DNA of 64,000 bases from positions 62,001-126,000 of the forward strand of contig JAKOXH010000073.1 of assembly GCA_029781135.1 (NCBI GenBank). The letters run 5' to 3'. Below, one piece after another: positions 1 through 64,000 of this stretch; position 1 is the stretch's first letter; the number at the start of each line of letters is the position of its first letter. The notes under the pieces were generated by a model. That model was not told the DNA's origin. It ran no database searches and saw nothing but the letters and a program-made list of their open reading frames with translations. The position numbers were made by a program, and so were the translations under genes. The stretch is from Planctomycetota bacterium. Its GTDB lineage: Bacteria > Planctomycetota > Planctomycetia > Pirellulales > Lacipirellulaceae.

Positions 1-582
1 GTTGTCGAATTCTTTGTGCCGCTCAGCGGCCGCACTGCCTTACTCGCGGTGGGAGCTGGGCATGTGCTCGCGATGTTGGCACTGTTCAGTATCGCTGGAT
101 CGGCTACCTGGGACCGCACGCGCTCGATGCCATGCGTGATGGTCAGCGGCGCTTGGTCGGCCGTCGTTTCCGTGTTGATCTTGCTGGCCGTCGCCTGTAC
201 GTTGAATTTTGCGTTTGCCAAGTCCGCAGAAAGTCACCTACACGAAGCCTTTCTTGTCAGCGGCATGACTGATCCTCAAGCTTTTCTTTTACGGAATGCT
301 TTAGAAGCGGCGTCGGAAGGACTTCTCAGGATGCCCTTCCTCGGCGTCGTTCTATCGTTTGCCGGTGGCCTCGTGACTGCCTGGATGAGGCGTCGAAAGC
401 GAAGCACGGCTTATATTCTCTCCGGCTTGCTGCCGTTCGCATTTCTCTCCGGCACGATTTTGCTTTACTATGCTGACTCATTGGAGCGCACCACACGACC
501 GCCGTTTATTCTGATCGGTCTGATCTTGGCTGGCCTTTCCCTAGCGGCGGCTCCCTCGGTTTGTTCCGCACTGCGGTCTTAA
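1..582 (+). CDS. Polytopic membrane protein of unknown function, probably 5'-truncated by the window edge
   Basis: The frame is open from base 1, and the first possible start inside the window is a GTG at 16, so the true start may lie upstream. The roughly 190 residues contain about five hydrophobic stretches: near residues 5-25, 45-65, 105-120, 130-150 and 160-180. A short Arg/Lys-rich loop (WMRRRKRS) lies between the third and fourth. I recognise no family motif. It is read in the same direction as the ion-channel gene, but 592 bases separate them. An inverted repeat just past the stop could end its transcript. Integral membrane location is well supported; function is not assignable. Confidence 0.6.
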   Translation, partial: VVEFFVPLSGRTALLAVGAGHVLAMLALFSIAGSATWDRTRSMPCVMVSGAWSAVVSVLILLAVACTLNFAFAKSAESHLHEAFLVSGMTDPQAFLLRNALEAASEGLLRMPFLGVVLSFAGGLVTAWMRRRKRSTAYILSGLLPFAFLSGTILLYYADSLERTTRPPFILIGLILAGLSLAAAPSVCSALRS

Positions 583-584
583 TC

Positions 585-602
585 GACGAGATTTACCTCG
601 TC
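585..602 (+). terminator. Short inverted repeat after the first gene
   Basis: GACGAG and CTCGTC form a perfect 6-bp stem around a 6-base loop, three bases after the stop at 582. There is no strong T-run, so a terminator role is only suggested by position. Confidence 0.3.
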
Positions 603-1174
603 ACCAATGGTTGTTTTGCAACCGAGGTTTCCTCGTCGGAATTCATCGAGGATAGGGAGTTGTGGCCCCATCCGAGGTACTCCGTTGTGAGACGCGCCCG
701 TTAATCCGGCGATGTCGATTTGGTTCCAGCAGCTAGCTCAGTACAAATCGCCTTTGCATCTCAATAATTCTCAGGCACAAACCGCCGTACTTTTAGTGAC
801 TCTTGGTCATCATACGCGCCTTTCTTGGAACGCTTTGGCAATTCGATTTATGGCGGCGGTTGAGTTTCGTAAGGAATTGTGTCGAGTAGATGCACAAGCC
901 AATTAAGTTGAGGGGCCCACCCTGGGTCGGGGAATTCGGCCAGAGAATCGCCTACGTGGGTAACGACGGCCGGAACCGTGCGGAAACGCACTCGTCAATT
1001 ACTGGAATCGCACACTTGTGCGCCGGCCCCTGCTGATTCCACAGGCAAGAAAATCCACTGCGACATCACGGCCGTCCGCGGGCAGTGAAGAGCGACCGCC
1101 GAGTAAGTTAGCGTGTGCATTGACGCGTCCAATTCGAGGATTGATGTACCGCCGGTAGCACAAAGACATTCTCG
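603..1174. other. Gene-poor stretch
   Basis: No convincing gene is visible. A 64-codon open frame at 712-906 has no recognisable motif and no good ribosome-binding site. The region presumably carries the promoter of the ion-channel gene, but I could not pick out a clear one. Confidence 0.5.
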
Positions 1175-1723
1175 GTGGTAGTATCAAATCGGCCAGCGGC
1201 AGTGTGGAACACAAATCCGACTAGGCTGCCGCCCATTGATGTTCGGTCAATTGTCGGTGGCGTCTTAAGATTCACGCACGTGATCTGGCAATTACTCATC
1301 GCGTTGGCTTTGGCAAGTGTCACCGTCGTTCTTCACGCGTTTGGTTCCGTGTACGTCGTGACGCCTCTGACGGGTATCTGGAAATCGGCAACAAAGTCCA
1401 CAGTGCAATTGCGACCCGTTTGGACTCTCACTCGTTTGGTGGGGATGCTTCTGATTCTCCACTTGCTGGAGATGGCCGTTTGGGCGGCCGCTTATGCGGG
1501 GGCGGGTGTGTTTCACGATTTCGAAACGTCATTCTATTTTTCAGTGAAGAGCTTTACGACCGTCGGTTACGGCGATGTGCTGCCAGAGAATTCGTGGCGT
1601 CTACTGGGTCCGATTGAAGCCGCGGTCGGCGTGCTCATGCTTGGTTGGTCGACGAGCATCTTAGTTGCGGCAGTGCAGCGTATCTTCAACGACGCCTCGT
1701 CGGGAGCAGCAAACGTGGAGTAG
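1175..1723 (+). CDS. Two-pore-helix-type potassium channel protein (Ion_trans_2-like)
   Basis: The protein carries the K+ selectivity-filter signature TVGYGD at about residues 129-134, preceded by a pore helix (SFYFSVKSFT) and followed by a hydrophobic inner helix that ends near residue 165. Two further hydrophobic helices lie at about 33-56 and 85-108, so the topology is a compact channel of three or four helices. No cytoplasmic RCK/TrkA domain follows. It is therefore probably a simple passive K+ channel in the inner membrane. The GTG start at 1175 is the furthest upstream; a GTG at 1202 is also possible. The SulP gene begins about 35 bases after the stop, and the two may be co-transcribed. 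Confidence 0.75.
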   Translation: MVVSNRPAAVWNTNPTRLPPIDVRSIVGGVLRFTHVIWQLLIALALASVTVVLHAFGSVYVVTPLTGIWKSATKSTVQLRPVWTLTRLVGMLLILHLLEMAVWAAAYAGAGVFHDFETSFYFSVKSFTTVGYGDVLPENSWRLLGPIEAAVGVLMLGWSTSILVAAVQRIFNDASSGAANVE

Positions 1724-1758
1724 ATCCTAACGGACAGGTCGATGCTGCCAATGAGCCA

Positions 1759-3504
1759 ATGAGCAGCGAGGATACTTCCATGATGGAGCTTCGTGAGACC
1801 TACAAATCGCGACTGAAAGGCGGGGCTGTTGGCAGCCTGTTCGCCGTACTCCCACCATTGACCTGGCTGCCGCAATATAACTCGGCTTGGCTGGCAAAAG
1901 ATGCGCTCGCCGGCATGACGCTGGCGGCCTACGCCATTCCGGTTTCCCTGGCCTATGCGACACTCGCCGGTCTACCACCGCACTACGGCATTTACTGTTA
2001 TCTGGTTGGCGGCCTCGCCTACGCGGTCTTCGGCACGTCGCGACAGTTGGCGGTGGGGCCAACTTCAGCCATCGCGATGATGGTCGGAACAACGGTGGCT
2101 GGTATGGCGGCCGGTGATGCGGAGCGCGCCGTGGCGATTTCCGCGCTCGCTGCCCTGGTCGTAGCGTTACTTGGCGGGCTCGCCTGGCTATTGAGACTGA
2201 GCGGCCTCGTGAACTTCATCAGCGAGACTATTCTTACAGGCTTCAAAGCTGGCGCAGCAATCACCATCGCCATGACGCAATTGCCCAAGTTGTTTGGCGT
2301 CCCCGGCGGCGGCGAGCATTTTTTTGAGCGCCTGTGGGTGCTGGCGACACAGCTTGGCCAAACCAACCTCACGGTACTTGTGCTCGGATCAGTTGCTCTA
2401 ACTCTGCTGATATTTGGCGACCAACTATTTCCCGGCCGGCCAGTCGCGCTCTTCGTGGTCGGGCTCTCGATATTAGCCGCTGCCTATTGGCACCTTGACC
2501 AGCGCGGTGTTTCGGTGGTGGGCACCATACCGGCCGGTTTGCCTGAACTCGCGTGGCTCTCGCTCCGGCTGCGCGACGTCGACGGCGTCATCCCGCTCGC
2601 AGCGGCCTGCTTTATCCTTGCCTATGTTGAAGGAGTTTCCGCTGCCCGCACTTTGGCCGATAAACACGGCTACAAGATTAACCCGCGCCAGGAACTCTTG
2701 GCGCTAGGCGCTGCTAATTTTGCGGCGGCATTCAGCCACGGCTTTCCCATCGCCGGTGGCCTTTCCCAATCTTCCGTCAATGACAAATCGGGGGCTCGCT
2801 CACCGCTGGCCCTGGTATTTGCTTCCGCAACGATCGTAGTCTGCCTGTTGTTTTTCACAAACGTTCTGCATAGCCTGCCCAACGTGACGTTAGCGGCGAT
2901 TGTCCTGGTGGCGGTTAAGGGACTATTGGACATTGCGAGCTTACGACATTTGTGGCGCGTCAGCCGCTTCGAGTTCTGCGTCGCAATCGTCGCACTTGTC
3001 GGAGTGTTACTGCTGGGTATTCTCAAAGGAGTGCTGCTGGCCGTCGTCGTATCATTGCTGATGTTACTGGCCTCGGCCGCGCGACCGCACGTGGCCTTTT
3101 TAGGACGAATTCCCGGGACCTCGCGGTTTTCCGACCTCGAACGGCACGCCGACAACGAATCGATTCCAGGCGTGCTCATTTTTCGCGTCGAAGCCTCGTT
3201 GCTCTACTTCAATGTTGATCATGTCCGAGATCGAGTCTGGGCTCGGATCCACGACGGCGGCCCATTTCAATTGGTGATCTGCGACCTATCGAATTCGCCG
3301 TACATCGACGTCTCCGGTGCGCGAATGCTCAAAGCACTTGACGCCAAGTTAGAGAAATCGGGTGGGCAACTGCGGATTGTCGAAGCGCGGGCGAAAGTCC
3401 GCGACTTGCTGCGGGCGGAAGGGGTCGAGGAACGAGTCGGTTACTTCGGGCGACATATTTCGATTGACCAAGCAATTGCTGAAAGTGTTCTGGCAGGAAA
3501 GTGA
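1759..3504 (+). CDS. SulP-family anion transporter with C-terminal STAS domain
   Basis: SulP permeases move sulfate, bicarbonate or related anions across the inner membrane. This 581-residue protein has the family layout: an N-terminal signature region (AGMTLAAYAIPVSLAYATLA, then LPPHYGIYCYL), about a dozen hydrophobic helices to about residue 440, and a cytoplasmic STAS domain at about 470-575 (VLIFRVEASLLYFN, then DLSNSPYIDVSGARML). Length is normal for the family. ATG 1759 is chosen because the frame upstream overlaps the channel gene; ATGs at 1780 and 1783 are alternatives. The substrate cannot be read from the sequence. A secreted NTF2-like gene starts 8 bases after the stop, suggesting an operon. 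Confidence 0.88.
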   Translation: MSSEDTSMMELRETYKSRLKGGAVGSLFAVLPPLTWLPQYNSAWLAKDALAGMTLAAYAIPVSLAYATLAGLPPHYGIYCYLVGGLAYAVFGTSRQLAVGPTSAIAMMVGTTVAGMAAGDAERAVAISALAALVVALLGGLAWLLRLSGLVNFISETILTGFKAGAAITIAMTQLPKLFGVPGGGEHFFERLWVLATQLGQTNLTVLVLGSVALTLLIFGDQLFPGRPVALFVVGLSILAAAYWHLDQRGVSVVGTIPAGLPELAWLSLRLRDVDGVIPLAAACFILAYVEGVSAARTLADKHGYKINPRQELLALGAANFAAAFSHGFPIAGGLSQSSVNDKSGARSPLALVFASATIVVCLLFFTNVLHSLPNVTLAAIVLVAVKGLLDIASLRHLWRVSRFEFCVAIVALVGVLLLGILKGVLLAVVVSLLMLLASAARPHVAFLGRIPGTSRFSDLERHADNESIPGVLIFRVEASLLYFNVDHVRDRVWARIHDGGPFQLVICDLSNSPYIDVSGARMLKALDAKLEKSGGQLRIVEARAKVRDLLRAEGVEERVGYFGRHISIDQAIAESVLAGK

Positions 3505-3511
3505 GGTAGTT

Positions 3512-4432
3512 ATGAGATTCAGTTGTCTGATCGGTAGTGCCCTGGCATGCTCGGTAATTTGGCAGGCACCGCAACTCAGCTGGGGGAGTTCAGCGGAAGA
3601 CGAGGCGGCCATTCGCAAAAGTGATGAAGCCTACATCGCCGCGTATAACAAGCACGACGCCAAAGCCCTCGCCGCTTTGTGGTCCCCCGAAGCCGTCTAC
3701 ATCGACCCCGATACGGGGAGCGAAGCCGTTGGTCGCGAAGAAATCGAAAAGGAGTTTGCCGCTACATTTGCCGGTCTCAAGGATGCGAAACTTGAAATCA
3801 AGGCCAACGCGGTTAAATTCCTGTCACCCAATGTCGCGGTTGAAAGCGGCATCGCACGAATCATCCGCCCCCAGGAAGAGCCGGATGAATCGACCTATTC
3901 CGCGCTTTTTGTGAAACGAGAAGGAAAATGGCTGATCGATCGGGTGTCTGAAGAAGAAACGCCTGTGGCAACCGCACCGCCGCCTTCCAGCTACGAACAC
4001 TTGAAAGACCTGGAGTGGATGGTGGGTTCGTGGATCGATAACGACGCAGACGCGCAGACCACGGTTCAGACCGACTGCAATTGGACAAAGAACAAGAACT
4101 TCTTGACGCGGTCGTTTGCGGTCGTCGTGCGCGACCAAGTCGAAATGGCGGGAATGCAGGTCATCGGTTGGGATCCGATTGCCAAACAGATTCGTTCCTG
4201 GGTCTTCGACTCGGACGGCGGCTTTGCCGAAGGAAAGTGGACTCGCAAAGGCGACCGCTGGGTCATTCAGCAGGCGGGTACCGTGCCCGACGGGCGCAAG
4301 TCGTCGGCCGTCAACATCATCAAGCAGGTCGATGCCAACTCATTTACTTGGCAGACGGTCCAACGTTCTGTCGGCGGCGATGTATTGCCCGACGTCGAGG
4401 AAATAACAATTGTCCGCAAACCAGCCAATTGA
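3512..4432 (+). CDS. Exported SnoaL/DUF4440-like protein (SgcJ/EcaC type)
   Basis: A signal peptide of about 25 residues (MRFSCLIGSALACSVIW) leads into a cone-shaped NTF2-like domain. The domain runs through about residue 150, with the typical opening IRKSDEAYIAAYNKHDAKAL followed by LWSPEAVYIDPDTG. The second half (residues 165-306) resembles the beta-rich DUF1579-like partner often fused to such domains (HLKDLEWMVGSWIDND, then GWDPIAKQIRSWVFDS). These folds bind small hydrophobic ligands, but many members have no known reaction. ATG 3512 is preferred over the longer frame because it gives a clean signal peptide and follows the SulP stop by 7 bases. Confidence 0.7.
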   Translation: MRFSCLIGSALACSVIWQAPQLSWGSSAEDEAAIRKSDEAYIAAYNKHDAKALAALWSPEAVYIDPDTGSEAVGREEIEKEFAATFAGLKDAKLEIKANAVKFLSPNVAVESGIARIIRPQEEPDESTYSALFVKREGKWLIDRVSEEETPVATAPPPSSYEHLKDLEWMVGSWIDNDADAQTTVQTDCNWTKNKNFLTRSFAVVVRDQVEMAGMQVIGWDPIAKQIRSWVFDSDGGFAEGKWTRKGDRWVIQQAGTVPDGRKSSAVNIIKQVDANSFTWQTVQRSVGGDVLPDVEEITIVRKPAN

Positions 4433-4499
4433 CAGAAGATGCTGGATGTGAGGACGCGGTTCACTTCTGAAATCCAACTTATAGCTAATAGGTGCGGCG

Positions 4500-6122
4500 A
4501 TGAAAAAGTTGCTGATGATCGTACTGGGCATGGCGGTATGTGTGTGGTTGGCCAGCGATATCTGGGCCCGCGGTGGACGTGGTGGTGGCGGCGGAGGAGG
4601 TCGAGGGGGCGGCGGCGCACGAGGAGGTGGCGGTGCACGTGTCAGCGGTGGTGGCTCACGAGGTGGGGGCTATGGTGGAGGTGGCTCGCGCAGCGTCGTT
4701 TCGCGCACACCGTCCATGTCGCGTCCGTCCACCTCATCGGTCCGACGGCCAACGACAAGCACCGGTAACCGGATGGCAAGTAGTCGGCCATCGATGGGCA
4801 CTTTACCAACTCCTGGCAATCGGCCGAGTACAGGTCTAGGAAATCGACCTGGGGCCGGAAACATTGCAAATCGTCCTAGCAATCTGCCAGCGACTGGCAA
4901 TCGACCGGGAGTCGGCTCGCGACCGGGCGCCGGTACGCTTCCTTCCGGCGGCGCAGGTCGTCCCTCGCGGAGCGATTTGGCGAACTTCCTCGACTTGCCG
5001 AGTACCGGAGGCGGCAATCTCGGTGGCGGCAGGCCATCCAGTGGACTTGGGAACGCGGCCGCTGGTTTCGGTGGTGCGCTGGCGGGAGGTGCCGCGGCCG
5101 AGTTCCTGCAAAACCGACCGAGCAATGCACTTCCGGGAGAGGGCGGACTCGCGGGCGGGCCAGATTTAGGCCGGCCGGGCCAACCCGGCGCTCGTCCGGA
5201 CAACAGCTTGCCCGGGGCGGGTAACCGCCCGGATCTGGGCAGACCAGGTCAGCCCGATCTGGGCAGGCCGGGCCGGCCCGACATCGGGCAACCCGGTCGG
5301 CCCGACGTTGGTCGGCCAGGGCGGCCAGATTTGGGTCAACCAGGCCGACCGGATTTAGGTCGTCCCGGTGGTCCGGGCGATCAGGTTCAGAATCTGCCGA
5401 GTCGAATTGCGGATCAGGGCCAATGGCAAAATTGGCGCCAGGAACATCGGGGTGAGATTGGCGATTGGTGGCAGAACCATTGGGGTGACTATGGCGATTG
5501 GTTCGGTGATCGTTGGTGGAACGACAACCACGTTAACTGGCCCTACTACCCAGGGTTCGGCTACTGGGCATGGGCCGCGTGGGCGCCGCTCGCAGGCTGG
5601 GTCGATTATGGCTGGACGGATCCGGTGTATTACAACTATGGCGACAACGTGTATTACGAAGATGGTTCCGTCTACTACGGCGACCAGCCGGTGTGCACCG
5701 AAGCCGAGTACATCCAGCAGGCTGAGGCGATTGTCCAGAGTGCGCCGGAGACAACGCCGGCGGCAAAAGATTGGATGCCGCTCGGTGTCTTTGCCATTAC
5801 CCAGGACGGCAAGCCGACGGGGGCCGACCCGACCATGTTCCTGCAGCTCGCGGTGAGCAAACAGGGGATCATTAATGGCACATTTCAGAACACCGCCACA
5901 AACACCGTGAAAGCGGTCGAGGGCATGGTGGACAAACAAACCCAGCGTGCGGCCTGGACGGCCAAGGATGAGTTGCGCCCGCTGATGGAAGTGGGAATCG
6001 TCAACCTGACACAGGATTCCACCCCTGCGCTGATTCACTTTCCCGACAACTCAACGCAGCGCTGCCTGTTGGTTAGGTTGGAAAAGCCTGGAACCGCTCC
6101 GAAGTCCGCGACCAGCAAATAA
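4500..6122 (+). CDS. Exported Gly/Pro-rich, Trp-rich repeat protein
   Basis: The 540-residue protein opens with a signal peptide (MKKLLMIVLGMAVCVWLASD) and then a poly-glycine/arginine region (residues about 24-60). Next comes a Pro/Asn/Arg-rich linker with repeated NRPS/GNRP units (60-215). A tandem array of near-identical GRPDLGRPGQP-type units follows (about 220-296). A Trp/Tyr-rich segment (about 303-390, with motifs such as DWWQNHWGDYGDW) leads to a more ordered C-terminal domain at about 400-530. It looks like an extracellular or envelope-associated structural protein. The Pro-rich array is also repetitive at the DNA level. No enzymatic motif is visible, and I do not recognise a named family. 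Confidence 0.7.
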   Translation: MKKLLMIVLGMAVCVWLASDIWARGGRGGGGGGGRGGGGARGGGGARVSGGGSRGGGYGGGGSRSVVSRTPSMSRPSTSSVRRPTTSTGNRMASSRPSMGTLPTPGNRPSTGLGNRPGAGNIANRPSNLPATGNRPGVGSRPGAGTLPSGGAGRPSRSDLANFLDLPSTGGGNLGGGRPSSGLGNAAAGFGGALAGGAAAEFLQNRPSNALPGEGGLAGGPDLGRPGQPGARPDNSLPGAGNRPDLGRPGQPDLGRPGRPDIGQPGRPDVGRPGRPDLGQPGRPDLGRPGGPGDQVQNLPSRIADQGQWQNWRQEHRGEIGDWWQNHWGDYGDWFGDRWWNDNHVNWPYYPGFGYWAWAAWAPLAGWVDYGWTDPVYYNYGDNVYYEDGSVYYGDQPVCTEAEYIQQAEAIVQSAPETTPAAKDWMPLGVFAITQDGKPTGADPTMFLQLAVSKQGIINGTFQNTATNTVKAVEGMVDKQTQRAAWTAKDELRPLMEVGIVNLTQDSTPALIHFPDNSTQRCLLVRLEKPGTAPKSATSK

Positions 6123-6165
6123 TTGCTCGGCAGCAAACGTCCAAACGTATTTCGACAGCGTAACT

Positions 6166-6260
6166 GCCCGTTGAAAAAGGGGACTGGCTCGCGGAACAAT
6201 AGTGAAAACGCCGAAGAGTTGGTTCCCCATGAGCGTGCCTGTCTCCTTTTTTCAATGGGC
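6166..6260. repeat. Imperfect palindromic element (GTTGAAAAAGGGGAC / GTCTCCTTTTTTCAA arms)
   Basis: The left arm begins at 6166 (GCCCGTTGAAAAAGGGGAC) and the right arm ends at 6260 (CTTTTTTCAATGGGC). They are near-complementary over about 18 bases and enclose a loop of about 55 bases. The element lies between the stop at 6122 and the gene at 6294. It resembles REP/MITE-like non-autonomous repeats and could also act as a terminator. Confidence 0.55.
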
Positions 6261-6293
6261 TGCTAAACCTTCTATCAATTGAAAGGGACTGAA

Positions 6294-6656
6294 ATGGTCC
6301 GCTATGACTTGGTCCGAGATGAAGGCATTCTGGTAATTCGTCCTGAGGGTAGGCTTGAAGCGGCCGATTTCCAGAAAATAGCCCAAGAAATCGACCCCTA
6401 TATCGAGGCCAACGGCAAGCTGCACGGGATCATGATCGAAGCCGAATCCTTCCCCGGTTGGAAGGATTTCGCGGCGCTGGTGGCCCACTTGAAGTTCGTG
6501 AAGGGTCACCACCGGAACATCGAAAAAGTTGCGGCCGTAAGTGATAGCGGTTTTCTTGCGATTGCTCCCAAAATCGCCAGCCACTTTGTTCAGGCAGATG
6601 TGCGGCATTTTCCTCATTCGCAAAGGGATGAAGCACTCGCTTGGCTGCGAGAGTAG
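6294..6656 (+). CDS. STAS/SEC14-like (SpoIIAA-like) protein
   Basis: This 120-residue protein matches the pattern of small STAS/SEC14 SpoIIAA-like proteins: a beta strand (GILVIRPEGRLEAADFQKIA), a helix, IEAESFPGWKDFAALVAHLK, then KVAAVSDSGFLAIAPKIASHF and a C-terminal QRDEALAWLRE helix. Members are soluble, possibly lipid- or partner-binding, and have no known enzyme activity. ATG 6294 is used because GAAAGGGA lies just upstream; a TTG at 6279 is the alternative. The next gene starts 13 bases after its stop, so the two are probably co-expressed. Confidence 0.75.
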   Translation: MVRYDLVRDEGILVIRPEGRLEAADFQKIAQEIDPYIEANGKLHGIMIEAESFPGWKDFAALVAHLKFVKGHHRNIEKVAAVSDSGFLAIAPKIASHFVQADVRHFPHSQRDEALAWLRE

Positions 6657-6669
6657 AGGCCAAGAACAC

Positions 6670-7200
6670 ATGAGCGAGAATCAGGACAAACAACGTACGC
6701 AAACCGATGACGATCTCGAACGCGAAATCCGCCAGGGGCGAAAGTTCACCCTCGAGGAGGCAATCGCACGCTTGGCTGGCCCAGGCGCCATGAAGGGCGA
6801 GTCGCCGATTTCACGCTTACAACAAGCCGAAACACAAATTGGATCCTGGCTCAGGAGCAATCTGCACGATGCTGGTCGAGCATTAGTTGTCGTGTTGCAC
6901 CGTCGTGTGAAGGGGAGCGAACTCCTCCTGTACAACTTCGAACAACCGCTCGTCGTATTGGCGGCTTACTGCAAGCAGATTCTCGATTCCGACTACCAGT
7001 TGCGAGAGGTCGTCCGCGAGGCCGACATCGAATGGGGCCGCATCATGGGAGAGCGGCCCCACTTCGAGAAAGAAAATTCACCCTGCCATCCTGACGATCC
7101 GTACACGACTGAATCAGTCCGCAGGGCTTTATCCGACCTTCTTCAACAGCTGGCAACAGGTGGATTTTCTGCGCATAGTGAGAATTGTTCGCGATGCTGA
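6670..7200 (+). CDS. Conserved-looking cytoplasmic protein of unknown function
   Basis: The 176-residue protein has no signal peptide and no membrane segment. It is rich in charged helices, for example DDDLEREIRQGRKFTLEEAI near the N-terminus. A central segment (ALVVVLHRRVKGSELLLYN) looks like a beta-rich core. It has only two Cys near the C-terminus plus one in the middle, and no recognisable catalytic motif. It starts 13 bases after the STAS/SEC14-like gene and may work with it. ATG 6670 is chosen because the frame upstream runs through that neighbour. Confidence 0.55.
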   Translation: MSENQDKQRTQTDDDLEREIRQGRKFTLEEAIARLAGPGAMKGESPISRLQQAETQIGSWLRSNLHDAGRALVVVLHRRVKGSELLLYNFEQPLVVLAAYCKQILDSDYQLREVVREADIEWGRIMGERPHFEKENSPCHPDDPYTTESVRRALSDLLQQLATGGFSAHSENCSRC

Positions 7201-7397
7201 CCGCGACTCTGTTTGATGCCGGCGGACAAATACAGTCTGGCCGCTCCACCTGACGGCGACCGCCAGAGGTGTTGGCATATCACACTACCAGATTTGGTTG
7301 GACTCAAGCGATAAAGATTACGATTCACGGTGCCGGCGGTGGCAGGTAACTGGATCGGCCTATTTCGTCGCGGCCGCGATCCGCTCAAGCGGATCAG

Positions 7398-7619
7398 ATG
7401 CATCATTTGCACGATGCTCCATTAATACTCGTCGGCCGAATGTCGCCTGGTTTGGTGAGTTGGGCGCGAACTGCCATGCTCTCCTATAATCCGACACTGG
7501 CGAATTTAAGCGACTTTGAGATTCCTCAATGCGTTGCCAGCGGGGATCAAGCCATCGCGATCATCCGGGCACATTTTGAAGAATGGCAGAAGACTCATAA
7601 TATACGACAAAGATCGTAG
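7398..7619 (+). pseudogene. Remnant of the C-terminus of a LOG-family (TIGR00730-like) Rossmann protein
   Basis: The peptide has the order of the LOG/cytokinin phosphoribohydrolase-like C-terminus. PLILVG corresponds to the usual P-V-I-L-F/V-G strand, and GLVSWARTAML to the G-L-x-D-W-L-R-x-x-M-L helix. After that come an acidic D-F-E-I-P segment, GDQAIAIIRAHFEEWQ and a short tail. The N-terminal two thirds, with the PGGxGTxxE nucleotide motif, are absent, and the frame is closed upstream by a stop just past 7340. I read this as a decayed 3' end rather than a functional 73-residue gene, by similarity of pattern only. Confidence 0.4.
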
Positions 7620-8139
7620 GCATCTTCCGTCAAGTAACCAGTGTTTGTGTTTACGCTAACGTCTCTCACTGGAGACGACAAAGTCGGTGCTCAGCCATTA
7701 TTGGTGGCGTCAAACAAATCATTTTCAACCACATTCGACTCTGGTCCATCCGTGACGACCTGCACTCCCCGGAACGGCCCCCCCAACGCCTGTCCTTGAA
7801 TAATCAGCTTGCGCTTGGGCGCCCTCATTTTGATTTTCCCCTCCCGCGAATACTGACCATCGTGCCGTCCGCCAAGATGAACAACACGCGTGATCAACAA
7901 ATCACCCGGCCTCATTGCGCAATCTCGAACAAGTGCCAACGCGTTTCTCCGACCTTCGCGTGCAACGTGGGACGCGTTACGTTCGCCGATGGGGGGCAAA
8001 CCAACGGTAACTTCGGCAATTATTGCGGCGTGATATTAATCTCAGATCATTGCAAACACTTGTTTTTGCGGGAAATTGTATCGCTTTTCTTCATGTCGAG
8101 TATTATCCGATTGATCCCCCATTTTGGGTGACGAGGGGC

Positions 8140-8168
8140 TTGACAGCGGGCTCCAAATCATTACACTA
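8140..8168 (+). promoter_or_regulatory. Sigma-70-like promoter for the PEP-CTERM gene
   Basis: TTGACA at 8140-8145 is a consensus -35. TACACT at 8162-8167 lies 16 bases downstream as a fair -10. Transcription would start about 65 bases before the ATG at 8238, which has GGGAGGG just upstream. Confidence 0.55.
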
Positions 8169-8237
8169 TCATTCAGCTCGACGATTGTCCGGGACGTAGG
8201 AATTTTGTCTCATCCACTAACTGGGAGGGTTACGAAA

Positions 8238-8942
8238 ATGAAGCTTAATCTACGAATCGTTGCCTTTTTCTTGTTCTGCGCGTTGTTGGGTTCATCCGCG
8301 GTCAACGGCCAGACAATTCTTAAACTCAACTTGGGAGAAACCGGTCCCGACCTCGCGATGAATGCCGGCGGTCTTCTTGGGACAATTTCCGACGGCGACG
8401 CAAGCACTACGGGGGATCAGAATACCGCGGTCGAATACACCTCGTTCTTGGACGGATTATTTGCCGACATCAACACGAATACTGCCTCGTTTTCTCTCGC
8501 TGGGCTGCAAACGATTGGCAACCCGAACGTTATCGGCGGAGCGGTCATTGTTCAAGACTTCTTTGGCGGCACGTTCGACCTCTATAGTCCTACCAACAGT
8601 CTGTTGTTGAGCGGCAACCTGCAGGACAGCACGCTGACGGGCGTGATCGGTGGCACCGGAACGGGGAGCATTTTCACGACCAAGGTCGGCACCTTCACCA
8701 GTGGGTCGCTGCTTCCCTACGTTGAAGCGAACTCACTCAACCTTTCCATAGCGTTAACCAACGTGAACAACGGGAATGGCTTTGTTGTTTCGGGCTCACC
8801 GTCGGCCTTGCAGGCGTTTACAACGGACGCTGCCGTGAATATTACGGGTGCCAAAGGTGTCGGAATTCCCGAACCAACGAGCATTGCGATTGCTCTGCTC
8901 GGCGCAGTGGGACTTGGCTTTGCAGGTCGACGTCGGGCATAA
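8238..8942 (+). CDS. Exported PEP-CTERM protein
   Basis: The 234-residue protein has a signal peptide (MKLNLRIVAFFLFCALLGSS). Its Ser/Thr/Gly/Asn-rich beta-type body contains no enzymatic motif. It ends in a canonical PEP-CTERM sorting signal: IPEPTS, a hydrophobic helix of about 15 residues and a terminal GRRRA. Such tails are processed by an exosortase, which is not encoded in this window, so the protein is probably surface-displayed or released. It is monocistronic, with its own promoter at 8140 and a strong hairpin after the stop. ATG 8238 fits the ribosome-binding site and the signal peptide; upstream starts in the frame do not. Confidence 0.85.
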   Translation: MKLNLRIVAFFLFCALLGSSAVNGQTILKLNLGETGPDLAMNAGGLLGTISDGDASTTGDQNTAVEYTSFLDGLFADINTNTASFSLAGLQTIGNPNVIGGAVIVQDFFGGTFDLYSPTNSLLLSGNLQDSTLTGVIGGTGTGSIFTTKVGTFTSGSLLPYVEANSLNLSIALTNVNNGNGFVVSGSPSALQAFTTDAAVNITGAKGVGIPEPTSIAIALLGAVGLGFAGRRRA

Positions 8943-9438
8943 TCGCGAAATTGAGGTCGTATCGATCATGAGTTCGAACCGGATCAACTCATCGCTCTTC
9001 GCATAGTACAAGAATTATGCGGCGACTGCAGCCGCGCTGGAAAGCGCGGCTGCAATCTGATTGGATTAGCCCGGTAAACGTGAGCGACTGAACTGTTTTG
9101 AACATCGTTCGATCATTTGGTTACGCTTTCACAGGAAGGCCTCGCCAACTTGGGCGCGTATCAGCTATCCGTGTCATGTCGTAATCCCGACGGCTAATTC
9201 GTAATGGCCGCTACAAAAGTTGCCTGCGAATTAACGACATTCGTGTCGTGTTAAGACGCTATTGGTGCCGCGATCCAGGAGTTGCCCGAGCCAGCGTCTT
9301 TGCCGCATTGCTTCTCCGCCAATAGAAGTATGTCGGGCGGACGAAAATTATGGGCCAGCCGCCCCTGGAAAACACTTTATTGGGTACAATCGAAGTGTTG
9401 CCGGCTCGTATCTCCTAGTTGCCGTAGCGGGGGGTCAC
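8943..9438. other. Intergenic region with two hairpins
   Basis: No gene is seen. A strong hairpin lies at 9027-9054. A weaker inverted repeat (TTAACGACA / TGTCGTGTTAA) lies at 9231-9254. The remainder probably contains the promoter of the giant surface-protein gene. Confidence 0.5.
9027..9054 (+). terminator. Perfect 12-bp stem hairpin
   Basis: TGCAGCCGCGCT and AGCGCGGCTGCA form a perfect GC-rich stem around the tetraloop GGAA. It has no long T-run and sits 85 bases after the PEP-CTERM stop, so it is a candidate terminator. Confidence 0.5.
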
Positions 9439-12400
9439 ATGTCTTCTCCTTTTAGCCGCACCGCCTTGGTCTTGGCCAGTATCGAAACTCGAGCGAAGCG
9501 CCGGATGCGGGGCTGGCGCGAACGCTTGGAACGCGTCTGTCTGAGTCGTGTCTGGCGAAAAGATGCCATCGCGCGGAGCGTGGTGCGTACGTTAGGCATG
9601 AGCGCACACGTTACACATGTGCTACGTGACACTAGCGGCTCGCAATTCGTGGGATCCGGCTACCGACGGTTGCGGATGGAAAACCTCGAAGGGCGGCAAA
9701 TGCTCTCGGCGACGACCATCGATCTGGCTGCTACGAGCGACAGCATTTCGCCAAACACCGTTTTGCCGGGCACGGATACGGATGACCTCACCAACATCAA
9801 CACCCCAGTATTCCAAGGGACCGCCGAACCGGGCGCAACGATCGAGCTATTTGATGGTGCGAATCCGACTTCGATTGCCACGGCTACCGCTAACGAAACC
9901 GGCGATTGGGCGACTACTCCGCTGGCGGCACCGCTGAACGACGCTGTCCATTCCATCACTGCCGTTGCGACCGATGGGTTGGGCAATACTTCGACGAGCG
10001 AGTCGCTGTTGGTGACGATCGACACGATCGTTTCGACCAATACGGCGCCGAGTATGACGGCGGCAACCGATAGCGGATCCTCTTCGAGCGACAATATCAC
10101 AAATATCAATACGCCCACCTTCACGGGCATGACGGAGGACGACGCCCCGAACAACGCCTATGTGGAGTTGCTGCTCGATGGCACGACGGTGATTGCGATC
10201 GGTAACGCGAGCAGCGGCGCCTGGACGTTAACTCCAGCCGCCGCCATCTCCGATGGCACCCACACCGTACAGGCTCGCGTCACGGACCATACGGGTAATG
10301 TCGGCACATCTGGACCGACGACGATTGTCATCGACACACTTAACCCGAACGCAGCCGATGACACCGCTTCGACAAACGAAGACACGGCGGTGACTTTCAG
10401 TGTCGTTGCCAACGACAGTGACACGATCGATCCCTCGCTGACGGTGACGAGTGTTACCAATGGGGCGCACGGTACGGTTCTCAACAACGATAACGGCACG
10501 GTAACGTACACGCCGAACTTGAACTTCAATGGCACCGACACGTTCAGTTATACGGTGACGGATGATGCGGGCAATTCGGCCACGGCGACGGTTAACATCA
10601 CTGTGGACCCGGTCAACGACGCGCCGGTTGCCGTGAACGATACAGCCGCGACGAACGAAGATACGCCGGTCACGACGGATAATGTGCTGGCCAACGACAC
10701 CGACGTGGACAGCACGCTCACGCCGGCTAGCATCACAGCGTTCACCCAAGGCATCAACGGCACGGTGGTCAACAACGACGATGGGACGTTTACCTACACG
10801 CCGAACGCCGACTTTAATGGCACGGATTCGTTCACCTACACAATCTCCGACGGCATCTCCAGCGATACGGCGACGGTAAACATCACTGTCCACCCGGTCA
10901 ACGACCCGCCGGTTGCCGTGAACGATATAGCCGCGACGAACGAAGACACGCCGGTCACGGTAGCCGTTCTGGCGAACGACAATGGTGGTCCTGAGAACGA
11001 GGTTCAGACCGTGAGCGTGACGTCCACGACCAACGGAGCCAACGGCACGGTGACGACCAACGGCACCACGGTAACCTACACGCCGAACTTGAACTTCCAT
11101 GGCACCGACGCTTTCACGTACACGATCACCGACGATGGCGGTCTCACCGCCACGGCAACCGTTACGGTTACGGTTGACAGCGTCAACGATGTTCCGACGG
11201 TCACGGTGAACAACAACACCGTAACGGTGAACGAAGGTTCGCCGGCGAGCAATTCCGGGAGCTTCTCGGATGTCGATTCCACGAATGTAACGATCACAGC
11301 CTCGGTGGGCACGATCACGCAAACCACGGGGGCGGCCGGCACCTACACCTGGTCGTTCAATACGACGGATGGCCCGGACGAATCGCAGACCGTCACCATC
11401 ACCGCCACCGACAGTGATGGGGGCGTGTCGACCGTGGCATTCTCGCTGGTCGTGAATAATGTGATCCCCTCGGTAATGGTTACCGGTACGACGTCGGCCA
11501 ACGATGGCCAAACGTTGACCTACAGTTTCACCACGACCGATCCAGGTGCTGATGGTGCTTACACGCGCACGATTACGAGTAGTAATCCGCTGGATGTCGT
11601 GACCCCAGTGTCATTCGATGCGGCCACCGGTTCGGGAACCTTCAAAGTCAAGTTCCATGGCCCAGTCGGCGCGAGCACGAGCATTCTGACGGTGAACGTG
11701 ACTGAAGCCGGGGGAACTCCCACCGGATCAGGCACGCTGGCCGTTTCTGTGACCAACACGTTCCGAGTAACCGGCATCGTGGTGAACGAAAGCGGTTTTG
11801 ATTTCACGTTCAACGCGGCCATCGACTTCACCAATCTGAACCTCTACGACGGCATTAATCCGCTCTTGCCGGGCGATACGTTCAAGCCGCCCGATGTGGT
11901 CGTGCATGCCGCGATTGCCAACGTCGATATGAAAGGCTCGGTTGTCTGGAATGCCGCCACGAACACCCTGAGCTGGGTGAAGTCGGGCGGTGTTTTGGGC
12001 GCCGACACCTACTTCATCAAGCTGGTAAGTGGCGCGACTGCCTTTAAGGACACCTCAGGCGACTTACTGGATGGCAACAGCGACTTCGTCGCCGGCGACA
12101 ACTATCAACAATCGGTTCCAATTTCCGTTCTCGGGGGAACGCCGATTATTAGTCTGCCAGATTTTGCGCGCGGACCGGGTCAGGGCGTCGATCTGACGGC
12201 CTCCAACACGCTTGATACTACGCTCCCAGTGCGGGCGACGGGCGTGAACGTGCAAGGCGTCGACTTCAAGCTCGTCTATGACACGACGCTGCTGACAATC
12301 AATCCGGACCAGGTGACGGCTGTACTGCCGAACTGGTCGGTAATGGCGAACCAGAGCGTGGTTGGCACGACGGCAACGTTGACCGTGACTGCGTGGGCGA

Positions 12401-13761
12401 ACTTACAATCCGCCGCGTTCACTGGCACATCTGCTTTCGTGAATATCGTCGCTACCGTGCCTACCACCGCTCCGTACGGTGCGACCCAAGTGCTGCGATT
12501 GATCGATTGCCTGGTCGACGAGCACAAGCCCCTGTCTGACTTCGCCATTCAAAAGGTCGCGTTCCCGGGCGACGCCAATGGCAGCGGCGTCGTGCCGTCG
12601 TCGTCGCCGCCGAATGCCTACACGGCCGAAGATGCGGCCTTGATTGCCCGGGTGATCGTGGGTGCGGCGGGGACGACCGGCTTTGATGCTCATCCGCTCG
12701 TGGATCCGGCGATTGTTGGTGATGCGAGTGGCAATGGCGGGGCGAGTCTCAGCGCGTTCGATACCTCGCTGATCGCGCAGGAATCCGCGGGTATCAACAC
12801 GCCCGAAGTTCCAGACGGAACCGCGCCGGGCACCGGCGGAGTGGCGCTGTACGATCCGCAATTGAGCATTCCGGACAATATTCCGGTCCTCACCGATCAC
12901 ACGTACGAACTGCCGGTTAATATCACGATCGAACCGACGGTCGTGGGTATTATCTCCTCGACGTATACCGTCAAATACCAGACCGATGCTTTGGGTTTCC
13001 TAGGCGCCAGCAACGGGAGCGACTTCCCGGCGCCTGGTTGGATCATGACGGCGAGCGAGCAGGTGCCGGGAACGATCCGGGTGTCGATCTTTAACACCTT
13101 CCCCAGCGGTAACAACGGCGGAGTACCGCTTCAACTGGGTAAATTGAATTTCGTCGTGCAGCACGCTGCGAATCTCGGCATCAGCCCTCTCCAAATCGAC
13201 CCAGTCGACCCACACGAATCAGGATTGGGATGGACGAAGGATGATGGTTCGGTGCTGATCTCACATTTACCGGGCGATTACAACCTCGATAACGTCGTGG
13301 ATGCGAGCGACTACGTGATTTGGAAAAAGCACTCTTCCATCGACGGCAATGGCGGTGCCAATGGAACCGGCTACACGGACTGGAGAGGTAACTTCGGGGC
13401 AAGCTTCCCGGGTGCGGGCGCCGGGGCGGCGATTGCAGGCGCTAGTACGATCGATAGCGGGCCGGTTTCGGCATCCATCAGCACGGAAGCCTCGGCGGCG
13501 GTAGCACGCGACGAGGTGCTGGCAGGTTTCGCCCTCGGCACTCGTTCCGCCGATTCGAAAACGACGCGCACCGTGTGGAATCAGTTGCCGGAGAACTCGC
13601 AACTGAGCGATCGGAATTTGCTGTGCGACGTCACGAGCGAAGAGCAGAAATATGCTGCCGACGAATACAACTCATTGCGCGACGACAACAGCACTGACCA
13701 TACGGACGCGGTGGACGAGTTCTTGTCGAATTTGGATTGCGAATTGACTAAAATGCTCTAA
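9439..13761 (+). CDS. Giant surface protein with Ig-like, Tandem-95, cohesin-like and dockerin segments
   Basis: The protein has 1440 residues. The N-terminal ~85 are basic and contain [16 protein letters not shown], a motif typical of planctomycete surface proteins. Bacterial Ig-like modules follow at about 114-197 and 217-297 ([19 protein letters not shown] type), then three Tandem-95/cadherin-like repeats at about 304-580 (each with [15 protein letters not shown]-like openings) and PKD-like modules to about 770. The rest alternates a cohesin-like beta domain (900-1045), a dockerin-like pair (GDANGSG, GDASGNG; 1042-1117), a second cohesin-like domain (1134-1274) and a dockerin repeat ([17 protein letters not shown]; 1276-1319). 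There is no PEP-CTERM tail. ATG 9439 follows a G-rich ribosome-binding site; the longer frame from 9262 is less likely. Confidence 0.85.
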
Positions 13762-13848
13762 ATCCATCCCGCGGGAGGCCGTCCGTGCCTTGATCGCAGT
13801 GCGACCTTGGTCCGTGCAGCCGAGACCATTTCATTGGGAGTCCGAAGA

Positions 13849-15681
13849 GTGCCGCAACGAAATCCCTACCTGGACTGTTTGCGATGGCTGGTTTTGCTAG
13901 CGATCTTCTCGTTGGTCCGGCCGGTTGTCGCGCTGGAATGGGGCCCGCTGGATGGGCCCGATTACTACGATCCCGCGCGCCATAATCCATTTGCGCGGGA
14001 CCCAGCCTTTATTGCTCCCACGCTCGATTTGTCAGGCGTTGGCCAATATCACATTTATGTTCCCGGCTTTCTCGACAACTATTTCTGGGTGACCATGATT
14101 TCGGATACGTACTACATCACCACGCTTCACACGATGGGCGCGTACTTCGCTGACCGGGACATACACTTTTACCACGACAATGATCCCACCCCGGCTGAAT
14201 CGATTGCCATCGACGACACGTATCATACCGTGCTGCGAGATGATGTGTGGATTGGGCGGCTCAAATCGGCGCCATCCAGTGCGGTGAAACGATACCCTTT
14301 AATCAAGCGACCCGAGGGCACGAACTGGGCGGGAATTCCTGGCATTGATACAGAACTCTACCTCGTAGGCGATCGCGCCGGAGAAGGGGGCGAGGCTCAG
14401 TCGCGATTAGGTCTTAACGACATTTCGCATCACTACGCGGGCGATCTTTACTTTACTTATGATTTCAACCAGCGCGGCGTCGATGAAGTGCGCACGTTGT
14501 GTTGCGATTCATCCGCTCCGTCGTTGGTCGCCAATCCGTATGCGAACTTTGCTCTTGCCGGCCTTCACCATGTCAACCAAGACGTCAATCTTTCGTCACT
14601 TGCCTCCGATATTGCAGCCGAAGTTTACAACGCGTCCGGTGGCGCGGAAAGTGTGACCGTTGTTTCCGATCTGGCCGGCGATCTGAACGCCGACTTCAAA
14701 GTCGATCAAAACGACCGCGACATCCTGTTAGGCAATTTGGGTCAAGGGCCGGGCATGCGACACATCGATGGCGATGTCAACGGGGACGGGTACGTCGATG
14801 CGTCTGATCTCTCGGCGTTGCAACTGAATTTCAATAAAACTTTGTCGGCACCGGCGGATTTCAACGGGGATTTCGCCGTGAATAAAGTAGACATGCTCGC
14901 AATCGGAAATCACTGGCATTTGACTGGGGCAACTCACGCCGATGGCGACGCCAATGGTGATGGCATCGTCGATGTTAAAGATTTCAATCTGCTCAATGCC
15001 AGTTACTTGCCCATTCCCTGGACCGCGCCACCGGCAATCGCGCCGGTCCCCGGCGATCTCACGAAAGACGGTCTGGTGGACAACGACGACTCGAACATCG
15101 TGCTTGGATGCATAACGTCCGGTTGCTCGCCGCAAGATTTTGCCAGGTCCGATATTAACAACGACGGTGTGGTTGATGCCAGTGACCTCCAAATCTTGGT
15201 TTCGAACTGGAACCCCACTGGCCCAGCCGACATCAACAATGATCTTAAGATCAACAATGAAGATATCGCCGTGCTCTTGCGAAACTGGGGTGCGACAACC
15301 AACCTTGGAAAGGCGGCCGGCGATCTGAATCTAGACGGTGTTGTCGATGCTGCCGACTATGCCATCATGACCGATTGGTGGGGCCGCGGCGTCTCGGATT
15401 TTGCGGCACAAGCTCCGCTGGTGCCGACGTTGGTGCCGGGCGATTTCAACGCCGACGGGATGGTCAATGCTGCCGATTACGTCCTGTGGCGCAAGAACCC
15501 GGTCGGCTTCCCTGCAGACGCCTACTCGACTTGGAGTTCTTACTATGGCCAGCCTGGTAGTGGCGCGGCTGCAAGGACGGGGGCCGCGGTGCCCGAGACG
15601 GCAACGTTCATGCTGTTTATCCTGGCGGTTGCAGGTATCGCGGCGCGACGGCGATGGCGCGCTGTCGAGTGTCAAAACTAA
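13849..15681 (+). CDS. Trypsin-like domain plus multiple dockerin-type repeats and PEP-CTERM-like tail
   Basis: A signal peptide (residues about 10-31) precedes a region with the S1 peptidase pattern. ISDTYYITTLHTMG supplies a His at 94. RDDVWIGRL supplies an Asp at 131/132, in the place of the D-I-A-L strand. CDSSAPSLV supplies a Ser at 221, in the place of GDSGGP. After that, residues about 276-560 hold at least six EF-hand/dockerin-like units (GDLNADFKVDQNDRD, GDVNGDGYVDASDL and similar). The C-terminus has VPETATF, a hydrophobic helix and ARRRW, a PEP-CTERM variant. Together these suggest a surface-anchored, calcium-binding protease or protease-like protein. GTG 13849 follows GGGAGTCCGAAG; a start at 13807 is possible. 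Confidence 0.75.
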   Translation: MPQRNPYLDCLRWLVLLAIFSLVRPVVALEWGPLDGPDYYDPARHNPFARDPAFIAPTLDLSGVGQYHIYVPGFLDNYFWVTMISDTYYITTLHTMGAYFADRDIHFYHDNDPTPAESIAIDDTYHTVLRDDVWIGRLKSAPSSAVKRYPLIKRPEGTNWAGIPGIDTELYLVGDRAGEGGEAQSRLGLNDISHHYAGDLYFTYDFNQRGVDEVRTLCCDSSAPSLVANPYANFALAGLHHVNQDVNLSSLASDIAAEVYNASGGAESVTVVSDLAGDLNADFKVDQNDRDILLGNLGQGPGMRHIDGDVNGDGYVDASDLSALQLNFNKTLSAPADFNGDFAVNKVDMLAIGNHWHLTGATHADGDANGDGIVDVKDFNLLNASYLPIPWTAPPAIAPVPGDLTKDGLVDNDDSNIVLGCITSGCSPQDFARSDINNDGVVDASDLQILVSNWNPTGPADINNDLKINNEDIAVLLRNWGATTNLGKAAGDLNLDGVVDAADYAIMTDWWGRGVSDFAAQAPLVPTLVPGDFNADGMVNAADYVLWRKNPVGFPADAYSTWSSYYGQPGSGAAARTGAAVPETATFMLFILAVAGIAARRRWRAVECQN

Positions 15682-15772
15682 CGGATGGGTGACCGTCGCT
15701 CACGTTGAGGATCTGACAGAGCGGATTGCCGCGTTTCCCGGCTGGCGACGTGCCTCACCGAGCGATCAGCCA

Positions 15773-16648
15773 TCACTCCGGTTTAGCGACCAGTTGCCCC
15801 ATCCGGCCCGCGTGGAAGTCGGCGAAGGCCTGGCGGATTTCGGCCTCCGTGTTCATCACGAACGGCCCGTGCGCGACGACCGGCTCGTCGATCGGTTCGC
15901 CGCTCAGCAACAGCAGTTTCGCATCTTGCAGCGCGGCCAGCGTCAGCGAGTCGCCCTGCCGATCGAACACGGCCAAGCCCGTGTCTCGCAGCATTTCGCC
16001 GCCAGCAAGCTCCACCTGCCCGCTCAACAGGAACAAGAGCGTGTTGTGCCCCTCGGGAACGCGAAGCTCAGCGCGGTGCCCGGCCGTCAGCCGCACGTCC
16101 CAAACATTGAGCGGGGTATAGGTTTTTGCCGGTCCGGTCTGGCGGCCGAAGGCCCCCGCGATCACGCGTACCGTGCCCGCAGCACTGGGTAATGGCACTT
16201 CCGGAATCTGCGACGCCGTAATGCCCTGGTAATGTGGCTGGGCCGACTTGTCTTTCGCCGGCAGGTTGACCCAAAGCTGCACCATCTCCAGCACGCCGCC
16301 GCGTTGAGTGAAATCGCGGCCGTGCATTTCCTCATGCACAAGGCCCGAGGCGGCCGTCATCCATTGCACATCGCCGGGGCCGATCACGCCGCCCCCGCCG
16401 GAAGAATCGCGGTGTTCGACCTCGCCGGAATAGACAATTGTGACCGTCTCGAAACCCTTATGCGGATGCTCTTCGACGCCCCGCGGTTGGTCGGACGGTG
16501 GGAACTCGGCGGGACCGGCATAGTCGAGCAGCAGAAACGGGCTGATGCGCGCGCCGTGACTATGGTGCGAAAACATGGTCCGCACCGGAAAACCATTACC
16601 GACCCAGTGGCCACGACCGGCGTGTTCGACGCTCAGGAGCTTCTTCAT
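15773..16648 (-). CDS. Pirin family protein
   Basis: Pirins are double-cupin iron proteins; some have quercetinase activity. The 291-residue sequence has the hallmark HHSHGARISPFLLLD near residues 28-42, and the metal-binding stretch HPHKGFETVTIVYSGEVEHRDS. It continues with GPGDVQWMTAASGLVHEE and a C-terminal cupin (LLFLLSGQVEL). The start at 16648 (MKKLLSVEHAGRG) matches the family N-terminus; the longer open frame runs back into wrbA. It lies 7 bases downstream of wrbA in the same operon, opposite an HxlR regulator, an arrangement seen in electrophile or quinone stress loci. Confidence 0.92.
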   Translation of the reverse strand: MKKLLSVEHAGRGHWVGNGFPVRTMFSHHSHGARISPFLLLDYAGPAEFPPSDQPRGVEEHPHKGFETVTIVYSGEVEHRDSSGGGGVIGPGDVQWMTAASGLVHEEMHGRDFTQRGGVLEMVQLWVNLPAKDKSAQPHYQGITASQIPEVPLPSAAGTVRVIAGAFGRQTGPAKTYTPLNVWDVRLTAGHRAELRVPEGHNTLLFLLSGQVELAGGEMLRDTGLAVFDRQGDSLTLAALQDAKLLLLSGEPIDEPVVAHGPFVMNTEAEIRQAFADFHAGRMGQLVAKPE

Positions 16649-16655
16649 TCTGTCC

Positions 16656-17255
16656 TCAGGCAAAAAGTTTTTTGGCGATGGTCGCGACGTGTCGGCCCTG
16701 GAAGCGGGCCTGCGCCACTTCTTTTTCGCTCGGTTGTCGCGAGCCGTCCGCCCCGGCGATCGTCGCCGCGCCCCAGGGCGAGCCACCCTTGAGTTCGCTG
16801 ATGTCGGCCAATTCCGGGCAGGTATAGGGCAAGCCGACATAGACCATGCCGTGGTGCATGAGCGTCGTCACGAAGCTGATGATCGTGCTCTCGTTACCGC
16901 CACCCGTTCCGGTGCTGGTGAAGACGCTGCCGACCTTGCCAACGAGCGTGCCCTTCACCCAGAGTCCGCCCGTCTGGTCGAGGAAGTTGCGCATCTGGGC
17001 GGTCATGTTTCCAAACCGGGTGGGCGAGCCGAAAATGATGGCATCGTAGTCGCCCAATTCCTTGGGCGACGCGACCGGCGCGGCCTGGTCGAGCTTCGCG
17101 CCCGCCTGTTTGGCGACCTCGGGCGGCATGGTTTCGGGCACGCGCTTGATTGTGACCTCCGCACCCGCGACGGATCGCGCCCCTTCGGCAATGGCGGCGG
17201 CGAGCGTTTCGACATGTCCGTACATGGAATAGTACAGTACGAGTATTTTCGGCAT
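16656..17255 (-). CDS. wrbA: WrbA-type NAD(P)H:quinone oxidoreductase (flavodoxin-like)
   Basis: WrbA reduces quinones with two electrons, using FMN and NAD(P)H, and so avoids semiquinone radicals. The 199-residue protein starts with the FMN-binding loop ([19 protein letters not shown]). It contains [37 protein letters not shown] and the C-terminal [19 protein letters not shown] segment, all diagnostic. Length is normal. The start at 17255 is chosen because an upstream in-frame ATG adds nine non-conserved residues. It leads the wrbA-pirin operon, read divergently from the HxlR gene. Confidence 0.95.
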
Positions 17256-17377
17256 GGTTTTCCTTTCGGGCGGTTGCGGCACCGGACGACTTCCCTTAAC
17301 TTTTAGGCCGGTAGCAGCAAAACTTCAAGTATGGTCAATCTTGTAAGCCAGTATCTCCAATGATACCGAAGGGTCCG
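17256..17377. promoter_or_regulatory. Divergent promoter region between wrbA and the HxlR regulator
   Basis: This 122-base gap must carry both promoters and, by analogy with other HxlR systems, the operator. AGTATGG and AGTATCT occur at 17330 and 17350 as a loose direct repeat, but I see no convincing palindrome. Confidence 0.35.
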
Positions 17378-17734
17378 ATGTCCAAGCCTCGGGGGCGACA
17401 GAACAACAAGAAGAACGTGAGCTGTCCCGTTGAAACCACGATCGCGGCGATTGGCGGGCGCTGGAAGGTGCTCATCATCCACCACCTGCTGGAGGGCACG
17501 AAACGCTTCGGCGAATTGGCCCGCTTGCTGGGCGGCGTGTCGCCACGCACGTTGACCCGCCAACTCCGCGAGTTGGAAGAATGCGGGATCATCGACCGGT
17601 ACATCCATCAACAAATTCCACCGAAGGTCGAATACTCGTTGACGCCTTTGGGGCGGAAGCTAAAGCCCATCCTCTACGCGATGCACGATTGGGGAGTGGA
17701 AGCGGAAAGGAGCCATGCTCGGGCCAGAAAATAA
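17378..17734 (+). CDS. HxlR-family winged-helix transcriptional regulator
   Basis: This 118-residue protein shows the full HxlR pattern: CPVETTIAAIGGRWKVLIIH, LLEGTKRFGELARLL, the recognition helix GVSPRTLTRQLRELEECGII and the wing PPKVEYSLTPLGRKLKPIL. The single Cys near residue 17 (SCPVE) is where HxlR members such as YodB and HypR sense quinones or oxidants. Given the divergent wrbA-pirin operon, the simplest inference is that it controls that operon in response to quinone or electrophile stress. ATG 17378 is preferred because GAAGGG lies just upstream; ATG 17360 would add six residues. Confidence 0.9.
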   Translation: MSKPRGRQNNKKNVSCPVETTIAAIGGRWKVLIIHHLLEGTKRFGELARLLGGVSPRTLTRQLRELEECGIIDRYIHQQIPPKVEYSLTPLGRKLKPILYAMHDWGVEAERSHARARK

Positions 17735-17893
17735 ATCACTCGAACGTGAAGCATGGCATTGCCATGCGAAATCGAGCAGAAACTGAATACACGACGACAC
17801 GTTCGCCACTTCTCACGTGTCCACGTTGTGCCCTGATTCCGCGTGAATTGGAGTTCTGGTCGTGTGGCGTTGAGGAATTGCCGCAAGTCGAAG

Positions 17894-17967
17894 CACGCCC
17901 GGCAGGACTCGAACCTGCGACCGGCGGATTAGAAATCCGCTGCTCTATCCAGCTGAGCTACGGGCGC
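17894..17967 (-). tRNA. tRNA-Arg (anticodon TCT)
   Basis: Read on the minus strand, the gene starts GCGCCCGTAGCTCAGCTGGA and has a D arm, then an anticodon arm with GGATTTCTAATCC (loop containing TCT). The T arm contains GGTTCGAGTCC. The 3' acceptor strand CGGGCGT pairs with the 5' end, with one G-T pair at the terminus. The 3' CCA is not encoded. There is no neighbouring tRNA and no sign of an integrated element beside it. Confidence 0.95.
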
Positions 17968-18460
17968 TTGGGAGTCTTCGATGGTATACGTTTCAGCTCG
18001 AATTTGCATCCTTGCCGCCGGTTTTCCTATTTGGTCCAAGGGAAGCCCACCCTAGCTTACTACCGCAGTTAACCGCCGGCTACGCTACAGGAATTCGATC
18101 ATGGCACGCACGAAAACGCAAGGTCGGCCAAAGAACCGCCCGCTGCACAGGCACGCGATCTGACAATGATGCAAAACCGTCCACGGCCGCAACGTGTCGT
18201 TCGGAACCGGGCTGAGTGAGGCCCTGAAGATGACACGCCGTGAGAGTCTTCGCAGGGAGTGGTGGACCGGGAATCACCGACGATTCCACGCCGATCGCAA
18301 AGCGTCTAGGCGCGCTATCCTTGGCGCCGTGGGAATCATTGAGCGGCCCTGTTTGGCCACGATGGCGGGTAGTGGCGGGGACACGGTTTTTATATGATAG
18401 AGAATCAAACCGTAATTCGCTGATTTCTTGCCGCGTCATTCGTCTGGAGTATTGCCGTTA
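17968..18460. other. Gene-free stretch upstream of the HAD gene
   Basis: Nothing convincing is seen on either strand. A 119-codon minus-strand frame at 18080-18439 lacks motifs and sensible composition. The promoters of the tRNA gene and of the HAD gene should lie here. Confidence 0.5.
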
Positions 18461-19342
18461 ATGTCTGTTTTTGAAGAACCGGATTTTCGTCCCACGGAGG
18501 CGGCCACCGCCCAGTCGCGTTTCTTGCCGGGTACCAGTATTGAGATCATTCGCGATGTCCAGCGAGCAGCGCCGCCCGAGCATGTGCTGTTCGATTTCGA
18601 TGGTACGCTGAGCCTCGTGCGCGAGGGCTGGCCGGAAGTCATGGTGCCCCTGATGGTGGAGGTGCTGCAAGGCACCGGCACGAAGGAGTCGCATGACGCA
18701 CTTTATAAGCTGGCGTATGACTTCGTGATGGAACTTACCGGCAAGCAGACGATCTACCAGATGATTCGCCTCGCCGAGGAGGTCACCAAGCGTGGCGGCA
18801 CGCCGCAGGATCCGACGGAGTACAAACAGATGTACCACGATCGGCTGATGGAGCGGATCTGGACGCGGCGCGAAGACCTGCGGAGTGGACGGGTTCCGCC
18901 GGAGGAAATGGTTGTTCCCGGCAGTATTGATTTGCTGAAGGGCCTCAAAGCCAAGGGGCTAAAACTCTATTTGGCGAGCGGTACCGATGAGAACTACGTC
19001 AAGGAAGAGGTGACGCTCCTGGGCCTCGATCCATATTTCCACGGGCGCGTTTACGGGGCTGTCGACGATTACAAGACATTTTCAAAAGCCCACGTCATTC
19101 GTCGCATCCTCGATGTGAACAAAGTGGATGGGGCGCGGCTATTGGGCTTCGGTGACGGCTACGTCGAGATTCAGAACGTGAAGGATGTCGGCGGAATTGC
19201 CGTGGCCGTTGCCAGCGATGAAGCGAATCGCAGCGGCAAGCCGGATCAGTGGAAACGCGACCGCCTGGTGAGCGTCGGGGCGGACATGGTGATTCCCGAT
19301 TATCGCGAGCACGAGCAGGTGATTGATTACGTGTGGAAGTAG
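18461..19342 (+). CDS. HAD-superfamily phosphatase, probably acting on a sugar phosphate
   Basis: This 293-residue protein carries HAD motif I as VLFDFDGTLS (Asp near residues 44 and 46). A Thr/Ser motif II lies in LYLASGTDENY. A Lys in the KAHVIRRIL stretch is a candidate motif III. Motif IV is GFGDGYVEIQNVKDVGG. A helical cap is inserted between I and II. It is the first gene of a cluster with a PfkB-type kinase and a GmhA-type isomerase, so it may fill the GmhB role, removing a phosphate from a heptose bisphosphate. It is longer than classical GmhB, so the substrate is inferred from context only. ATG 18461 is the first Met after the stop-free leader. Confidence 0.8.
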   Translation: MSVFEEPDFRPTEAATAQSRFLPGTSIEIIRDVQRAAPPEHVLFDFDGTLSLVREGWPEVMVPLMVEVLQGTGTKESHDALYKLAYDFVMELTGKQTIYQMIRLAEEVTKRGGTPQDPTEYKQMYHDRLMERIWTRREDLRSGRVPPEEMVVPGSIDLLKGLKAKGLKLYLASGTDENYVKEEVTLLGLDPYFHGRVYGAVDDYKTFSKAHVIRRILDVNKVDGARLLGFGDGYVEIQNVKDVGGIAVAVASDEANRSGKPDQWKRDRLVSVGADMVIPDYREHEQVIDYVWK

Positions 19343-19440
19343 TGCCGCGACTTGGTAGCGCTTTTCCTCTCCCGGCAGTGGAGGAAATTCGTACTATTGA
19401 TAGCTGTGCGGCAAATGACCCATCGCTTGTTTAACACCGT

Positions 19441-19481
19441 GCCAACGGCGAGGCGAAACGTTGCGCTGAGTCGCCGTTGGC
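19441..19481 (+). promoter_or_regulatory. Hairpin in the leader between HAD and the next gene
   Basis: GCCAACGGCGA and TCGCCGTTGGC form a perfect 11-bp stem around a 19-base loop. It lies in the 202-base gap before the deoxyhypusine-synthase-like gene. It may be a terminator, attenuator or transcript-stabilising hairpin. Confidence 0.45.
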
Positions 19482-19544
19482 TCCGAATTAAACGACTTGC
19501 CGACGCTGCACGCAAGCGAATTATTGATGATTTGGAATACCGTC

Positions 19545-20654
19545 ATGCCCTACCCACAGTTTGATCGTTTCGCCGTCGCGATGCAGCCGCTCTCGGCGCG
19601 AATCAATAAGTTTGAAATTGAAACGAAGGCGGTGTCGCCGGAGCGTGAGCCTGGCGAGTTGCCTACGGCGTCGCGGGAGATGATTGCCGAACTGGCCCAG
19701 CGGATTCGCGCGGCCAGGAAGAATGGCAAGCCGGTTGTATGTGCGTTCGGCGCCCATTCCATCAAGAACGGCTTGGGCCCTGTCTTCACCAAGCTAATTG
19801 AAGGCGGTTGGCTCACGCACTTAGCGACGAACGGTGCCGGCGTAATTCACGACTGGGAGTTTAGCTACCTCGGCAAAAGTTGTGAAGACGTTAAGAAGAT
19901 GGTAAGCGAAGGCCGGTTCGGCAACTGGCAGGAAACCGGCTTCTTCATCAACTTGGCGCTCAACATCGGTGCTTTCGAGGGCAAGGGCTACGGTGAATCG
20001 GTCGGCTCGATGATCGAGTCGGAAGGCCTGCAAATTCCCTCGGTCGACGAGTTGCAGTCAATCGTCGTTCAAGCGATTAAGTCCGATCCGCAGCATGCCG
20101 CTGCGGCCAGCGATCTCTTGAACGTTGTGCAGAAGTTTAAGTTGGCGGCGGGGTGGATGAAGATCCCTCACCGTTGGAAGCAATACAGTGTGCAGGCGAA
20201 CGCGTTCCGGCTGGGCGTGCCATTCACGGGTCACCCGATGTTCGGTCATGACATCATCTACAACCATCCGATGAACAACGGCGCTTGTTTGGGACGTTGC
20301 GCTGAGCGTGATTTTCTGACGTTTGCTGAGAACATCCGCAAGATCGATGGCGGTGTTTACATTTCGATCGGTTCGGCCGTCATGAGCCCGATGATTTTCG
20401 AAAAGTCGCTTTCGATCGCGAACAACGTGGCGATTCAAGCGGGCGGGCCGCTAGCTAATTACTTTATCCAGGTGGTCGATTTGGCGGCCTGCTCGTGGGA
20501 TTGGTCGAAAGGTGAGCCGCCGGAAGATAATCCGGCATACTACTTACGCTACAACAAGACGTTCAGCCGCATGGGCGGCACGATGAAATACTTGCAGGCG
20601 GATAATCGCGATTTCCTGCTTGGTCTTTTGCAGCAATTGGGGAAAGAAGGATGA
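19545..20654 (+). CDS. Deoxyhypusine-synthase-like protein of unknown function
   Basis: The 369-residue cytoplasmic protein has motif order reminiscent of the NAD-dependent deoxyhypusine synthase fold. KPVVCAFGAHSIKNGLGP is followed by THLATNGAGVIHDWEFSYLG (compare the DHS TTAGGVEED... region). Then come FTGHPMFGHDIIYNHP and GGVYISIGSAVMSPMIFEK. The typical DHS active-site Lys could not be located. Its reaction is therefore unknown. It overlaps the PfkB gene by four bases, so it is translationally coupled to the sugar-phosphate genes. ATG 19545 is chosen by family-like N-terminus; an ATG about 18 bases upstream is possible. Confidence 0.55.
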   Translation: MPYPQFDRFAVAMQPLSARINKFEIETKAVSPEREPGELPTASREMIAELAQRIRAARKNGKPVVCAFGAHSIKNGLGPVFTKLIEGGWLTHLATNGAGVIHDWEFSYLGKSCEDVKKMVSEGRFGNWQETGFFINLALNIGAFEGKGYGESVGSMIESEGLQIPSVDELQSIVVQAIKSDPQHAAAASDLLNVVQKFKLAAGWMKIPHRWKQYSVQANAFRLGVPFTGHPMFGHDIIYNHPMNNGACLGRCAERDFLTFAENIRKIDGGVYISIGSAVMSPMIFEKSLSIANNVAIQAGGPLANYFIQVVDLAACSWDWSKGEPPEDNPAYYLRYNKTFSRMGGTMKYLQADNRDFLLGLLQQLGKEG

Positions 20655-21715
20655 GCGCTCCCGAGTTAACTCAAGCGCGATTGGCGGAGTTGATCGCCCG
20701 GTTTCCACAGGTGCGGATCGCCGTGGTGGGCGACTTCTTCTTGGATAAATATCTCGACTGCGACCCCGAGATTCAGGAAAGCAGCGTCGAGACCGGCCGG
20801 GCCGCGCATCAGGTGACGCGGATTCGCACGTCGCCCGGTTGTGCCGGCACGGTGATGTGCAATTTGTCGTCGCTGGGCGCGGGCACGCTACACGCCATCG
20901 GCATGACGGGCGAGGACGGCGAGGGCTACGACCTGCGCCGGCGGCTCAACGAACTGCGTTGCGGCACCGACCACCTGCACGCGGCGGCCGACCGCATGAC
21001 GCCCACCTATTTGAAGCCGCGCAACATGCGCGATCCATCCCTTGCCGGCGAGCACGATCGGTACGACACGAAGAACCGCACGGAAACCTCGGCGGCCACC
21101 GAAGAGCTAGTGATCAAATCGATTGATGCGCTGCTTCCGCACGTCGATGCGATGTTGATCATGGATCAGGTCGAGGAAACCAACCGCGGCGTCATTACCG
21201 ATCGTGTGCGCGAATTTCTTATCAGCCGGGCGCCGAACTACCCCAAGGTGGTGTTTTGGGCCGATAGCCGGCGGCGGATTCGTAAGTATCGCAACGTGAT
21301 GATCAAGCCGAACGAATTCGAAGCGCTGGGTCGCGATATGTGGTGGCCCAATGAAGAGGTTGATCTGGCGACACTGCGGACGGCGACCGAAAAATTGCGC
21401 GGCGAAGTCGGTGCACCGATCGTGGTCACCCGTGGCGCGCTGGGCATGATCGTGACCGACCCCGAATGGACCATCGTGCCGGGTGTTCGCGTCGATGGTG
21501 AAATCGACCCCACCGGCGCCGGTGATAGCGCAAGCGCTGGGATGGCGATGGCTTTGTGCTCCGGGGCCCTGTTGCCTGAAGCGGCGATTGTCTCGAATCT
21601 CGTTGCGTCGATCACGGTTCAGCAATTGGCGACAACGGGCGTCGCGCGACCGGATCAACTCCCCGAACGATTGGCACTTTGGCAAAAACAAGTGGATGAA
21701 AGGAAGAACAAGTAA
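20651..21715 (+). CDS. PfkB-family carbohydrate kinase, RfaE/HldE kinase-domain type
   Basis: The 354-residue protein has the ribokinase fold of heptose-7-phosphate kinases: an N-terminal VRIAVVGDFFLDKYLDCD, a glycine-rich PGCAGTVMCNLSSLGA and the anion-hole/catalytic DPTGAGDSASAGMAMAL near residues 285-300. By family it would phosphorylate C1 of a heptose 7-phosphate using ATP. Unlike bifunctional HldE it has no C-terminal cytidylyltransferase/adenylyltransferase domain, and no such gene is nearby. Its ATG overlaps the preceding stop (ATGA), and its stop overlaps the SIS gene start (TAATG), so the three are tightly coupled. Confidence 0.85.
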   Translation: MSAPELTQARLAELIARFPQVRIAVVGDFFLDKYLDCDPEIQESSVETGRAAHQVTRIRTSPGCAGTVMCNLSSLGAGTLHAIGMTGEDGEGYDLRRRLNELRCGTDHLHAAADRMTPTYLKPRNMRDPSLAGEHDRYDTKNRTETSAATEELVIKSIDALLPHVDAMLIMDQVEETNRGVITDRVREFLISRAPNYPKVVFWADSRRRIRKYRNVMIKPNEFEALGRDMWWPNEEVDLATLRTATEKLRGEVGAPIVVTRGALGMIVTDPEWTIVPGVRVDGEIDPTGAGDSASAGMAMALCSGALLPEAAIVSNLVASITVQQLATTGVARPDQLPERLALWQKQVDERKNK

Positions 21716-22293
21716 TGACGGTTCAAGGAACTAAGAAGGGTTTTGCCCGCACGTATTTGGATGATCTCGCCGAGGTCGTGAAAAAGGTCAACGCGGAGGC
21801 TGTTGAGAAGGCGATTTTGTGTTTGCGCACCGCCCGTGATGCCGGCCGAACCATTTACTCGTGCGGCAACGGCGGCAGCGCGAGTATCGCCTCGGAAATG
21901 GTCGTCGATGTCATCAAGGGCTGCTCGTACGGCAAGCAAAAGCGTTTCCGCATGATCGGCCTTTCGGATAGCGTCGCCACGATCACCGCGTATGCGAACG
22001 ATGTGAACTACGAGTGCGTGTTCGTCGAGCAGCTCAAGAACTGGGCCGAAAAAGGCGATGTGTTGATTGCCATCAGCGGCAGCGGCAACAGCCCGAATGT
22101 GCTGCGGGCCGTCGAATATGCGAACTCGGTCGGCGTGGAAACGATCGGTTGCACCACCGGCGAAGGCGGAAAATTGCGGGAAATCTCCAGCTTGCCGCTG
22201 CTTGTGCCGTCGAAACATATGGGGCACTTGGAGGACTGCTTCTACATCATGACGCATATTTTGTGCTATGCGTTCATCGAGGACCGCTACTAA
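21715..22293 (+). CDS. gmhA: SIS-domain phosphosugar isomerase, GmhA-like
   Basis: GmhA converts sedoheptulose 7-phosphate to D-glycero-D-manno-heptose 7-phosphate. The 192-residue length is right. The SIS landmarks are present: GRTIYSCGNGGSASIASEMV, LSDSVATITAYANDVNYECV, then GDVLIAISGSGNSPNVLRAV and a C-terminal His-rich HMGHLEDCFYIMTH. It is the last gene of the coupled heptose set. The exact substrate is inferred from similarity and context. Confidence 0.85.
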   Translation: MTVQGTKKGFARTYLDDLAEVVKKVNAEAVEKAILCLRTARDAGRTIYSCGNGGSASIASEMVVDVIKGCSYGKQKRFRMIGLSDSVATITAYANDVNYECVFVEQLKNWAEKGDVLIAISGSGNSPNVLRAVEYANSVGVETIGCTTGEGGKLREISSLPLLVPSKHMGHLEDCFYIMTHILCYAFIEDRY

Positions 22294-22300
22294 ACCAACG

Positions 22301-22510
22301 AGAAGGGGACGGGAGTCAATTACGGGTGAGGCGTGACGGCAAGGCGAGCCGTCGGCCCGTAATTGACTCCCGTCCGGCTCTATAGAAAACATAGCCCGGC
22401 CCTCTGGGCCGGACGTGCCAGCCGTTTCCATCGTCGAGTTTCCCGCATCGTTTCGCCGACCCGAAACGGGTCGGCTATATGTTTTCTACAGAGCCCTCCC
22501 GTCCCCTTTT
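22301..22510. repeat. Composite nested palindromic element (about 210 bp)
   Basis: Outer arms AAGGGGACGGGAG (22303-22315) and CTCCCGTCCCCTT (22496-22508) enclose two further hairpins. The first has perfect 20-base arms at 22307-22326 and 22356-22375, sharing the outer left arm, with an inner GACGGC/GCCGTC stem. The second has GGCTCTATAGAAAACATAGCC-like arms at 22376-22396 and 22473-22495, with inner hairpins CCGGCCC/GGGCCGG and GCCGACCCG/CGGGTCGGC. The whole fills the gap between gmhA and the next gene. It looks like a non-autonomous repeat inserted into another. Confidence 0.75.
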
Positions 22511-22520
22511 GGCCACCGTG

Positions 22521-23432
22521 ATGGATAGCCACTATTCGCGACCGCTGGGCTGGACGGGATTGCACGTGCCGCCCATATTGTTTGGCACGGCCGCCCTGGG
22601 CAATGTCCGCCGCGTAATAACCGACCAGGCGAAGCTGGCGATCGTGGGCGAGTGGTTTCGGCAAGTGCAACCGCCGGTGTTTGTGCAAGCGACGTATGCC
22701 CATGGCGCTGGTGCGGCCCTCGAAGTGCTGGCGCGCGCGTTACAGCGGCTTGAAATTGCCGGCGATGAGATCCTTCTCCAACTTGCCACGGACGGGGCGG
22801 TTCAAGAGTGTTGGGAAAAGAGTTGCCGTTTGTTGGAAGACGCCTATCGGCCCAAGTTAATTGTGGCGGCTGCGAAAGACCTGAAGGCCTGGCAGATAGC
22901 TCGTGGCCTGCGTGATTCAGGGCAGGTCCTGGCGGCAGGACTTTGCATTTCTGGCCATGGCCTAGCGACTGCGTCCGAAAACCTTCCTTACGACGAGGTC
23001 GACTTTGTTGAGTTAGTCGGCGGCTATACCCTGATGCGACATTCGCCTGCTGCCGTGTCGCTGCTGCACCTGCTTGCCGAGCGGCAAATTCCGGTCATCC
23101 TATCGGGTGTGTTCGAGGGCGGGTTTTTGGTCGGCGGCAATCGGTTGGATGGCCGCGTTTTGAATTCCGAGGATTCCGCCGATCGCTCGATACTCGCATG
23201 GCGGAAGTCGTTCGTCACGCTCTGCGATGGCCACGGCATTTCGCCCGCCCATGCCTGCCTTCAGTTCGCGCTATCGCTCCCCGGCATAATCGCGGTCCGG
23301 CTGGATTCGACGTACGCCGATCGGGTGGCAGAGAATGTTTATGCGGCGTACACGAAAGTGCCCGATAATTTCTGGGCCTCGATGAAAGAAGAAGGCCTAC
23401 GGAGTCAGGATTATCCATTGCTGGGGGGCTGA
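22521..23432 (+). CDS. Aldo/keto reductase-like protein with degenerate active site
   Basis: The 303-residue protein starts like an aldo/keto reductase (RPLGWTGLHVPPILFGTAALGN) and keeps the TIM-barrel order, including a late SPAHACLQFALSLPGI segment. The usual D-T-A-x-x-Y-G is VQATYAHGAG, so the catalytic Asp is absent while the Tyr may remain. The strand that should carry the Lys reads DEILLQLATD, and the following His strand reads PKLIVAAAKD. It may therefore be a non-reducing or repurposed member. ATG 22521 comes directly after the palindromic element at 22301-22510; an in-frame start at 22479 would lie within that element. Confidence 0.7.
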   Translation: MDSHYSRPLGWTGLHVPPILFGTAALGNVRRVITDQAKLAIVGEWFRQVQPPVFVQATYAHGAGAALEVLARALQRLEIAGDEILLQLATDGAVQECWEKSCRLLEDAYRPKLIVAAAKDLKAWQIARGLRDSGQVLAAGLCISGHGLATASENLPYDEVDFVELVGGYTLMRHSPAAVSLLHLLAERQIPVILSGVFEGGFLVGGNRLDGRVLNSEDSADRSILAWRKSFVTLCDGHGISPAHACLQFALSLPGIIAVRLDSTYADRVAENVYAAYTKVPDNFWASMKEEGLRSQDYPLLGG

Positions 23433-23565
23433 GATAGTCGAAGCGTGTGGCGAAGTCGTGCGGCCGAAGCGGTGCTGATCCGCGTTTTTCTTGTCGGCTT
23501 TCTGCCCGAGGTACTTTGAATGCCGGTAATTTGTGCCGGCTTCTTGTTTTTCTGCAAAGATTCCC

Positions 23566-23598
23566 TTGACGCACTACGATACATTTGTACAGTTATAA
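23566..23598 (+). promoter_or_regulatory. Candidate promoter and operator of the mutasome cassette
   Basis: TTGACG at 23566-23571 resembles a -35. About ten bases on, TACATTTGTA at 23580-23589 is a TACA-N2-TGTA inverted repeat, and GTTATAAC at 23592-23599 is a second short palindrome at the -10 position. An SOS repressor site is expected in front of such a cassette. The TACA/TGTA palindrome is the best candidate, but it matches no LexA box known to me. Confidence 0.35.
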
Positions 23599-23632
23599 CA
23601 GCGAGAGTGCTAGCACCGAGGTAAGGAGTGCC

Positions 23633-24565
23633 ATGAGCTGTTCCTCTCAATCTGAAGGTGTCGCGTTGTCGCAGCGAAGAGGGGCTTTGCCAACTGATTC
23701 ACGCGAGCGGCTAGTGGAGGGTTTGCGGCAACAGTTGGGGCAATGGGCCAGTACAAAAACCAGGGAGGCCAATGTATTTTCATGTGGCGTGGCAGCGATC
23801 GATCGGCTGCTGCCCGCTGGCGGCCTACGACACGGGATGCTCGTGGAATGGATGATGACGCCCGTAGCAGCAGGCGGCTCGCCTGCCGCAAACGCGGAAA
23901 CAAGAGCACCAAAATTGAGACGGATAGGCGCGCCACCGGTTGCTACGAATGGCACGTTCACCTTATCGCTGCTGGGAGCCCGTGAGGCTTGCGGCGAAGG
24001 AGGCGTCTTGGTGGTGATCGATCGCACGCGAACTTTTTATCCACCCGCAGCCGCGGCATGGGGAATTGATTTGGAGCGAACGATCGTAGTCTGGCCGCAA
24101 AATGCGCGTGATGAACTGTGGGCGGCCGTGCAATCGCTACGTTCACCGGTTGTGGCGGCGATGTGGGCCAACATCGACCGCTTGGATAGCCGGGCATTTC
24201 GCCGACTGCAGTTGGCGGCCGAGGCCGGGCGAACACTGGGCGTACTCGTGCGGCCAGCGGGCGCGCGGGGGCAGCCCTCGTGGGCAGATGTGCGGCTGGA
24301 AGTGGAGTCAAGAGCTAAGAGTCAAGAGTCAAGAGCCAGAGGCTTGGCTCTCGACTCTCGACTCTCGGTTCTTGACTTACTTCGTCGCATGGAAGTGCGG
24401 CTTGTTCACTGTCGCCAGGGCCGCGCCGGCGGCAGAGCGATGGTCGAGATAGATGATGTACATCGGACCGTGCAAGGAGCTAGTTCGAACTATGACACGC
24501 ATGCTTTGCCTGTGGTTACCCAATTGGCCGATCCAACGAGCCGTTCGCACTCGGCCCGAGCTTAA
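23633..24565 (+). CDS. imuA: ImuA-like RecA-fold protein of the mutasome
   Basis: ImuA is an accessory factor of damage-induced mutagenesis with ImuB and DnaE2. The 310-residue protein contains the ImuA-style core VFSCGVAAIDRLLPAGGLRH, a GVLVVIDRTRTFYPPAAAAWGI strand-helix, RTIVVWPQNARDELWAAVQSL and RTLGVLVRPAGARGQPSWADVRL. There is no clear Walker A. Two palindromic stretches lie in frame within it: a small hairpin at 23870-23886 and a larger block at 24305-24377 (peptide SRAKSQESRARGLALDSRL). ATG 23633 follows TAAGGAG. Its last 74 bases overlap the start of imuB in another frame. Confidence 0.75.
   Translation: MSCSSQSEGVALSQRRGALPTDSRERLVEGLRQQLGQWASTKTREANVFSCGVAAIDRLLPAGGLRHGMLVEWMMTPVAAGGSPAANAETRAPKLRRIGAPPVATNGTFTLSLLGAREACGEGGVLVVIDRTRTFYPPAAAAWGIDLERTIVVWPQNARDELWAAVQSLRSPVVAAMWANIDRLDSRAFRRLQLAAEAGRTLGVLVRPAGARGQPSWADVRLEVESRAKSQESRARGLALDSRLSVLDLLRRMEVRLVHCRQGRAGGRAMVEIDDVHRTVQGASSNYDTHALPVVTQLADPTSRSHSARA
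23870..23886. repeat. Small in-frame hairpin inside imuA
   Basis: GCAGGCG and CGCCTGC pair around GCT. The surrounding peptide (TPVAAGGSPAANAETRAPK) is low-complexity and has no obvious place in the ImuA core, so it may be a repeat remnant. Confidence 0.4.
24305..24377. repeat. In-frame palindromic block inside imuA
   Basis: The left half is repeated GAGTCAAGAG-type sequence. The right half is repeated GACTCTC and TTCTTGACT. The two halves are complementary over about 30 bases with mismatches. The block keeps the reading frame and adds about 24 residues between the conserved WADVRLEVE and LLRRMEVRLVH segments. Confidence 0.75.
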
Positions 24566-26309
24566 AGGCCGGCCGCTGGTACTGGTGATGAACAGGCCGC
24601 GCGGTGGAGAAGTGGCGGCATGTTGTAGCGAGGCCGTCGCGCAAGGCGTGCGGCCGGGGATGCCGGTGGCCGAGGCGCAATCGTTAGCGCGAGGTTTAGT
24701 GATCGCGGCGTACGATGCCGAGGCGGATCGGCAGGCGTTAGTAAAGTGTGCCGAGGCCTGCGAGCGGTTTAGTCCGCGCGTGGCTATCGAAGAGGGGCCT
24801 GAGCCGGAGAGTTTGCTGCTGGATATTTCCAATCTCGAACATCTGTGGGGCAGCGAAAACCGGCTAGTCGAAGAGGCGAAGAAGTTTTTCGCACGCCGTG
24901 GATATGTCGTGCGCTGGGGCGTAGCCGAAACCGTGGGAGCGGCCTGGGCCGCGGCGCATTTCGAGGGAAATTTCGGATTACAGATTGCGGATTGCGAATT
25001 GCAGCGAGCCGGGGCGTCCTCGCCCCCAGCCGGAGCGGAGGACCGCCCGGCTCGCCTCGAGTCGCTTCCAGTTCAATCGTTGCGCATCAGCCAGGAAACC
25101 GCGGCCATACTTCGAGAATTGGGAATCGAAACGATTGGTCAATTAGCAACCCTTCCGCGCGAGGCGCTGGCCGCTCGGTTTGGCGAAGAGTTGCTATGGC
25201 GACTCGATCAGTTGACCGGCGTGGGGCGAGAGGTCATCGAACCGCGTCGAGCACGGTCGGCCTTCGACGTGAGTTATGCGTTGGAAGAACCGACGAGTGA
25301 TCGCGGTGCATTGTTGCACGTGCTCGAGCAACTGGTGGAGCAGCTGACACGGCAGTTGGCGGCACGAGACCAGGGCGCGGTGGTGTTGGAGTGTTGGCTG
25401 TATTTGGCGGGTGGCACGCCCGGAGTCGGCGACGGGCGTGGTGTTATTGACGATTGCATTGACAATGATTGGCCGTTTAGCCGCGACGCGGAGCGGAGCG
25501 CGCACTGCTCGTTCATTGTCACTGCCAAACCCAATAGTACGGCGACCACGCCCTTCGCAAAGCCTCAGGGCGTACCACCCCAATTACTGCGCGTGGGGTT
25601 GCTGCAACCATCGGCATGTGCACGCCAATTGCTGGAACTCGTCAAACTTCATTTGGAAGCCGTGAAATTGGCGGGTGAAGTCGATCGCGTGGAGTTGCGT
25701 GCCGCAGTCGTGGGGCGACTGGGCGAACGGCAGGGCGAATTGTTTGCCGACCGCTGGTCGACAAACCCGCACCAACTGGCGGTGTTAGTAAACCGGCTCA
25801 CGAGCCGATTAGGGCATAACCGTGTATTGCGTGCCGAGTTGCGAGCGAGCGCAGTGCCCGAGCGGGCGGTGCGGTGGGGAGAAGTTGCGAGGCGCGAGGT
25901 GCGAGGTGCGAGACGAAAAGACAAGAAGACAAGGAGACAGGGAGACAAGGAGAGGGAAAAGCAAGGAGATTCACAGGCATGGCATGATACTGGAGTCTCC
26001 TTGTCTCCCCCTCTCCCCCTCTCCCCCTCTTCTTATCTCCCGCCGCGTCCTTTGTCGCTGTACCCCGTGCCGCAGCCTATGGAAGTAGTCTGCGTGGCGC
26101 CCGATGGTCCGCCACAAGCGGTGTGGTTAGGCGGGCGGCGCGAATCGATTGTGGCGTACGCGGGGCCCGAGCGAATCGAGTCATTGTGGTGGCGCGGGCC
26201 CTCGGTGCGGCGCGATTACTATCGCATCGCGACCGAGTCAGGAAGTCATTTATGGCTATGCCGGCGACTGGCAGGCCGGCGCTGGTTCCTGCACGGTGTA
26301 TTTGTTTAA
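24492..26309 (+). CDS. imuB: ImuB, catalytically inactive Y-family polymerase homologue
   Basis: ImuB scaffolds the error-prone DnaE2 on the beta clamp. The protein has the expected N-terminus (MTRMLCLWLPNWPIQRAV) in place of the Y-family catalytic Asp. It also has RPLVLVMNRPRGGEVAACC, a LLLDISNLEHLWG stretch where active enzymes carry Asp-Glu, and helix-hairpin-helix residues LRELGIETIGQLATLPREALAARFGEELL. At 605 residues it is longer than usual. The excess lies in three in-frame repeat blocks at 24975-25057, 25434-25553 and 25896-26043. ATG 24492 is chosen; ATG 24501 is the alternative. Position between imuA and dnaE2 supports the call. Confidence 0.88.
   Translation: MTRMLCLWLPNWPIQRAVRTRPELKGRPLVLVMNRPRGGEVAACCSEAVAQGVRPGMPVAEAQSLARGLVIAAYDAEADRQALVKCAEACERFSPRVAIEEGPEPESLLLDISNLEHLWGSENRLVEEAKKFFARRGYVVRWGVAETVGAAWAAAHFEGNFGLQIADCELQRAGASSPPAGAEDRPARLESLPVQSLRISQETAAILRELGIETIGQLATLPREALAARFGEELLWRLDQLTGVGREVIEPRRARSAFDVSYALEEPTSDRGALLHVLEQLVEQLTRQLAARDQGAVVLECWLYLAGGTPGVGDGRGVIDDCIDNDWPFSRDAERSAHCSFIVTAKPNSTATTPFAKPQGVPPQLLRVGLLQPSACARQLLELVKLHLEAVKLAGEVDRVELRAAVVGRLGERQGELFADRWSTNPHQLAVLVNRLTSRLGHNRVLRAELRASAVPERAVRWGEVARREVRGARRKDKKTRRQGDKEREKQGDSQAWHDTGVSLSPPLPLSPSSYLPPRPLSLYPVPQPMEVVCVAPDGPPQAVWLGGRRESIVAYAGPERIESLWWRGPSVRRDYYRIATESGSHLWLCRRLAGRRWFLHGVFV
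24975..25057. repeat. In-frame GC-rich palindromic block inside imuB (copy 1 of the LQRAGAS element)
   Basis: GCGAGCCGGG (25004-25013) and CCCGGCTCGC (25046-25055) are perfect arms, preceded by GGATTACAGATTGCGGATTG. The block encodes LQRAGASSPPAGAEDRPARL. A closely similar stretch (CAGCGAGCCGGGGCGTCC, then CGCCCCC) recurs in dnaE2 at 29153, where it encodes LQRAGASPPPA. Confidence 0.8.
25434..25553. repeat. In-frame palindromic block inside imuB
   Basis: Outer arms GGGCGTGGT (25434-25442) and ACCACGCCC (25545-25553) and inner arms GACAATGA (25461-25468) and TCATTGTC (25513-25520) nest correctly. The encoded 40 residues interrupt the polymerase little-finger-like region, between LYLAGGTPGVG and PPQLLRVGLLQPSA. 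Confidence 0.75.
25896..26043. repeat. In-frame purine-arm/pyrimidine-arm block inside imuB
   Basis: The left arm is repeated GGAGACAAGGAGA-type purine sequence. The right arm is TCTCCTTGTCTCCCCCTCTC. The encoded peptide includes KTRRQGDKE and then a Ser/Pro/Leu-rich tail. A near copy lies in dnaE2 at 26905-27054, encoding TTRRQGDKE. Confidence 0.85.
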
Positions 26310-26333
26310 CCGTTGCCGAAAACAAGAGCGGTT

Positions 26334-26496
26334 CACGCAAAGACGCAGAGGCGCAAAGAAGACAAAAGAAAGGCTCTAAACCGCTAATTCACGCTAATAA
26401 ATCCGCTAATGAGAGAAGCGAAATACTTTTCCTTATTAGCGATCCATTAGCGGTTTGAAAACATATTTTAACTTTGCGCCTCTGCGTCTTTGCGTG
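26334..26496. repeat. Nested palindromic element between imuB and dnaE2
   Basis: Perfect 25-base arms occupy 26334-26358 (starting CACGCAAAGACGCAGAGG) and 26472-26496 (ending CTGCGTCTTTGCGTG). Inside are AAACCGCTAAT / ATTAGCGGTTT (26378-26388 and 26446-26456) and GCTAATAA / TTATTAGC (26393-26400 and 26433-26440). The transcript would form one long hairpin between the two genes. The arm sequence is of a kind widespread in bacterial intergenic repeats. Confidence 0.85.
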
Positions 26497-26527
26497 AGAT
26501 TTACTAACGTGAGTAGCGGCTGGCCCA

Positions 26528-29500
26528 ATGCATTATGTAGAACTGCATTGCAAAACGAACTTCTCCTTCCTCGAAGGCGCGTCGCATGCCGACGAATTGG
26601 TGCGGCGCGCGGCCGAGTTGGAGTACCGCGCGCTGGCGGTGACGGACCGCAACAGCCTGGCGGGCGTGGTGCGGACCCACATCGCGGCCAAAGAGGTCGG
26701 CTTGCCGCTGATTATCGGCGCGGAAATCACCCCGCTCGACGCGCCGCCCATCGTGTTGTGGGCAACCGACCGAGCCAGCTACGGCCGGTTGTGCCGGCTG
26801 ATCACTCGCGGACGTCGGCAAGCGCCGAAAGGCGAATGCGTGCTCACGCTGAAGGACGTGGCCGAATTCGCAGCAGAATTAGTGGCAGGGGTCGTTGTTG
26901 AGGGGCGAGAAGCGAGGAGCGAGGAGCGAGGAGAAACGACAAGGAGACAAGGAGACAAGGAGAATCCTATAACAAGCGATACCTCTGAGTCTCCTTGTCT
27001 CCCCCTCTCCTTGTCTCCTTGTCTTTCTGTCCCCCCCTCTCCTTGTCTTCTTTCTGCCTATCGTGACATTTTCCCCGGCCGCTGCTACTTATTAGCAGAA
27101 CTCGTACGCGGAGCGGATGATCGCGCGCGGCTTGCAGCGTTGCAGCAGCTTTCGCACGCTATGGGTATACCACTCGTGGCGGCGGGCGATGTGCATTATC
27201 ACGTGCCCGGCCGAATGGTGCTGCATGATGTACTCACCGCAATTCGGCATGGCACGACGGTATCGGCAGCCGAGGGAACGCTATTATTTCCCAACGCCGA
27301 GCGGCACTTGCGATCGCTCGAAGAGATTCGCGAGTTGTTTGCCGACGCGCCGGAGGCGATCGCGCGGACCATCGAAATTGCCGAACGCTGCCGGTTCTCG
27401 CTCGATGAGTTGAAGTACGAATACCCCACCGAACTCGCGCCGGTAGGCCAAACGCCCCTCGAGTACCTGACGCAACTTACTTGGCAAGGCGCGGCCGAGC
27501 GCTACCCGGCTGGGCTATCGGAAAAAGTGCGGCAACAGATCGAGTACGAACTACAACTCGTTGGCGAACTGCACTACGAATCGTACTTTCTTACCGTGTG
27601 GGACTTAGTGCGCTTCGCCCGGTCACGGAATATCTTGTGCCAGGGCCGCGGCTCGGCGGCGAATTCGGCCGTATGTTTTTGTTTGGGCGTGACATCCGTC
27701 GATCCTGCGCAAAGCGACCTGTTGTTCGAGCGCTTTATCAGTCGCGAGCGGAACGAAGCGCCGGATATCGACATCGACTTCGAGCACCAGCGGCGCGAAG
27801 AAGTATTGCAGTACGTGTACGACAAGTATGGCCGCGAACGGGCCGGCTTGGCCGCAACGGTCATCACCTACTGCAGCCGGTCGGCCATTCGCGATGTCGG
27901 CAAGGCGTTGGGCCTGTCGCTCGATCGCGTCGATGCGCTGGCGAAACACGTGGAAGGCTACACACGCGAGCCAAAACTCGTAGGGCGGTGCCGTGACGTG
28001 GGCATCGAGCCAAATTCCGACCTGGGCCAGCGGCTGATTTATTGCGTGAACGAAATCATCGGCTTTCCCCGCCATTTGTCGCAGCACGTGGGCGGGATGG
28101 TCATGACGCAGGGACCGCTGTGCGAAATGGTGCCCATCGAAAACGCGGCCATGGAAGATCGCACGGTCATTGAATGGGATAAAGATGACCTTGATGAACT
28201 CGGCATCTTGAAGGTGGATTGCCTGTGCTTGGGAATGCTCACCGCGATTCACAAATGCTTTGACCTGGTGCGCGAGCATTACGGCCGCGAGCTGACGTTG
28301 GCGACGATCCCGCCAGATGACGCGGCCGTGTACGACATGATTTGCCGGGCCGATACGATCGGCGTGTTTCAAATCGAGAGCCGCGCGCAGATGTCGATGC
28401 TGCCGCGGCTACAGCCCAAATGTTTTTATGACCTGGTAATCGAAGTGGCGATCGTGCGGCCGGGGCCGATTCAGGGGAACATGGTGCATCCCTACCTACG
28501 ACGGCGAGCAGGCGACGAACCGGTAACCTATCCCAACGAAGCGATTCAGGCCGTGCTCAAAAAAACATTGGGCGTGCCGATTTTCCAAGAGCAGGCCATG
28601 CGGTTGGCCGTTGTGGCGGCCGGGTTTACACCGGGCGAGGCAGACCAATTGCGGCGGGCGATGGCGGCGTGGCGGCGGCCCGGGCTCATCGAGCAATTTC
28701 GGCAGAAGCTACTCGCCGGCATGCAGGCCAACAACTTGCCGGAAGAATTTGCTCAGCGCGTTTATCAACAGATCGAAGGGTTTGGCGAGTACGGCTTTCC
28801 AGAATCGCACGCGGCGAGCTTCGCGCTCTTGGTGTATGCCTCGGCCTGGCTCAAGCATTATTATCCCGCGGCGTTCGCGACCGCGATGATCAACAGCCAG
28901 CCGATGGGATTTTATCAGCCAGCCCAACTCGTCCGCGATGCCCGCGACCACGGCGTGGCCGTGCGGCCGGTGGATGTGAATTGGAGCGAATGGAAGTGTA
29001 GCCTGGAGCAAGGAGCAGGGAGCGAGGAGCAGAAGGAAGAAATGCAAAATGCAAAATGTAAAATGCAAAATGCGAATTGGGGAAGTTCCGCAATGACAAA
29101 TTTGCAATTTGCAATTGGCAATTTGCAATCGTCAACTTTGCAGTTTGCCCTCCAGCGAGCCGGGGCGTCCCCGCCCCCGGCCCTCCGCCTCGGCCTTTGC
29201 ATGCTCAACGGCCTGCGCGAAGCGGTTGCGAAGACAATCGAACGCGCACGAACAGGAGGGCCGTTCGTGTCGATTGATGACTTCACCCGCCGCACCGGCC
29301 TGGGGCAAGCGGTGGTCAAGCAACTGGCCGAGGCGGACGCCTTTCGTTCGCTCGGGGCAGGGCGACGGCAAGCACTATGGCAAGCACTCGGGCAAGAAAA
29401 GAAGCGCCGCGAGATGCCATTATTTGAGGCCCGCGAAAATATCCCCCTAGCCGGACGGCCACGCCGTCCGGTCCCGGCGGATAGTAACCCGCCGGCTATG

Positions 29501-29989
29501 GAGTTCATTCAATGCAATGACAACGAAATGGACAAAAACGTCCCGCTGCCAGCCATGAAACCTTATGAAGAAGTCGTGGCCGACTATCGAACCGCTGGCT
29601 TATCGCTGCGCGCACACCCCATCTCGTTTTATCGCGAGCAGTTGGCGAAGTTAGGCGTCACGCCCGCGAGCGGGTTAGTGGGCCTCCCTAACGAAACGCC
29701 GGTCATCGTGGCGGGCTTGGTACTCTTGCGTCAACGGCCGGGCACGGCGAAAGGAATTACCTTCGTTACGCTCGAAGACGAAACCGGCACCGCGAATTTG
29801 GTCGTGCACCAACAAACGTGGGACCGGTTTTACCGCATCGCCCGACGTGCTCCCGCCTGGATCGCCCACGGTCACGTTCAAACTGCACCGGGACAGTTCG
29901 CAGCGGTAATCCACGTAGTGGTGAAATGCTTGGAAGCACTCGGCGAGCAGTTGCGCCAACTCGATGTCAAAGCACGGGATTTTCGCTAG
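26528..29989 (+). CDS. dnaE2: DnaE2 (ImuC) error-prone DNA polymerase III alpha subunit
   Basis: DnaE2 is the catalytic polymerase of the ImuA-ImuB-DnaE2 translesion mutasome. The 1153-residue protein has an N-terminal PHP domain (YVELHCKTNFSFLEGASHADEL). The polymerase site APDIDIDFEHQRREEVLQYV holds catalytic Asp residues near 413-417. Other segments are FPRHLSQHVGGMVM, GVFQIESRAQMSML, a helix-hairpin-helix region and a C-terminal OB fold (TFVTLEDETGTANLVVH). Three in-frame repeat blocks (26905-27054, 29008-29185, 29449-29498) lengthen it. It begins 218 bases after imuB, with a long palindrome between, and probably shares that transcript. Confidence 0.95.
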   Translation: MHYVELHCKTNFSFLEGASHADELVRRAAELEYRALAVTDRNSLAGVVRTHIAAKEVGLPLIIGAEITPLDAPPIVLWATDRASYGRLCRLITRGRRQAPKGECVLTLKDVAEFAAELVAGVVVEGREARSEERGETTRRQGDKENPITSDTSESPCLPLSLSPCLSVPPSPCLLSAYRDIFPGRCYLLAELVRGADDRARLAALQQLSHAMGIPLVAAGDVHYHVPGRMVLHDVLTAIRHGTTVSAAEGTLLFPNAERHLRSLEEIRELFADAPEAIARTIEIAERCRFSLDELKYEYPTELAPVGQTPLEYLTQLTWQGAAERYPAGLSEKVRQQIEYELQLVGELHYESYFLTVWDLVRFARSRNILCQGRGSAANSAVCFCLGVTSVDPAQSDLLFERFISRERNEAPDIDIDFEHQRREEVLQYVYDKYGRERAGLAATVITYCSRSAIRDVGKALGLSLDRVDALAKHVEGYTREPKLVGRCRDVGIEPNSDLGQRLIYCVNEIIGFPRHLSQHVGGMVMTQGPLCEMVPIENAAMEDRTVIEWDKDDLDELGILKVDCLCLGMLTAIHKCFDLVREHYGRELTLATIPPDDAAVYDMICRADTIGVFQIESRAQMSMLPRLQPKCFYDLVIEVAIVRPGPIQGNMVHPYLRRRAGDEPVTYPNEAIQAVLKKTLGVPIFQEQAMRLAVVAAGFTPGEADQLRRAMAAWRRPGLIEQFRQKLLAGMQANNLPEEFAQRVYQQIEGFGEYGFPESHAASFALLVYASAWLKHYYPAAFATAMINSQPMGFYQPAQLVRDARDHGVAVRPVDVNWSEWKCSLEQGAGSEEQKEEMQNAKCKMQNANWGSSAMTNLQFAIGNLQSSTLQFALQRAGASPPPALRLGLCMLNGLREAVAKTIERARTGGPFVSIDDFTRRTGLGQAVVKQLAEADAFRSLGAGRRQALWQALGQEKKRREMPLFEARENIPLAGRPRRPVPADSNPPAMEFIQCNDNEMDKNVPLPAMKPYEEVVADYRTAGLSLRAHPISFYREQLAKLGVTPASGLVGLPNETPVIVAGLVLLRQRPGTAKGITFVTLEDETGTANLVVHQQTWDRFYRIARRAPAWIAHGHVQTAPGQFAAVIHVVVKCLEALGEQLRQLDVKARDFR
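26905..27054. repeat. In-frame purine-arm/pyrimidine-arm block inside dnaE2
   Basis: GACAAGGAGACAAGGAG in the left half and GTCTCCTTGTCTCCCCCTCT in the right half are complementary. The block encodes TTRRQGDKE and then a Ser/Pro/Cys/Leu-rich tail. It interrupts the PHP domain between EFAAELVAGVV and YRDIFPGRCYLLAEL. The imuB block at 25896-26043 is related. Confidence 0.85.
29008..29185. repeat. In-frame compound repeat inside dnaE2 (AT-rich arrays plus LQRAGAS element)
   Basis: GAGCAAGGAGCAGGGAGC leads into tandem ATGCAAA units (29041-29073). After those come TTTGCAA-type units of the opposite sense (29100-29131) and the GC-rich stretch shared with imuB at 25002. The peptide (QNAKCKMQNAN, then LQFAIGNLQSS, LQFALQRAGASPPPA) sits between PVDVNWSEWKCSLEQ and LRLGLCMLNGLREAV. 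Confidence 0.8.
29449..29498. repeat. In-frame nested hairpins inside dnaE2
   Basis: TAGCCGG (29449-29455) pairs with CCGGCTA (29492-29498). CCGGACGGC (29451-29459) pairs with GCCGTCCGG (29463-29471), and CCGGCGG (29474-29480) pairs with CCGCCGG (29489-29495). The peptide is GRPRRPVPADSNPPAM. Confidence 0.65.
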
Positions 29990-30143
29990 TAAGGCAAGGA
30001 AACTCGTGACGCTGCAAATTGCAGACATTCTGAGACCAAACCGCCGAATACCCAATTCGAGTGGGATACTTCGCATTCCCGAGTGCCGTAGGTATATTGA
30101 ACGGACACGGCGGCAAACTGCACGGGCCACCGCAACTTCCTAA

Positions 30144-30240
30144 TGCCTATCCCAGAACCGTCGGGGACTGTCCCAATTTTGCGGAGTCCTCGGAGCAAAA
30201 TGGGACTGTCCCCCTCTCCGAGACAGTTCTGGGATAGGCA
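30144..30240. repeat. Palindromic TGCCTATCCCAG element, copy 1
   Basis: TGCCTATCCCAGAAC at the left end mirrors GTTCTGGGATAGGCA at the right end. The inner part has GGGACTGTCCCAATTTTGC and CAAAATGGGACTGTCCCC. It lies 42 bases before the Tat oxidoreductase start. Related copies are at 50151-50270 and 58675-58769. Confidence 0.9.
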
Positions 30241-30282
30241 CTTAATGCCATCCCTCGCACTTCATCACAAGCGGAGACCAAG

Positions 30283-31662
30283 ATGTCTGAGAACACCAAT
30301 CATACGGGCGAAGGTTCTTCACGGCGAACGTTTCTCAAAACAACTTCAGCGCTCGTGGGCGGGGCGATGCTGGGCGGAGTGAACGCACAACTGGCACGGG
30401 GAGCTGCGCATCCGGGAGGCAGCGACGAAATCAAGATTGCGCTCATCGGTTGCGGCGGCCGCGGCACCGGGGCCGCCCTGCAGGCCCTGGCGACGAAAGG
30501 CAAGGTCACGCTCTGGGCCGCAGCCGATGCGTTTGCCGACAACATGCGGGCGAGCATCGATAACATCAAGAAGCAAGTCGAGCGCGGTAAACGTGACGGC
30601 GACGAACTGTTGAAGGACGCAACTGTCAACGTCTCGCCGGAGCGGCAGTTCGACGGATTTGACGCCTACAAAAAGGCCCTCGACAGCGGCGTGGATCTGG
30701 TCATTCTAGCGACGCCCCCAGGCTTCCGGCCCATCCACTTCGACGCAGCCGTCGAAGCCGGCAAACATATTTTCATGGAAAAGCCGCTGGCCACCGATGC
30801 CCCGGGCGTCCGCCGTGTGCTGGCAACGAACGAAAAGGCCAAGGAAAAGAACCTGATGGTCGCCGTCGGCTTACAGCGGCGGCACGATCAACGGTACGTC
30901 GAAACAATCAAGCGGATTCACGACGGGGCGATCGGCGATGTCATTGCCACGCGCGTCTATTGGAACGGTGGCGGCCTGTGGGTGCGGCCGCGCAAGCCGG
31001 AACAAACCGAAATGGAATACCAGATGCGAAATTGGTATTACTTCACTTGGCTGTGCGGCGATCACATTGTCGAGCAGCATATTCACAACCTGGATGTCGG
31101 CAACTGGATTCACAATGCCCACCCGATTTCCGCCCAAGGCATGGGTGGCCGCCAGGTTCGCACCGGCAAGGAATATGGTGAGATCTTCGACCATCATGCC
31201 GTCGAATTCACATTTGCCGATGGCTCAAGAATGTTCAGCCAATGCCGGCACATGGAAGGCTGTGCCTCGGAGGTCCGCGAGCATGCCCACGGCTCAAAAG
31301 GAACGCTGGATATCGACGATGGCGATCACGGTGGCGTCATCATCACCAAGGAAGGCAAATGGCAAAGCCCGGGCGAAAAGAAGGATAACCACCATCAAGA
31401 GCACCACGATTTGTTCGCCGCCCTCCGCGATGGACGCACTTATAACGAAGTGCAATATGGTGCCGAGTCGACGATGACGGCGATTCTGGGCCGGATGGCG
31501 ACCTATTCGGGCAAGATCATCAAGTGGGATGATGCACTGGCGAAGGGCATTAATCTTGCACCGAAGAACTATGACTTCTCGGCGACACCGCCGGTGTTGC
31601 CAAATAAAGATGGTTTTTACCCGGTGCCGGTGCCGGGCAAGCATAAGGTGATGACGAGCTAA
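30283..31662 (+). CDS. Tat-exported Gfo/Idh/MocA-family oxidoreductase
   Basis: The 459-residue protein starts with a twin-arginine leader (SSRRTFLKTTSALVGGAMLG). A Rossmann domain follows (KIALIGCGGRGTGAALQAL) with the signature EKPLATDAPGVRRVL, which carries the Lys of the family's E-K-P motif. The C-terminal domain includes GDHIVEQHIHNLDVGNWI, consistent with sugar or cyclitol binding. Such planctomycete proteins are exported folded, presumably with NAD(P) bound, and act on carbohydrate derivatives in the periplasm. The substrate is unknown. It appears to be a single-gene unit, preceded by the palindromic element at 30144-30240. Confidence 0.9.
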   Translation: MSENTNHTGEGSSRRTFLKTTSALVGGAMLGGVNAQLARGAAHPGGSDEIKIALIGCGGRGTGAALQALATKGKVTLWAAADAFADNMRASIDNIKKQVERGKRDGDELLKDATVNVSPERQFDGFDAYKKALDSGVDLVILATPPGFRPIHFDAAVEAGKHIFMEKPLATDAPGVRRVLATNEKAKEKNLMVAVGLQRRHDQRYVETIKRIHDGAIGDVIATRVYWNGGGLWVRPRKPEQTEMEYQMRNWYYFTWLCGDHIVEQHIHNLDVGNWIHNAHPISAQGMGGRQVRTGKEYGEIFDHHAVEFTFADGSRMFSQCRHMEGCASEVREHAHGSKGTLDIDDGDHGGVIITKEGKWQSPGEKKDNHHQEHHDLFAALRDGRTYNEVQYGAESTMTAILGRMATYSGKIIKWDDALAKGINLAPKNYDFSATPPVLPNKDGFYPVPVPGKHKVMTS

Positions 31663-31900
31663 GGGCAGGGCAGATCGTCGTCCTAGCTGGACAGCCGTTT
31701 TTGCATTGCGAAGATGACTTTGGGGCGCGACAACATTGTCGGGCTGGGGGAGTCTTTTTGCCAAAGTGGCTCATGCCTGTCGTGTGCGCACGCTGCTATC
31801 ATTTATTCTTTGCGGAAGTGCTTGACCCTGGCCGGCCGCGGTTTTAGGCTGCTTGTGCCGGGGGGTCGGCAAGCAATGGCGTTGCTTATCGGGGGACCAA

Positions 31901-32746
31901 ATGGCACGACTACACGCCCATATTGTTGCCGTTTGTGGCGCGATTCTCTTTAATTCGACCGCGGGCCGCGCTATGCAACTGGCACTGCCTAGCACGGGAA
32001 CCGACGCAGCCGGCAACGTGCTCGCCGGCGGAAGCGCCGATCCACATTATACCGTCTTCGGACCGGGCATTCCGGTTGCTGGTCTCGCGGCCGTGTACAG
32101 CCCGCAAAACATTTTTCCCGGCTGGGTACCAAACGACGCGCACTCGGCTTGGATCGGCTGGAGCGACAACTCGACCACGAGTCCTTACGGCGATTACATC
32201 TTCGAGCTTCAGTTCAGCATGATCGGTTTTGATCCCGCCACGGCAAGCCTTAGCGGCTCATGGGCGGCCGACCAATTCGGGTCGATTCGACTCAACGGGC
32301 ATTCGACCGGCATTTCGCTCGCAGATGGCAATTGGAATGGGGCGAGCGCGCCAAATCTAACGCCTTTTACGATTTCTAGTGGCTTCACCACGGGCACGAA
32401 CGTGCTCGACTTCACCGTGAACGAGCCCGACAACTTCGACGGCCTGCGCGTTCGAAATTTGGCGTTGACGGTGAACCCCGCGGTTCTCCTCAGCGATTAC
32501 AACGATAACGGCGTTGTTGACGCACCGGACTACGTGCTGTGGCGAGATACGCTTGGGAGCACCTCGAACCTCACAGCCGACGGCGACCGCAACGGCAAAA
32601 TCGACGCCGGTGATTACGACATCTGGCGCGCGAATTTCGCAGCCCATCTTGGGAACGGATCACTCGCCGCCTCGGTTGTGCCAGAGTCCCCCGGGCTGCC
32701 ATTGACACTGCTCGTCGCCGCAATGATTCGGCGCCGTCACGACTAG
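31901..32746 (+). CDS. Exported dockerin-containing PEP-CTERM-like protein
   Basis: The 281-residue protein has a short signal region (HIVAVCGAILFNSTAGRAMQ) and a beta-rich body of about 190 residues that may be carbohydrate-binding (SGSWAADQFGSIRLNGHSTG, then FTVNEPDNFDGLRVRNL). A dockerin-like pair comes next (DYNDNGVVDAPDYVLWRD, then GDRNGKIDAGDYDIWRANF). The tail has VVPESPG, a hydrophobic stretch and MIRRRHD. ATG 31901 is preferred over the upstream frame at 31853. The function is probably structural or adhesive at the cell surface, inferred from architecture. Confidence 0.75.
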   Translation: MARLHAHIVAVCGAILFNSTAGRAMQLALPSTGTDAAGNVLAGGSADPHYTVFGPGIPVAGLAAVYSPQNIFPGWVPNDAHSAWIGWSDNSTTSPYGDYIFELQFSMIGFDPATASLSGSWAADQFGSIRLNGHSTGISLADGNWNGASAPNLTPFTISSGFTTGTNVLDFTVNEPDNFDGLRVRNLALTVNPAVLLSDYNDNGVVDAPDYVLWRDTLGSTSNLTADGDRNGKIDAGDYDIWRANFAAHLGNGSLAASVVPESPGLPLTLLVAAMIRRRHD

Positions 32747-33285
32747 CGGAAATAATGCTAAAGACTAAAACGATCCGGATAACGGCAAATCCGATCACTT
32801 TTCACTATAATTCTATCATGACCGCCAAACTCGTCGACGAGCACCGCAAAACCATCGAAGCCCTGCGCCAGCGACCCAGCTTTGGTCGCCAACGATGCGA
32901 CGAACAAGCTTACGACTTGTCGAATGCAGGGCCTTCGCTCACTTGCGCGGCCTCCAACAACCACGCGATGACGAGCGCCGCTAATAGCTATGGTTGCGCG
33001 ATCGCACTTTGCCCCGGAAACTCCAGTACACGACGCAAATATAGGCAATGACCAATAATCAAAATTCCTTTGCCTGGATTCACACTGGCGAGCAAACCAA
33101 TCGTTGATGAAAAAGGACCTTTGGAATTAGCGGGAAAAGTTTACGGGCCAATTTATAGCAATCTCGCGAATGGGGGGAGTTTCAATTTTTGAATTTATTT
33201 TCTATACTATGGCTGGGCGTGCCACGCGGCCACGCATCGAATTAATCATTTCTAGTTAGGCGGAAAAATCTCAGGGGACATTTCT
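32747..33285. other. Gene-poor stretch with a promoter near its end
   Basis: No gene is supported. A 98-codon frame at 32755-33051 has a plausible short stretch (TAKLVDEHRKTIEALRQR) but no continuation resembling a protein. An AT-rich promoter-like segment lies at 33180-33208. Confidence 0.45.
33180..33208 (+). promoter_or_regulatory. AT-rich promoter candidate for the twin LamG-like gene
   Basis: TATACT at 33203-33208 is a good -10. The -35 17 bases upstream (TTTCAA) is weak. It lies about 80 bases before the start at 33286. Confidence 0.35.
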
Positions 33286-34998
33286 ATGAAGACAGCAGCC
33301 AGTTTCAGAGCGCCCATTGTGGCGGTGATGTTCTCGTTAGTCTGTTACAGTGCGGTAGTTGGCAAACAGGTCGGAGTCTGGCAATTCAACAACAATTTGA
33401 ATAACGCGGTGTCCGGCGGTTCGCCGATGTCGGTCAATGGTGACTGGACGGCGGCCTACGTGAATGAAACCATTGGTGGTCAGCCGGCAACAGTGCTGTC
33501 GTTCCCGGCCATGACCAATTCTCAGGCGCTGGATATGCCGAATCAAGCCAGCCCGAACGGAACAGGAGGCACGCCAACGAACAACAACTGGTCCGTCGTG
33601 ATGGATCTCAAGTTCCCAGTGCTGAATTCGTTTACCTCTTTATGGGAGACGAGCACAATTGGCTTGAATGACGGCGATTACTTCATTCGAGACGATTCGC
33701 AGATCGGCAGCTACGGTAGTGTCGGCATTTCCAGTCAATACAATGGCGTATTCAACGCCGATACCTGGACACGTCTCGCGGTAACCGTGAGCTCGACGGC
33801 CACGCCAGATACCTACACGGTGACCGGTTATATTGACGGCACGTTGGTGGGAAGCTCGACGACAAGTACGCCGCCCGGCGGCAAAGAAGCCGTGCGCAGC
33901 GCGCTGCATCTTTTCACGGACAACGATTTTGAAACGTCGGCGGGGTTGGTCAATAGCGTCGCGTACTACGGCGAAGTTCTTAGTTCGGCAACGATTGGCA
34001 GCCTGGGTGGCGCCACGGCCGCCGGCATTCCCTCGGCCCCCAATCAAGCGGGGCTTTGGAACTTCAACAACAATTTGAACAACTCGATCGCGGGACGCAC
34101 CCCGATGTCGGCCGTTGGCGGTTGGACGCCGACCTATGTTAACGAGACGATTGCCGGTTCTCCAGCCACAGTACTTTCGTTCCCGGCGATGGATAACACG
34201 CAAGCGTTGGATATGCCGAATCAGGCCACGCCGGACGATTTTGGCGTTCCTACCACAACCAACATTTGGTCGATCGTCATGGACGTCAAGTTCCCCACGC
34301 TGTCGGCGTTCTCGTCTCTTTGGGAGACCGCCGCGCTGGGAACGACGGATGGAGACTTCTTCATCAGGGATGACTCGGGGAACGGCACATCGGGAAGCCT
34401 GGGCATTTCTGGGCAGTATGCCGGGGTGTTCAACGCCAATACTTGGACGCGCGTCGCGGTAACGATCGACGGCTCCGTGGACGGAGCGGATTATACGGTA
34501 ACCGGCTATATCGATGGTGTCCCGATCGGCAGCGCAACCACCGATACCGCGCCGAATGGCCGCGAGGCGATCAAAGCGATCCTGCATTTGTTCGCGGATG
34601 ACGATGGTGAGTCATCGGCCGGCTTGATTAATAGCCTGGCTTACTACGATGAGTTGCTTACTCCGGAAGCCATTCTAGCTCTCGGCGGAGCATCGGCTGC
34701 CGGCATTCCAGTGGCTGCACCGCCGGGCGTGCCTGGCGACTACAACCAAAATGGCGTAGTTGACATCGCGGACTATGTTGTTTGGCGGCATAATCTCGGT
34801 TCCGCGATCGCATTACCCAACGAAGGTTCGGGCGTCACGCCTGGCTCCGTCACGGCTGAAGACTACTCCTATTGGCGCTCGCGGTTTGGTGCGACAAGCG
34901 GTTCTGGTAGTGTCATCGGCGGAGCCGTGCCTGAGCCGAGTACCTGGACGCTCCTAGCGCTGATTTCAGGTCTTTCGGCCTTCAAGCGCTATCGTTAG
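33286..34998 (+). CDS. Exported protein with two tandem LamG-like domains, dockerin and PEP-CTERM tail
   Basis: The 570-residue protein has a signal peptide (residues 1-26), then two copies of a domain of about 225 residues (about 28-245 and 255-475). Each begins with VWQFNNNLNN or LWNFNNNLNN and contains YVNETIGG/YVNETIAG, TVLSFPAM, ALDMPNQA and a GYIDG strand. The fold resembles concanavalin/LamG-like jelly rolls that bind glycans. A dockerin-like pair (GDYNQNGVVDIADYVVWR, then VTAEDYSYWRSRF) follows. A canonical VPEPSTW tail with a hydrophobic helix and KRYR ends the protein. It is probably surface-displayed and glycan-binding. Confidence 0.8.
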   Translation: MKTAASFRAPIVAVMFSLVCYSAVVGKQVGVWQFNNNLNNAVSGGSPMSVNGDWTAAYVNETIGGQPATVLSFPAMTNSQALDMPNQASPNGTGGTPTNNNWSVVMDLKFPVLNSFTSLWETSTIGLNDGDYFIRDDSQIGSYGSVGISSQYNGVFNADTWTRLAVTVSSTATPDTYTVTGYIDGTLVGSSTTSTPPGGKEAVRSALHLFTDNDFETSAGLVNSVAYYGEVLSSATIGSLGGATAAGIPSAPNQAGLWNFNNNLNNSIAGRTPMSAVGGWTPTYVNETIAGSPATVLSFPAMDNTQALDMPNQATPDDFGVPTTTNIWSIVMDVKFPTLSAFSSLWETAALGTTDGDFFIRDDSGNGTSGSLGISGQYAGVFNANTWTRVAVTIDGSVDGADYTVTGYIDGVPIGSATTDTAPNGREAIKAILHLFADDDGESSAGLINSLAYYDELLTPEAILALGGASAAGIPVAAPPGVPGDYNQNGVVDIADYVVWRHNLGSAIALPNEGSGVTPGSVTAEDYSYWRSRFGATSGSGSVIGGAVPEPSTWTLLALISGLSAFKRYR

Positions 34999-35389
34999 TC
35001 GATCATCACGCGGTTTTAGTCCAGCTTAGGTTGGCTCCCGGGGGGAGGTTACGGACCTCGCAATGTAGTTCGCCGCCGAGTCTTAGGTAGGTTTCGTATT
35101 TATTTATTTGAAGGAAGAAGAAATTTGTCTTGAAACAACGGCGCGAGTCGTTGTCGGGCTAGATTTTATGAATTAGCCCCCTTCGGTGCATTGGATATTT
35201 TGAGGAGTCTGAGTAAATTAGAGCGATACGGGTCACGTTGACGGTTACGTGGTTTGCGTGACACATGTGGATTCTACGTCCCCCGAATAGGGCGGTAGGA
35301 ATTTGGCCCGGGAATCCACGTGGCGTTAGAGCTCACGTGAATGGAGTCGCAAGAGCGGTTCGGATGCTTTACTTAGGCTCGCTCCTCCT
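34999..35389. other. Leader region of the exopolysaccharide cluster
   Basis: No gene is seen. Short hairpins occur at 35135-35154 (ACAACG/CGTTGT) and 35156-35179 (GGGCTA/TAGCCC), with a longer inverted repeat at 35264-35322. The promoter and control sites of the large polysaccharide cluster should lie here. Confidence 0.5.
35264..35322. promoter_or_regulatory. Inverted repeat upstream of the exopolysaccharide cluster
   Basis: CATGTGGATTC (35264-35274) and GAATCCACGTG (35312-35322) match at 10 of 11 positions as inverted arms around a 37-base centre. It could be an operator or a leader-RNA hairpin, about 70 bases before the first gene. Confidence 0.4.
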
Positions 35390-37672
35390 ATGCCTGCGAT
35401 TCCCAGCGGTCAATTCACGCCCCGCGATGTCGCGCGGGTGATCTGTCGCCATTTTCGCCTGATGGCGGCGATCTTCTTCAGTGTCGTATTGCTGACGCTC
35501 CTGGTGATCGCCCTATATCCGCGCGGATATACATCCGAAGCGAAACTATTCCTGCGGGTCGGACGAGAAAGCGTCGCACTCGACCCCACCGCGACAACTG
35601 GGCAGACCATCATGCTGCAGAAGACGCAGGTGGACGAAGTCAATTCCGCGCTACAAGTACTGACGTCCCAGGAAGTCCTGCAACGTGTTGTCGAGCGGGT
35701 CGGGGCGCAGCAAATCGTTTCAGACACTCCCCAAGCACCGGCTGGTGCTAGCGGTCCACCCGCCAAGAAGCAGCTGCTGTGGGTTCAGAAGTTGAGCGAG
35801 GCAAAGAGCTGGTTCATGAGCCAAGCGACTGGCGTCTTGGCGAAGCTCCAACTGATGGATCCAGGAACTCTCGAAGATGTTGCCATCCGCAAGCTGGCGT
35901 CCAAAGTCCAGGCGTATGCGCCGAAGGACTCGACGGTATTCACGGTCTCTTACACTTCTGGTTCTCCCCAGCTTGCGCACGACGTGGTCGACGCGGTGAC
36001 CAACGAATTCTTGGCCGCGCACCTGCGAGTGAACCGAACGGACGGGTCTCAGAAGTTCTTCGCGCAACAAGTTGAATCGTTAAAGAAAGATCTGGCGGCG
36101 GCGGAGACAGCGTTACGCGACCGCAAGAACGAATTCCAAATTTCGACGATTGATACGCGTCGCAACGTTTTGGCCGAACAGCAGAAAGACATTGAACTGC
36201 AATTGCAGTCGACGCAACGTGAGTTGGCGTACACCGACGCTCAAATCGCCGACCTCGCGCAGGCCATTCAGCAGCTCAAGCCGGAGATTGTGACGAATCG
36301 CGTGGCGGGGTTTGCCAATGAGGCATCCGATCTGATGCGGGAGAAGCTCTATGAGCTGGAAATCCAAGAGAGCAAGCTGAAGTCGCAATATCAGGCGGGC
36401 CATCCGCTGCTGGCGCAAGTTGAACAGCAACGCAAACAAGCGGAAGAAATCGTCAAGAAGATGCCGACGGAGCGGACCCAAACGACTGCCGAACTGAATT
36501 CAACTCAACGCACGCTGGAATTGGACTTATTGCAGGCCAAGGCCCACCGCGAAGCCCTGCTGGCCCGGCAAGTGGCGTCTCAAAAACAGGAAGCCGACTT
36601 GAATATCCAATTGAAGGAGCTGAACGATCACGATGCGCAGCTCCAACAACTCGAGCGGACCGTCCAGCTCCTCGATGGCAAGTACCGGATGCACTTCGAA
36701 AAACTCGAAGAGGCGCGCGTCAATGAAGAGCTTGGGCGCGACGGCATTCAGAATATCAAAGTTGCCCAAGCCGCGACGTTGGTCACCAAACCGACTTCCC
36801 CGAAGAAGCCGATCGTATTGGCACTGGGTCTGCTGGCCGCCGTCGCAGGCGCCGTAACCGTGCCGTTTATCGCCGAGATATTGGACGGTACGTTGCGCAC
36901 CACGCGGCAGGTGGAGACCGAACTGGGACTGCCCGTGCTGATGTCGTTCGCGCAGCAACACAAGCGTCGTCGAAAACCGCAGAAGTCGCAGGCCGCTGGC
37001 GGTAAGAAAACGGTTCGCGGCATCGATTGGGAGGACGACGACTTGGAGGGTAATTACCGTTCGCTCGCTTGCGAATTGCTTTACAACAGCATCCGCGCGA
37101 GCGGCGATTTGCAGTCGAAAGCGGTCGGTATCGTGGGCTGCGACACGACCAATATCCGTAGTCAAGTCGCCGAAGAGCTAGCCCTTCAAGCAGCGCACTG
37201 GGGAAGCGAGCCCGTCTTGTTAATCGATGCCGATGAGCAGCGTCGGCAAGTTGCGAATCGATTCGGGTTGAACGGGTCGCCAGGGTGGCGTGAGGTGCTC
37301 GCGGGCGTAGCCGATGCCGAAACCTGCGTGCACGCGGCAAACGGTGGACGACTCGCAGTGATGACGCCTGGCGCTGAGGACAGTTTGTTAGCGGACGTGG
37401 GGCATGTGCCCCTGGGACGCGGGCAACTTGATGAACTAAAGAACCGATACGGGCTAGTGGTTGTCGATCTCCCGTCGCCATGCCAAATCGACGCGCGCGC
37501 CGCGGGCGATTGGCTTGACGAGGCCGTGCTGGTGGTTGAAGCCGAACGCACGCGAACGGAATCTGCCAAGCGGGCAAAGGCGTTATTGGAACGGGCCGGT
37601 ATTCGGGTCACCGGTGTGGTGCTGGCCAACCGCCGAGAGTATGTGCCGCGGTGGTTATACAACCGGATTTAG
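35390..37672 (+). CDS. Wzz-type chain-length/co-polymerase protein fused to a degenerate BY-kinase domain
   Basis: The 760-residue protein follows the PCP-2/BY-kinase plan. A transmembrane helix (residues about 24-44) leads to a periplasmic Wzz/GNVR region with long coiled coils (about 225-430), then a second helix (about 465-487). The cytoplasmic P-loop-like domain spans about 545-750. In that domain the Walker A site reads GIVGCDTTNIRSQVAEEL, without the G-K-T/S, while the A' strand VLLIDADEQRR is kept. The C-terminus (EYVPRWLYNRI) lacks a tyrosine cluster. It probably controls polysaccharide length and export without kinase activity. It is the first gene of the cluster. Confidence 0.85.
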   Translation: MPAIPSGQFTPRDVARVICRHFRLMAAIFFSVVLLTLLVIALYPRGYTSEAKLFLRVGRESVALDPTATTGQTIMLQKTQVDEVNSALQVLTSQEVLQRVVERVGAQQIVSDTPQAPAGASGPPAKKQLLWVQKLSEAKSWFMSQATGVLAKLQLMDPGTLEDVAIRKLASKVQAYAPKDSTVFTVSYTSGSPQLAHDVVDAVTNEFLAAHLRVNRTDGSQKFFAQQVESLKKDLAAAETALRDRKNEFQISTIDTRRNVLAEQQKDIELQLQSTQRELAYTDAQIADLAQAIQQLKPEIVTNRVAGFANEASDLMREKLYELEIQESKLKSQYQAGHPLLAQVEQQRKQAEEIVKKMPTERTQTTAELNSTQRTLELDLLQAKAHREALLARQVASQKQEADLNIQLKELNDHDAQLQQLERTVQLLDGKYRMHFEKLEEARVNEELGRDGIQNIKVAQAATLVTKPTSPKKPIVLALGLLAAVAGAVTVPFIAEILDGTLRTTRQVETELGLPVLMSFAQQHKRRRKPQKSQAAGGKKTVRGIDWEDDDLEGNYRSLACELLYNSIRASGDLQSKAVGIVGCDTTNIRSQVAEELALQAAHWGSEPVLLIDADEQRRQVANRFGLNGSPGWREVLAGVADAETCVHAANGGRLAVMTPGAEDSLLADVGHVPLGRGQLDELKNRYGLVVVDLPSPCQIDARAAGDWLDEAVLVVEAERTRTESAKRAKALLERAGIRVTGVVLANRREYVPRWLYNRI

Positions 37673-37744
37673 GATCCCTAGGGGCAGGCGAATGGAAGGA
37701 GCCGTAATGCGAAGGCATTGCGCGCTCAGTTAAAGGGTCGAACG

Positions 37745-38533
37745 ATGATGTCGGAGTTAGCAACGCAGAATGGATTGTCGACCGTCGAATGGAACGCCCC
37801 TGAGGCGGGCACGACGGCCGAGGTGATCGATGCACTATTGGTGGAGGATTTCGCGGCCGACGCCGCCGTTGACGATTGCGAATTGTCTAGCGGCAGGGAA
37901 GGGCAAAGCGACGGGCCAACTTCGCGACGACGAGTGGCTGTTCCCTGCCCAGGTTGGAAAAGGACGGTTGACATCCTCGGCGCCGCTTGCGCGCTGGTCG
38001 TCCTATTTCCGGTGTTTGTGTGTATTGGCGTCTTCATTAAATGCGTATCGCGGGGGCCAATTTTCTATCGGCAACGCCGTTATGGCTTGGGGGGCCGGCC
38101 GTTCAAAGTGTGGAAATTTCGCACGATCGAAGCCTCGCACGACGGTAACGACCACCACGCGCATGTGGCCGATTTGATGTCGAGTGGCCGGCCACTGGAA
38201 AAGCGCGATCATCAGTTGGCCATCATTCGAGGTGGGGCCTTTTTGCGTAATTTCGGCATCGATGAGTTGCCGCAGTTGATCAACGTGCTCGGGGGAGAAA
38301 TGAGTTTGGTGGGGCCACGGCCAGATGTCGTGCCCATCCATCACTATGAAAGCTGGCATCGCCGGCGCTTTGAGGTATTGCCGGGCATCACCGGACTGTG
38401 GCAAGTCCGCGGCAAGAATCGGACGACGTTTTCACAAATGATGCAACTCGATTTGGCGTACGTCCGGCGCCGAAGTTTTTGGCTCGATCTTTCTATTTTA
38501 GTGTGGACGATTCCCGCGCTGCTCAGCGACTAG
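37745..38533 (+). CDS. Polyisoprenyl-phosphate sugar-1-phosphate transferase (bacterial sugar transferase family)
   Basis: This enzyme would load the first sugar phosphate onto undecaprenyl phosphate. The 262-residue protein has a variable N-terminal tail of about 75 residues and one hydrophobic re-entrant helix (VDILGAACALVVLFPVFVCI). Family motifs are RGPIFYRQRRYGLGGRPFKV, then WKFRT, FGIDELPQLINVLGGEMSLV, GPRPDV and PGITGLWQVRGK. It corresponds to the small monotopic form without the large membrane domain of WbaP. ATG 37745 is used; ATG 37748 is adjacent. It lies 72 bases after the Wzz-like gene. Confidence 0.92.
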   Translation: MMSELATQNGLSTVEWNAPEAGTTAEVIDALLVEDFAADAAVDDCELSSGREGQSDGPTSRRRVAVPCPGWKRTVDILGAACALVVLFPVFVCIGVFIKCVSRGPIFYRQRRYGLGGRPFKVWKFRTIEASHDGNDHHAHVADLMSSGRPLEKRDHQLAIIRGGAFLRNFGIDELPQLINVLGGEMSLVGPRPDVVPIHHYESWHRRRFEVLPGITGLWQVRGKNRTTFSQMMQLDLAYVRRRSFWLDLSILVWTIPALLSD

Positions 38534-38637
38534 GACGGTGCGAAGAGGGGCAAACGTGAAATCGTTCGAATGCCGACCGGCGTGTGCGGCACAATCAATA
38601 TTGCTTCATTGTTTTTTTATCTGTTTGAGGTGGCAAC

Positions 38638-39729
38638 ATGATTCGCATTGGCATTATTGGGGCCGGCTATTGGGGGCCGAACTTGATCCGTTGTTTTCAA
38701 GAGTCTCCGGGTTGCGACGTGGTTTATGTATGCGATCGCGACCCGCGGAAGCTCGACCACATTTGCGCTCGCTTTCCCCAGGTAATTGGTACGACGGAGG
38801 ATGCCGATGTTTTGCGACGCGATCGCGTCGACGCCGTGGTGATTGCTACGCCGACCAAGACCCACTATCGACTCGCCAAACGCGCATTGGAAGCAGGTCT
38901 GCACACGTTCGTCGAAAAGCCGCTCGCGACGCGTAGCGATGAATGCGCCGATCTTATCGATTGTGCGGAAGCGAACGGCTGTGTGTTATTCGTAGGGCAT
39001 GTATTTTTGTACTCCGCGGCGGTCGCGAAGCTGAAGGAACTCGTTACCAGCGGCGAACTTGGCGACATCTACTACATCAGTTCGACGCGACTCAACTTGG
39101 GGCCCGTGCGGCACGATGTCAACGCGCTCTGGGATCTTGCCCCCCACGATACGTCAATCATCCTGGAACTAATGGGCCGCTCGCCGCTCAGCGTGAGTTG
39201 CTCCGGTTTGGCTTACCTCGACCAGCGGATCCATGACGTGTGCAACATGACGATGCAGTTCCCCGACAACCGCATTGGCATTGTGCATGTGAGTTGGCTT
39301 GACCCACGAAAACGTCGCGTGATGACCGTAGTTGGCAGCAACAAGATGGCCGTGTACGACGACATCGAACCGATTGAGAAGATTCGTGTTTACGATACGG
39401 GCATTCACGCGGCGACCGAAGCCAGCTCCTTCGGCGAGTTTCTGTATAGCTACCGCTACGGCGATATCTACAGCCCGCGGATCAAGGAAAGTGAACCGCT
39501 GAAAGCCGAGATTCACGGTTTCATCGACTCCGTTGTGACGGGTGCGGCGCCAAAGACCGATGGCTGGAATGGCCTGCGGGTGGTGGAAGTCATCGAGGCG
39601 GCCGATAAGTCGCTCCGCGACAACGGCGGTCACATCCCGATTCCCTCGACGGTTTCGCTCCGGCGCGCGAGTCGGTCGGCGGCGAACGCATCTGGTCAAG
39701 ACGCGTTAATTGCGGCGATGGGGGGCTGA
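38638..39729 (+). CDS. Gfo/Idh/MocA oxidoreductase, WbpB/WlbA-like
   Basis: The 363-residue cytoplasmic protein has an N-terminal NAD-binding loop (IRIGIIGAGYWGPNLIRCF), FVEKPLATRSDECADLI and GHVFLYSAAVAKLKEL. Together with the acyltransferase and aminotransferase that follow directly, it matches the WbpB-WbpD-WbpE trio that installs a 3-acetamido group on a UDP-sugar. This member would oxidise the C3 hydroxyl. The nucleotide-sugar substrate is inferred from gene order. The acyltransferase ATG follows its stop by one base. Confidence 0.85.
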   Translation: MIRIGIIGAGYWGPNLIRCFQESPGCDVVYVCDRDPRKLDHICARFPQVIGTTEDADVLRRDRVDAVVIATPTKTHYRLAKRALEAGLHTFVEKPLATRSDECADLIDCAEANGCVLFVGHVFLYSAAVAKLKELVTSGELGDIYYISSTRLNLGPVRHDVNALWDLAPHDTSIILELMGRSPLSVSCSGLAYLDQRIHDVCNMTMQFPDNRIGIVHVSWLDPRKRRVMTVVGSNKMAVYDDIEPIEKIRVYDTGIHAATEASSFGEFLYSYRYGDIYSPRIKESEPLKAEIHGFIDSVVTGAAPKTDGWNGLRVVEVIEAADKSLRDNGGHIPIPSTVSLRRASRSAANASGQDALIAAMGG

Positions 39730-39730
39730 C

Positions 39731-40336
39731 ATGGCGGACCGCTATTATCATCCGGCCGCGTTGGTCGAATCCGCTGACGTGGGCCTTGGTACCCGTGTGT
39801 GGGCATTCGCCCATGTGATGCGGGGCGCGCGGGTGGGAACTTGCTGCAATATTGGCGATCACGCCTTTCTCGAAACCGGTGCGATCGTTGGCAACAACGT
39901 CACGCTCAAGAACAACGTGTGCATTTGGGCCGGCATCACGCTCGAAGACGACGTGTTTGTCGGCCCGAACGCAACCTTTACCAATGACCGTTATCCGCGG
40001 TCGCCGCGCATGCCGCAGGTCGCGGCTCGGTATGAAACGCCGGAGCGCTGGCTCAGTCCGACGGTGGTGGAACGCGGCGTATCCATTGGGGCCAACGCTA
40101 CGGTCGTGCCCGGTATTCGCATCGGGCGGTACAGCATGATCGCGGCGGGGTCCGTGGTGACGGCCAACGTGCCCCCGTTTTCGTTGATGGTCGGCACGCC
40201 GGCTCGGGCCGTTGGCTGCGTGTGCCGTTGTGGACAGAAATTACTAGGCGACTATCGCACAATCGCGTGCGATGTGTGTGGTGAAACGCCGCGGATGCGG
40301 TGTCTGGAATCGGAACTGGAAGTGAGCATCTTATGA
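39731..40336 (+). CDS. Left-handed beta-helix sugar N-acyltransferase, WbpD/WlbB-like
   Basis: The 201-residue protein shows hexapeptide-repeat periodicity from about residue 15 to 135 (VGLGTRVWAFAHVMRGARVG, IGDHAFLETGAIVGNNVTLK, SIGANATVVPGIRIGRYSMI). WAGITLEDDVFVGPNATFTN is a characteristic WbpD-type stretch. The C-terminus has four paired cysteines (CVCRCGQKL, then CDVCGE) forming a likely small zinc ribbon, as in several relatives. It would acetylate the 3-amino group made by the next gene's aminotransferase. Confidence 0.88.
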   Translation: MADRYYHPAALVESADVGLGTRVWAFAHVMRGARVGTCCNIGDHAFLETGAIVGNNVTLKNNVCIWAGITLEDDVFVGPNATFTNDRYPRSPRMPQVAARYETPERWLSPTVVERGVSIGANATVVPGIRIGRYSMIAAGSVVTANVPPFSLMVGTPARAVGCVCRCGQKLLGDYRTIACDVCGETPRMRCLESELEVSIL

Positions 40337-41451
40337 CGATCCCCTTTGTTGATTTGAAGTGTAATTCGCCGAAGATTCGGCAGGAAATATCCGTCGCGGT
40401 CGAGCAGGCGATCGACGATGGCCAGTACATTCTGGGCGACCAGGTGGCCGCGTTCGAGCATTCCTTTGCCGGTTTCTGCGGCGCCAAACACGGCATTGGC
40501 GTGGGCAGCGGCACCGAGGCGCTCCATCTCACGTTGCGAGCCTTAGGAATTGGGCCAGGGGACGAAGTAATTACCGCGGCAAACACATTTGTGGCCACGG
40601 CGCTGGCGATCGCCTACGTCGGCGCCACGCCCGTGCTCGTCGACTGCGATCCCGACGACTACCTCATCGACGTCGACTTAATCGAACAGGCGATTACGCC
40701 GCGCACCAAAGCGATTGTGCCCGTGCATTTGTACGGCCAACCGGTCGATATGCCCGCGATTCTCGACATCGCCGCCAAGCACGATCTCCCCGTGGTGCAG
40801 GATGCTTGCCAGGCGCATGGCGCGCTGATTGGCGATAAGCCTCTGGGCGCATTTGGCACCGCGGCGTGCTATAGCTTTTACCCCAGCAAGAATCTCGGCG
40901 CCTATGGCGACGGCGGTATGACCGTGACCAACGACGATGCGCTGGCCGAGCGTATCCGCATGCTTCGCAACTACGGTCAGCGTGCCAAGAACAATTATGA
41001 AATGCAGGGCTACAATAGCCGGCTCGATACGCTGCAAGCGGCGATTTTGGCCGTCAAGCTGCGTTACTTAGCCGATGGCAACGAACGGCGGCGCGCCGCC
41101 GCTGAGCGGTATCGGCACGTGCTGCTCGACCAGGGCGATATCAGCTTGCCCTATGAAAAGCCAGGAGTGAAGCACGTATACCATCTGTTTGTGGTGCAGC
41201 ATCCGCAACGCGATGAACTAATGGCCCATTTGCAGCAGAACGGCGTGCAATGCGGCATCCATTACCCGACTCCCATTCATCAGATCGTTTCGTTTGAATC
41301 GAGTCGCACGGTGCCGGAAGGCGTTCCGGTCGCCACTCGCTTGGCAAGTCGGATCGTCTCGCTTCCCATGTTCCCGGAACTTACCCACGAGCAGATCGAC
41401 CGCGTGGCCCAAGTGATCGCGGCGTTCGACGCCCAATTAGCGGTTGCCTAG
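40333..41451 (+). CDS. DegT/DnrJ/EryC1/StrS sugar aminotransferase, WbpE/WlbC-like
   Basis: The 372-residue PLP enzyme has the family landmarks: IPFVDLKCNSPKIRQEI, the phosphate-binding GVGSGTEALHLTLRALGIGP, GDEVITAANTFVATALAI, the Asp of VVQDACQAHGA and the catalytic Lys in SFYPSKNLGAYGDGGM. The C-terminal signature is HVYHLFVVQHPQRDEL. It would transfer an amino group from glutamate to the 3-keto sugar made by the WbpB-like enzyme. It overlaps the acyltransferase gene by four bases. Confidence 0.95.
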   Translation: MTIPFVDLKCNSPKIRQEISVAVEQAIDDGQYILGDQVAAFEHSFAGFCGAKHGIGVGSGTEALHLTLRALGIGPGDEVITAANTFVATALAIAYVGATPVLVDCDPDDYLIDVDLIEQAITPRTKAIVPVHLYGQPVDMPAILDIAAKHDLPVVQDACQAHGALIGDKPLGAFGTAACYSFYPSKNLGAYGDGGMTVTNDDALAERIRMLRNYGQRAKNNYEMQGYNSRLDTLQAAILAVKLRYLADGNERRRAAAERYRHVLLDQGDISLPYEKPGVKHVYHLFVVQHPQRDELMAHLQQNGVQCGIHYPTPIHQIVSFESSRTVPEGVPVATRLASRIVSLPMFPELTHEQIDRVAQVIAAFDAQLAVA

Positions 41452-41464
41452 AGAAGTGTCATTG

Positions 41465-42772
41465 ATGGAAAGTGCGGTTCGACCAATTTCGACGGCGGCG
41501 TATGCCCCCCTTGGCTACTTGAACCTCTTCACGGTTCAGTGGCTGTTGGTCGGCGCTGCAATTTTGGATACATCGATTCAAATCGACACGTACATGTTCT
41601 ATCAGGATCGATGGGCCGATGTGGGCGCCATCGGCGGGGTCAATCTGTCGGTGGCGACCTTCAGCGTCTTACTGCTGTACTTTCTCTGGCTGGTCGAAGC
41701 GAGTGTTTCGTTGCGGCCGAGAAAGCCAGTTTACTTCAACCTGCCGTTGACTCTCTACGTGGCCGTCGCTTCGGCGTCGTGGTTTGTCGCCAACGAAAAG
41801 TTGCTCGCAGTCAATACACTTGCCTTGTTGTTCCAGGGCTATCTGCTGTACACGTATCTGGCCAATAAGATCCAAACGCGGGAGCAACTCCTCTATGTCG
41901 TTTGCTTGTTCGCAGTCGCGACCGCCATTCAAGGACTGGTGATGATTGCCGTGCGCGCGGTGGGGCACGATATCGTCATGGGGCCCGTGACCGCGATGGC
42001 CAGTGACGAAGGCCGCATGGGCGGGACGATTGGTTCGCCGGTGACCGGCGGCAGCTTTCTGGCACTCATGTTCGCACCGGTGTTGTCGTTGCTCATGGTA
42101 CCGGTTCGTCGCGAGTTGAAGCAGTTGGCGTTTGTCGCGTTGTTTTTGGGCACAATCGGTCTCGTTCTTACCCAAACGCGTGGCTCGTTCATCGGCGTGG
42201 GCCTATCCGCTTCGTTGCTTGTTGTACTGATGTGTTTGCGAGGATGGCTGCCTCTCCGCATACCAATCGTATTGGGATTCGTCGGCCTTACTTTAGCTGG
42301 TTTGCTTCAGGGGCAGATTTCGGACCGCATATTTGGCGATGATAAAGGTTCCGCCGAGGGGCGTTTGCCGCTCTTTCGCATGGCCTGGCAGATGATCTGT
42401 GATCACCCAATCGTCGGTGTCGGCGTAAACAATTGTGCCGCATCCGCGGGGCCCTACGCAGCGCGCTATGAAATGCGCGGCGAATGGTTCTGGACCATTC
42501 ACAATCGTTATCTGCTCGAATGGGTGGAAACGGGGATTGTCGGTTTGGCGGTGCTATTGTGGTTCTTGTTCGACACGTTATGGACCGGTTGGATCGGGTG
42601 GTGGCGGCGCGATCGACTGCTTTCGCCGATTGCGTTGGCAATCACGCTTGCAATCGTGGGCCAGATGATTCACATGACCGTCGACGTATTTAACAGCCGC
42701 CCGCAGATTCAGACATTATGGGAATGCGCGGCACTGTTGGCCGCGATCCGACGCATCCAGGAGGCAGCCTAG
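41465..42772 (+). CDS. O-antigen ligase/polymerase (Wzy/WaaL-like) membrane protein
   Basis: The 435-residue protein has about eleven hydrophobic helices and one long external loop at about residues 295-345. The loop contains RLPLFRMAWQMICDHPIVGV, then GVNNC and WTIHNRYLLEWVETGIVGL. This is the Wzy_C/O-antigen ligase pattern, with an Arg near the loop start and a His in the N-R/H-N-x-Y-L motif. An inner-membrane polymerase of lipid-linked repeat units is the likely role in a Wzx/Wzy pathway. ATG 41465 follows the aminotransferase stop by 13 bases. Confidence 0.85.
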   Translation: MESAVRPISTAAYAPLGYLNLFTVQWLLVGAAILDTSIQIDTYMFYQDRWADVGAIGGVNLSVATFSVLLLYFLWLVEASVSLRPRKPVYFNLPLTLYVAVASASWFVANEKLLAVNTLALLFQGYLLYTYLANKIQTREQLLYVVCLFAVATAIQGLVMIAVRAVGHDIVMGPVTAMASDEGRMGGTIGSPVTGGSFLALMFAPVLSLLMVPVRRELKQLAFVALFLGTIGLVLTQTRGSFIGVGLSASLLVVLMCLRGWLPLRIPIVLGFVGLTLAGLLQGQISDRIFGDDKGSAEGRLPLFRMAWQMICDHPIVGVGVNNCAASAGPYAARYEMRGEWFWTIHNRYLLEWVETGIVGLAVLLWFLFDTLWTGWIGWWRRDRLLSPIALAITLAIVGQMIHMTVDVFNSRPQIQTLWECAALLAAIRRIQEAA

Positions 42773-42774
42773 CG

Positions 42775-44211
42775 ATGCGTTACGGTGCGTTATTGAGAGT
42801 GTCGAAGAACGCGACCATGGTGCTGCTGGGAACCTTCGTGCGCATGGGGTTGGCATTTGCCTTTCTTATCTACCTGGCTCGCTCCTTCGGCGTCGAGTTT
42901 TACGGAAAGTTCACGCTGACGCTGAACCTGTTCGAAACGTTCTTGAGCCTGGGCGCCACCGGTTTGTGCATTTTGGTGACACGCGAGGCCGCCAAGGACC
43001 CGGCGTGGCTGCGCCGCAATCTGGCGGCGGCGATGCTAATCGTCTCGCTGTTGGGCGTCGCCGCGGCCGTGTGTCTTTCCCTAGTTGCGTTGGCAGCGGG
43101 TTACGCGGGCCGTTACGCGCCCGATACGCAATTGGCGCTCTGCATTGCTTCGACGGCGTTACTTCCGGCCTCCCTCGCCACACTCGCCGAGGCGATCTTT
43201 GTTGCCTGGGAGCGCGCCGAGTTCGTTGCGGCCGGTACGGCGGGGGAGAGCTTTTTGCGCACCGGGCTGTGTTTCGTGCTGCTGTGGTCTGGTTTTGGTC
43301 TGATGAGTTTGTTCCTGGCCCTCATCTTCACACGCGTAACGCAATTGCTCGTCTATTCGGTGTTGGTGCGGCGAAATTTGACGTCGGTCGAGTGGCGAGT
43401 TCAGCCGGGGTCGATGAAGCCACTCTTGCGTCAATGGCGCGTGTTCGCGGCCGAGAATTGGCTGTCGATCTTCTCGAATGGCATGGATGAGTTCCTGCTC
43501 TCGCTCTTCCATGGCGAGGCGGCGGTCGGCGTGTATGATGCGGCCTGGAAACTCATTCGCTTGAGCTCCGTATTTGCGCGTGCCTTAACCACCGCGGTCT
43601 TCCCTTATATCTCGCGGCTCTACGTGCGGGCCGAAGAAACGTTTCACCGAGTCAGTTTGCATTCGGTGAAATACATGATGGCTGGGCTGTTGCCCGTGGT
43701 CGTTTGTATTTCGGTGCTGTCCGAGCGGATCGTCGTATTCCTCTACGGTCCGGCCTTTGCCAGCACGGTGCCCGTGCTGCAAATTTTGGCCTGGCTCATG
43801 ATTCCGCAGTTTCTCAACCCATTCTTGAGCTTCACGCTCTTCGCCCGGCACGAGCAACACCGCTCGCTCATCGTGGCGACTATTAATTTCATCGTGTTCA
43901 TGGGAGTTGGCCTGCTGGCGATTCCGGCCTGGGGACCGATCGGCACGGCCGTGGCGATGCTCTCATCGTCCGTGACCGCGCTTTGCTGCTACCTCGCCTT
44001 CTGCGTCTGGGGGCGCAACACGTTGGGATTGCTACTGATCCTCACTCGGCAGGCGGTGGCCGCCAGCGTGTTGTGTACGTTCCTGTATTGCATGCGGAAT
44101 AGCGAGTTGTTGCCCGTGGTCGCGATTGGCGCCCTGCTGTACGCGGCGATGCTCGTGGCCCTGCGCATCGTCAATTGGGGCGATGTTAAGTTGCTGCAAG
44201 AATTGCATTGA
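42775..44211 (+). CDS. Wzx-like polysaccharide flippase (MOP superfamily)
   Basis: The 478-residue protein has about 12-14 transmembrane helices and typical flippase text: LLGTFVRMGLAFAFLIYLAR, then FGVEFYGKFTLTLNLFETFL near the N-terminus. GVYDAAWKLIRLSSVFARAL and an LYGPAFASTVPVLQILAWLM segment lie in the second half. It would flip the undecaprenyl-linked repeat unit to the periplasmic side. It begins two bases after the polymerase stop, so the pair is coupled. Confidence 0.88.
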   Translation: MRYGALLRVSKNATMVLLGTFVRMGLAFAFLIYLARSFGVEFYGKFTLTLNLFETFLSLGATGLCILVTREAAKDPAWLRRNLAAAMLIVSLLGVAAAVCLSLVALAAGYAGRYAPDTQLALCIASTALLPASLATLAEAIFVAWERAEFVAAGTAGESFLRTGLCFVLLWSGFGLMSLFLALIFTRVTQLLVYSVLVRRNLTSVEWRVQPGSMKPLLRQWRVFAAENWLSIFSNGMDEFLLSLFHGEAAVGVYDAAWKLIRLSSVFARALTTAVFPYISRLYVRAEETFHRVSLHSVKYMMAGLLPVVVCISVLSERIVVFLYGPAFASTVPVLQILAWLMIPQFLNPFLSFTLFARHEQHRSLIVATINFIVFMGVGLLAIPAWGPIGTAVAMLSSSVTALCCYLAFCVWGRNTLGLLLILTRQAVAASVLCTFLYCMRNSELLPVVAIGALLYAAMLVALRIVNWGDVKLLQELH

Positions 44212-44271
44212 TAAATAGGCTGGTCGCCAAGTTAATCGTTAAATACACGTCATCAAGTACTTCATCGAGAA

Positions 44272-45324
44272 ATGGTTTCACAAACGCAAACAAACGTTGC
44301 TAACGCTGGCAAATCGTCGCCGCGCATCGCCATGATCGGCTGCGGCGCGATCGCCGAGCGCTATCATTTGCCCGGCCTTGCCAAAGTGCCTGGCGTCATT
44401 CCGAACGTGGTGCTCGTTGATCGCAGCGCCGAGCGCACGCAGGCCATGGCCAGCCTGTTCGGCATCACACGGGAAGCGTCGGATGTCGCCGAAGTCCTTA
44501 GCGATATCGATGGGGCAATCGTCGCCGTGCCACCGGCCTTGCACTATCCAATCTGTATGCAGCTACTCACTCGCGGTATTCCCGTCCTGTGCGAAAAGCC
44601 GCTTGCCGAGTCGCCGGCCGAAGCACGCGAGATGGTGGAAGCCGCCAAGCAGCACCAGGTGGCGCTCGCCGTAAATCACACGCGGCGGTTGCTGCCAGCG
44701 TACGCTGAAATCAAACGCCTGCTCGATTCGCAAGCCATCGGCGATATCGTGGAGATCCGCTGGGAGGAAGGTTGCGAATTTAGTTGGCCGGCGGCCACGG
44801 CATTCCAGTTTCGCAGCGGCGCCAAGGGCCTACTGCTGGACACGGGCATTCACAGCCTGGACCTCATCTGCTGGTGGCTTGGCCAAAAGCCCGAACTGCT
44901 TTCCTGCCAAACCGATTCCTACGGCGGCCCCGAGGCCCTGGCCGAAGTGGAACTACAGGCCGGTGAATGTCAGGTGCACGTGAAGCTGAGTTGGCTGAGC
45001 CGGCTGGCCAACCGTTATTCCATCGTCGGCGAGCGCGGCACGATTTCCGGGGAACTCGATTATTACGACCGGCTTACGATGACGACTCCCCATGGCCCGC
45101 GCAAGGAACGGCATCTTCGCGCCGTTGAAAAGTCGTACAACGACTTCGGCTGCCGAATCCTCGCGAACTTCATCGACGGGATCGCCGGTCGGGCAGCGCC
45201 ATTGATTCCGGCTGAATCTGTCCTGCCGGCATTGGAAGTGATGGACGAATGTTACGAAGCTGCCACGCGGCTGGAAATGCCCTGGGTGGAAATCGAGGAA
45301 GGTGTGTGCGATGCGACCACGTAA
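44272..45324 (+). CDS. Gfo/Idh/MocA-family oxidoreductase (second in the cluster)
   Basis: The 350-residue protein has the NAD-binding RIAMIGCGAIAERYHLPGLA, then VPVLCEKPLAESPAEAREMV and NHTRRLLPAYAEIKRLL. The C-terminal domain contains LLDTGIHSLDLICWWLGQKP. It differs clearly from the WbpB-like gene at 38638 and probably acts on another sugar nucleotide or cyclitol. Its end overlaps the following epimerase gene by 14 bases, so both should act on related intermediates. Confidence 0.85.
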   Translation: MVSQTQTNVANAGKSSPRIAMIGCGAIAERYHLPGLAKVPGVIPNVVLVDRSAERTQAMASLFGITREASDVAEVLSDIDGAIVAVPPALHYPICMQLLTRGIPVLCEKPLAESPAEAREMVEAAKQHQVALAVNHTRRLLPAYAEIKRLLDSQAIGDIVEIRWEEGCEFSWPAATAFQFRSGAKGLLLDTGIHSLDLICWWLGQKPELLSCQTDSYGGPEALAEVELQAGECQVHVKLSWLSRLANRYSIVGERGTISGELDYYDRLTMTTPHGPRKERHLRAVEKSYNDFGCRILANFIDGIAGRAAPLIPAESVLPALEVMDECYEAATRLEMPWVEIEEGVCDATT

Positions 45325-46471
45325 GGTGTTAGTTACAGGCTCCTCGGGCTTCATTGGCGGCCGCGTCGCCGAGCGGTTGGCACTCGAAAACGTCGCCAGC
45401 GTCCGCGCGCTCATTCACAAATGGTCGCGGGCCGCGCGGGTGGCTAAATTCCCGATTGAGATCGTCGCCGTCGATATCCTGGATCCGCAAGCAGTTGCCA
45501 CGGCCATGCAGGGCGTAACGCATGTCGTCCATTGTGCCTTCAGCGATGCGCCGGAAGTAATCATCGATGGTACGCGAAATCTGCTCAGCGCCGCGCTCGA
45601 AGCGGGGGTGGAGCGATTCGTCTTTGTGAGCACCGCCGAGGTTTATGGTGCCCAAGCGGCGGGTACTGTGGATGAATCGGCGCCCACGAATCACACGGGC
45701 CGCACGTACGGCGATGCCAAGATCGACGCGGAACAACTCTGCCGCGAGTTTCATGCACGTGGCCTGTCCACTTCCATCGTGCGCCCGGCCATCGTTTACG
45801 GGCCTTTCGGCCGATCGTGGACTGTGAAGGTGGCCAAGCGGCTGCAATCGGGGCTGTGGAGCGAATTCGAAGGTTACGGCGACGGTCTGTGCAATGCGAT
45901 CTTCGTCGATGACTTGGTCTCGGCGATTCTTCTCGCGGCGGAACATCCAGCGGCCAGCGGCGAAACGTTTAATGTTAACGGCGGCGAAGTCGTCACTTGG
46001 AACGAATACTTCCGCAAGTTGAACGCGGCCATCGGCTTGCCGCCGCTCGAACGGAAGTCGGCCAGCAAGTCGGCACGCAAAACGGCCCTCATCGGCCGAG
46101 TTGAAACGGTCATTCGCGCTTTCGTCGGCCGCTTTGAAGATCGGCTCATGGAAATCTATCTGCGTGGCGGCTGGGCCAGCCGTATTATGAAGCGCGTGAA
46201 AACCGTGTTTGATTCGACGCCCAGCACCGGCGAACTGGAAGACCTGTATAGCCGCCAGGCCGTGTATTCCGATCAAAAGGCACGCACGCTCTTGGGATAC
46301 CAGCCAAAATTCGATTTAGAACGTGGCATGGCCCTGAGCGTGCTCTGGATGGAACGCAACGGTTTCATCGACCGACCGGCGCTCGCGAATAATAGCGCGC
46401 AACCGAACGTCAATCGAATGCCCGCCGGCGATGACGTGCACCAGGAGGCCGTCGCGGCAACACATTCATGA
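45311..46471 (+). CDS. NAD-dependent epimerase/dehydratase (extended SDR)
   Basis: The 386-residue protein has an N-terminal glycine motif (KVLVTGSSGFIGGRVAERL), a VVHCAFSD strand and RFVFVSTAEVYG. The catalytic YxxxK is RTYGDAKIDAEQL, and RPAIVYGPFG follows. The C-terminal 90 residues are longer and more basic than in typical UDP-sugar epimerases. It modifies a nucleotide sugar for the polymer, though which one cannot be read. It overlaps the oxidoreductase upstream and the GT4 gene downstream (ATGA). Confidence 0.85.
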   Translation: MRPRKVLVTGSSGFIGGRVAERLALENVASVRALIHKWSRAARVAKFPIEIVAVDILDPQAVATAMQGVTHVVHCAFSDAPEVIIDGTRNLLSAALEAGVERFVFVSTAEVYGAQAAGTVDESAPTNHTGRTYGDAKIDAEQLCREFHARGLSTSIVRPAIVYGPFGRSWTVKVAKRLQSGLWSEFEGYGDGLCNAIFVDDLVSAILLAAEHPAASGETFNVNGGEVVTWNEYFRKLNAAIGLPPLERKSASKSARKTALIGRVETVIRAFVGRFEDRLMEIYLRGGWASRIMKRVKTVFDSTPSTGELEDLYSRQAVYSDQKARTLLGYQPKFDLERGMALSVLWMERNGFIDRPALANNSAQPNVNRMPAGDDVHQEAVAATHS

Positions 46472-47601
46472 AAGTCGCCCTCATATCGTATGGCTTCGTC
46501 GAGTACTGCATCCAGCAGGCCAATGGTTTGGCTCGCGAGTGGGATGTGCTGCTGATGTTGCCGCGCGCCGAGGCGGCCGAACACGTGCCGACGATCGATT
46601 CCGCGGTAAGATACGTGCCTTTCAATAAACCGCGATTTCGCCAACCGCTCCGCCATCTGCGGACAGCCGCGACAATCCTGCGCGAAGTACGCCGCTTTCA
46701 ACCCGATGTCGTGCATTTCCAACAAGGGCACATGTGGTTCAACTTGGCGCTGCCGCTGTTGCGCTCGTATCCGCTGGTCGTCACGATTCACGATCCGCGT
46801 TACCACGTGGGTGATCGCAATTCTCAACGTACGCCGCAACGGCTCATGGACTTCGGCTTCCACCGTGCCGATCGCGTCATCGTGCACGGCGAGGCACTGC
46901 GCAGGCAGGTCGTCGAGCTGCTGAAAATGGCTGCTGACAAAGTGCATGTCGTGCCGCACGTGGCCATCGGTTGTGCTGAACCACCGGCCACCGTCAGCGA
47001 CGAAGAACACACCATCCTGTTTTTTGGCCGGATCTGGGACTACAAGGGCTTGAAATATCTGATCGAGGCGGAACCGCTGATTACGCGGGCAGTCCCGAAC
47101 GCAAAAATCATCATTGCCGGCGAAGGCGACAACTTCGCGCCATACCAACGACTCATGGCCCATCCCGAGCGGTTTGAAGTCCACAACAAATTCATTGGTA
47201 CCGCGCTTCGCGACGAACTATTCCACCGCGCGAGTGTCGTGGTACTGCCCTATATCGAGGCCACGCAAAGCGGCGTGATTCCGCTCGCTTACTCGTTCGC
47301 CAAACCAGTCGTGGCTACACGAGTCGGAGCCTTGGCGGACGCCGTCGAAGACGGCGTTACCGGCCGGTTGGTGCCCGCTCGCGACACCGCGGCCTTGGCC
47401 GATGCGGTAGTTGAAATGTTGACCAACCCGGCAACTCGCCGCGAAATGGGACTGGCCGGACGACGAAAGCTCGATGCCGAATGGTCGCCACAGGCGGTGG
47501 GACAGCGCTCGATCGAAGTGTATCGGCGGGCAATTCGCGACCGCCAGCCAACGCCGCAAGGCGTTGCCGCCAGTGAGCGCGTTGCTTTGAAGGCGAAATA
47601 G
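46468..47601 (+). CDS. GT4-family glycosyltransferase
   Basis: The 377-residue cytoplasmic GT-B enzyme has the acceptor-domain stretch VALISYGFVEYCIQQANGLA and VVHFQQGHMWFN. The donor-domain hallmarks are ILFFGRIWDYKGLKYLIEA and the E-x7-E-like EATQSGVIPLAYSFAKPVVA, then TRVGALADAVEDGVTG. It transfers an activated sugar onto the lipid-linked repeat unit. Donor and linkage are unknown. Its start overlaps the epimerase stop by four bases. Confidence 0.92.
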   Translation: MKVALISYGFVEYCIQQANGLAREWDVLLMLPRAEAAEHVPTIDSAVRYVPFNKPRFRQPLRHLRTAATILREVRRFQPDVVHFQQGHMWFNLALPLLRSYPLVVTIHDPRYHVGDRNSQRTPQRLMDFGFHRADRVIVHGEALRRQVVELLKMAADKVHVVPHVAIGCAEPPATVSDEEHTILFFGRIWDYKGLKYLIEAEPLITRAVPNAKIIIAGEGDNFAPYQRLMAHPERFEVHNKFIGTALRDELFHRASVVVLPYIEATQSGVIPLAYSFAKPVVATRVGALADAVEDGVTGRLVPARDTAALADAVVEMLTNPATRREMGLAGRRKLDAEWSPQAVGQRSIEVYRRAIRDRQPTPQGVAASERVALKAK

Positions 47602-47672
47602 TCCAGTTCACCAAATAATACAAATCGCGTTTGCAGCGTAGATGTAAGAAACCAGAAGTAGTTTTAGTTTCC

Positions 47673-48905
47673 ATGCATATCGGTGTCATTCTATCGATGC
47701 GAAACGGCTTAGAGCACTTCGTGTATCGCGAAATCTCCGAGCTGGCCAGGGAAGGGGCAACCATCAGCCTGTTCCCCTGCAAGCACCGGCGTGGACTTTA
47801 CAACCCGCGGCCCGAGTGGAATTACTATCCCTGGCGAATCTGGCGAGTTTTGGCGAGCCAACCGCTGCGGTTCTTGTCGATGCCCGGTCGGTATTTGTCG
47901 GTGTTGTGGTTGGCCATCAAGTACCGAGCGATCGTCGATTTCCTACTCGCAGCCTATTTCTCGCGGTGGCTGAAATCGGTCGACGTAATCTACGCGACTT
48001 TTGGCGACCGCAAACTCTTCGTCGGCTACTTCGCCAAACTGCTCTTAGGTAAACCGCTTTCAGTGACGATTCACTCGTCGGAGATGTACTTCAACCCAAA
48101 CGTGGAATTGTTCAAGATCGCTTTGGCCGCGTGTGACCAAATTGTTTCCGTGACGGAATATAATCGGCGACAATTGGCGGAACGCTACAGTGTCGATCGC
48201 AACCGCATCGACGTTGTGCGATTGAGCGTCGACCTCGAAAAATATCAACCGGCCGCGAAGTTCGTTATTCTCATCGTCGCTTTTTTCGGTCCCACCAAAG
48301 GGCACGAAGTGCTATTCGAGGCGGTGAAGGAACTGGGCTACGACGACATTGAGGTTTGGGTAGTCGGCGGCCACGATGGACGGGTGCCAATCGACGTTCA
48401 GGGTCTGGCCCGGCGCAGCGGTGTTGAATCCCAGGTGGCCTTTTTCGGCAAGTTGAGCGGGCTGGCCTTGGAAGCCGTCTATCACGCCTGCGATGTCTTC
48501 TGCCTGCCGTGTCGGCAAGATCCAGATGGCGGTCGCGAAGGCTTTCCCGCGGTGATCGTCGAAGCGATGGCCTACGGCAAGCCGATCGTCACGACGCATC
48601 ACACCGAGATTCCCGCCGTCGTCGAGCAAATCGTCGTGAAAGAAAACGACGTGCACGAACTCGCGGCCGCCCTCGACCGAGTTTATCATTCGGCCACCTT
48701 ACGACGCGAGTTAGGAACCCGCAATCGCGAGTTGGCCGAGGAGCATTTTTCCAGCCGGAATCTGCATGATCGCTTCAATCTGTTTAAGTCGATTGCCGGT
48801 GGCAACTGCAATCAGGGACATGAGGTCTTAGTGAAGTTCGACGAGTCTGCGGAGACCGCCGACAGCATGCGAGCGACCCCGGTGCCGCAGGAGCAGCTTT
48901 CATGA
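47673..48905 (+). CDS. GT4-family glycosyltransferase
   Basis: The 410-residue protein begins MHIGVILSMRNGLEHFVYRE and has an N-terminal domain with amphipathic basic helices that may touch the membrane. The donor domain contains VAFFGPTKGHEVLFEAV-type and FFGKLSGLALEAVYHACDVF segments. It continues with QDPDGGREGFPAVIVEAMAY and GKPIVTTHHTEIPAVVE, which includes the conserved Glu pair. ATG 47673 is chosen because the longer frame from 47631 adds an unrelated leader. Its stop overlaps the next start. Confidence 0.9.
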   Translation: MHIGVILSMRNGLEHFVYREISELAREGATISLFPCKHRRGLYNPRPEWNYYPWRIWRVLASQPLRFLSMPGRYLSVLWLAIKYRAIVDFLLAAYFSRWLKSVDVIYATFGDRKLFVGYFAKLLLGKPLSVTIHSSEMYFNPNVELFKIALAACDQIVSVTEYNRRQLAERYSVDRNRIDVVRLSVDLEKYQPAAKFVILIVAFFGPTKGHEVLFEAVKELGYDDIEVWVVGGHDGRVPIDVQGLARRSGVESQVAFFGKLSGLALEAVYHACDVFCLPCRQDPDGGREGFPAVIVEAMAYGKPIVTTHHTEIPAVVEQIVVKENDVHELAAALDRVYHSATLRRELGTRNRELAEEHFSSRNLHDRFNLFKSIAGGNCNQGHEVLVKFDESAETADSMRATPVPQEQLS

Positions 48906-50266
48906 AATCCGTTAGCGATCACCAACCATCGACCGCAAATCGTGGCAAGCGTGTGCTGATGCTGCTGGAAAATGGTGCGTTTTCCGAAGATGGCCGCGTC
49001 CGCTGTGAAGCCAACTCGTTAGTAGCGGCCGGTTACTGCGTGACCGTGATTGGCCCGGCCAGCGCAGGCGAAGGATGGTACGAGGTATTCGACGAGGTCG
49101 TAAGTTACCAGTTCCCGCCGCCGCCGATGGCTCACGGAATGTTCGGATATTTTCTCGAGTACGGCTATGCGCTAACCATGATGGCGATGCTGACCATCTG
49201 GGTTGCCATGCGGCGCGGGTTCGATGTGATTCATGCGCACAATCCGCCCGACTTCCTAGTGCTGATCGGCGGCTTCTGGCGACTCCTTGGTAAGAAGTTC
49301 GTCTTTGATCAGCACGATTTATCACCCGATATGTACCGCTCGCGTTTTCCCCGTGGCAGCAACGGGTTGCTGCACCGCGTGTTGCTGTTTTTTGAGCGGC
49401 TGTCGTGTCGCTGGGCCAATCAAGTAATTGCCACAAACGAGTCCTATAAACGCTTACAGATCGAACGTTGCGGCATTCCGGCGAATCGAATCACGGTTGT
49501 GCGTAACGGACCAGAGCCTTGGCACCTCCAACGCTTTGAACCCGACGCTTCCGTGCGCGGCGGCCAACCGCATGTCATCGGGTACGTGGGCATGATGGGA
49601 CCACAAGATGGGATCGATTACCTGCTCCGAGCACTTGGCATCTTGTGGAACGAGTTTGGGCGCCATGACTGGCGCTGCATACTCATCGGCAAAGGACCGG
49701 CAAAGGAAGATTTACAGCAATTGTCCGCTGAGTTGGGAATCGCGGACAATTTAAGTTTCACCGGATGGGTGAACTATGAAAGCGTCCCGCGCTACATCGC
49801 GGCGACCGACATCTGCGTGGTGCCAGACCCGTCGAATGAGTACAACGACCGCTCCACGATCGTGAAATTGATGGAGTATATGGCGCAGGCGAAACCAATC
49901 GTGGCGTTTGACTTGCCCGAACATCGTGTTACCGCCGGAAAAACAGCTTTGTATGCACAGCCGAACGACGAGCGCGAGTTTGCTCAACAGCTGCTGCGGC
50001 TCTTAGATGATCCGGATTTACGTCGGCAATTGGGATTAGCCGGACAACAGCGGCTGATGGATCACTTTACGTGGGAGCGGCAGGAGCCACACTTGTTGGC
50101 CGCCTATCGGGCCCTAGAAGGTAACCCATGCGCGCCGCGGAATGAATTGAGTGCCTATCCCTGCACCGTCGGGGACTGCCCCAATTTTGCGGAGTCTGCG
50201 GAGCAAAATGGGACGGGCACCATCCGCTCGGGGACTGTCCCCCTTTCCGAGACGGTTCTGGGATAG
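48902..50266 (+). CDS. GT4-family glycosyltransferase whose 3' end is formed by a palindromic repeat
   Basis: The 454-residue protein has a GT-B fold with KRVLMLLENGAFSEDGRVRC at the start, FDVIHAHNPPDFLVLIGG, KKFVFDQHDLSPDMYRSRF and a donor domain IGYVGMMGPQDGIDYLLRAL. The conserved Glu/Lys region is TIVKLMEYMAQAKPIVAFDL. The real protein probably ended near residue 416 (HLLAAYRALEGNP). The last 38 or so codons, including the stop at 50264-50266, come from the palindromic element at 50151-50270, giving an unnatural Thr/Cys/Ser-rich tail. Confidence 0.9.
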   Translation: MKSVSDHQPSTANRGKRVLMLLENGAFSEDGRVRCEANSLVAAGYCVTVIGPASAGEGWYEVFDEVVSYQFPPPPMAHGMFGYFLEYGYALTMMAMLTIWVAMRRGFDVIHAHNPPDFLVLIGGFWRLLGKKFVFDQHDLSPDMYRSRFPRGSNGLLHRVLLFFERLSCRWANQVIATNESYKRLQIERCGIPANRITVVRNGPEPWHLQRFEPDASVRGGQPHVIGYVGMMGPQDGIDYLLRALGILWNEFGRHDWRCILIGKGPAKEDLQQLSAELGIADNLSFTGWVNYESVPRYIAATDICVVPDPSNEYNDRSTIVKLMEYMAQAKPIVAFDLPEHRVTAGKTALYAQPNDEREFAQQLLRLLDDPDLRRQLGLAGQQRLMDHFTWERQEPHLLAAYRALEGNPCAPRNELSAYPCTVGDCPNFAESAEQNGTGTIRSGTVPLSETVLG

Positions 50267-50270
50267 GCAC
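50151..50270. repeat. Palindromic TGCCTATCC element, copy 2, fused to a coding end
   Basis: GTGCCTATCC (50151-50160) mirrors GGATAGGCAC (50261-50270). The inner sequence CAATTTTGCGGAGTC and GCAAAATGGGAC matches the copy at 30144. This copy has about 24 extra bases in its right half (GGGCACCATCCGCTCG). It supplies the final codons and stop of the upstream glycosyltransferase. Confidence 0.9.
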
Positions 50271-50380
50271 TAACCAAACAACGCGAAATGACGGTGCTTC
50301 ACGCCTGACGCCGGCTAGGGCACGAATCCATACACAACCTCGGATATCAACCGCAACCAAGGAAGTTCGTCGAAATATTC

Positions 50381-51472
50381 ATGACAACTGATAATCTATC
50401 ATCGGAAACGTCCACCGTAACGCGGCCCGCGCCGACGACTGCAGCGGAAAGCGAAATCGTGAGTTTGCTCGATAACTGGGCGGTGCTGCAGCCACGGTGG
50501 GATCAGTTCGTTGAAGATCATCCGAAAGGCAGCATTTTCCATACGTCGCAAATGGTGCGTGTATTTCAACATACTAAGGGCCATCGACCGCAAGCTCTGG
50601 CGAGTGTGACGCCCGCAGGTGACATCACCGCGCTGCTGGTGGGCGTTCGCGTGCAAACTTTGCCGCCGCCGATGGGGCGCCTTTCCTCGCGCGCCATCAT
50701 GTATGCCGAGCCACTGTGCCATGAGCATCCGCATAGTATGAAGGCCTTATCGCAACTTGTCGCCCGTCACGATACGCGCATGGGCCGGTCGGTGCTGTTC
50801 GCCGAGGTTCGCCCCCTGCTCGCGCCGGGAAGCGAGCGAATCGTACTGGAGCGCGCCGGCTATGAGTATTTAGAGTATCTCAATTATCTGAACGATGTAT
50901 CGCTGCCCATCGAGGTCATGTGGTCGAATCTCCACAGAAACTCACGATATGCCATTCGGCAGTGCGAAAAACGCGGGCTTGAAGTGCGCGACGTACCCGC
51001 TGATATCGCCGTGGATCAACTCTATCCCCTTCTCAAACTAAGCTACGGTCATTCTGGGGTCCCCCTCGCGGACCGCAGCATGTTCGATGCCGTGGTCCGC
51101 GAGTTACCGGTGGGGATGGCCAAGTTTTTTGCTGTTTACGATGGCGACACACCCGTCGCGATGGACGTGATGCTCGCCTATAAGGACCGGGTTTACCTTT
51201 GGTATGGCGGGGTCGCACGCTCCGCCGAGGGGTCGCCGTGCAGTTTGCTGCGGTGGTTCGAACTCCAATGGGCGCATCAGCAAGGCTACGCGATCTGTGA
51301 CTCGGGCGGCGCCGGTTGGCCGAACATTCCCTACGGCGTTCGCGATTTCAAACGCAAATTCGGTGGTGACCTGGTTCAGTATGGACGCTATCGAAAGGTT
51401 TATTCGCCCTGGACGCTGGCCGTGGCAGAAAAGGTCTACAACATTAAACGTAAGATGTTCGCGAACAAGTAG
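50381..51472 (+). CDS. FemAB/GNAT-like (BioF2-type) acyltransferase
   Basis: The 363-residue protein lacks a signal peptide. The conserved parts are FVEDHPKGSIFHTSQMVRVF, then YAEPLCHEHPHS, LHRNSRYAIRQCEKRGLEVR and the C-terminal GGAGWPNIPYGVRDFKRKFG, followed by QYGRYRKVYSPW. This is the pattern of the Acetyltransf_6/FemAB-type families that occur in exopolysaccharide and PEP-CTERM loci. It presumably adds an acyl or aminoacyl group to a polymer precursor. A close paralogue follows at 51549. Confidence 0.75.
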   Translation: MTTDNLSSETSTVTRPAPTTAAESEIVSLLDNWAVLQPRWDQFVEDHPKGSIFHTSQMVRVFQHTKGHRPQALASVTPAGDITALLVGVRVQTLPPPMGRLSSRAIMYAEPLCHEHPHSMKALSQLVARHDTRMGRSVLFAEVRPLLAPGSERIVLERAGYEYLEYLNYLNDVSLPIEVMWSNLHRNSRYAIRQCEKRGLEVRDVPADIAVDQLYPLLKLSYGHSGVPLADRSMFDAVVRELPVGMAKFFAVYDGDTPVAMDVMLAYKDRVYLWYGGVARSAEGSPCSLLRWFELQWAHQQGYAICDSGGAGWPNIPYGVRDFKRKFGGDLVQYGRYRKVYSPWTLAVAEKVYNIKRKMFANK

Positions 51473-51492
51473 TTCGCGGGAACGGATGAGTT

Positions 51493-51514
51493 GAAGACGA
51501 ATTAGCTCGTCTTC
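51493..51514 (+). terminator. Hairpin between the two FemAB-like genes
   Basis: GAAGACGA and TCGTCTTC form a perfect 8-bp stem with loop ATTAGC. It has no T-run and could attenuate rather than stop transcription. Confidence 0.35.
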
Positions 51515-51548
51515 CGGCGGAAATATACTGGCGACTCCAATCACTGCA

Positions 51549-52586
51549 ATGCGAACGACATGGACCATCGTTGACCTGATGAACGACTGGGAGAAGTACC
51601 AGACGTTGTGGGACGACTTCGTGGCGCGGCACCCCAGGGGAAGTGTGTTTCACACTTCGGCGATGATCCAAGTCTTCGCCGCCGCCAAAGGCCATGTTCC
51701 AGTCGCGCTGGCGGCCGTCTCCGAAACGGGCCAAATCCTGTCGCTACTGGTCGCGATTCGCGTCCAAACTCTGCCTCGCGTTTTTGGCTCGGTATCGTCG
51801 CGCTCGGTATGGTACGCCGAGCCATTATGCGGCGAATCGCCCGATAGCGTCGAGTCGCTCAAAGGGTTGGTAACCCGACACGATCGCATCATGCAGCAAC
51901 GAACCCTGTTCGCCGAAATCCGTCCTCTCTTGCCGGCGGGTCCCGAATGCTCCGCCCTAAAACATTGCGGGTATCAACACCTCGACTATTTGAATTACGT
52001 AGTCGATACGACGCAACCCGTGGAAACGCTGTGGAAGCGTTTGAGTGGTTCGGCACAATCGAACGTACGCAAGTGCGAACGGCGCGGTTTTGAGGTGCGG
52101 CACTTGAACGGTCCCGAATGCGTCGACATTCTATACGGCTTCTTGCGCATGACCTATGGCAGAGCCGAAGTTCCCTTGGCGGACCGCAGCCTTTTTCAAG
52201 CTGCCTACGATATCTTGCGGCCGCGCAATATGATCCAATTCGTCGTAGTTTATGATGGAGATAAGCCGGTTGCCGCCGATACCATGCTGACGTTCGCGAA
52301 GCACGTGTTCGCCTGGTATGGCGGTTCGTTGCGGATGACCGGCTTATCGCCGGCGGCGTTCTTCCAGTGGCGCGAAATCGCTTGGAGTTGTGCCAACGGT
52401 TTTCAGCGCTATGATTTCGGCGGGGCTGGGTGGCCCGACGTCCCGTACGGCGTGCGCGATTTCAAGGCCAGTTTTGGCGGCGACCTCGTTTGTTACGGAC
52501 GGTATCGAAAAGTGTACTCAAATTGGAAAATGGCTTTGGCCGAGCGCGCCTATCAGTTCGGTCGCTCCGTCATTGCGCCCAAGTAA
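51549..52586 (+). CDS. FemAB/GNAT-like acyltransferase, paralogue of the preceding gene
   Basis: The 345-residue protein follows its neighbour at 50381 block by block. It has FVARHPRGSVFHTSAMIQVF, YAEPLCGESPDS, SGSAQSNVRKCERRGFEVRH, GGAGWPDVPYGVRDFKASFG and CYGRYRKVYSNWKMALAERA. The pair clearly arose by duplication, and divergence in the middle suggests different acceptors. The start at 51549 gives an N-terminus (MRTTWTIVDLMNDWEKYQTL) aligned with the paralogue. Confidence 0.75.
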   Translation: MRTTWTIVDLMNDWEKYQTLWDDFVARHPRGSVFHTSAMIQVFAAAKGHVPVALAAVSETGQILSLLVAIRVQTLPRVFGSVSSRSVWYAEPLCGESPDSVESLKGLVTRHDRIMQQRTLFAEIRPLLPAGPECSALKHCGYQHLDYLNYVVDTTQPVETLWKRLSGSAQSNVRKCERRGFEVRHLNGPECVDILYGFLRMTYGRAEVPLADRSLFQAAYDILRPRNMIQFVVVYDGDKPVAADTMLTFAKHVFAWYGGSLRMTGLSPAAFFQWREIAWSCANGFQRYDFGGAGWPDVPYGVRDFKASFGGDLVCYGRYRKVYSNWKMALAERAYQFGRSVIAPK

Positions 52587-52668
52587 CGTCGTTCGCCCAA
52601 GCCGTGAGCAACTAATCGTTTGTGTAAAACAGTACGTGAAAGTAAGTAACTTTGTTTAGGGGGCTTCT

Positions 52669-53547
52669 ATGATCGCAGCCGAGACAATGCCGTTGGCCGA
52701 TACCTACTCGGAAATCGCAGCCGTCGATACCGTTTCGCCGGAGGAGTTTAAACGCAAGTACATCAAGACGAACACGCCAGTCTTGATGCGAAAGGTAACC
52801 ACAAATTGGCCGGCCATGAAGAAATGGTCGTTCGATTTCTTCGCCAACCTGCCGCTCGAGAAGAAAGTGTATTTGGAAAAGAACAATGTGCTGCAGCAAC
52901 AAGGCCAGTACGACGTCATGGACTACCGAGACTACGTCCGCTGGATCGCAAATTCCTCGGAAAACGACGCCAATCGCCATGGCTATTTGTCGGTGTTCCG
53001 CATCTTTCGGGCGTTTCCCGAGTTGGAAAAGGACGTCGACCTTTCGCTTCTTGCGCAACATAAACTGAAAAATACGGCCTCCGGCTGGATCGGACCGGCC
53101 GGCACGGTTACCGGCTATCACGTCGATTGGGGTGACAACGTCCTTGCCCAAATTTGTGGGCGTAAGGAAGTGCGGCTCGTCGCCCCCCACGATACGAAGT
53201 ATATGTACGTATCACCGCGGTTCGACCAGGGAACTACCGCCAGCCAGATCGACGTCGATAATTTCGATGAAGCTCGATTCCCGCTATTCAAGAAAGCGAA
53301 GCAATATCGCGTCATTATTCATCCGGGCGAAATGCTGTTCATACCGCGTGGTTGGTGGCATTATGTGCGCTCGCTGGACAAGTCGATTAGCGTCAGCAAC
53401 ATCAGTTACGACGCCAAGGGATTCGTCGTCGATTTGCTTTCCCAACGCGTGAAGCAACTGCTGCACGACATCGGCCTTTATCGCGTGCCGTGTACCTGCC
53501 ACATTGTTCACGACGGCAAGCGCGTGCGGCGAAATATATCGAACTGA
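52669..53547 (+). CDS. JmjC/cupin-like Fe(II)/2-oxoglutarate-type oxygenase
   Basis: The 292-residue protein has the JmjC-like core. TVSPEEFKRKYIKTNTPVLM opens it, an HxD pair is present in TGYHVDWGDN (His 151, Asp 153), and the distal metal His 231 is in FIPRGWWHYV. FIPRGWWH is typical of cupin_8/FIH-like hydroxylases. KKAKQYRVIIHPGEML precedes the distal His, and a Lys or Thr for 2-oxoglutarate is plausible but not fixed. It sits between the FemAB-like pair and a polysaccharide deacetylase, so hydroxylation of a polymer precursor, a lipid or a cluster protein is possible. The target is unknown. Confidence 0.8.
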   Translation: MIAAETMPLADTYSEIAAVDTVSPEEFKRKYIKTNTPVLMRKVTTNWPAMKKWSFDFFANLPLEKKVYLEKNNVLQQQGQYDVMDYRDYVRWIANSSENDANRHGYLSVFRIFRAFPELEKDVDLSLLAQHKLKNTASGWIGPAGTVTGYHVDWGDNVLAQICGRKEVRLVAPHDTKYMYVSPRFDQGTTASQIDVDNFDEARFPLFKKAKQYRVIIHPGEMLFIPRGWWHYVRSLDKSISVSNISYDAKGFVVDLLSQRVKQLLHDIGLYRVPCTCHIVHDGKRVRRNISN

Positions 53548-53572
53548 ACGAGCAATCGGCGCGTAGCGGACT

Positions 53573-54802
53573 ATGAATGCAGAGCCAAAATCAAAGACGC
53601 CGGTGGAATGCCGGTTTCTGTTGAACGCCGGGGCTCCGGCTCGCGTGTTTCAGGAGGCTCTGCGCGCCGACTCCATTGCCGCTCAATTGTCGCTTGCCTT
53701 CCGTGTTTACTACCGGCTGCGTTCACTTATCCCTTCGCCAGTTCGTCGTTTGTTGCAGCGCTGCCGCGCGGTTCGACAGGCTCCCGATTGGTATCTCCCC
53801 CGTGAATTCCATTTAGCCCTGTGTGAGGCGATCGCGAAGGCGGGTGATGAAGGCGTGCCCACGATTTACCCGTGGCCGGATGGCCAGCGCTTTGCGTTCG
53901 TCCCCACGCACGATGTTGAAACGGCCGAAGGCTGGAAAAATATTGAGCACATTGCGAAGATCGAAGAGGAGTTTGGCATTCGTTCGTCTTGGAACATTGT
54001 GCCCTATAAATATCCGGTCGACATGGGGCTCATTCGCGACCTGCAAAGTCGTGGTTTTGAAGTGGGCGTTCACGGCTATAACCACGATGGCAAGCTGTTC
54101 ACGAGCCGCGCCATATTCGACCGTCGTTTGCCGGCGATGAATGCCGCCCTCGCCAAGTTTTGTGTTTCCGGATTTCGCGCGCCGATGGTTCATCGAAATC
54201 TGGAATGGCTGCAATCGCTGGAGATCGACCACGATGGTTCGTATTTCGACGTTGATCCTTATCAGGCGATGCCTGGTGGGGTGGGTGGCGTATGGCCATT
54301 TATTGCCGGCCGCTTCGTCGAACTCCCCTACACGTTGCCGCAAGATCACACGCTATTTGTCGCATTGCACGAACGCGATGGCCGAATCTGGCATGAGAAA
54401 TTGAACTATGTCGCGGCGTTGGGCGGCCTGGCACTTGTCGTTACGCATCCCGACTATCTCGACAATGAACTGCGGGTGGATGCCTACCGCCGACTGCTGG
54501 GACGCGTGAGAGAGTTCGATCACGTGTGGTGCACGTTGCCCCAGGATGTCGCCGTGTGGTGGCGCGAACGCGATCAATTGGCGTTGAACCGTGAATCCGA
54601 TGAAAAGTGGTGCATCAGTGGGCCGGCAGCTCACCGTGCCAGTGCCAGCACGCTTTGCGCGGTCCCCGACCGTCGTTTCGCGACGAGTCAGAACTTCGCC
54701 GCGCCGGTTCATTCTGGACCGGCACTTCCCCGACTCGAGTGGATCGACCTGCCCTTTTTGCGTGTCACTCCCAAGACAAGCGTGGCAAAGACGCTGGTCT
54801 AA
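53573..54802 (+). CDS. Polysaccharide deacetylase (NodB/CE4-like)
   Basis: The 409-residue protein carries a NodB-like domain at about residues 105-350. FVPTHDVETAEG supplies the base/metal Asp (H113, D114), and the metal HxxxH is in GVHGYNHDG (H167, H171). FRAPMVHRNLEWLQ supplies the Arg motif. No signal peptide is seen; the first 100 residues are basic and helical. It probably deacetylates an amino sugar in the polymer or its precursor, in line with the acetamido-sugar trio upstream. The last 65 residues are poorly ordered. It appears to end the cluster. Confidence 0.85.
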   Translation: MNAEPKSKTPVECRFLLNAGAPARVFQEALRADSIAAQLSLAFRVYYRLRSLIPSPVRRLLQRCRAVRQAPDWYLPREFHLALCEAIAKAGDEGVPTIYPWPDGQRFAFVPTHDVETAEGWKNIEHIAKIEEEFGIRSSWNIVPYKYPVDMGLIRDLQSRGFEVGVHGYNHDGKLFTSRAIFDRRLPAMNAALAKFCVSGFRAPMVHRNLEWLQSLEIDHDGSYFDVDPYQAMPGGVGGVWPFIAGRFVELPYTLPQDHTLFVALHERDGRIWHEKLNYVAALGGLALVVTHPDYLDNELRVDAYRRLLGRVREFDHVWCTLPQDVAVWWRERDQLALNRESDEKWCISGPAAHRASASTLCAVPDRRFATSQNFAAPVHSGPALPRLEWIDLPFLRVTPKTSVAKTLV

Positions 54803-55113
54803 TCGCGCCATTTCTCCCGGTGCGTTCCTTAATGGACGGCTTGTCGGCGGCGCCAATGGAAATCAGCCGGGGCTGGTCACGAGTCGTATGCTCGGGCATC
54901 CTGGCGGCAAAACGCCGATTCGCTAGCGCGTTCAAACTCGTGTTTCACGGCAGTGAACTCTTCCCACGCCTTGCTCGCCCTATTTAAATACTTCGGGTGG
55001 TATCAGCCGAGCGTCAATTTGGACTACAATTCGTGAAGTCGACGCCTTAGTGCCATTAACCCGTGGTGGTCTTTTAGGAAACTGCCTTCGCACATTCGAC
55101 TTGAGGTCCATAC
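54803..55113. other. Intergenic region before rhaA
   Basis: I see no gene, repeat or clear terminator. The rhaA promoter should lie here, but no strong match stands out. Confidence 0.45.
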
Positions 55114-56397
55114 ATGACAAATTCCCAGAGTCAGGCCTTGAATGACTATACCGCCGCCCAAGAACGATTTGCCAAACTCGGCGTCAATACCGAGGACGCG
55201 ATCCAGCGCTTGACAGCCATATCGATTTCTCTCCATTGCTGGCAAGGGGATGATGTGGGCGGGTTTGAGCGCGCTGCTGATACGCTGGGTGGGGGACTGG
55301 CCGTAACCGGAAATTACCGCGGGAAAGCCCGGAATGCCGACGAGCTCCGGGCCGACCTGGAGTGTGCCCTCAAGCTGATCCCGGGAAAACACCGCGTCAA
55401 TCTGCACGCGATTTATGCCGAGACGGATGGAAAGCGGGTTGCACGCACGGATTTAGAGCCGAAGCACTTCGCCCGCTGGATTGATTGGGCCAAAGCTCAT
55501 GGGTTGGGGCTGGATTTCAACCCGACCTATTTTTCGCACCCACTTGCCGACAGCGGCTTCACGTTGAGCCATCGTGATGCGAAGGTTCGTCAGTTCTGGA
55601 TTGACCACGGGATTGCTTGTCGCCACATCGGGGCCGCGATGGGCCGGGAACTCGGCTCAACTTGCGTAACGAATGTGTGGATTCCGGATGGTTTCAAGGA
55701 TCTGCCAGTCGATCGACGTACGCCGCGCGAGTTGTTGCGGGATTCACTTGACAAACTGTTCGCTGAGAAGATTGATCGAGCACACAATTTGGATGCGGTC
55801 GAATCGAAGCTGTTTGGCATCGGCTCGGAAAGCTATGTCGTTGGTTCGCATGAGTTTTATTTGGGCTACGCACTCAAGAAGGATGTGCTCTTGTGTCTCG
55901 ACATGGGGCACTTTCATCCCACGGAATCCGTGGCCGACAAGATTTCGTCGACGCTCACCTGGCTGCCGGAGCTATTACTGCATGTCAGCCGTGGCGTGCG
56001 CTGGGATAGCGATCACGTGGTCATCCTTTCCGATGAAGTTCGTGCGCTCATGCAGGAAATCGTGCGCGGCGGCTATTTGCAGCGTACGCGAATCGCGCTC
56101 GACTATTTCGACGCCAGCATCAATCGGGTGGCGGCGTGGGTTATTGGAACGCGGGCCACGCTCAAAGCGCTGCTGCTTGCCTTACTCGAGCCGCTGGAAT
56201 TGCTCCGTGAATACGAAGGCAACGGCGATTACATGGCACGCCTGGCACTTTTCGAGCATTTGAATACGCTCCCGTTTGGGGCAGTTTGGAATCACTATTG
56301 CGCAACGAACAACGTCCCTGACGGCATCGAGGCAATCGAGATACTAAAGCGTTTCGAAGAGGACGTGCTCAGCCAGCGCGATTTTTCCAGCAAGTAA
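55114..56397 (+). CDS. rhaA: L-rhamnose isomerase
   Basis: RhaA interconverts L-rhamnose and L-rhamnulose. The 427-residue protein has the characteristic opening (SISLHCWQGDDVGGFE), GLAVTGNYRGKARNADELRA, KHRVNLHAIYAE, GLDFNPTYFSHPL and the metal/active-site run TNVWIPDGFKDLPVDRRTPR. GSHEFYLGYAL and CLDMGHFHPTESVADKIS follow. Length is normal. No rhamnulokinase, aldolase or transporter is adjacent, so it stands alone. It may serve catabolism of deoxyhexoses released from polysaccharides. Confidence 0.96.
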   Translation: MTNSQSQALNDYTAAQERFAKLGVNTEDAIQRLTAISISLHCWQGDDVGGFERAADTLGGGLAVTGNYRGKARNADELRADLECALKLIPGKHRVNLHAIYAETDGKRVARTDLEPKHFARWIDWAKAHGLGLDFNPTYFSHPLADSGFTLSHRDAKVRQFWIDHGIACRHIGAAMGRELGSTCVTNVWIPDGFKDLPVDRRTPRELLRDSLDKLFAEKIDRAHNLDAVESKLFGIGSESYVVGSHEFYLGYALKKDVLLCLDMGHFHPTESVADKISSTLTWLPELLLHVSRGVRWDSDHVVILSDEVRALMQEIVRGGYLQRTRIALDYFDASINRVAAWVIGTRATLKALLLALLEPLELLREYEGNGDYMARLALFEHLNTLPFGAVWNHYCATNNVPDGIEAIEILKRFEEDVLSQRDFSSK

Positions 56398-56465
56398 CCG
56401 GCCCGTGGTTCAGTCCGCGACGCTCGACGAACATTCCCTTGCCTTCTGTCGGGATTGGCAGCGCT

Positions 56466-57533
56466 ATGGCCAAACGAAAGCCTCGCCGGGAATTACGGAC
56501 CGAATGCCCTCCATATCCCGCCGAGGCACTGCTTCTCGAAGTGGTCGAGCAAGTTGCCGGCAAGACGGTGATTTGTACCTCACCGGGACTGGCACAATTC
56601 GGCGCGGCTGTTGCCGAACGACTGCCGCAGGCCGCGGTACATTGCCATTACTTGGATCAATACCGGGCTCAATTGGCGGCGGACTACTGGCAGAATCGGT
56701 GGCCGAATCTGCAGATCGCGTGCGCCGCCGATATTACCGTTTCCGAAGTTGATTCGGTCGCGTTTCCGTTTTCGGTAAGCGGCGAAGCCGATCTGACGCG
56801 AGATTTCCTCCAGGCCGGTTATCAGTCGTTGAACTTGGGTGGACGCTTGTTTGCCGCGATTGATAACCCGAGCGATTCCTGGCTCGGCGAGCAACTGCGG
56901 CGACTCTTCCGCCACGTCGAACGGCGCACGTATCGCACCGGTGTAGTTTACCTCGGAACGAAGACCGATCCGCTCAAGAAAGTGAAGAACTACTCTTGTG
57001 AGTTCGCGTTTCGTGACCAGGGCCGCCTGATTCGCGCTTATAGCCGCCCGGGCGTGTTCTCGCATCGACGAATCGATCCCGGTGCGCGACATTTGATCGA
57101 CGCGATGCAAATCGAGAAGGGAATGCGCGTACTCGATGTGGGTTGTGGTTCGGGAGTCGTTGCACTCGCGGCGGCGTGCCGGTCAGATTACGCGCTCGTC
57201 CACGCGGTTGACTCCAATGCTCGGGCCGTAAATTGCACACAGCGGGGAGCGATGCTAAATGGTCTGAAGAACATCACCACGGAACTAAATTGTTCCTGTA
57301 ACATTCAGAGTGGCGGACCGTTCGATTTGGTTCTCGCCAATCCACCCTACTATGCGAGTTTTCGCATCGCGCAACATTTCTGTGAAGTCGGTCGAGCCGC
57401 ATTACGCACGGGCGGGCGAATCCTGATCGTCACAAAACTACCAGCTTGGTATCACCAGAACTTGTCAACCTGGTTTGACGCAGTGACGGTAGTTGAATGC
57501 CGAGGATATTTCTTGTTTGGCGGAACACGGTGA
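56466..57533 (+). CDS. RsmC/RlmG-like class I SAM-dependent methyltransferase
   Basis: The 355-residue protein has the two-domain plan of rRNA guanine-N2 methyltransferases. The N-terminal degenerate domain (to about residue 175) ends before LIRAYSRPGVFSHRRIDPGA. The C-terminal catalytic domain has motif I MRVLDVGCGSGVVALAAA, an acidic VHAVDSNARAVNCTQ loop and motif IV LVLANPPYY. NPPY is typical of exocyclic amino methylation on nucleic acid, so the target is probably 16S or 23S rRNA. ATG 56466 is preferred to an upstream start at 56439. Confidence 0.85.
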   Translation: MAKRKPRRELRTECPPYPAEALLLEVVEQVAGKTVICTSPGLAQFGAAVAERLPQAAVHCHYLDQYRAQLAADYWQNRWPNLQIACAADITVSEVDSVAFPFSVSGEADLTRDFLQAGYQSLNLGGRLFAAIDNPSDSWLGEQLRRLFRHVERRTYRTGVVYLGTKTDPLKKVKNYSCEFAFRDQGRLIRAYSRPGVFSHRRIDPGARHLIDAMQIEKGMRVLDVGCGSGVVALAAACRSDYALVHAVDSNARAVNCTQRGAMLNGLKNITTELNCSCNIQSGGPFDLVLANPPYYASFRIAQHFCEVGRAALRTGGRILIVTKLPAWYHQNLSTWFDAVTVVECRGYFLFGGTR

Positions 57534-57716
57534 CGACGCGACGCCAACCAGAGTTCGGACGTTGCCGCAACACCTCTCGCCGTGTCAGCGTGGGTCGTCA
57601 TGCCGGCGTTCGTCGAGTTGGAACGGCAAGACGCGTTTCGCGGCATCATTCGCACCATTGAAGGCGTCCAGCGCGACATCGAGTCGATCTCGACGACGAC
57701 GCACCATGCCGCACGA

Positions 57717-58658
57717 TCATTTGGCGGCGAATGGCGCAACCGCTCCGTCCTTTCCGACCACTTGCACTTTCGTCAATCCAGCACGCCACCAGTCGGCCAG
57801 CGGACCGCGCTCGATGCTCTTCAGCGCGTTCTGCCGCGAGGCTTGCTTGAGATCCAGCGTGGCAATCACCACGTCTTCGCTAAATACCGATGCCTCTCGA
57901 ATGAGATTGCCATCCGGCGCAATAATCCGGCTTTGCCCGTGTGAACCAGTCGTGTCCTTATTCGCGGGCGCATTGGCCTGAACGACGAAAACATTGTTTT
58001 CAACGGCTCGAGCTTGAATCTGCGCACGATACGGTCCAATTTTCGCTTCGTTCGTAACACCCGATTCATGGGACAGATAAAACACAATTTCCGCCCCCGC
58101 GAGAACCGGAAGTCGCACCAGTTCTGGGTAGCGTTCGTCGTGGCAAATGATGATCGTCGCGGGCACGTCGTCGATCTTAAAGACAACCAATTGGGTGCCC
58201 GCAGTGGGCCAGGTTTCTGCGAGCTGAATTTTATGGTAACGCGCCACGACCTTACCGGTCGGTGCGATGACCAGAGAGGAATTGAGAAGTCGATTTCCGT
58301 CTCGGTACGGAGTGCCCACGATCGCGTAGATATTGTAGCGGCGACACGCTTCCGTCAAATGCTGTTCCGCCTCATGCAGATGCTCAGCTGAGATCCCTTG
58401 TATGAAGGCGTTATCGAAATAGCCGGTGAGCGCGCATTCCGGGAAGACGGCGACCCGCACGCCGTCGTGTGCGCATTTCGCCAATTGCTCGTCGATTTTC
58501 GCGACATTTGCCGGGAGGTCACGGGACGACCGCATTTGCACCGCGGCGACGCGTAGCGTCGGCGACGATGGGTTAGCCGTCGTCTTCTCAGCACACGAGC
58601 CGACGCGGCCAATTAACTGAAACAGAATCGTCAGTACGATTACCGCGCTACGACGCAT
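57717..58658 (-). CDS. Exported carbon-nitrogen hydrolase (nitrilase superfamily)
   Basis: The 313-residue protein has an N-terminal signal sequence with a possible lipobox (RRSAVIVLTILFQLIGRVG, then SC near residues 21-22). The nitrilase core begins at TLRVAAVQMRSS. The catalytic triad is visible: Glu 74 in VFPECALTGY, Lys 143 in ARYHKIQLAE and Cys 172 in IIICHDERYPE. It hydrolyses an amide or nitrile outside the cytoplasm; the substrate is unknown. The start at 58658 is chosen for the signal peptide. It is downstream of the double alpha/beta hydrolase on the same strand, with a palindromic element between. Confidence 0.88.
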   Translation of the reverse strand: MRRSAVIVLTILFQLIGRVGSCAEKTTANPSSPTLRVAAVQMRSSRDLPANVAKIDEQLAKCAHDGVRVAVFPECALTGYFDNAFIQGISAEHLHEAEQHLTEACRRYNIYAIVGTPYRDGNRLLNSSLVIAPTGKVVARYHKIQLAETWPTAGTQLVVFKIDDVPATIIICHDERYPELVRLPVLAGAEIVFYLSHESGVTNEAKIGPYRAQIQARAVENNVFVVQANAPANKDTTGSHGQSRIIAPDGNLIREASVFSEDVVIATLDLKQASRQNALKSIERGPLADWWRAGLTKVQVVGKDGAVAPFAAK

Positions 58659-58674
58659 AAGCTCAATGTCCTTG

Positions 58675-58769
58675 GTGCTTATCCCAGAACCATCGGGGAC
58701 TGTCTCAATCTTGCGCAGTCTTCGGAGCAAAATGGGACTGTCCTCTCCGAGATGGTGCTGGGATAAGCG
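58675..58769. repeat. Palindromic element, copy 3 (TGCTTATCCCAG arms)
   Basis: GTGCTTATCCCAGAACCATC at the left mirrors GATGGTGCTGGGATAAGCG at the right. The inner part has GGGACTGTCTCAATCTTGC and GCAAAATGGGACTGTCC. It is clearly the same family as 30144-30240 and 50151-50270. It lies between two minus-strand hydrolase genes. Confidence 0.9.
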
Positions 58770-58796
58770 TTTAGCACGACTTTCCAGCCGCTCCAA

Positions 58797-60782
58797 TTAC
58801 TGGCGAGTTACCGCACATGGTTTCGCAAGTTCGACAAAATCCTCGATGTCGCCGGCTTGCAGCAAACCAAAGCAGAACAGTTCCGGATACTTCGTTGCCG
58901 TCCAATCATTATTGATGATGTCTCGAAGGCTTCCCAGCGAGTCTTGCAAAATGAGTTGCCGCGGCCGCTCATTCCCTTTGGCCGTTGCTGCCGCTGCGAG
59001 CGCCGCAAGACTGGCGCGCGGACCAATCGCCTGCATTGCGATCGGCCCACCAAACTGCGCTTCTGCCCAGGCTGCGATGGCCTGCAATTCGTCGGCTTGA
59101 ACGCCGAGCGGCCGGCCACCGACCGACGCAACAAACATGGCAAATAGATAGCCACGGTCGTCGAGCTTGCACTCGCCCATGTAAAACAGGTCGACGGCAA
59201 GTACGCGATGACCGCCCGCCAGCAGCTCATTGACCTTATCCGCAGTGCTGGTTTTGCCATCATCGGCCACGATGCAGACCGTGTCTTTCGGCGTGCCGCG
59301 CCAGAGTTCGACCACCGGAACCCGCCAGTCGTCGCCGAGCTTAAGCTGCCATTTGCGAACATGAGTCTGGCCCAACGAGGACTCGTTCAAGATTTCGGCC
59401 GTGGGGGCGTAGTCGTGAAGCTTCAGCACCTGAACTAGTATGCCGGCATCATGCCGATGTTGTGATTCTCGACCGGTCGTATTTGAATGTCCGTTATTCT
59501 TGTTCAGTGGCAGCGAATTCATCGCGGCGAGCGCGATCTTGTGCAAGTCGAGGTTATCGTCCGGTAAAGGTACGTTGAGTTCATCCGCCGTCTTCACCTC
59601 ATGCTCGCTATCAATATCCGCGGCGCTAAACTTCGCGTCACCCGCATAAAAGAAGTCGCCCACGAGTCTGTAGAATGCTTCGCGGTTATCCTTGAGAAAA
59701 TTGTGAGTTCCTGGATCTTCGTTAACGTGCGTTCGCAGTCGCGACTCGGCGCCGGCGAGTTCATAAATCGGCTTTGCCGCATCAACGAGTGGCTGCAATG
59801 CATGCGATGATTTGAAACAGCAGTCGTCCTTGGCGTTGTATGTAAGCAGTGTCGGCCGGGGCGCCCGCAACGCGGTGAGGTGGGTGAAATCGGCGAGCGC
59901 GGCCAAATCCGCTGGCGCTTGCTCCGAATCACCGAGATCCGAGAAATACTCCACGCGGGTCGAAAAGGCCGAGTAGCCCGCCACCGGGTTGGCGAGCGTA
60001 ACTCGGCGATCGAGCGAGCTGAGCAGAATCGTCTGCCAACCGCCGCCAGACAGCCCGGCCATGCCGACGCGATCCAAGTCGGCATGGGGATGATCCACCA
60101 AAATATCGAGACCTCTTTCCATCACCAGGTAAAACACGGCGAGTCCGCTCGTGCCGCAGAGGTCGACTTGGTTCATGCGGCCGTGCGAAAACCCTTCGCC
60201 TCGCAATTGACCCATGCCAAGCCATTCGAGGTTCAGGGCGATCATCCCCCGCTTGGCCAAATTGATGCAGCGAATCTGTTTGTAAGGCGCTTGTTTGCCG
60301 TTGGCGTCGTGGCCATTAACATTCAATATAACTGGAACGCGGCCCGCGACCTGATCAGGTTCATAGAGCAGGGCGGGAATCCACAGGCCGGGAATTGCCT
60401 CGTACCGTAATTTCTTGATGTGATACCCGGGCCCGCCCGAAATCGTATCGAGCCATTCAACGCGGCGCGAGGGATCGCGCCACGCCGCGGGCACGCCGCG
60501 AAACACAATCTGTTCGAGAACGCTTTGCCGAAGGCGTTCCGCTTCATGTGTCCAAGCACTCCACGTGGCAAAGTGCGGCAGCACCGCGATGCGCCGTTCA
60601 CAATATTTCTTCACTTCGGCCAGCGGCTGACCGGCAGCAAGTACCGATTGCCCAAGCACATCGCGCAGAGCCTTATCGCCCGATGGCGGTGCGTTTTCCG
60701 TCGCCAAAAGTTTGTGCGAACACAAAGTCAGCAATAACGACGCGACGACACCACGGCCCACACCTGAATCCGCTACGCTCAT
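58797..60782 (-). CDS. Exported protein with an active and a degenerate alpha/beta-hydrolase domain (acetyl-xylan-esterase-like)
   Basis: The 661-residue protein has a signal peptide (about residues 1-27). The first alpha/beta hydrolase domain has the nucleophile in MAGLSGGGWQ (Ser 245), an acid in LTYNAKDDCC (Asp 319/320) and a His in DPGTHNF (His 360). That domain resembles acetyl-xylan-esterase-type deacetylases. A second, hydrolase-like domain follows at about 490-650 (VLAVDLFYMGE), where the nucleophile elbow reads QAIGPRASLAAL and has no Ser at the usual position. The second half may therefore be structural. Start at 60782; a longer frame to 60962 lacks a leader. Confidence 0.75.
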   Translation of the reverse strand: MSVADSGVGRGVVASLLLTLCSHKLLATENAPPSGDKALRDVLGQSVLAAGQPLAEVKKYCERRIAVLPHFATWSAWTHEAERLRQSVLEQIVFRGVPAAWRDPSRRVEWLDTISGGPGYHIKKLRYEAIPGLWIPALLYEPDQVAGRVPVILNVNGHDANGKQAPYKQIRCINLAKRGMIALNLEWLGMGQLRGEGFSHGRMNQVDLCGTSGLAVFYLVMERGLDILVDHPHADLDRVGMAGLSGGGWQTILLSSLDRRVTLANPVAGYSAFSTRVEYFSDLGDSEQAPADLAALADFTHLTALRAPRPTLLTYNAKDDCCFKSSHALQPLVDAAKPIYELAGAESRLRTHVNEDPGTHNFLKDNREAFYRLVGDFFYAGDAKFSAADIDSEHEVKTADELNVPLPDDNLDLHKIALAAMNSLPLNKNNGHSNTTGRESQHRHDAGILVQVLKLHDYAPTAEILNESSLGQTHVRKWQLKLGDDWRVPVVELWRGTPKDTVCIVADDGKTSTADKVNELLAGGHRVLAVDLFYMGECKLDDRGYLFAMFVASVGGRPLGVQADELQAIAAWAEAQFGGPIAMQAIGPRASLAALAAAATAKGNERPRQLILQDSLGSLRDIINNDWTATKYPELFCFGLLQAGDIEDFVELAKPCAVTRQ

Positions 60783-61071
60783 TATCGAATGTATCTTGTT
60801 AGGACTTTGTACGAGGCAAGTGCTTGGCAAATGCCGAGTGGCGATTGCCCGGCTAGAGCAAATTACCAAAATGCGTACCCGCGTTTCCTCAAGAAACCCG
60901 CTGCGACATTGAAGATCGTCGGCACGAAAAAGAGCAAGATGCTCTAATCCACGATTGTACACAACCCTTTCGCCGGTGTGAGGGAGTTTTTTTTGGGGCC
61001 TTTTTCACCCGAACGGTTTTGTGGTTATGCTGTATTGATCGAAATAAATCAGGCCCCCGGAGGCAACGACG
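60783..61071. promoter_or_regulatory. Divergent intergenic region between the two hydrolase genes
   Basis: It carries promoters for the minus-strand esterase-like gene and the plus-strand nitrilase gene. GGAGG at 61059-61063 is the ribosome-binding site that supports the TTG start at 61072. No palindrome stands out. Confidence 0.4.
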
Positions 61072-61995
61072 TTGAACGCGTGCAGTCCTGTAACATGCCG
61101 ACGCTTGAAGCGTGCCATGTTGGCCATTCTTGCCTCATTCCTTTCAGCAGGATGTCCAGTTCTCGCGAGCGCTGAAGATGGAGCCGCCGCCCCGGCCAAG
61201 ACCATTGCTTCTCCGTTGGAAAACAGAGCCGGCGGCAGTGTTCGTGTGGCGGGCATTGTCTTGAAATGGTTGCGGACGGATAAAGCGGCGAATTACGCGC
61301 GTGCGGAAAAATTGATCACGGAAGCGGCTCATGGCGGTGCCCAATTGGTGTGCACGACCGAGTGCTTCCTCGATGGCTACGCAATCAAAGACAAGTCGAT
61401 CCCGCTCGACCAATATCGGGCGCTCGGCGAACCTATTCCTGGCGGTATGTATTTTCAACGGTTGACGAGTCTGGCGGACCGGCTTGACATTTATCTGGTC
61501 GCCGGCATGCTCGAAGCCGATGGCGACAAACGTTACAACACGGCCGTGCTCATTAGTCCAGCGGGCAAGTTGCTGGGCCGCTATCGCAAGCACCAACTCG
61601 AACACGAATTAGTTCGCAACACGCCTGGCACGGAGACGCCCGTGTTTCCGACGCCGTTCGGCAAGCTGGGCATCATGATTTGTGCCGACCGGCGTGACCC
61701 GAACTTGGTCAAGCAGTTAAAAGCTGTGGGGGCCGACTTATTGATCTGCCCATCCGGCGGGATGTTCGGCGCCGTAAAGAACGATCCGATCGTTCAAGCG
61801 CGCTCACAGGAGAACGCGGCGCCGATTGTGTTTGTCCATCCCGCCGAGTTCCTGGTGACGGATGCACAAGGTAAAATCGAGAAACAAGTGCTGCTTGGCG
61901 ATCGGCTTGAAATAGCGCACGCGGATATAGGCACGGCAACCGACACAAATGAAGTTGTTTATTTTGACCTACGAATCCCAGTGAAATCAAACTGA
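61072..61995 (+). CDS. Exported carbon-nitrogen hydrolase (nitrilase superfamily)
   Basis: The 307-residue protein opens with a basic signal peptide (CRRLKRAMLAILASFLSAGC), and the nitrilase core starts near residue 56. The triad is visible: Glu 97 in VCTTECFLDGY, Lys 173 in GRYRKHQLEHE and Cys 204 in IMICADRRDP. It is a distinct relative of the gene at 57717 and probably acts on a different extracytoplasmic amide. The TTG start is supported by GGAGG eight bases upstream; an internal ATG at 61117 would cut the signal peptide's basic end. Confidence 0.85.
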   Translation: MNACSPVTCRRLKRAMLAILASFLSAGCPVLASAEDGAAAPAKTIASPLENRAGGSVRVAGIVLKWLRTDKAANYARAEKLITEAAHGGAQLVCTTECFLDGYAIKDKSIPLDQYRALGEPIPGGMYFQRLTSLADRLDIYLVAGMLEADGDKRYNTAVLISPAGKLLGRYRKHQLEHELVRNTPGTETPVFPTPFGKLGIMICADRRDPNLVKQLKAVGADLLICPSGGMFGAVKNDPIVQARSQENAAPIVFVHPAEFLVTDAQGKIEKQVLLGDRLEIAHADIGTATDTNEVVYFDLRIPVKSN

Positions 61996-62184
61996 AATCG
62001 CCACGGGGCCGAGCAGGAGATTCGGCGAACCACCGTGAAGCAAAAGTCTAGAGATATACCAACGATTCCTGTTGCGAAAGCAACGTACTGAATTGCAATC
62101 CATTCGGATATCGAAATTCTCACGCGGTGCAGCAGCATGAGGCATGAGAGTTAATTTTATCAATCGAGTGGGAAAGAACATCAA

Positions 62185-63129
62185 ATGCGGACTACCTTTG
62201 TATTGTTGGCGTTGGCAGTCATGGTCAACTTGGACTGTGAAGCGTTTTGGTCACAATGTGCTGCCGCCGAAGGCAATCGCTACGTTATTATTCACGGCGA
62301 CGACGCCGGCATGTCGCATTCCGCCAACCGGGCCACGATCGATGCCATGGAAAAGGGCATCGTGTCGTCGGCCAGCATCATGGTGCCCTGCCCGTGGTTC
62401 AAGGAAATCGCGGCCTACGCCAAAGCGCATCCCGAACGAGATTTCGGCGTCCATCTAACGCTCAACAGCGAATGGGATAATTACCGCTGGGGGCCGGTGA
62501 CCAGTCGCGATCGGGTGCCCAGCCTTGTCGATAACGAAGGGTACCTGTGGGACAACGTCGCCCAAGTGGCCGAAAATGCGAAGGCCGACGAAGTGGCGAC
62601 GGAACTTCGCGCTCAAGTGCGGCGGGCGCTCAACTTTGGCGTTCCCGTAACGCACCTGGATACACACATGGGTGCCTTGGTCAGCCGTCCCGACCTGATC
62701 GACGCTTACGTGAAAGTCGGCATCGAATTCAACGTGCCCGTGTTCTTTCTGCGCGATCTCAGTGGCGATGTAACGAGTGCCCCGGTGCTCGCCAAGGCTC
62801 GCCAGTTGCTCTCCGTACTCGACGAACACAAGCTCCCCGTGCTCGACCACATGACCCAACTGTATGCCCGGCAAGAATACGATGAGCAACGCCGGCAGTA
62901 TCTCGAGGCCATCCAAAATAGCAAGCCGGGCGTCCAATACCTCATCATTCATTGCGGCTACAACGATGATGAACTTCAGGCGATCACCAACAGCAGCAAG
63001 ATCCGCGATATGGATCGCCGCATCTTCACCGACCCGCGGTTCATCGCCGATGTGAAAAAGTGCGACGTGCAAATCGTGACTTGGAAGCAAGTCCGCGAAA
63101 TGCTCAAGAACAAACCCACGCCCAAGTAA
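62185..63129 (+). CDS. Exported ChbG/YdjC-family carbohydrate deacetylase
   Basis: The 314-residue protein has a signal-like N-terminus (MRTTFVLLALAVMVNLDCEA). The YdjC pattern begins with YVIIHGDDAGMSHSANRATI, whose Asp-Asp binds metal near residues 39-40. ERDFGVHLTLNSEW supplies the metal His, and VTHLDTHMGAL the second His pair. This family removes acetyl groups from N-acetylated disaccharides such as chitobiose. An exported member could act on glycans taken up or degraded outside. It follows the nitrilase gene by 189 bases. Confidence 0.88.
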   Translation: MRTTFVLLALAVMVNLDCEAFWSQCAAAEGNRYVIIHGDDAGMSHSANRATIDAMEKGIVSSASIMVPCPWFKEIAAYAKAHPERDFGVHLTLNSEWDNYRWGPVTSRDRVPSLVDNEGYLWDNVAQVAENAKADEVATELRAQVRRALNFGVPVTHLDTHMGALVSRPDLIDAYVKVGIEFNVPVFFLRDLSGDVTSAPVLAKARQLLSVLDEHKLPVLDHMTQLYARQEYDEQRRQYLEAIQNSKPGVQYLIIHCGYNDDELQAITNSSKIRDMDRRIFTDPRFIADVKKCDVQIVTWKQVREMLKNKPTPK

Positions 63130-63148
63130 AGCGACTTGCCACCAACCG

Positions 63149-63229
63149 TTAGCGTCGGTCGCCAGACCGAATCCACTACCAACCAACGCAACCCCACCGC
63201 TGCTTTAGCGTCGGTCGCCAGACCGAATC
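63149..63229. repeat. Two identical 25-base direct repeats, each with an internal hairpin
   Basis: The repeats at 63149-63173 and 63205-63229 are identical. Each contains CGGTC-GCCA-GACCG as a stem-loop. They are 56 bases apart and flank unrelated sequence. They may be a fragment of a larger intergenic repeat. Confidence 0.75.
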
Positions 63230-63324
63230 TACCGCCAATCAGCCTGAACGTACTACTGTCCGCCCCTCCAACCCCCAACGTCACGTCGACAAATCACGAG
63301 GAATCACCTGCTTCCCGCACGGCA

Positions 63325-63350
63325 AACTGCCCCCGGCGAGGGGGGCAGTT
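63325..63350 (+). terminator. GC-rich hairpin downstream of the YdjC gene
   Basis: AACTGCCCCC and GGGGGCAGTT form a perfect 10-bp stem around GGCGAG. It lies 195 bases after the stop and could terminate that transcript. Confidence 0.45.
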
Positions 63351-63495
63351 ATCGGCCGCATGAATATTTGCAACGAGGTAGTGCGAAATCCTGCCAATTC
63401 GCTAAAATACACATTGATTGCTCGACGCCGGTCATCTGCCGGCGCCGCCAACATAATTTGTCTTCATTCTTCGCTCTTTTCATTCGAGGACCGTC

Positions 63496-64000
63496 ATGAA
63501 ACGAATCAAGCCTTCCCCGGGATTCACCTTAGTTGAACTCCTGGTGGTCATTGCCATCATCGGCATTCTGGTCGCACTCTTGCTGCCGGCCATTCAAGCC
63601 GCTCGCGAAGCGGCACGGCGATCACAGTGCCAAAATCATTGCAAGCAGTTGAGTTTGGCGATGCTCAATTACGAAAACTCGATGAAGTTCTTTCCATCGG
63701 GCGGTTGGGGTTGGCATTGGATGGGCGATCCCGATGGCGGCAATGGCAAGGACCAGCCTGGCAGCTGGGTTTATAGTATCCTCCCTTACCTTGAGCAGTC
63801 GAGCGTACGCACCATCGCCCAAGGTCTTGCACCAGCCCAAAAGCGTGTGGAATTGATGAAACTCGCCCAGTCGGCGGTTCCCGTCATGAATTGTCCATCT
63901 CGACGTGGTGTTGGGGGCACCAATGGCAATGGCGTCGTATATCCAATGTACTACTCCGATGCCTATCGCAACATGAACACTCCCAGGGTAGTTGTGCGGG
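63496..64000 (+). CDS. DUF1559 pilin-like protein, 3' end beyond the window
   Basis: The visible 168 residues start with a prepilin-type signal ([20 protein letters not shown], cleavage expected before Phe, Glu at +5). [20 protein letters not shown] and [14 protein letters not shown] follow, the DUF1559 opening. These proteins are exceptionally numerous in Planctomycetes. They are probably type IV pilin- or pseudopilin-like secretion-system components. GAGGA about eight bases before ATG 63496 is the ribosome-binding site. The gene is truncated by the window end. Confidence 0.95.

Follow-up and report, generated by a model that had tools for sequence, protein, structure and literature searches.

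In Geobacter, the gene GSU2086 stands between hldE (GSU2085) and gmhA (GSU2087). In an electrode-growth gene table based on Tn-seq, the values of hldE, GSU2086 and gmhA were -3.1, -3.2 and -3.7, respectively, and mutants of the three genes showed the same fitness defect (PMC5585712). NCBIfam collects the relatives of GSU2086 as NF052581 (GSU2086_dom) under the title 'GSU2086 family protein', and the family has no named function. Its closest profile relative outside the family is TIGR00300, which NCBIfam titles 'ornithine cyclodeaminase, nickel-pincer nucleotide-dependent'. The genes larC, larE and larB are the three genes of nickel-pincer nucleotide (NPN) biosynthesis. In about 15% of analysed genomes, larA is missing although larB, larC and larE are present, and a non-LarA NPN protein whose fold is distinct has been predicted (PMC11796402).

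The locus described here lies in a 64,000-nucleotide stretch of a Planctomycetota genome, and this whole stretch is called the window. At positions 18461-22293, the genes of a HAD-superfamily protein, a 369-residue GSU2086 family member, a PfkB-family kinase and a SIS-fold protein are collinear on the + strand. As in Geobacter, the family member has an HldE-type kinase and a SIS protein of the GmhA type as neighbours. In contrast to the Geobacter genes, the window protein is of a subtype of about 370 residues with an insert, the kinase has no nucleotidyltransferase domain, and a HAD protein with a C1 cap is added.

Results

Gene layout of the locus

The positions of the genes are given in Table 1. 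The start of the PfkB gene overlaps the end of the gene for the 369-residue protein by 4 bases, the start of the SIS gene overlaps the end of the PfkB gene by 1 base, and 202 bases separate the HAD gene from the gene that follows it.

Table 1. Features of the four-gene locus, in window positions
Feature	Position	Strand	Remarks
HAD-superfamily phosphatase/phosphomutase, C1 cap	18461..19342	+	DFDGT, SGTDE, K209 and GDGYVE motifs intact
DHS-fold protein, GSU2086 family (NF052581), 370-residue subtype; proposed hidden-redox sugar epimerase	19545..20654	+	
HD.E motif codons (H102-D103-x-E105)	19848..19859	+	common to ornithine cyclodeaminase (TIGR00300); absent in bacterial DHS
P282-x4-K287 codons	20388..20405	+	motif and spacing from HD.E common to TIGR00300
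PfkB-family sugar kinase, HldE-domain-I-like, without nucleotidyltransferase domain	20651..21715	+	catalytic GAGD present
SIS-fold sugar isomerase-like protein, GmhA relative, altered active site	21715..22293	+	
GNGGSASIASEMVVD in SIS gene	21865..21909	+	positions of GmhA D61/H64/E68 are I/E/D

A divergent aldo/keto reductase (PF00248) is encoded just after the SIS gene (22479-23432, +). It was considered as a fifth member and rejected, having no homologue in any fetched related locus, and it probably stands outside the module. Directly downstream, 23585-29989 (+) looks like an imuA-imuB-dnaE2 mutasome cassette. It encodes a protein of 326 residues that has no match in Pfam, a polymerase-like protein of the Y family (IMS) and a polymerase of the DnaE type. 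On the other side, pirin and WrbA-like flavodoxin genes on the - strand and a divergent HxlR-type regulator gene on the + strand (15773-17734) look like a redox-stress unit. At 13807-15681 (+), a large protein is encoded that has dockerin type I repeats and, judged by eye, an apparent C-terminal PEP-CTERM-type sorting signal.

The 369-residue protein has a DHS-like fold

The 369-residue protein matched NF052581 with 312.9 bits (cut-off 250) over positions 1-300 of the 301 in the profile, and no significant match was found in Pfam. Its AlphaFold2 model, built with 39 sequences in the alignment, reached a pLDDT of 90.3. In a Foldseek search of the PDB with this model, the best match was deoxyhypusine synthase (DHS, 7cmc, E 1.9e-8), followed by the AgrE/ArgZ ornithine cyclodeaminase and the LOR/SDH protein 3c2q, and all of the top 50 matches were DHS, AgrE/ArgZ or LOR/SDH. 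The earlier note on this DNA had proposed a DHS-like fold for the protein, and the predicted structure confirmed that it belongs to the DHS-fold superfamily; no different known fold appeared among these 50 matches.

The likeness to DHS itself is confined to the overall fold. The identity is 10-13%, there is no eIF5A or polyamine context, and the WGK catalytic-lysine motif of bacterial DHS is absent from the GSU2086 family. Short-form members of the family have no lysine at the site aligned with K338, an equivalence that was judged by eye. A true DHS function of the 369-residue protein was therefore rejected, as the catalytic lysine is not conserved.

Instead of WGK, 109 of the 110 family members carry an HD.E motif, which bacterial DHS lacks. 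This motif is shared with AgrE/ArgZ and LOR/SDH (TIGR00300), together with a P-x4-K motif at matching spacing. The lysine of P-x4-K is offset from HD.E by +137 to +140 in short-form examples, by +185 in the long form, which carries an insert, and by +135 in TIGR00300, where the equivalence between the family and TIGR00300 was set by eye and hhalign backs the HD.E region only. K287 of the window protein may be the lysine that anchors the cofactor. The differences from the TIGR00300 proteins are nevertheless large: the identity is 12-16%, the N-terminal LOR/SDH or arginine-dihydrolase domain is missing, and the gene context is that of sugars rather than amino acids. In the literature searched, NPN was linked with none of ornithine cyclodeaminase, deoxyhypusine synthase, ornithine and heptose, and DHS neither with GmhA nor with sugar kinases.

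The partner enzymes are related to heptose enzymes to different degrees

The HAD protein matches PF00702/HAD far beyond chance and its catalytic motifs are intact, which agrees with the HAD phosphatase that had been placed in a heptose route. However, the GmhB model gave no match to it in a profile search. It is C1-capped and is nearest to beta-phosphoglucomutase and small-molecule phosphatases, and therefore it is not GmhB, which is a capless HAD-III protein.

The kinase matched PfkB with 4.5e-20. Its best subfamily was rfaE_dom_I (TIGR02198) with 127 bits, below the cut-off of 345. It keeps the catalytic GAGD and has no cytidylyltransferase domain. The lack of the cytidylyl/adenylyl domain of HldE, as claimed before, was thus borne out, and the corresponding model TIGR02199 was not matched elsewhere in the 93.6%-complete genome either.

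The SIS protein matched SIS_2 with 2.4e-19, and its best subfamily was gmhA with 102 bits, below the cut-off of 209. When it was aligned to GmhA of B. pseudomallei, D61, H64 and E68 were found to be replaced by I, E and D, and QE-x-H by LEDCF. We take D61, H64, E68 and QE-x-H to be the metal-binding/catalytic residues of GmhA. Near relatives of the window SIS protein carry the same changes (I/E-or-Q/D), whereas in most other phyla the SIS proteins encoded near the DHS gene have retained the canonical GmhA residues. Because these positions are changed, the description of the protein as GmhA-like holds at the level of the fold only, and not for the active site.

The host genome has no recognisable ADP-heptose pathway

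In the host genome, which is 93.6% complete, the adenylyltransferase of HldE domain II (TIGR02199) had no match at E<=0.001, and the best match to HldD (TIGR02197) reached 144.5 bits against a cut-off of 274.6. Since the HldE nucleotidyltransferase and HldD are both missing, the four genes do not belong to an ADP-heptose pathway. According to the earlier note, its proposal would be refuted if other parts of the genome held a nucleotidyltransferase for ADP-heptose and the complete pathway. The same two results led us to reject this, and no ADP-heptose nucleotidyltransferase was found.

The gene set is conserved in many phyla

A scan of genome contigs gave 331 homologous stretches. The 80 loci that were kept show 57-74% identity and come from Planctomycetota, Verrucomicrobiota, Bacteroidota, Hydrogenedentota, Spirochaetota and others. 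The HAD-DHS-PfkB set was found again in many phyla. In Planctomycetota, the DHS gene lies between the HAD gene and the PfkB gene. In Bacteroidota, Lentisphaerota, Sumerlaeota, KSB1 and others, a single PfkB-HAD fusion of about 633 residues adjoins the DHS gene, which is a Rosetta-stone link. The full window order HAD-DHS-PfkB-SIS was found again on a Chloroflexota plasmid (52, 31, 37 and 43% identity, respectively), where it follows the genes of an ABC importer for sugars and of a Gfo/Idh/MocA oxidoreductase. Other neighbours elsewhere are genes of an SSF symporter, a GlcNAc-2-epimerase-like protein, GH92 and GH38 mannosidases and D-lyxose isomerase. These contexts favour sugar uptake and interconversion, and in this direction a nucleotidyltransferase is not needed.

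Several of the fetched stretches contain no recognisable partner of the DHS gene; the partners thus recur but are not universal. In conclusion, the four genes that had been grouped in the window are a real, conserved bacterial sugar module.

Two forms of the family differ in their relation to HldD

The tree of the GSU2086 family separated a form that is mostly about 300-330 residues long (22 rows) from a form of about 370 residues (88 rows), and the window protein falls in the latter. The short form adjoins hldE, gmhA and lpxK in Planctomycetota, belongs to a cluster of surface-glycan genes on a plasmid of Solidesulfovibrio, and is also the form found between hldE and gmhA in Geobacter. Among HldE-positive genomes, HldD was present in 0 of the 50 with the short form versus 4 of the 10 without the family (p=0.0004, with no correction for phylogeny). 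The position beside hldE and gmhA and the consistent lack of HldD make the short form a candidate replacement of HldD, and suggest that it may replace this enzyme. The reaction proposed for the short form would be analogous to that of the ADP-heptose 6-epimerase HldD, and the two are mutually exclusive in occurrence. The proteins are of different kinds, HldD being an SDR that uses NADP, and the window genome is one without the ADP-heptose pathway. The absence of HldD can alternatively mean that D-glycero-heptose is used directly, without epimerisation. Two genomes in which the long form is the sole form of the family do carry HldD, and the long form is therefore not simply a substitute for HldD but has a different job.

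At one locus from the same order as the host (L142, 6346-8348), a HAD protein 65% identical to that of the window adjoins a 325-residue short-form member, and the genome has no HldE. The module is thus found with the short form of the family too. At the locus L141 (9801-10433, -), a 210-residue protein is encoded next to lpxK; it contains a stretch resembling IscB/Cas9d (49 bits, below the cut-off), which is probably an HNH domain.

Links between the family and NPN biosynthesis

In the Calditrichaceae locus L082, the genes are arranged as larC-larE-larB-SIS-DHS-SSF on one strand, and the LarE protein is intact with its SGGVDS motif. No other physical linkage of lar genes to the GSU2086 family was found among the fetched loci. 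In Bacteroidota, LarC was found in 8 of 8 family-positive versus 2 of 72 family-negative genomes; the Fisher value of 1.6e-9 is inflated by kinship, because the positives are related and cluster in the protein tree. Two Bacteroidota genomes, G452 and G425, have LarC without the family, and G452 also has no LarA. Across phyla, LarC was present in 41 of the 50 long-form genomes. It was not detectable in the other nine, one of them of 7.6 Mb, and incompleteness may or may not be the reason. Five genomes have LarC and the GSU2086 family but no LarA.

The host genome itself encodes LarC (233 bits). Inside Planctomycetota, the co-occurrence with LarC was set aside as uninformative for the cofactor, since LarC is near-ubiquitous there (39/40 family-positive versus 22/25 family-negative genomes, p=0.29). 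Two plasmids carry the GSU2086 family, and neither was among the best 30 of the 98 plasmid matches to LarC.

DHS uses NAD, and the PDB titles of the DHS-fold relatives 6lrg (AgrE), 1dhs and 8a0f state that they were crystallised with NAD+. Taking the genomic associations and the motifs together, the cofactor of the DHS-fold protein may be NPN, which we favour, with NAD as a serious rival.

Discussion

The best explanation of our results is a four-gene sugar-interconversion module around a DHS-fold hidden-redox epimerase that uses NPN or else NAD, and we give this explanation an even chance of being right. The DHS-fold protein would epimerise or isomerise a manno- or heptose-type sugar or sugar phosphate via hidden redox, in which a pyridinium cofactor would take a hydride from a carbinol carbon and then give it back. 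It would share this type of chemistry and, if the NPN assignment is right, the cofactor with LarA and the NPN hidden-redox epimerases, although its fold and sequence are unrelated to those of LarA. Phosphorylation of the sugar, probably at C1, would be the task of the HldE-like PfkB kinase. The HAD protein, which is usually paired or fused with the kinase, would remove or move the phosphate, and the SIS protein would interconvert the aldose- and ketose-phosphates, leading to the pentose-phosphate/glycolytic pool. The favoured direction would be the assimilation of imported sugar. We infer the cofactor, the substrate, and the order and direction of these steps. The 369-residue protein had been described as having no recognised role in sugar metabolism; the partner and cofactor genes narrow this statement and point to a hidden-redox epimerase, possibly dependent on NPN rather than NAD.

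A more specific reading can be put forward only tentatively, namely that the GSU2086 family consists of non-LarA, DHS-fold, NPN-dependent sugar epimerases, of which the short form replaces HldD in the biosynthesis of ADP-heptose and the long form drives the kinase/HAD/SIS assimilation module. It is possible, though we lean away from it, that the module is the same but its DHS-fold protein is an ordinary NAD(H) enzyme (an epimerase, dehydrogenase-transferase or cyclase) like DHS, and that the lar links are lineage effects. The NAD+ structures of the DHS fold, the nine long-form genomes without LarC and the non-discriminating distribution in Planctomycetota agree with an NAD(H) enzyme. They have to be set against the operon of the DHS gene with larC-larE-larB in L082, the distribution of LarC in Bacteroidota and the five family-positive genomes that keep LarC without LarA. 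Moreover, the WGK lysine is not conserved in the family, while the P-x4-K and HD.E motifs common to TIGR00300 are. It is very improbable that the protein is a true deoxyhypusine/polyamine-type aminobutyl transferase with sugar genes beside it by chance. DHS provides its top structural matches, but the family has no WGK lysine, genuine bacterial DHS proteins are distinct from it and weakly related, and the association with a sugar kinase, phosphatase and isomerase recurs.

A biosynthetic heptose route would run from sedoheptulose-7-P through heptose-7-P and heptose-1,7-bisphosphate to heptose-1-P. In it, the DHS-like enzyme would epimerise the heptose, and its activation would fall to an unrecognised nucleotidyltransferase. 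The kinase and SIS protein are indeed nearest to HldE domain I and GmhA, the DHS gene in other phyla is paired with SIS proteins in which every catalytic residue of GmhA is retained, and short-form relatives are found within hldE/gmhA operons. We nevertheless consider this route unlikely for the window, whose host genome has neither TIGR02199 nor HldD. Chloroflexota is a largely LPS-free phylum, and the same four genes stand there beside a sugar importer. The standard conversion of sedoheptulose-7-P to heptose-1-P, which the earlier note had favoured, did not hold up: the GmhA residues of the SIS protein are lost, the HAD protein is not GmhB-like, and the importer and symporter contexts fit sugar uptake better. 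Its hint that the DHS-like protein may act on a heptose-type intermediate fared better, as relatives occur in hldE/gmhA operons and share the fitness defect in Geobacter (PMC5585712).

Returning to the hidden-redox epimerase, the GSU2086 family is a specific candidate for the predicted non-LarA NPN protein. If the NPN reading is true, it would help to explain how the cofactor is used in bacteria that make NPN without LarA, its only well-studied enzyme. It would further assign a function to a hypothetical protein that is conserved in many phyla and behaves like the LPS heptose genes in Geobacter, and lineages without HldD would gain a candidate for their missing heptose epimerase.
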